Shown one piece after another: positions 1 to 8,481 of a stretch of 8,481 nt of DNA. Origin of the DNA: Anaerolineales bacterium UBA877 (GTDB taxonomy: Bacteria > Chloroflexota > Anaerolineae > Anaerolineales > Villigracilaceae); contig DBFP01000026.1 in the NCBI GenBank assembly GCA_002294405.1, forward strand, positions 1,698 through 10,178, in the 5' to 3' direction. The notes beneath the pieces are model-generated. The model saw only the letters and a program-made list of their open reading frames with translations, had not been told where the DNA came from and searched no databases. How positions within the stretch are numbered: the stretch's first letter is position 1; every line of letters starts with the position of its first letter. The position numbers and the translations under genes were made by a program.

Positions 1-245
1 GTGACCACATCCACATGACCGTATAAAAGGAGCGGTGGAGCCTTACCATCTCCTTTCAAACGGGCGATCAGGTTGGGTCGCTCGGGAGTTTTTGCGACCA
101 GGGTGGTCTCAATCCCCACCTCTTTGAGCAGCCCATTCAGGTATTCGATGCATTGTCGTTCATTACCAGGTGGATTGGTCGTATTATAGCGAATCAGGTT
201 TTGAAGCAACTCAGCTGGGCGCTGGTAGATGTCACTACCGGTCAT
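1..245 (-). CDS. M20-family metallopeptidase, N-terminal part (runs off the window)
   Basis: The reading frame begins at an ATG at 245-243 and stays open to the window edge, giving 81 residues. An excellent ribosome-binding site, GGAGGTGA (254-261), lies 8 nt upstream and fixes the start. The N-terminus resembles the ArgE/DapE/ACY1/CPG2 group of zinc hydrolases: a helix with LLQNLIRYNTTNPPGNE near residues 14-29, then LLLYGHVDVV at the end of the visible part, where H-x-D supplies the first metal-binding residues of M20 enzymes. Family members hydrolyse amide bonds of small substrates such as acylated amino acids or dipeptides; the substrate cannot be told from this fragment. The gene has its own promoter and lies outside the mobile segment, so it is probably a resident gene and not part of the peptide cluster. 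Family assignment is fairly sure; the exact enzyme is unknown. Confidence 0.85.
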   Translation of the reverse strand, partial: MTGSDIYQRPAELLQNLIRYNTTNPPGNERQCIEYLNGLLKEVGIETTLVAKTPERPNLIARLKGDGKAPPLLLYGHVDVV

Positions 246-301
246 TGACACGGTCACCTCCGGGGGGATGTGAGTCAACTGGTGAAGATTCAATTTCCCC
301 A

Positions 302-330
302 ATATTAAGGCAGATTGGAGAGCGTGTCAA
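302..330 (-). promoter_or_regulatory. Probable sigma-70 promoter of the M20 peptidase gene
   Basis: On the minus strand a perfect -35 box TTGACA (330-325) is followed after 17 bp by TAATAT (307-302), which matches four of six bases of the -10 consensus. Transcription would start near 295 and leave a leader of about 50 nt before the strong ribosome-binding site of the M20 gene. The promoter ends 10 bp from the left tip of the mobile segment, so the insertion left it intact. Confidence 0.55.
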
Positions 331-333
331 TCA

Positions 334-340
334 ATATGCA
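334..340. repeat. Left copy of a putative 7-bp target-site duplication
   Basis: ATATGCA abuts the inverted-repeat tip that starts at 341. The identical 7-mer directly follows the IS right end at 6603. A 7-8 bp duplication falls within the range I recall for some IS4-family groups. Confidence 0.55.
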
Positions 341-482
341 CTGGTGATTACCCACAAGTCAAAAAACCGCCTGTGTTCTGGGCATTTTGCCAATTTGACC
401 TGGATTTTTGCCCCAGATATGCCGTAGTCAAGGGTTTGTCCTGCCCAAATATGGAGGCAACAAAGATGTGGGTAATCATTAG
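341..482. repeat. MITE-like element or decayed IS ends
   Basis: The left tip (341-360) shares 20 bases with the left end of the nearby IS. The right tip, read on the minus strand from 482, is CTAATGATTACCCACATCT, an imperfect copy of the same terminal repeat (15 of 19 positions agree). The interior has no similarity to the IS that I can see and no convincing coding sequence, so it behaves like a non-autonomous derivative that the IS transposase could recognise. It holds an imperfect hairpin (378-384 with 409-416) and, read on the minus strand, a T6 run (366-361) about 11 nt past that stem. It might therefore also end transcription of the peptide cluster, whose last stop codon lies 5 bp away at 488. 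The flanks of this 142-bp piece show no target duplication of their own. Confidence 0.55.
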
Positions 483-487
483 AGCAT

Positions 488-1240
488 TTAACCTTGACTC
501 CCTCGCCAGTCCAGGCCCTTCTCTACAAAGACAAATGACACCAATGAGATGGCAACGAGGACAAGTATGCTAATCCAGGTTGAGAAGCTCACCTGTCCGG
601 TTAAACTATCCCGGAGTGCCTTTGCAACATAAGTCGTTGGTATCAGAGCTGAAGTGAGTTGCAACACTTTGGGGAGTCGCTCTAGTGGAACGAAGACGGG
701 GGATAAAAAGATGATGAGAGGCTGGATAATCTGGGTTAACAGACTGGAGATCCGGCCATTGGGACTGTAGAAACCAATGATCGCTCCTAAGCCAGACAGG
801 GAATATCCACCCAGGAGTAAAACAATCAGAGTCAGGGGGTGGGGGTTCAGCGAAATGTTAAAAAGCCATGTGCCAAGTATTAGAAGAATGGCAATTGACG
901 GCAGAGCCAACAGCACAGAGCGGGTCACAATAGCCAGAATCAGTGCGGATCTAGAGATGGGTAATGTTGCATAGTAGTCAAATGCATGGTCGTCTTTCAG
1001 CCATCCCAGATCCTGGCCCAGGGATAACATAGAACTCAAACTCAAGCTCAAGACGATGTTGCCCGTGATCAGATAGATGGTAATAGACTCGTTTGAAGGC
1101 CCCATTAAGAAGCGAATAAACAGCAGCAACGTCAATGGTTGCAGGCTCATCATGACCAAGTACCAAAACCAACCCGTCCGAAGTGTGAAGAGTTGCGTCC
1201 ATAGTAGAACCAGGAAAGCCTTACTCCATTTTACATGCAT
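488..1240 (-). CDS. ABC-2 type transporter permease of the peptide cluster
   Basis: This is a 250-residue, strongly hydrophobic protein with about six membrane segments (roughly residues 24-45, 52-75, 98-127, 135-158, 165-186 and 222-240). That is the size and layout of ABC-2 membrane subunits that pair with a separate ATPase. The loop after the second segment, with DYYATLPISRSA near residues 88-99, is typical of this class, where a coupling helix meets the ATPase. The ATG at 1240 has GAGAGGA about 8 nt upstream. The gene lies 35 bp after the ATPase gene and closes the operon. Its probable role is export of the mature peptide or removal of it from the membrane for self-protection; sequence alone cannot separate these. 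The MITE-like element begins 5 bp beyond the stop codon. Confidence 0.9.
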   Translation of the reverse strand: MHVKWSKAFLVLLWTQLFTLRTGWFWYLVMMSLQPLTLLLFIRFLMGPSNESITIYLITGNIVLSLSLSSMLSLGQDLGWLKDDHAFDYYATLPISRSALILAIVTRSVLLALPSIAILLILGTWLFNISLNPHPLTLIVLLLGGYSLSGLGAIIGFYSPNGRISSLLTQIIQPLIIFLSPVFVPLERLPKVLQLTSALIPTTYVAKALRDSLTGQVSFSTWISILVLVAISLVSFVFVEKGLDWRGSQG

Positions 1241-1275
1241 GATGACGTCCTCTCTCCAGAATACGTGACTATGAC

Positions 1276-2211
1276 CTATTCGATCCGAAGCTGGCTACCA
1301 TTGAGTGCGAGGTACACATCTTCCAACGAAGGAGGCAGAACCCGGAGATCGTCCATGTTCTCTAGCCCAATCTTGTAAACAAGACTCTCAATGCCGCTAC
1401 AAACTTCATCCGGCCGGACCATCACGCGCCAGTATCCATCCGGCATAGGCTTTGCTTCTAAGCCATTCAAACCTGGTCTCACGCTCCCATTTTTCAGGTG
1501 AAACTCCAACCGCACTTGAGAGGTGACTTGGGCCTTTAGTTCATTAGGCGTTCCCAAAGCAATAATGCGTCCATTGTCGACAATAGCCACTCGAGTTAGC
1601 ACCTGCTCGGCTTCCAGCACGTTATGAGTAACAAAGATCACTGTCACACCCCGTTGTTCTCGCAATTGACTTAAGGTGTCCCAGATCAGCCGACGGGCAA
1701 CTGGATCAAGGTTATTCGTAGGTTCATCCAACACTACCACTGGGCGGTAGGCAATCAGAGCAGAGGCAATCCCGACGAGTTGTTTTTGTCCGCCGCTCAG
1801 GTTCACCACAAGCCGCTTGGATAGGTTGGCCAAATGAAGTCGCTCCAACAGTTCGTCCGTTTGGACATTGGCCTCTTTTACCGTTAGGCCTCGCAAAATT
1901 CCCGTGTAGAGAACTGCCTCTCGCACTTGGTAGGCACGGAGCGACATCAGCGTTTGGGATAAGTAGGCAACGTATTGAGGGATCACATCTGTTTCTCGGA
2001 CAATGTCTCTTTCGAAAAGACGGAGGCTACCGGTTGTTGGATGCAATAACCCGACCATTTGTTTAATCAGTGTTGTCTTGCCGGCACCATTCGGACCGAG
2101 CAGCCCAAAGGTTTCGCCCTGGCATATATCTAGGCTAATCTCGTTGTTAGCAACTACGCCGTTCTTATAGACCTTGGTCAAATTGTGGATACTATATGTA
2201 ATTGCGGTCAT
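1276..2211 (-). CDS. ABC transporter ATP-binding protein of the peptide cluster
   Basis: The 311-residue protein has all the nucleotide-binding motifs in order: Walker A GPNGAGKT (39-46), Q-loop Gln86, signature LSGGQ (138-142), Walker B VVVLDE (158-163) with the following D-loop, and the switch histidine in VTH (195). After about residue 220 comes an 80-90 residue C-terminal extension common in ATPases that serve ABC-2 permeases for drugs and bacteriocins. It should drive the permease encoded 35 bp downstream. Its ATG lies inside the end of the M16 peptidase gene (20-bp overlap), which suggests translational coupling and linked expression of peptidase and transporter. The ATPase class is certain; the cargo is inferred from the neighbours. 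Confidence 0.95.
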   Translation of the reverse strand: MTAITYSIHNLTKVYKNGVVANNEISLDICQGETFGLLGPNGAGKTTLIKQMVGLLHPTTGSLRLFERDIVRETDVIPQYVAYLSQTLMSLRAYQVREAVLYTGILRGLTVKEANVQTDELLERLHLANLSKRLVVNLSGGQKQLVGIASALIAYRPVVVLDEPTNNLDPVARRLIWDTLSQLREQRGVTVIFVTHNVLEAEQVLTRVAIVDNGRIIALGTPNELKAQVTSQVRLEFHLKNGSVRPGLNGLEAKPMPDGYWRVMVRPDEVCSGIESLVYKIGLENMDDLRVLPPSLEDVYLALNGSQLRIE

Positions 2212-3523
2212 GGTAACCTAGTCCTTTTAAATACGCTATCAATCTATCAGCGGCATGTAACGGGCCAATTGCTACCACGCAAAAACGGTCAGGGTGCAGA
2301 CGGTCACGGAGAGCCGTGTTTACATCATCTAATGTAACTCTATCCACATCGGTGAGAATGTCAAGAATGTCTCGGACCTGACCATCTAATAAAAGGCTCT
2401 CTCCTAGCAGACAGGCATAATTCTTGGCATTCTCTGCACCCAAGCGAACTCGTCCTTTATAGAATTCCTTGGCACGAATCAGTGTTTCCAGGGTCATTCC
2501 CTCGCGTGCAAGAATCTCCATCTCACGAAAGATGGCTTCAATGGTAGCAACACCGTGCTCCGGACTCACACCTGTATAGATGGTAAATGCTCCCGCGTAT
2601 CGAAACATACTCAACGTAGTATGTACAGAGTAAGCGAATCCCTCCTTGGTTCGTATTTGGTCAAAGAATCGCGAACTCATTCCTTTGCCTAACATAACAT
2701 TGATCATTTCGAAGGCGTAACGAGCCGGATGTTGCCGGCCAGGTGTTTGGGTTCCAAGGCAGATATGAAGCTGTTGCAAGTCACGTACCTGAAATGAGTA
2801 GAAGGGTGAGTTCATTGGGCGGACGCTCAATGCAATTGGCTCTGCCTCAGACCGATTAGGCATTCCATTGGGCAAATCGGTAAAATACTTCTGAACCTCG
2901 TGGCTTGCATGCTCGTCCGAAATATTTCCTACGACAGCAATCACAATATTATGCGACTGGTATCTACGTTGGTAATATTCTACAATCTCTTGCCTACTTA
3001 GTTGACGTACAGTATCTTCGGAACCGCCGACATAACGTCCCAATGACTGCTTTGGCCAGAGCGTTTCACTTAACAAAGCATAAACCCAACTTGCTGCATG
3101 GTCATAGTGCTTCTTCAGTTCTTGCAGAATGGCAAGACGCTCACTCTCCACATCCTCTGCTCGAAATAAGCTGTGGCTCAACAGTTCGCCCAGAACATGG
3201 ATGGTCGTTGGGAAATGTTCGGCCAAACATCGTGCCCAGTAGCAGGTTCCTTCGCGCTCACTAAACGCATTCAGTATACCTCCCGTTGATTCTACTACCT
3301 GGGTCAACTGTTTTTTTAAAGGAAATAAGGTGGTTCCCGCGAACAACAGGTGTTCAACAAAGTGATTGACCCCATGGGTCATCTCAGTCTCGTAAATAGA
3401 ACCTGCTCTGACCCACACAGCAATTGTTACTGATTCGATACACAGTAACGGACGTGTAATTCTGTAAATGCCATTGTCCAACCGTGTTAGGCTCAAGGTA
3501 TTTTTCCAGAGGAAGTGATCCAT
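2192..3523 (-). CDS. M16-family zinc peptidase, likely leader peptidase of the cluster
   Basis: The 443-residue protein has the inverted zinc motif HFVEH (residues 54-58: His54, catalytic Glu57, His58). Glu135 in LAILQEL is 77 positions after His58, where M16 enzymes place the third zinc ligand. The C-terminal half has the matching inactive domain with FFDQIRTKEGFAYSVHT, the Arg/Tyr region of the family. Its length fits a single-chain, two-domain processing-peptidase type enzyme. M16 enzymes of this size sit in RiPP operons, for example AlbE/AlbF of subtilosin and PqqF/PqqG-type proteins of PQQ synthesis. Here it most likely cuts the leader from the modified 49-residue precursor. I prefer the ATG at 3523 (AGGGA 7 nt upstream) over an in-frame GTG at 3547 without a good ribosome-binding site. 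The stop overlaps the ATPase start by 20 bp. Confidence 0.92.
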   Translation of the reverse strand: MDHFLWKNTLSLTRLDNGIYRITRPLLCIESVTIAVWVRAGSIYETEMTHGVNHFVEHLLFAGTTLFPLKKQLTQVVESTGGILNAFSEREGTCYWARCLAEHFPTTIHVLGELLSHSLFRAEDVESERLAILQELKKHYDHAASWVYALLSETLWPKQSLGRYVGGSEDTVRQLSRQEIVEYYQRRYQSHNIVIAVVGNISDEHASHEVQKYFTDLPNGMPNRSEAEPIALSVRPMNSPFYSFQVRDLQQLHICLGTQTPGRQHPARYAFEMINVMLGKGMSSRFFDQIRTKEGFAYSVHTTLSMFRYAGAFTIYTGVSPEHGVATIEAIFREMEILAREGMTLETLIRAKEFYKGRVRLGAENAKNYACLLGESLLLDGQVRDILDILTDVDRVTLDDVNTALRDRLHPDRFCVVAIGPLHAADRLIAYLKGLGYHDRNYI

Positions 3524-3564
3524 AAGAGTGTCCCTACACGCTGACACCTTTGAAATGGGGTTCT

Positions 3565-3715
3565 CCTCAGATTAGTGGGGGAAACCAGCAGATATTACTC
3601 CCCGTCATCGGTATTTGCCCATATCTGGATAAAAGCATTCACATTGGGCATAGGTGGGATATGGTTGCGGTTCAACCAAGGAAGTGGTTAACTTTACCCC
3701 ACCAATCTGATGAGG
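3565..3715. repeat. Inverted-repeat element between the maturase and peptidase genes
   Basis: The 229-bp gap between these two genes is the only long one in the operon. It holds an inverted pair: CCTCAGATTAGTGGGG at 3565-3580, and at 3697-3715 a sequence whose complement reads CCTCATCAGATTGGTGGGG. They agree apart from a 3-base gap and one substitution. The 151-bp unit could be an old MITE-like insertion with unrelated ends to the IS, or an RNA structure that shifts expression between maturase and transport genes. Inside it a smaller stem, GGTTG/CAACC in the transcript sense, is also visible. No T-run follows, so it does not look like an intrinsic terminator, and I see no gene in the gap. Confidence 0.5.
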
Positions 3716-3752
3716 GCCGGAAATGGTTGAGTGCCTGAAGTGTCAAGAGGCC

Positions 3753-4844
3753 TTAAGTGGGAAATTCGTAGGAACAATCTTTCGTGGGGTTAAGCATTGC
3801 ATAGCGTGGAAACAATCCAGCCTGATAGAAGGACTGACATGTCGGCTCCGGTGCATACAGATCTCCACTGGAGAGGTAGTAGGCACTAGCGCGGCAACGG
3901 CCGCGACAGACGTTTGCTGCTAAGCAGTTGCCGCATATTCCTTTCAAGTTTTCGACGGAAATACTCCGCAGGGTTTGATAAAACTCCGATTCCCAGATCT
4001 CCTCCAGAGAATGGGTGCGGATGTGTCCTCCCCACAAACCGGGAGCATCTTCTATCCGTTCACATAATCCTATATAACCATCCGGGCTCATTCCCATGAG
4101 CGTGAACCCCCATGGACAAATAGGTTTAGTTTTAAGGTCCGGCGGTATCAACGCGATGGGCAGATCAACATGGACATATCTTGTTTGGCGCATCCAAGGA
4201 AAGATGACTCTGCACAAGAACTGATGTATTTCATTGACTGATAAGGCCAGTCCTTGATTTTCTCTGGCACGGCCTTGCGGGGACAGAATGAGAATGCGAC
4301 TCGTAGCGCGGAGATCCTTCAGGACGAACTGTATCAAAGATGGTATTTCTCCGATATTGAGTTTATTCAGAACAGTGATAACCTGTAGTGGGAAACCGAC
4401 TTCACGCAAGTTTCTAATCCCTTTCATCGTCAATTCAAAGCAACCCAGTACCCCTCTGAGCGATTCATGCGTACTCGGACTGATACCATCCAGACTGACG
4501 GCGAAGAATATATTGCGGTCAATCGCCGTAAGTTGCTGGACTCGCTCCTGTGTAAGAAAGGTCCCGTTCGTTTCAAATGAAACCCTGCATCCTTTCCCGA
4601 CTGCATGCTTGACGATCTTGATCAGATCTTTTCGCATGAAAACTTCGCCACCCGTAAACGTAATGGCTTGTACGCCCAGTTCGACTCCTTGGTCAATGAC
4701 CCGAAATACATCTTCGGTTTCCACCTCCCATTTCACAGGCTTACCGGCGGTCACATAGCAATGAGCGCACCGCAAATTGCAAGCCATCGTTGCACTGATT
4801 GTAAAGCTTTTGAGTTTGTGAATTGATCGATTTTGTTGCGACAT
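3753..4844 (-). CDS. Radical SAM/SPASM peptide maturase
   Basis: The 363-residue protein starts with the radical SAM cluster motif CNLRCAHC (Cys22, Cys26, Cys29), followed by the SAM-binding GGE motif (65-67) and SLDG (117-120). The C-terminus is a full SPASM domain: Cys243-x12-G-x4-Cys261, then CGNC-x5-C-x3-C (304, 307, 313, 317) and Cys336. These residues can hold two auxiliary iron-sulfur clusters, with an extra Cys357 near the end. Such enzymes modify ribosomal peptides by hydrogen abstraction, for example AlbA (Cys thioethers), PqqE and MftC. The substrate is almost surely the Cys-rich peptide encoded 49 bp upstream. I chose the ATG at 4844 with a modest AAGGCGGG upstream; an in-frame TTG at 4868 would overlap a T-run and looks wrong. 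Only 21 residues precede Cys22, so there is no N-terminal leader-binding (PqqD-like) domain as in AlbA. Confidence 0.95.
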   Translation of the reverse strand: MSQQNRSIHKLKSFTISATMACNLRCAHCYVTAGKPVKWEVETEDVFRVIDQGVELGVQAITFTGGEVFMRKDLIKIVKHAVGKGCRVSFETNGTFLTQERVQQLTAIDRNIFFAVSLDGISPSTHESLRGVLGCFELTMKGIRNLREVGFPLQVITVLNKLNIGEIPSLIQFVLKDLRATSRILILSPQGRARENQGLALSVNEIHQFLCRVIFPWMRQTRYVHVDLPIALIPPDLKTKPICPWGFTLMGMSPDGYIGLCERIEDAPGLWGGHIRTHSLEEIWESEFYQTLRSISVENLKGICGNCLAANVCRGRCRASAYYLSSGDLYAPEPTCQSFYQAGLFPRYAMLNPTKDCSYEFPT

Positions 4845-4866
4845 AACATTCCCGCCTTGCAGAATC

Positions 4867-5113
4867 AAAAACGAACGGGGTTAGGCACCTATTTCACGTC
4901 GGGCTGTTTCCCATACTGCAGCCACTGGCACAACAGTAATCTTCAATCTGTTGGTCGAGTTCGCTGATGCGTTTCAGCAATTCAATTCGCTGTTGTTCTT
5001 CTTCATCTGATAGTCCTTGAATTCCAACATCTTGCTCGTTCATGAGTGTCCTCCTTTATGGTTTTTGACGCTTTTTACGTATGAAACGTGAAGCACCAGC
5101 CCAACCCCGTTCG
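4867..5113 (-). promoter_or_regulatory. Long-range inverted repeat enclosing the precursor gene, with T5 run
   Basis: In the transcript sense CGAACGGGGTTGGGC (5113-5099) sits at the very 5' end of the mRNA predicted from the promoter. GCCTAACCCCGTTCG (4886-4872) sits just after the precursor stop codon. The two can form 15 consecutive RNA pairs with a single G-U wobble, closing a loop that contains the whole precursor gene. TTTTT follows at once (4871-4867), ahead of the maturase gene. This may act as a partial terminator or a stabilising clamp that yields far more precursor transcript than enzyme transcript. The repeat is plain in the sequence; the role is inference. Confidence 0.45.
4894..5043 (-). 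CDS. Cys-rich RiPP precursor peptide (49 aa)
   Basis: This short gene has the strongest translation signal of the cluster: AAAGGAGG (5050-5057) placed 6 nt before the ATG at 5043. The product has an acidic leader with GLSDEEEQQ at residues 10-18, then a predicted amphipathic helix with hydrophobic residues at I20, L22, L23, I26, L29 and I33. The C-terminal core, DYCCASGCSMGNSPT (35-49), has cysteines at 37, 38 and 42. Leader-plus-core form, small size, first place in the operon and the adjacent SPASM maturase, M16 peptidase and ABC exporter together mark it as the substrate of the pathway. The likely modification is one or more thioethers from the cysteines to nearby residues (sactipeptide or ranthipeptide type), but ring pattern and cleavage site cannot be read from sequence. 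I do not recognise a named family for this core. Confidence 0.82.
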   Translation of the reverse strand: MNEQDVGIQGLSDEEEQQRIELLKRISELDQQIEDYCCASGCSMGNSPT

Positions 5114-5121
5114 GGATAGTA

Positions 5122-5150
5122 ATTATATTTCAAATCTCGGAATGTGTCAA
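5122..5150 (-). promoter_or_regulatory. Consensus sigma-70 promoter of the RiPP operon
   Basis: On the minus strand a perfect TTGACA (5150-5145) is followed after exactly 17 bp by a perfect TATAAT (5127-5122). Initiation would fall near 5115, giving a leader of about 70 nt before the precursor ATG at 5043. Such an ideal promoter implies strong expression that depends little on activators, unless a repressor or the repeats just upstream modulate it. Confidence 0.85.
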
Positions 5151-5174
5151 TGGTTCGCATTCTGGTTCGCATTC
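5151..5174. repeat. Two tandem 12-bp repeats abutting the operon -35 box
   Basis: TGGTTCGCATTC occurs twice in a row (5151-5162 and 5163-5174). On the operon strand this is GAATGCGAACCA twice, ending directly at TTGACA. The outer copy shares its last base with the tip of the IS. Direct repeats in this place could bind a regulator, or may be a simple tandem duplication at the IS junction. Confidence 0.65.
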
Positions 5175-5192
5175 TGGTGATTACCCACAAGT
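5174..5192 (+). repeat. Left terminal inverted repeat of the IS
   Basis: CTGGTGATTACCCACAAGT is the exact complement of the right end at 6585-6603 and is identical to the tip at 341-359. Confidence 0.92.
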
Positions 5193-5208
5193 CTGATGGT
5201 TGAAAAAA

Positions 5209-5267
5209 AGCTCTGTTCGAAGTGGTAAAGTAGGTTTGTGAACGCTACAACCACCAGGAGCAGAGCT
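5209..5267 (+). promoter_or_regulatory. Fold-back structure around the transposase ribosome-binding site
   Basis: AGCTCTG (5209-5215) and CAGAGCT (5261-5267) are exact complements. TGGT (5223-5226) and ACCA (5250-5253) can extend the structure inward. The transposase ribosome-binding site AGGAG (5256-5260) lies between the two right-hand arms. A transcript that enters from outside the IS would fold here and hide the site, a known way for IS10 and IS50 type elements to limit transposase made by read-through. That function is inferred by analogy. Confidence 0.45.
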
Positions 5268-5270
5268 GCC

Positions 5271-6596
5271 ATGAATATAGCATTGGAAAATAAATTTGAC
5301 AAGTTGCCGATTGTGGAAATTACGAAAAGCATAGAAAACCACATTTACCCGTTATTGGGAATGTTGCCAGACAAGCGCATGAAAACTGTGATTGCGCAAA
5401 TGGTTCTGGGCATTCTGGGCGGACAAACGCCGCTGATTACCGGCATGGCACGCTCGAATACGAAAGAGAACGGAGAGACCTGGGCAGTTGCCAAACGGAT
5501 GTACCGGTTGATGGCGAACGAACGGCTGAAGACTGGTGTCATCTACAGTGGTTTGTATCAGGTCGGGCAGAGGGTGGTGGAGAGTGAAAACCCTGACTAT
5601 CTGGTAGTGGCGGTGGATCCAGTGAATTTTGAGAAACCCTACACGGAAGCGTTGGAAGGGGTGAGTATTGTTCACAAATCGACCCCGCCGGATTTGACGG
5701 GACATGCCCGTCTGACACATGGCTATCCAGCCATCACGGCGACCATCGTAAATACCAAAGTGCCAGTCACCAGTTACGCCAATTGGTTTTCGTATCAAAC
5801 GGCTGACTTTATCAGCCAGAATAAAGAACTGGAACAGGCTTTTGAGACGACCTATCGGCTGTATTGGGGCCGAAACATACGTTTTGTGGGCGATTCTGGG
5901 CTGGATGACCAGAAAATATTCACTCAGGTTGGAAAACTGAGACAGAAATTTACCTTTCGGGTCAGCCATTTGGAGCGCATAGTGGAAGTTTACAACGAGC
6001 GTCTTGACTGCTGGGAAACAGAAAAACTGCAAGACCTGGTGGATAGTGTTCCCCATCAGGTCACCTTCCAAGTGCTATTCAAGCACGCCGGAGAAACCAG
6101 ACTCGACACACTGCATTTTGGCTGGTTCAAGGTGCGAATTCCAGGCACACAAGAACCGTTGTGGATCCTGGTTGCCGATGACGAAACTTTGAACAGACAA
6201 TTGGTCTTGATTACCAACCTCCCACTGACCACCATCCCTGTCGTTCAACAGGTCTATAACGATTGGCGTTTGCGAACTCGCATTGAACACGGCTATCGTT
6301 TCGATCAGGAACAAGGTTTGGATGTCGAAGATATGCGGGTCCAAACCGTTGAGCGCATGCGCCGCTTGTTCGCAGTCGTTCTCATGGCGGCTCAAATTGT
6401 CTTTGTCGTTTCTGAACAATGGCCGCCCAAAGCAGTTCTTTGGCTTCGGCAATTGGGCGGTAAATTGGGTATCCCTACCGACCGCGATGGCCCTTATTGG
6501 CTCCTGCAAGGTATCTCGGCTGTCATTATCACTTGCATGACCTTATCTTTCACTCTTTTGCACCCCTTCCCTTTTCAGGAGTTCACTTGTGGGTAA
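5271..6596 (+). CDS. IS4-like DDE transposase
   Basis: The 441-residue protein cuts and joins DNA at the terminal repeats of its element. Likely catalytic residues are Asp116 in VVAVDPVNFEKP, Asp208 in FVGDSGLDD, and Glu339 in WRLRTRIEHGYRF, where the spacing R-x3-E matches the C-terminal IS4 signature although the usual tyrosine is a tryptophan (W332). A long beta-rich insertion lies between the second Asp and the Glu, as in IS4-type enzymes. The ATG at 5271 has AGGAG 10 nt upstream; an in-frame GTG at 5238 would add 11 residues and is less likely. The stop codon (6594-6596) lies inside the right terminal repeat. Probably the enzyme can also act on the tip at 341 and so mobilise the peptide cluster. 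Subgroup is uncertain. Confidence 0.92.
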   Translation: MNIALENKFDKLPIVEITKSIENHIYPLLGMLPDKRMKTVIAQMVLGILGGQTPLITGMARSNTKENGETWAVAKRMYRLMANERLKTGVIYSGLYQVGQRVVESENPDYLVVAVDPVNFEKPYTEALEGVSIVHKSTPPDLTGHARLTHGYPAITATIVNTKVPVTSYANWFSYQTADFISQNKELEQAFETTYRLYWGRNIRFVGDSGLDDQKIFTQVGKLRQKFTFRVSHLERIVEVYNERLDCWETEKLQDLVDSVPHQVTFQVLFKHAGETRLDTLHFGWFKVRIPGTQEPLWILVADDETLNRQLVLITNLPLTTIPVVQQVYNDWRLRTRIEHGYRFDQEQGLDVEDMRVQTVERMRRLFAVVLMAAQIVFVVSEQWPPKAVLWLRQLGGKLGIPTDRDGPYWLLQGISAVIITCMTLSFTLLHPFPFQEFTCG

Positions 6597-6603
6597 TCAC
6601 CAG
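6585..6603 (-). repeat. Right terminal inverted repeat of the IS and of the larger unit
   Basis: It reads ACTTGTGGGTAATCACCAG on the plus strand, an exact complement of both 5174-5192 and 341-359. It encodes the last codons and stop of the transposase. Confidence 0.92.
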
Positions 6604-6610
6604 ATATGCA
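6604..6610. repeat. Right copy of the putative 7-bp target-site duplication
   Basis: ATATGCA directly follows the IS right end and equals 334-340 next to the left tip of the larger unit. It lies in the short space downstream of the msrQ stop codon. Confidence 0.55.
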
Positions 6611-6664
6611 GTTTTTCTTCGGTGAAAGCACTGGAATGCAAGGAGAAGCAAGAAGATCGCCAGA

Positions 6665-7324
6665 TTACCTGAGCGCCATCCCAGATCTGTTGCGCAGATT
6701 GACGACCAGGCGCCTGACCGGGGGCAGGCGCAAGACCAGCAACAACAGGAGCAATACCCCCCATGAGAGCGGCTGCAGGATGTCACCACTGAGGCGAAAG
6801 AGATCCCCCTTCTTGGCCCAGGCATAATGGATAATATCCAGGACGCCAGCCAGGTAGATCAGCCGGTGAAGGTTGGTCCACCAGCGGCCAAGTTTCTTCT
6901 TCCACCAGCGAAAGGAAGTAACAGCCAGGGGGAGCAAGAGCAGGTAGGTGGCAAATCCGACGATGGCGTAAGGCTTTTTCAAAACTATTCCACCGATCAA
7001 CTGCAGGTTGAAGCCATAATCAATCCCGATAAAGGTCAGTACGTGCAGATTGGCATACAAAAAACAATAAAGCCCCAGGGTTCTCCGTCGCTTGAGAGGT
7101 TCCCTCCACCCAGACAGCGTGTACAGAGGGGTGCATGCCAGTGAGGCGATCAGGAAATAGACGGCAATATGCCCCAGGCGCTGCTCGACATCCTGGATTG
7201 GATTGACGGATAATTTGCCGGCAAAAAATAGATAAATGATCCACATCAACGGCAGCCAACCAAGGGTGTGGATCATCACTTGCAGCCAGGTGATTTTTGA
7301 CCTTGAGATGTTAATAGTTGACAC
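6665..7324 (-). CDS. msrQ: MsrQ, heme-binding membrane subunit of the MsrPQ methionine sulfoxide reductase
   Basis: MsrQ (formerly YedZ) is a polytopic b-type heme protein that passes electrons from the quinone pool to MsrP, which repairs oxidised methionine in exported proteins. This 219-residue version has about six membrane segments and the conserved histidines of the family at His94 (ANLHVL), His153 (NLHRLIYL) and His166 (IIHYAW). Its overall similarity to E. coli MsrQ (211 residues) is clear, for example ITWLQVMIHTLGWLPL at the start. I place the start at a GTG (7324) with GGATGG upstream, which matches the E. coli N-terminus and overlaps msrP by 14 bp. An in-frame ATG at 7372 or 7342 would add 16 or 6 residues but lacks a good ribosome-binding site. 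The right end of the mobile unit lies 61 bp beyond the stop. Confidence 0.9.
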   Translation of the reverse strand: MSTINISRSKITWLQVMIHTLGWLPLMWIIYLFFAGKLSVNPIQDVEQRLGHIAVYFLIASLACTPLYTLSGWREPLKRRRTLGLYCFLYANLHVLTFIGIDYGFNLQLIGGIVLKKPYAIVGFATYLLLLPLAVTSFRWWKKKLGRWWTNLHRLIYLAGVLDIIHYAWAKKGDLFRLSGDILQPLSWGVLLLLLLVLRLPPVRRLVVNLRNRSGMALR

Positions 7325-8303
7325 GCAAATCCATCCCAGCATAAAGGTTTGCCACTTCGTCAGAGTATCCATTGAACATTAGGGTGGGGCGGCGGTTAAA
7401 TTCGCCGATGCGCCGTTCACTTGCCTGGCTCCAGCGAGGGTGATCCACCTGGGGATTTACGTTCGAATAGAATCCATATTCATTCGGTGCGATGGTATTC
7501 CACATCGTTTCCGGTCTTTGCTCAGTCAATTCGATCTTAACGATTGCCTTGATGCTTTTAAACCCGTATTTCCACGGTACGACCAGCCTTATTGGAGCGC
7601 CATCCGGGTTGGGCAGCGGCTTGCCGTATAGTCCGGTGGCAAGGATCGTCAGGCGCTGCATGGCCTCGTCCAGGCGTAACCCTTCGCTGTAAGGCCAGGG
7701 ATAAAATGGGGCGCCTTCCCCCGGCATCTGATCCTTATCCATCAGGGTCACAAAATGCACATATTTGGCACTGGTCATCGGTTGAACCACGTTCAACAGC
7801 GAAGCCAGTTCGAAGCCGGTCCAGGGGATGACCATGCTCCAGGCTTCCACGCAGCGCAGGCGGTATATGCGCTCTTTTTGCTCGAATTTGAGCAGGTCTT
7901 CCAGGGCAAAGGTTTTTGGATTTTGAACCAGGCCGCCGACCTCAACTGCCCAGGGAGTGGATTTGAAATTTTGAGACAGGGAGTTGACAGCCTCTTTGTT
8001 CGTGGAGAACTCATAATAGTTGTTGTAATTGGTAATCTCATTAAAAGTATTCAGCGGGTCGCCAAGTTCGTCGGTAGTTTGTCCCTGGGCGTTATCTGGC
8101 AACGGAGTGCCCTGGGTTGGTGCCAGCGACGGTGCTGTCGTCCCAGATCCAGATGCGGTCGTCAGTTTAACCCCACAAGCTGCCAGGAATGCGGTGCCGC
8201 TTAGAATCCCGGCGGCTTTTAAAAATTCCCGGCGGGAGAGATACAGGTTGTAGGGCGTGATCTCTGATGACGGCACGGTTATGTGTTTGAGTTTGCGTTC
8301 CAT
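7311..8303 (-). CDS. msrP: MsrP, molybdopterin methionine sulfoxide reductase catalytic subunit
   Basis: MsrP (formerly YedY) is a sulfite-oxidase-fold molybdenum enzyme that reduces methionine sulfoxide in proteins outside the cytoplasm. The 330-residue product carries a Tat motif SRREFL (23-28), then a lipobox LAAC with Cys43, so it is probably Tat-exported and anchored by lipid. A Ser/Thr/Pro-rich linker runs to about residue 75. The molybdenum-binding cysteine is Cys151 in YRLRCVEAWSM. Further family blocks are VPWKYGFKSIK, NEYGFYSNVNPQVDHPRWSQA and the C-terminal PTLMFNGYSDEVANLY, nearly as in E. coli. The ATG at 8303 is preceded by AAGGAAGGGA; an upstream in-frame ATG at 8342 has no such site. 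The 118 bp upstream (8304-8421) are AT-rich near the gene (TTGATA, TATTTT) but the spacing is 20 bp, so I do not call a promoter. Confidence 0.97.
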   Translation of the reverse strand: MERKLKHITVPSSEITPYNLYLSRREFLKAAGILSGTAFLAACGVKLTTASGSGTTAPSLAPTQGTPLPDNAQGQTTDELGDPLNTFNEITNYNNYYEFSTNKEAVNSLSQNFKSTPWAVEVGGLVQNPKTFALEDLLKFEQKERIYRLRCVEAWSMVIPWTGFELASLLNVVQPMTSAKYVHFVTLMDKDQMPGEGAPFYPWPYSEGLRLDEAMQRLTILATGLYGKPLPNPDGAPIRLVVPWKYGFKSIKAIVKIELTEQRPETMWNTIAPNEYGFYSNVNPQVDHPRWSQASERRIGEFNRRPTLMFNGYSDEVANLYAGMDLRVNY

Positions 8304-8421
8304 AGTCCCTTCCTTAAAAAAAAACCTGTAAAATAGGACCAATTCGCTCTAATTTTATCAAGTTTTGGTTAAGGAAATGTTAGAACGCCGACAGCAGAGC
8401 CACCTTTAATCTCGTATTCAA

Positions 8422-8481
8422 TCACTCCTCTTGTTGAGCCATCTCCCAACCAAGGATGGCCTGCTTGCGCGCGGCCCCGTA
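8422..8481 (-). CDS. Possible C-terminal end of an upstream gene (partial)
   Basis: Read from the window edge on the minus strand, 19 codons stay open and end in TGA at 8424-8422. The peptide ends ARKQAILGWEMAQQEE, a believable charged helical C-terminus, and lies in the same orientation as msrPQ, 118 bp upstream of msrP. So short a piece could be open by chance, and no family can be named. Confidence 0.35.
   Translation of the reverse strand, partial: YGAARKQAILGWEMAQQEE

Follow-up and report, generated by a model that had tools for sequence, protein, structure and literature searches.

Several described radical SAM systems resemble the locus reported here. In the alb operon a radical SAM/SPASM enzyme, an M16 peptidase, an ABC ATPase and a permease are encoded around a short cysteine-containing precursor. 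The PQQ pathway (PqqA/E/F) has an M16-type peptidase and a tyrosine in the core. Known sactipeptides have cores of 26-44 residues according to the accessible part of PMC8326336, and the streptococcal RaS-RiPP subfamilies, which combine a short precursor, a SPASM enzyme and a transporter, have cores defined by 16 named motifs, e.g., WGK, NxxC and GGG, in the accessible part of PMC13361665.

The window, i.e., the whole stretch of 8,481 nucleotides analyzed here, contains a comparable gene set with all five ORFs on the minus strand, coding for a 49-aa peptide, a radical SAM/SPASM protein, an M16 protein, an ABC ATPase and an ABC-2 permease (Table 1). Its gene content resembles that of the subtilosin A alb operon (AlbA, AlbC/D, AlbE/F), and with the RaS-RiPPs it shares the three basic components and a core recognizable by a motif. 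Judged from its sequence the gene set is with high probability a genuine RiPP cluster, whose family is rare and apparently undescribed. The complete reading which we favor, in which the genes encode a radical SAM RiPP pathway, belong to a small and seemingly undescribed family and are carried as cargo by an IS-derived composite element, we consider fairly likely.

Table 1. Features of the window discussed in the text
Feature	Position	Strand	Evidence
MITE-like left end, 142 bp	341..482	.	perfect 19-bp IS end 341-359, degenerate inverted copy 467-482
7-bp direct repeat ATATGCA, left copy	334..340	.	immediately outside outer IS end
ABC-2 permease	488..1240	-	Pfam; 40% identical to L001 permease
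ABC ATPase	1276..2211	-	Walker A, signature, Walker B; NCBIfam best score DrrA
M16 metallopeptidase, 451 aa	2192..3547	-	Pfam M16 and M16_C, motif spacing, closest PDB sequence 3hdi
Radical SAM/SPASM maturase, 363 aa, ATG start	3753..4844	-	Pfam, Cys positions, structure model
Long-range inverted repeat around precursor gene, arms 5113-5086 and 4899-4872	4872..5113	-	TTTTT after 3' arm
Precursor peptide, 49 aa, ATG behind AAAGGAGGACACTC	4894..5043	-	relatives P0002, P0003, P0124, P0125/L001
Promoter-like site TTGACA-17-TATAAT	5122..5150	-	sigma-70-like consensus 12/12
IS4-like insertion sequence, 1430 bp	5174..6603	+	perfect 19-bp terminal inverted repeats, transposase ORF 5238-6596
7-bp direct repeat ATATGCA, right copy	6604..6610	.	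immediately outside outer IS end

Gene arrangement and precursor peptide

A preliminary description had reported a five-gene minus-strand set behind a consensus promoter, and this is confirmed by the ORFs, by the promoter-like site and by the Pfam matches of the maturase (Radical_SAM 4.8e-27, SPASM 3e-08), the M16 protein (Peptidase_M16 1.4e-28, Peptidase_M16_C 6.4e-37) and the transporter pair (ABC_tran 8e-30 for the ATPase, ABC2_membrane 1.6e-13 for the permease). In the promoter scan 11 sites pass a looser threshold, at which shuffled sequences yield 7.2 sites; it is therefore only the perfect match, ranking best, that is notable. Of the single operon proposed in that description the gene order and strand stand; that the five genes form one transcript we infer, and a gap of 205 bp holding an imperfect inverted repeat (3565-3580/3697-3715) lies between the maturase and the M16 gene, while behind the precursor gene there is an inverted-repeat arm with a run of T. 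The last 20 nt of the M16 gene overlap the ATPase gene, and an alternative TTG start of the maturase is open at 4868. The long-range inverted repeat around the precursor gene gave a z score of -2.97 (1/200 shuffles) in the window. A conserved RNA panhandle at this place is not claimed, since 18 of 500 shuffles equal the arms alone and in the related locus L001 the counterpart is worse than 493 of 500. The window had no Rfam match up to an E value of 1.

The precursor is presumed to consist of a leader (residues 1-35) and a core of some 14 residues that begins at Tyr36, YCCASGCSMGNSPT. It is more than a chance ORF because relatives exist, which are identical to 88% (P0002), 72% (P0124), 69% (P0003) and 46/44% (P0125/L001, two rows for one peptide). 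Twelve residues are identical in all six aligned rows, among them Y36, C37, C38, G41, C42, S43 and G45, giving the common motif Y-C-C-x-x-G-C-S-x-G. The cysteine-rich 49-residue precursor of the preliminary description is thus real, and its core, said there to match no recognized named RiPP and to be unlike those of subtilosin, thurincin and SCIFF, was matched by no NCBIfam model. Small ORFs with CC-spaced-GC motifs make up eight rows in the collected loci, and among these only the ORFs of L001 and its copy L098 are precursors beside a maturase. Viral contigs gave 28 matches to the precursor pattern and no relative among them, and the plasmids searched gave no match. In a literature search, for which the core motif was not a search term, no YCC-x-x-GC or YNCRRG precursor (the latter motif being that of the Bacilli loci described below) was found in titles and abstract openings, and the string ncrrg is absent from the searched text of PMC12703449. 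Neither motif is among the 16 RaS-RiPP motif names in the accessible part of PMC13361665, a comparison by name only in which, by their letters, CGG and CGx may coincide with part of CCGxGC.

Maturase and its relatives

The maturase contains the CxxxCxxC motif (C22xxxC26xxC29) and the seven cysteines of a SPASM domain (C243, C261, C304, C307, C313, C317, and C336). Its structure model (pLDDT 92.2) matches SkfB first and PqqE second, and the top 14 structural matches are all peptide-modifying SPASM entries (SkfB, PqqE, SuiB, ChlB, and 5why/5wgg, the last being described as sactipeptide thioether formation). Among PDB sequences PqqE is the best match and SkfB the second. Membership in the ranthipeptides is not indicated by the model cut-offs, since SCIFF (cut-off 425) and PapB (cut-off 340) are absent from the best 25 of the 94 models matched by the maturase, the 25th scoring 76.3 bits. 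The scores for the RaS-RiPP model WgkB (128.8 bits, cut-off 650) and for SynChlorMet ScmF (155 bits compared with 400) are also below cut-off; the ScmF enzymes are related SPASM proteins which are found in a separate part of our larger tree. PADLOC, run on three proteins, returned viperin-model matches of the maturase only. A search of viral contigs with the maturase profile yielded 17 weak relatives (best E value 2e-14, 23% identity), none of them at family level.

Two trees were calculated. In the 55-row tree, for which the rows were chosen by us and five of the 28 added loci proteins were dropped as too long (L027, L030, L037, L044, and L059), the window-type maturases form their own clade with a support of 100/97. 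This clade is joined at 98/94 with a group from Bacilli and with P0012-P0014. In the 124-row tree, where the root serves for drawing only and P0015-P0017 were omitted as near-copies, the next group enclosing both the window and the Bacilli clade comprises 42 rows with a support of 82 and includes the two heme-named proteins. An archaeal candidate (L002, Brockarchaeota) was rejected as a family member, as it falls outside the window clade in both trees.

The family is rare and its distribution patchy. No member was found in 400 sampled Chloroflexota genomes (E value 1e-60, at most five candidates scored per listed genome; the two samples of 400 overlap in genomes). A profile search of genome contigs gave at least 587 stretches, at least 537 of which were confirmed, and only one of the 80 loci kept, L001, belongs to the window clade. 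This locus comes from a Candidatus Bipolaricaulis MAG, i.e., from another phylum than the window, whose own phylum is deduced from MsrP relatives sought within Chloroflexota. It shares with the window the order precursor, maturase, ATPase, permease, with identities of 48% for the maturase, 43% for the ATPase and 40% for the permease. No match to the M16 protein was found in the genome holding L001, which may be incomplete. In the window and in L001 a conserved short precursor lies beside a SPASM enzyme, as is expected for a radical SAM RiPP. The preliminary description had looked to precursor homologues beside maturase homologues for support and to a degraded peptide frame for refutation; in L001, the sole other window-clade locus read as DNA, the frame is intact beside the maturase. 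For two more pairs the adjacency is drawn from contig figures: the longest contigs of P0003 and P0006 are equal in length (2743), as are those of P0124 and P0007 (44497), and these precursor-maturase pairs therefore probably share contigs.

The four loci of the Bacilli group (L003, L106-L108) encode an arginase-family protein, a 25-aa precursor ending in YNCRRG directly before the SPASM maturase in 4/4 cases, and a second radical SAM protein. The maturase of the Bacilli relative scores best with WgkB (144.8 bits, cut-off 650). The Bacilli precursor can be aligned without gaps to the window type, leader and core included, in the register Y-x-C-x-x-G, and none of 1000 column shuffles was as good over the 29-residue region, which was picked by us. 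In hhalign the two precursor types show only a slight similarity, with P values of 0.0075 and 0.012 and probabilities of 5.2 and 3.5%. The tyrosine is kept in both and opens the last six residues of the Bacilli type. The Bacilli clusters differ from the window in having a single core cysteine and in the neighboring arginase-family and second radical SAM genes, between which no M16 or ABC-2 gene is present.

Proposed pathway and competing readings

The chemical steps, the cleavage and the export we infer as follows. The maturase, whose N-terminus lacks an extension of RRE size, would itself bind the amphipathic leader (LLKRISELDQQIED). It would then use SAM and auxiliary Fe-S clusters to introduce one or more cross-links at the invariant Tyr-x-Cys-x-x-Gly in the core; a thioether from a cysteine sulphur is the most likely type, and our best guess from the sequences places it at the invariant Y-x-C. 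The two extra cysteines of the window-type core could serve for further links or for a metal site. The M16 peptidase, whose zinc site is intact (HFVEH at 62-66 and E143), would take off the leader, and the ABC-2 pair would export the short product and may confer self-protection. The radical SAM RiPP reading of the preliminary description is in line with the conserved precursor beside the maturase and with a core matched by no NCBIfam model. Points against the favored reading are the heme-type models with the best NCBIfam raw scores, the two heme-named proteins in the 42-row group, the slight hhalign similarity of the two precursor types and the lack of an M16 match in the Bipolaricaulis genome, which may be incomplete. 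Should the proposed core modification be right, the window would hold a compact radical SAM pathway with few genes, a substrate of 49 aa and no evident recognition domain. Such a pathway would be convenient for studying how SPASM enzymes select residues, and the shared Y-x-C-x-x-G could be addressed directly by mutation.

A bolder extension, which we regard as speculative and rather unlikely in full, is that the window and Bacilli maturases share a recognition code, in which a short amphipathic leader, bound in the absence of an RRE, precedes Tyr-x-Cys-x-x-Gly, and that they carry out one new radical SAM reaction, e.g., a Tyr-Cys cross-link. In this view the window type would be spread between phyla by mobile elements, with peptidase and tailoring genes being exchanged around the conserved precursor-maturase pair.

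The preliminary description went further and saw a minimal sactipeptide pathway resembling a reduced alb operon. A true sactipeptide with Cys-to-alpha-carbon thioethers as in subtilosin and an exported bacteriocin as product would suit the alb-like gene set, the SkfB matches and the Cys and Gly/Ser-rich core with its possible thioether donors and acceptors. The maturase, however, remains far below the cut-offs of AlbA (80.7 bits, cut-off 850), SkfB (91.6, 300) and StsB (123.7, 625). Its match starts at position 116 of the AlbA and 105 of the SkfB profile and it is therefore without their roughly 100-residue N-terminal part, which we take to be the RRE. In addition, the presumed core with its short YCC-x-x-GCS motif would fall short of the 26-44 residues of known members (PMC8326336, accessible part), and the single M16 protein is not conserved in the Bipolaricaulis genome searched. 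Neither part of that claim is supported, no sactionine can be read from the sequence, and a sactipeptide appears doubtful to us.

We give still less weight to a PQQ- or mycofactocin-like route, in which the invariant tyrosine is modified and M16 trimming frees a very small molecule that derives from Tyr/Cys and has a redox or metal-binding role. The conserved tyrosine, the PqqE matches and the M16-type peptidase, which matches PqqF weakly (65 bits, cut-off 320), point in this direction. Contrary to this, none of the nine window proteins scanned has a PqqD Pfam match, no cofactor-dependent dehydrogenase is evident within the window, the scores for PqqE (106.6 bits, cut-off 381.35) and mycofactocin (123.2, 265) stay well below cut-off, and L001 conserves an exporter instead. 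That the SPASM enzyme belongs to tetrapyrrole chemistry, with the short ORF being there by chance, is very improbable. The heme-type models NirJ2 (164.7 bits) and AhbD (162.1) do give the highest NCBIfam raw scores, but both are below their cut-offs of 500, the conserved short ORF recurs next to the maturase and no heme-synthesis domain occurs among the nine window proteins scanned. Moreover, both trees place the maturase outside the heme-labeled rows (seven in the 55-row tree, of which P0091 and P0093 are heme-named and five were labeled for grouping with them in the 124-row tree), so that the non-peptide SPASM grouping named in the preliminary description as its refutation was not seen.

Insertion sequence ends around the operon

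The operon lies between identical 19-bp IS ends, three in all, which the preliminary description does not mention; none of 200 shuffles gave such ends. Since the outer pair is in addition flanked by one duplication of ATATGCA, the operon looks from its sequence like the cargo of a composite transposon, a unit of about 6.26 kb (341-6603). Only one complete IS copy is present, the left end being just the 142-bp MITE-like piece. Two independent insertions bracketing an operon that never moved as a unit seem improbable: a related IS copy (L115) is without flanking repeat and another (L116) has at most an imperfect one, read by eye, which would allow for this, but in the window the 7-bp repeat encloses the outer pair of ends, the IS by itself having unlike flanks (TCGCATT compared with ATATGCA). 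A second site of the unit was not found, nor was a clean empty site among six relative regions: the left flanking gene is present only in L109, with other ORFs between the flanking genes, and in G078 the flanking genes of the window are kept with other ORFs in between. Transport of the operon as IS-bounded cargo would explain its absence from the sampled relatives and, if true, would be a clear case of RiPP genes moving in this way. The transposase matches the NCBIfam IS4 model weakly (27.3 bits, cut-off 152); its relatives are annotated transposases on Thermus plasmids, and the related IS copies L115 and L116 have near-identical ends.

Gene content and proposed pathway

The five minus-strand reading frames of the preliminary description were all found where it had placed them and carry the expected domains, except for the 49-residue precursor, which has no Pfam match. 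The precursor gene has a strong ribosome-binding site and lies downstream of a promoter-like site with 12 of 12 positions matching. In the maturase, a radical SAM/SPASM enzyme, C22-C26-C29 are the cysteines of the SAM cluster and C243, C261, C304, C307, C313, C317 and C336 are SPASM-spaced. The M16 peptidase contains HFVEH at position 62 and a glutamate 77 residues beyond the last histidine of this motif, and Walker A, signature and Walker B are all present in the ATPase. There is a 20-nt overlap between the M16 and ATPase genes and a gap of 205 bp between the maturase and M16 genes; the imperfect inverted repeat in this gap (CCTCAGATTAGTGGGG / CCCCACCAATCTGATGAGG) may be MITE-like or regulatory. 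A further inverted repeat encloses the precursor gene, the 5′ arm lying where the transcript is predicted to begin and TTTTT coming after the 3′ arm. As the N-terminal extension of the precursor relative P0002 is RTGLG, just as the 5′ arm would read, this arm may be conserved.

Features of the window and of related loci
Sequence	Position	Feature
Window	488-1240 (-)	ABC-2 permease
Window	1276-2211 (-)	ABC ATPase
Window	2192-3547 (-)	M16 peptidase
Window	3753-4844 (-)	maturase
Window	4894-5043 (-)	precursor
Window	3565-3580 / 3697-3715	imperfect inverted repeat
Window	4872-4899 / 5086-5113	inverted repeat around precursor gene
Window	341-359, 5174-5192, 6585-6603 (inverted)	copies of CTGGTGATTACCCACAAGT
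Window	341-6603	unit resembling a composite transposon, with three identical 19-bp IS ends around operon
Window	334-340, 6604-6610	ATATGCA, 7-bp direct repeat
Window	6665-8342	molybdopterin oxidoreductase domain protein (sub-threshold twin-arginine match) and ferric-reductase-like membrane protein
L001	6004-6041	two CGAACG-N4-CGTTC dyads between CRP/FNR-family gene and precursor
L001	7794-8252	truncated second ABC ATPase between maturase and intact ATPase
L003	8896-12367	arginase-family gene, 25-aa YNCRRG precursor, SPASM maturase, second radical SAM gene (likewise L106-L108)
L002	9911-14735	SPASM enzyme near 61-aa Cys-rich ORF ACTPGTCGTGNCEAGYC, TldD-like protease, ABC transporter

The cluster would work like known radical SAM RiPP systems and has parts in common with alb and pqq. 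The maturase falls under the cut-off of every curated NCBIfam model listed. A sactipeptide-type radical SAM RiPP cluster had been proposed; the radical SAM RiPP part of this assignment is supported, and the sactipeptide label was dropped. We class the cluster as a new form of radical SAM RiPP cluster.

In the proposed pathway the leader, an amphipathic stretch, would be bound by the maturase itself, whose radical SAM domain (Pfam) starts about 17 residues past the ATG, or 25 in the longer reading; among the nine window proteins Pfam, which an RRE can escape, detected no PqqD homologue. Modification would most likely occur at Y-x-C-x-x-G. For Cys-containing cores with SPASM enzymes, thioethers are a frequent outcome according to passages of a review (PMC8326336), and a Tyr-based link at the precursor core is a possible alternative. 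Judging from their families, the M16 peptidase would then cut off the leader and the ABC-2 pair would export the product.

Relatives of precursor and maturase

Besides the window's own entry, P0001, a search of 5.8 billion proteins matched the precursor to P0002 (88%) and P0003 (69%), and a profile search with the precursor added P0124 and P0125, the latter being a shorter reading of the precursor found independently beside the maturase of the Ca. Bipolaricaulis locus L001. Invariant in all six aligned rows, which include one peptide twice (P0125 and L001), are S12, L23, R25, I26, E28, Y36, C37, C38, G41, C42, S43 and G45. The longest contig listed is 2743 for both P0003 and the maturase P0006 and 44497 for both P0124 and the maturase P0007, which suggests that precursor and maturase lie on a common contig.

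The gene order in L001 is CRP/FNR-family regulator, precursor, maturase, truncated ATPase, ATPase and permease, with identities to the window of 48% (maturase), 43% (ATPase) and 40% (permease). Since precursor, maturase and exporter are common to both loci and no M16 relative was found in the genome of L001, M16 looks accessory in this family. The dyads in L001 are possible operator sites.

Few genomes contain the window-type family. With a threshold of E 1e-60 it turned up in 0 of 400 Chloroflexota genomes, in 0 of 400 genomes in the order of G078 (a relative genome discussed below) and in 1 of 100 Bipolaricaulota genomes, that of L001 itself; in a scan with one genome per species (84,980 species) the window clade makes up 1 of 80 loci among the matches listed. 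One window-clade maturase, P0008 (57% identical), is named for a Ca. Methanomethylicaceae archaeon MAG, which could reflect either inter-domain transfer or mis-binning.

In a 124-row tree SH-aLRT support was 99 for the window clade (10 rows) and 94 for the union (18 rows) of this clade, the Bacilli group and the maturases P0012-P0014. With 55 chosen rows the clade (9 rows) reached 100/97 and the union (15 rows) 98/94. The top raw NCBIfam scores of the maturase belong to heme models, all far under cut-off, and the concern arising from them is answered by these trees. In the 124-row tree the two heme-named and the 22 ScmF-named proteins fall outside the union. The AlphaFold2 model (pLDDT 92.2) gave as its first 14 structural matches SkfB, PqqE, the 5why/5wgg enzyme (presumably CteB), SuiB and ChlB, followed by the nucleoside-type enzyme BlsE and MoaA.

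The Bacilli sister group

Related maturases were detected at E 1e-70 in 4 of 288 genomes of the order of G006, a Bacilli-group genome that is among the four. Directly 5′ of the maturase all four loci have a 25-aa ORF with a purine-rich ribosome-binding site and the consensus MxKxEFLKKVxKMSxGQVxYNCRRG; by eye, a hairpin-like repeat lies 3′ of it in each. Before this ORF lies an arginase-family gene, which matched Pfam in both loci tested and has look-alike ORFs in the remaining two; behind the maturase there is a second radical SAM gene (Pfam run on L003). The product is possibly an ornithine-containing radical SAM peptide.

The best ungapped alignment of window and Bacilli precursors spans leader and core and places Y-x-C-x-x-G in register. 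It scores 27.9, equalled in 0 of 1000 column shuffles (maximum 26.95) over a 29-residue region of our choosing, and hhalign found the same register weakly (P 0.0075 and 0.012). We read this shared register, with moderate confidence and from sequence comparison, as a common recognition and modification site.

The putative mobile unit and flanking genes

The three copies of CTGGTGATTACCCACAAGT are free of mismatches; a fourth was not found in the window with 3 mismatches allowed, and 200 shuffles yielded none. The right pair forms the ends of an IS4-like element with a transposase of 452 aa. Transposases sharing 49-59% identity with it occur in 4 of 201 genomes from the order of G078, and both of those checked have near-identical IS ends. 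The left copy sits in a 142-bp MITE-like piece. ATATGCA stands outside both outer ends. No repeat flanks the IS alone, and at the related IS copies, inspected by eye, the flanking repeat is absent (L115) or at most imperfect (L116). On the simplest reading of the sequence the 6263-bp unit would have inserted as one piece.

The insertion point lies between a peptidase-like gene (a 100-aa fragment with no Pfam match, which we take to be of the M20 type) and a gene that we assume to be msrQ-like. Both occur in G078 in the same order and orientation, with other ORFs between them, so this genome offers no clean empty site. The flanking pair of the table is presumably MsrP/MsrQ-like; the MsrP-like protein shares 73% identity with its G078 counterpart and at E 1e-90 has relatives in 69 of 301 genomes of Chloroflexota, the phylum searched, which makes this the probable phylum of the host. 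The Brockarchaeota locus L002 is a possible archaeal RiPP cluster.
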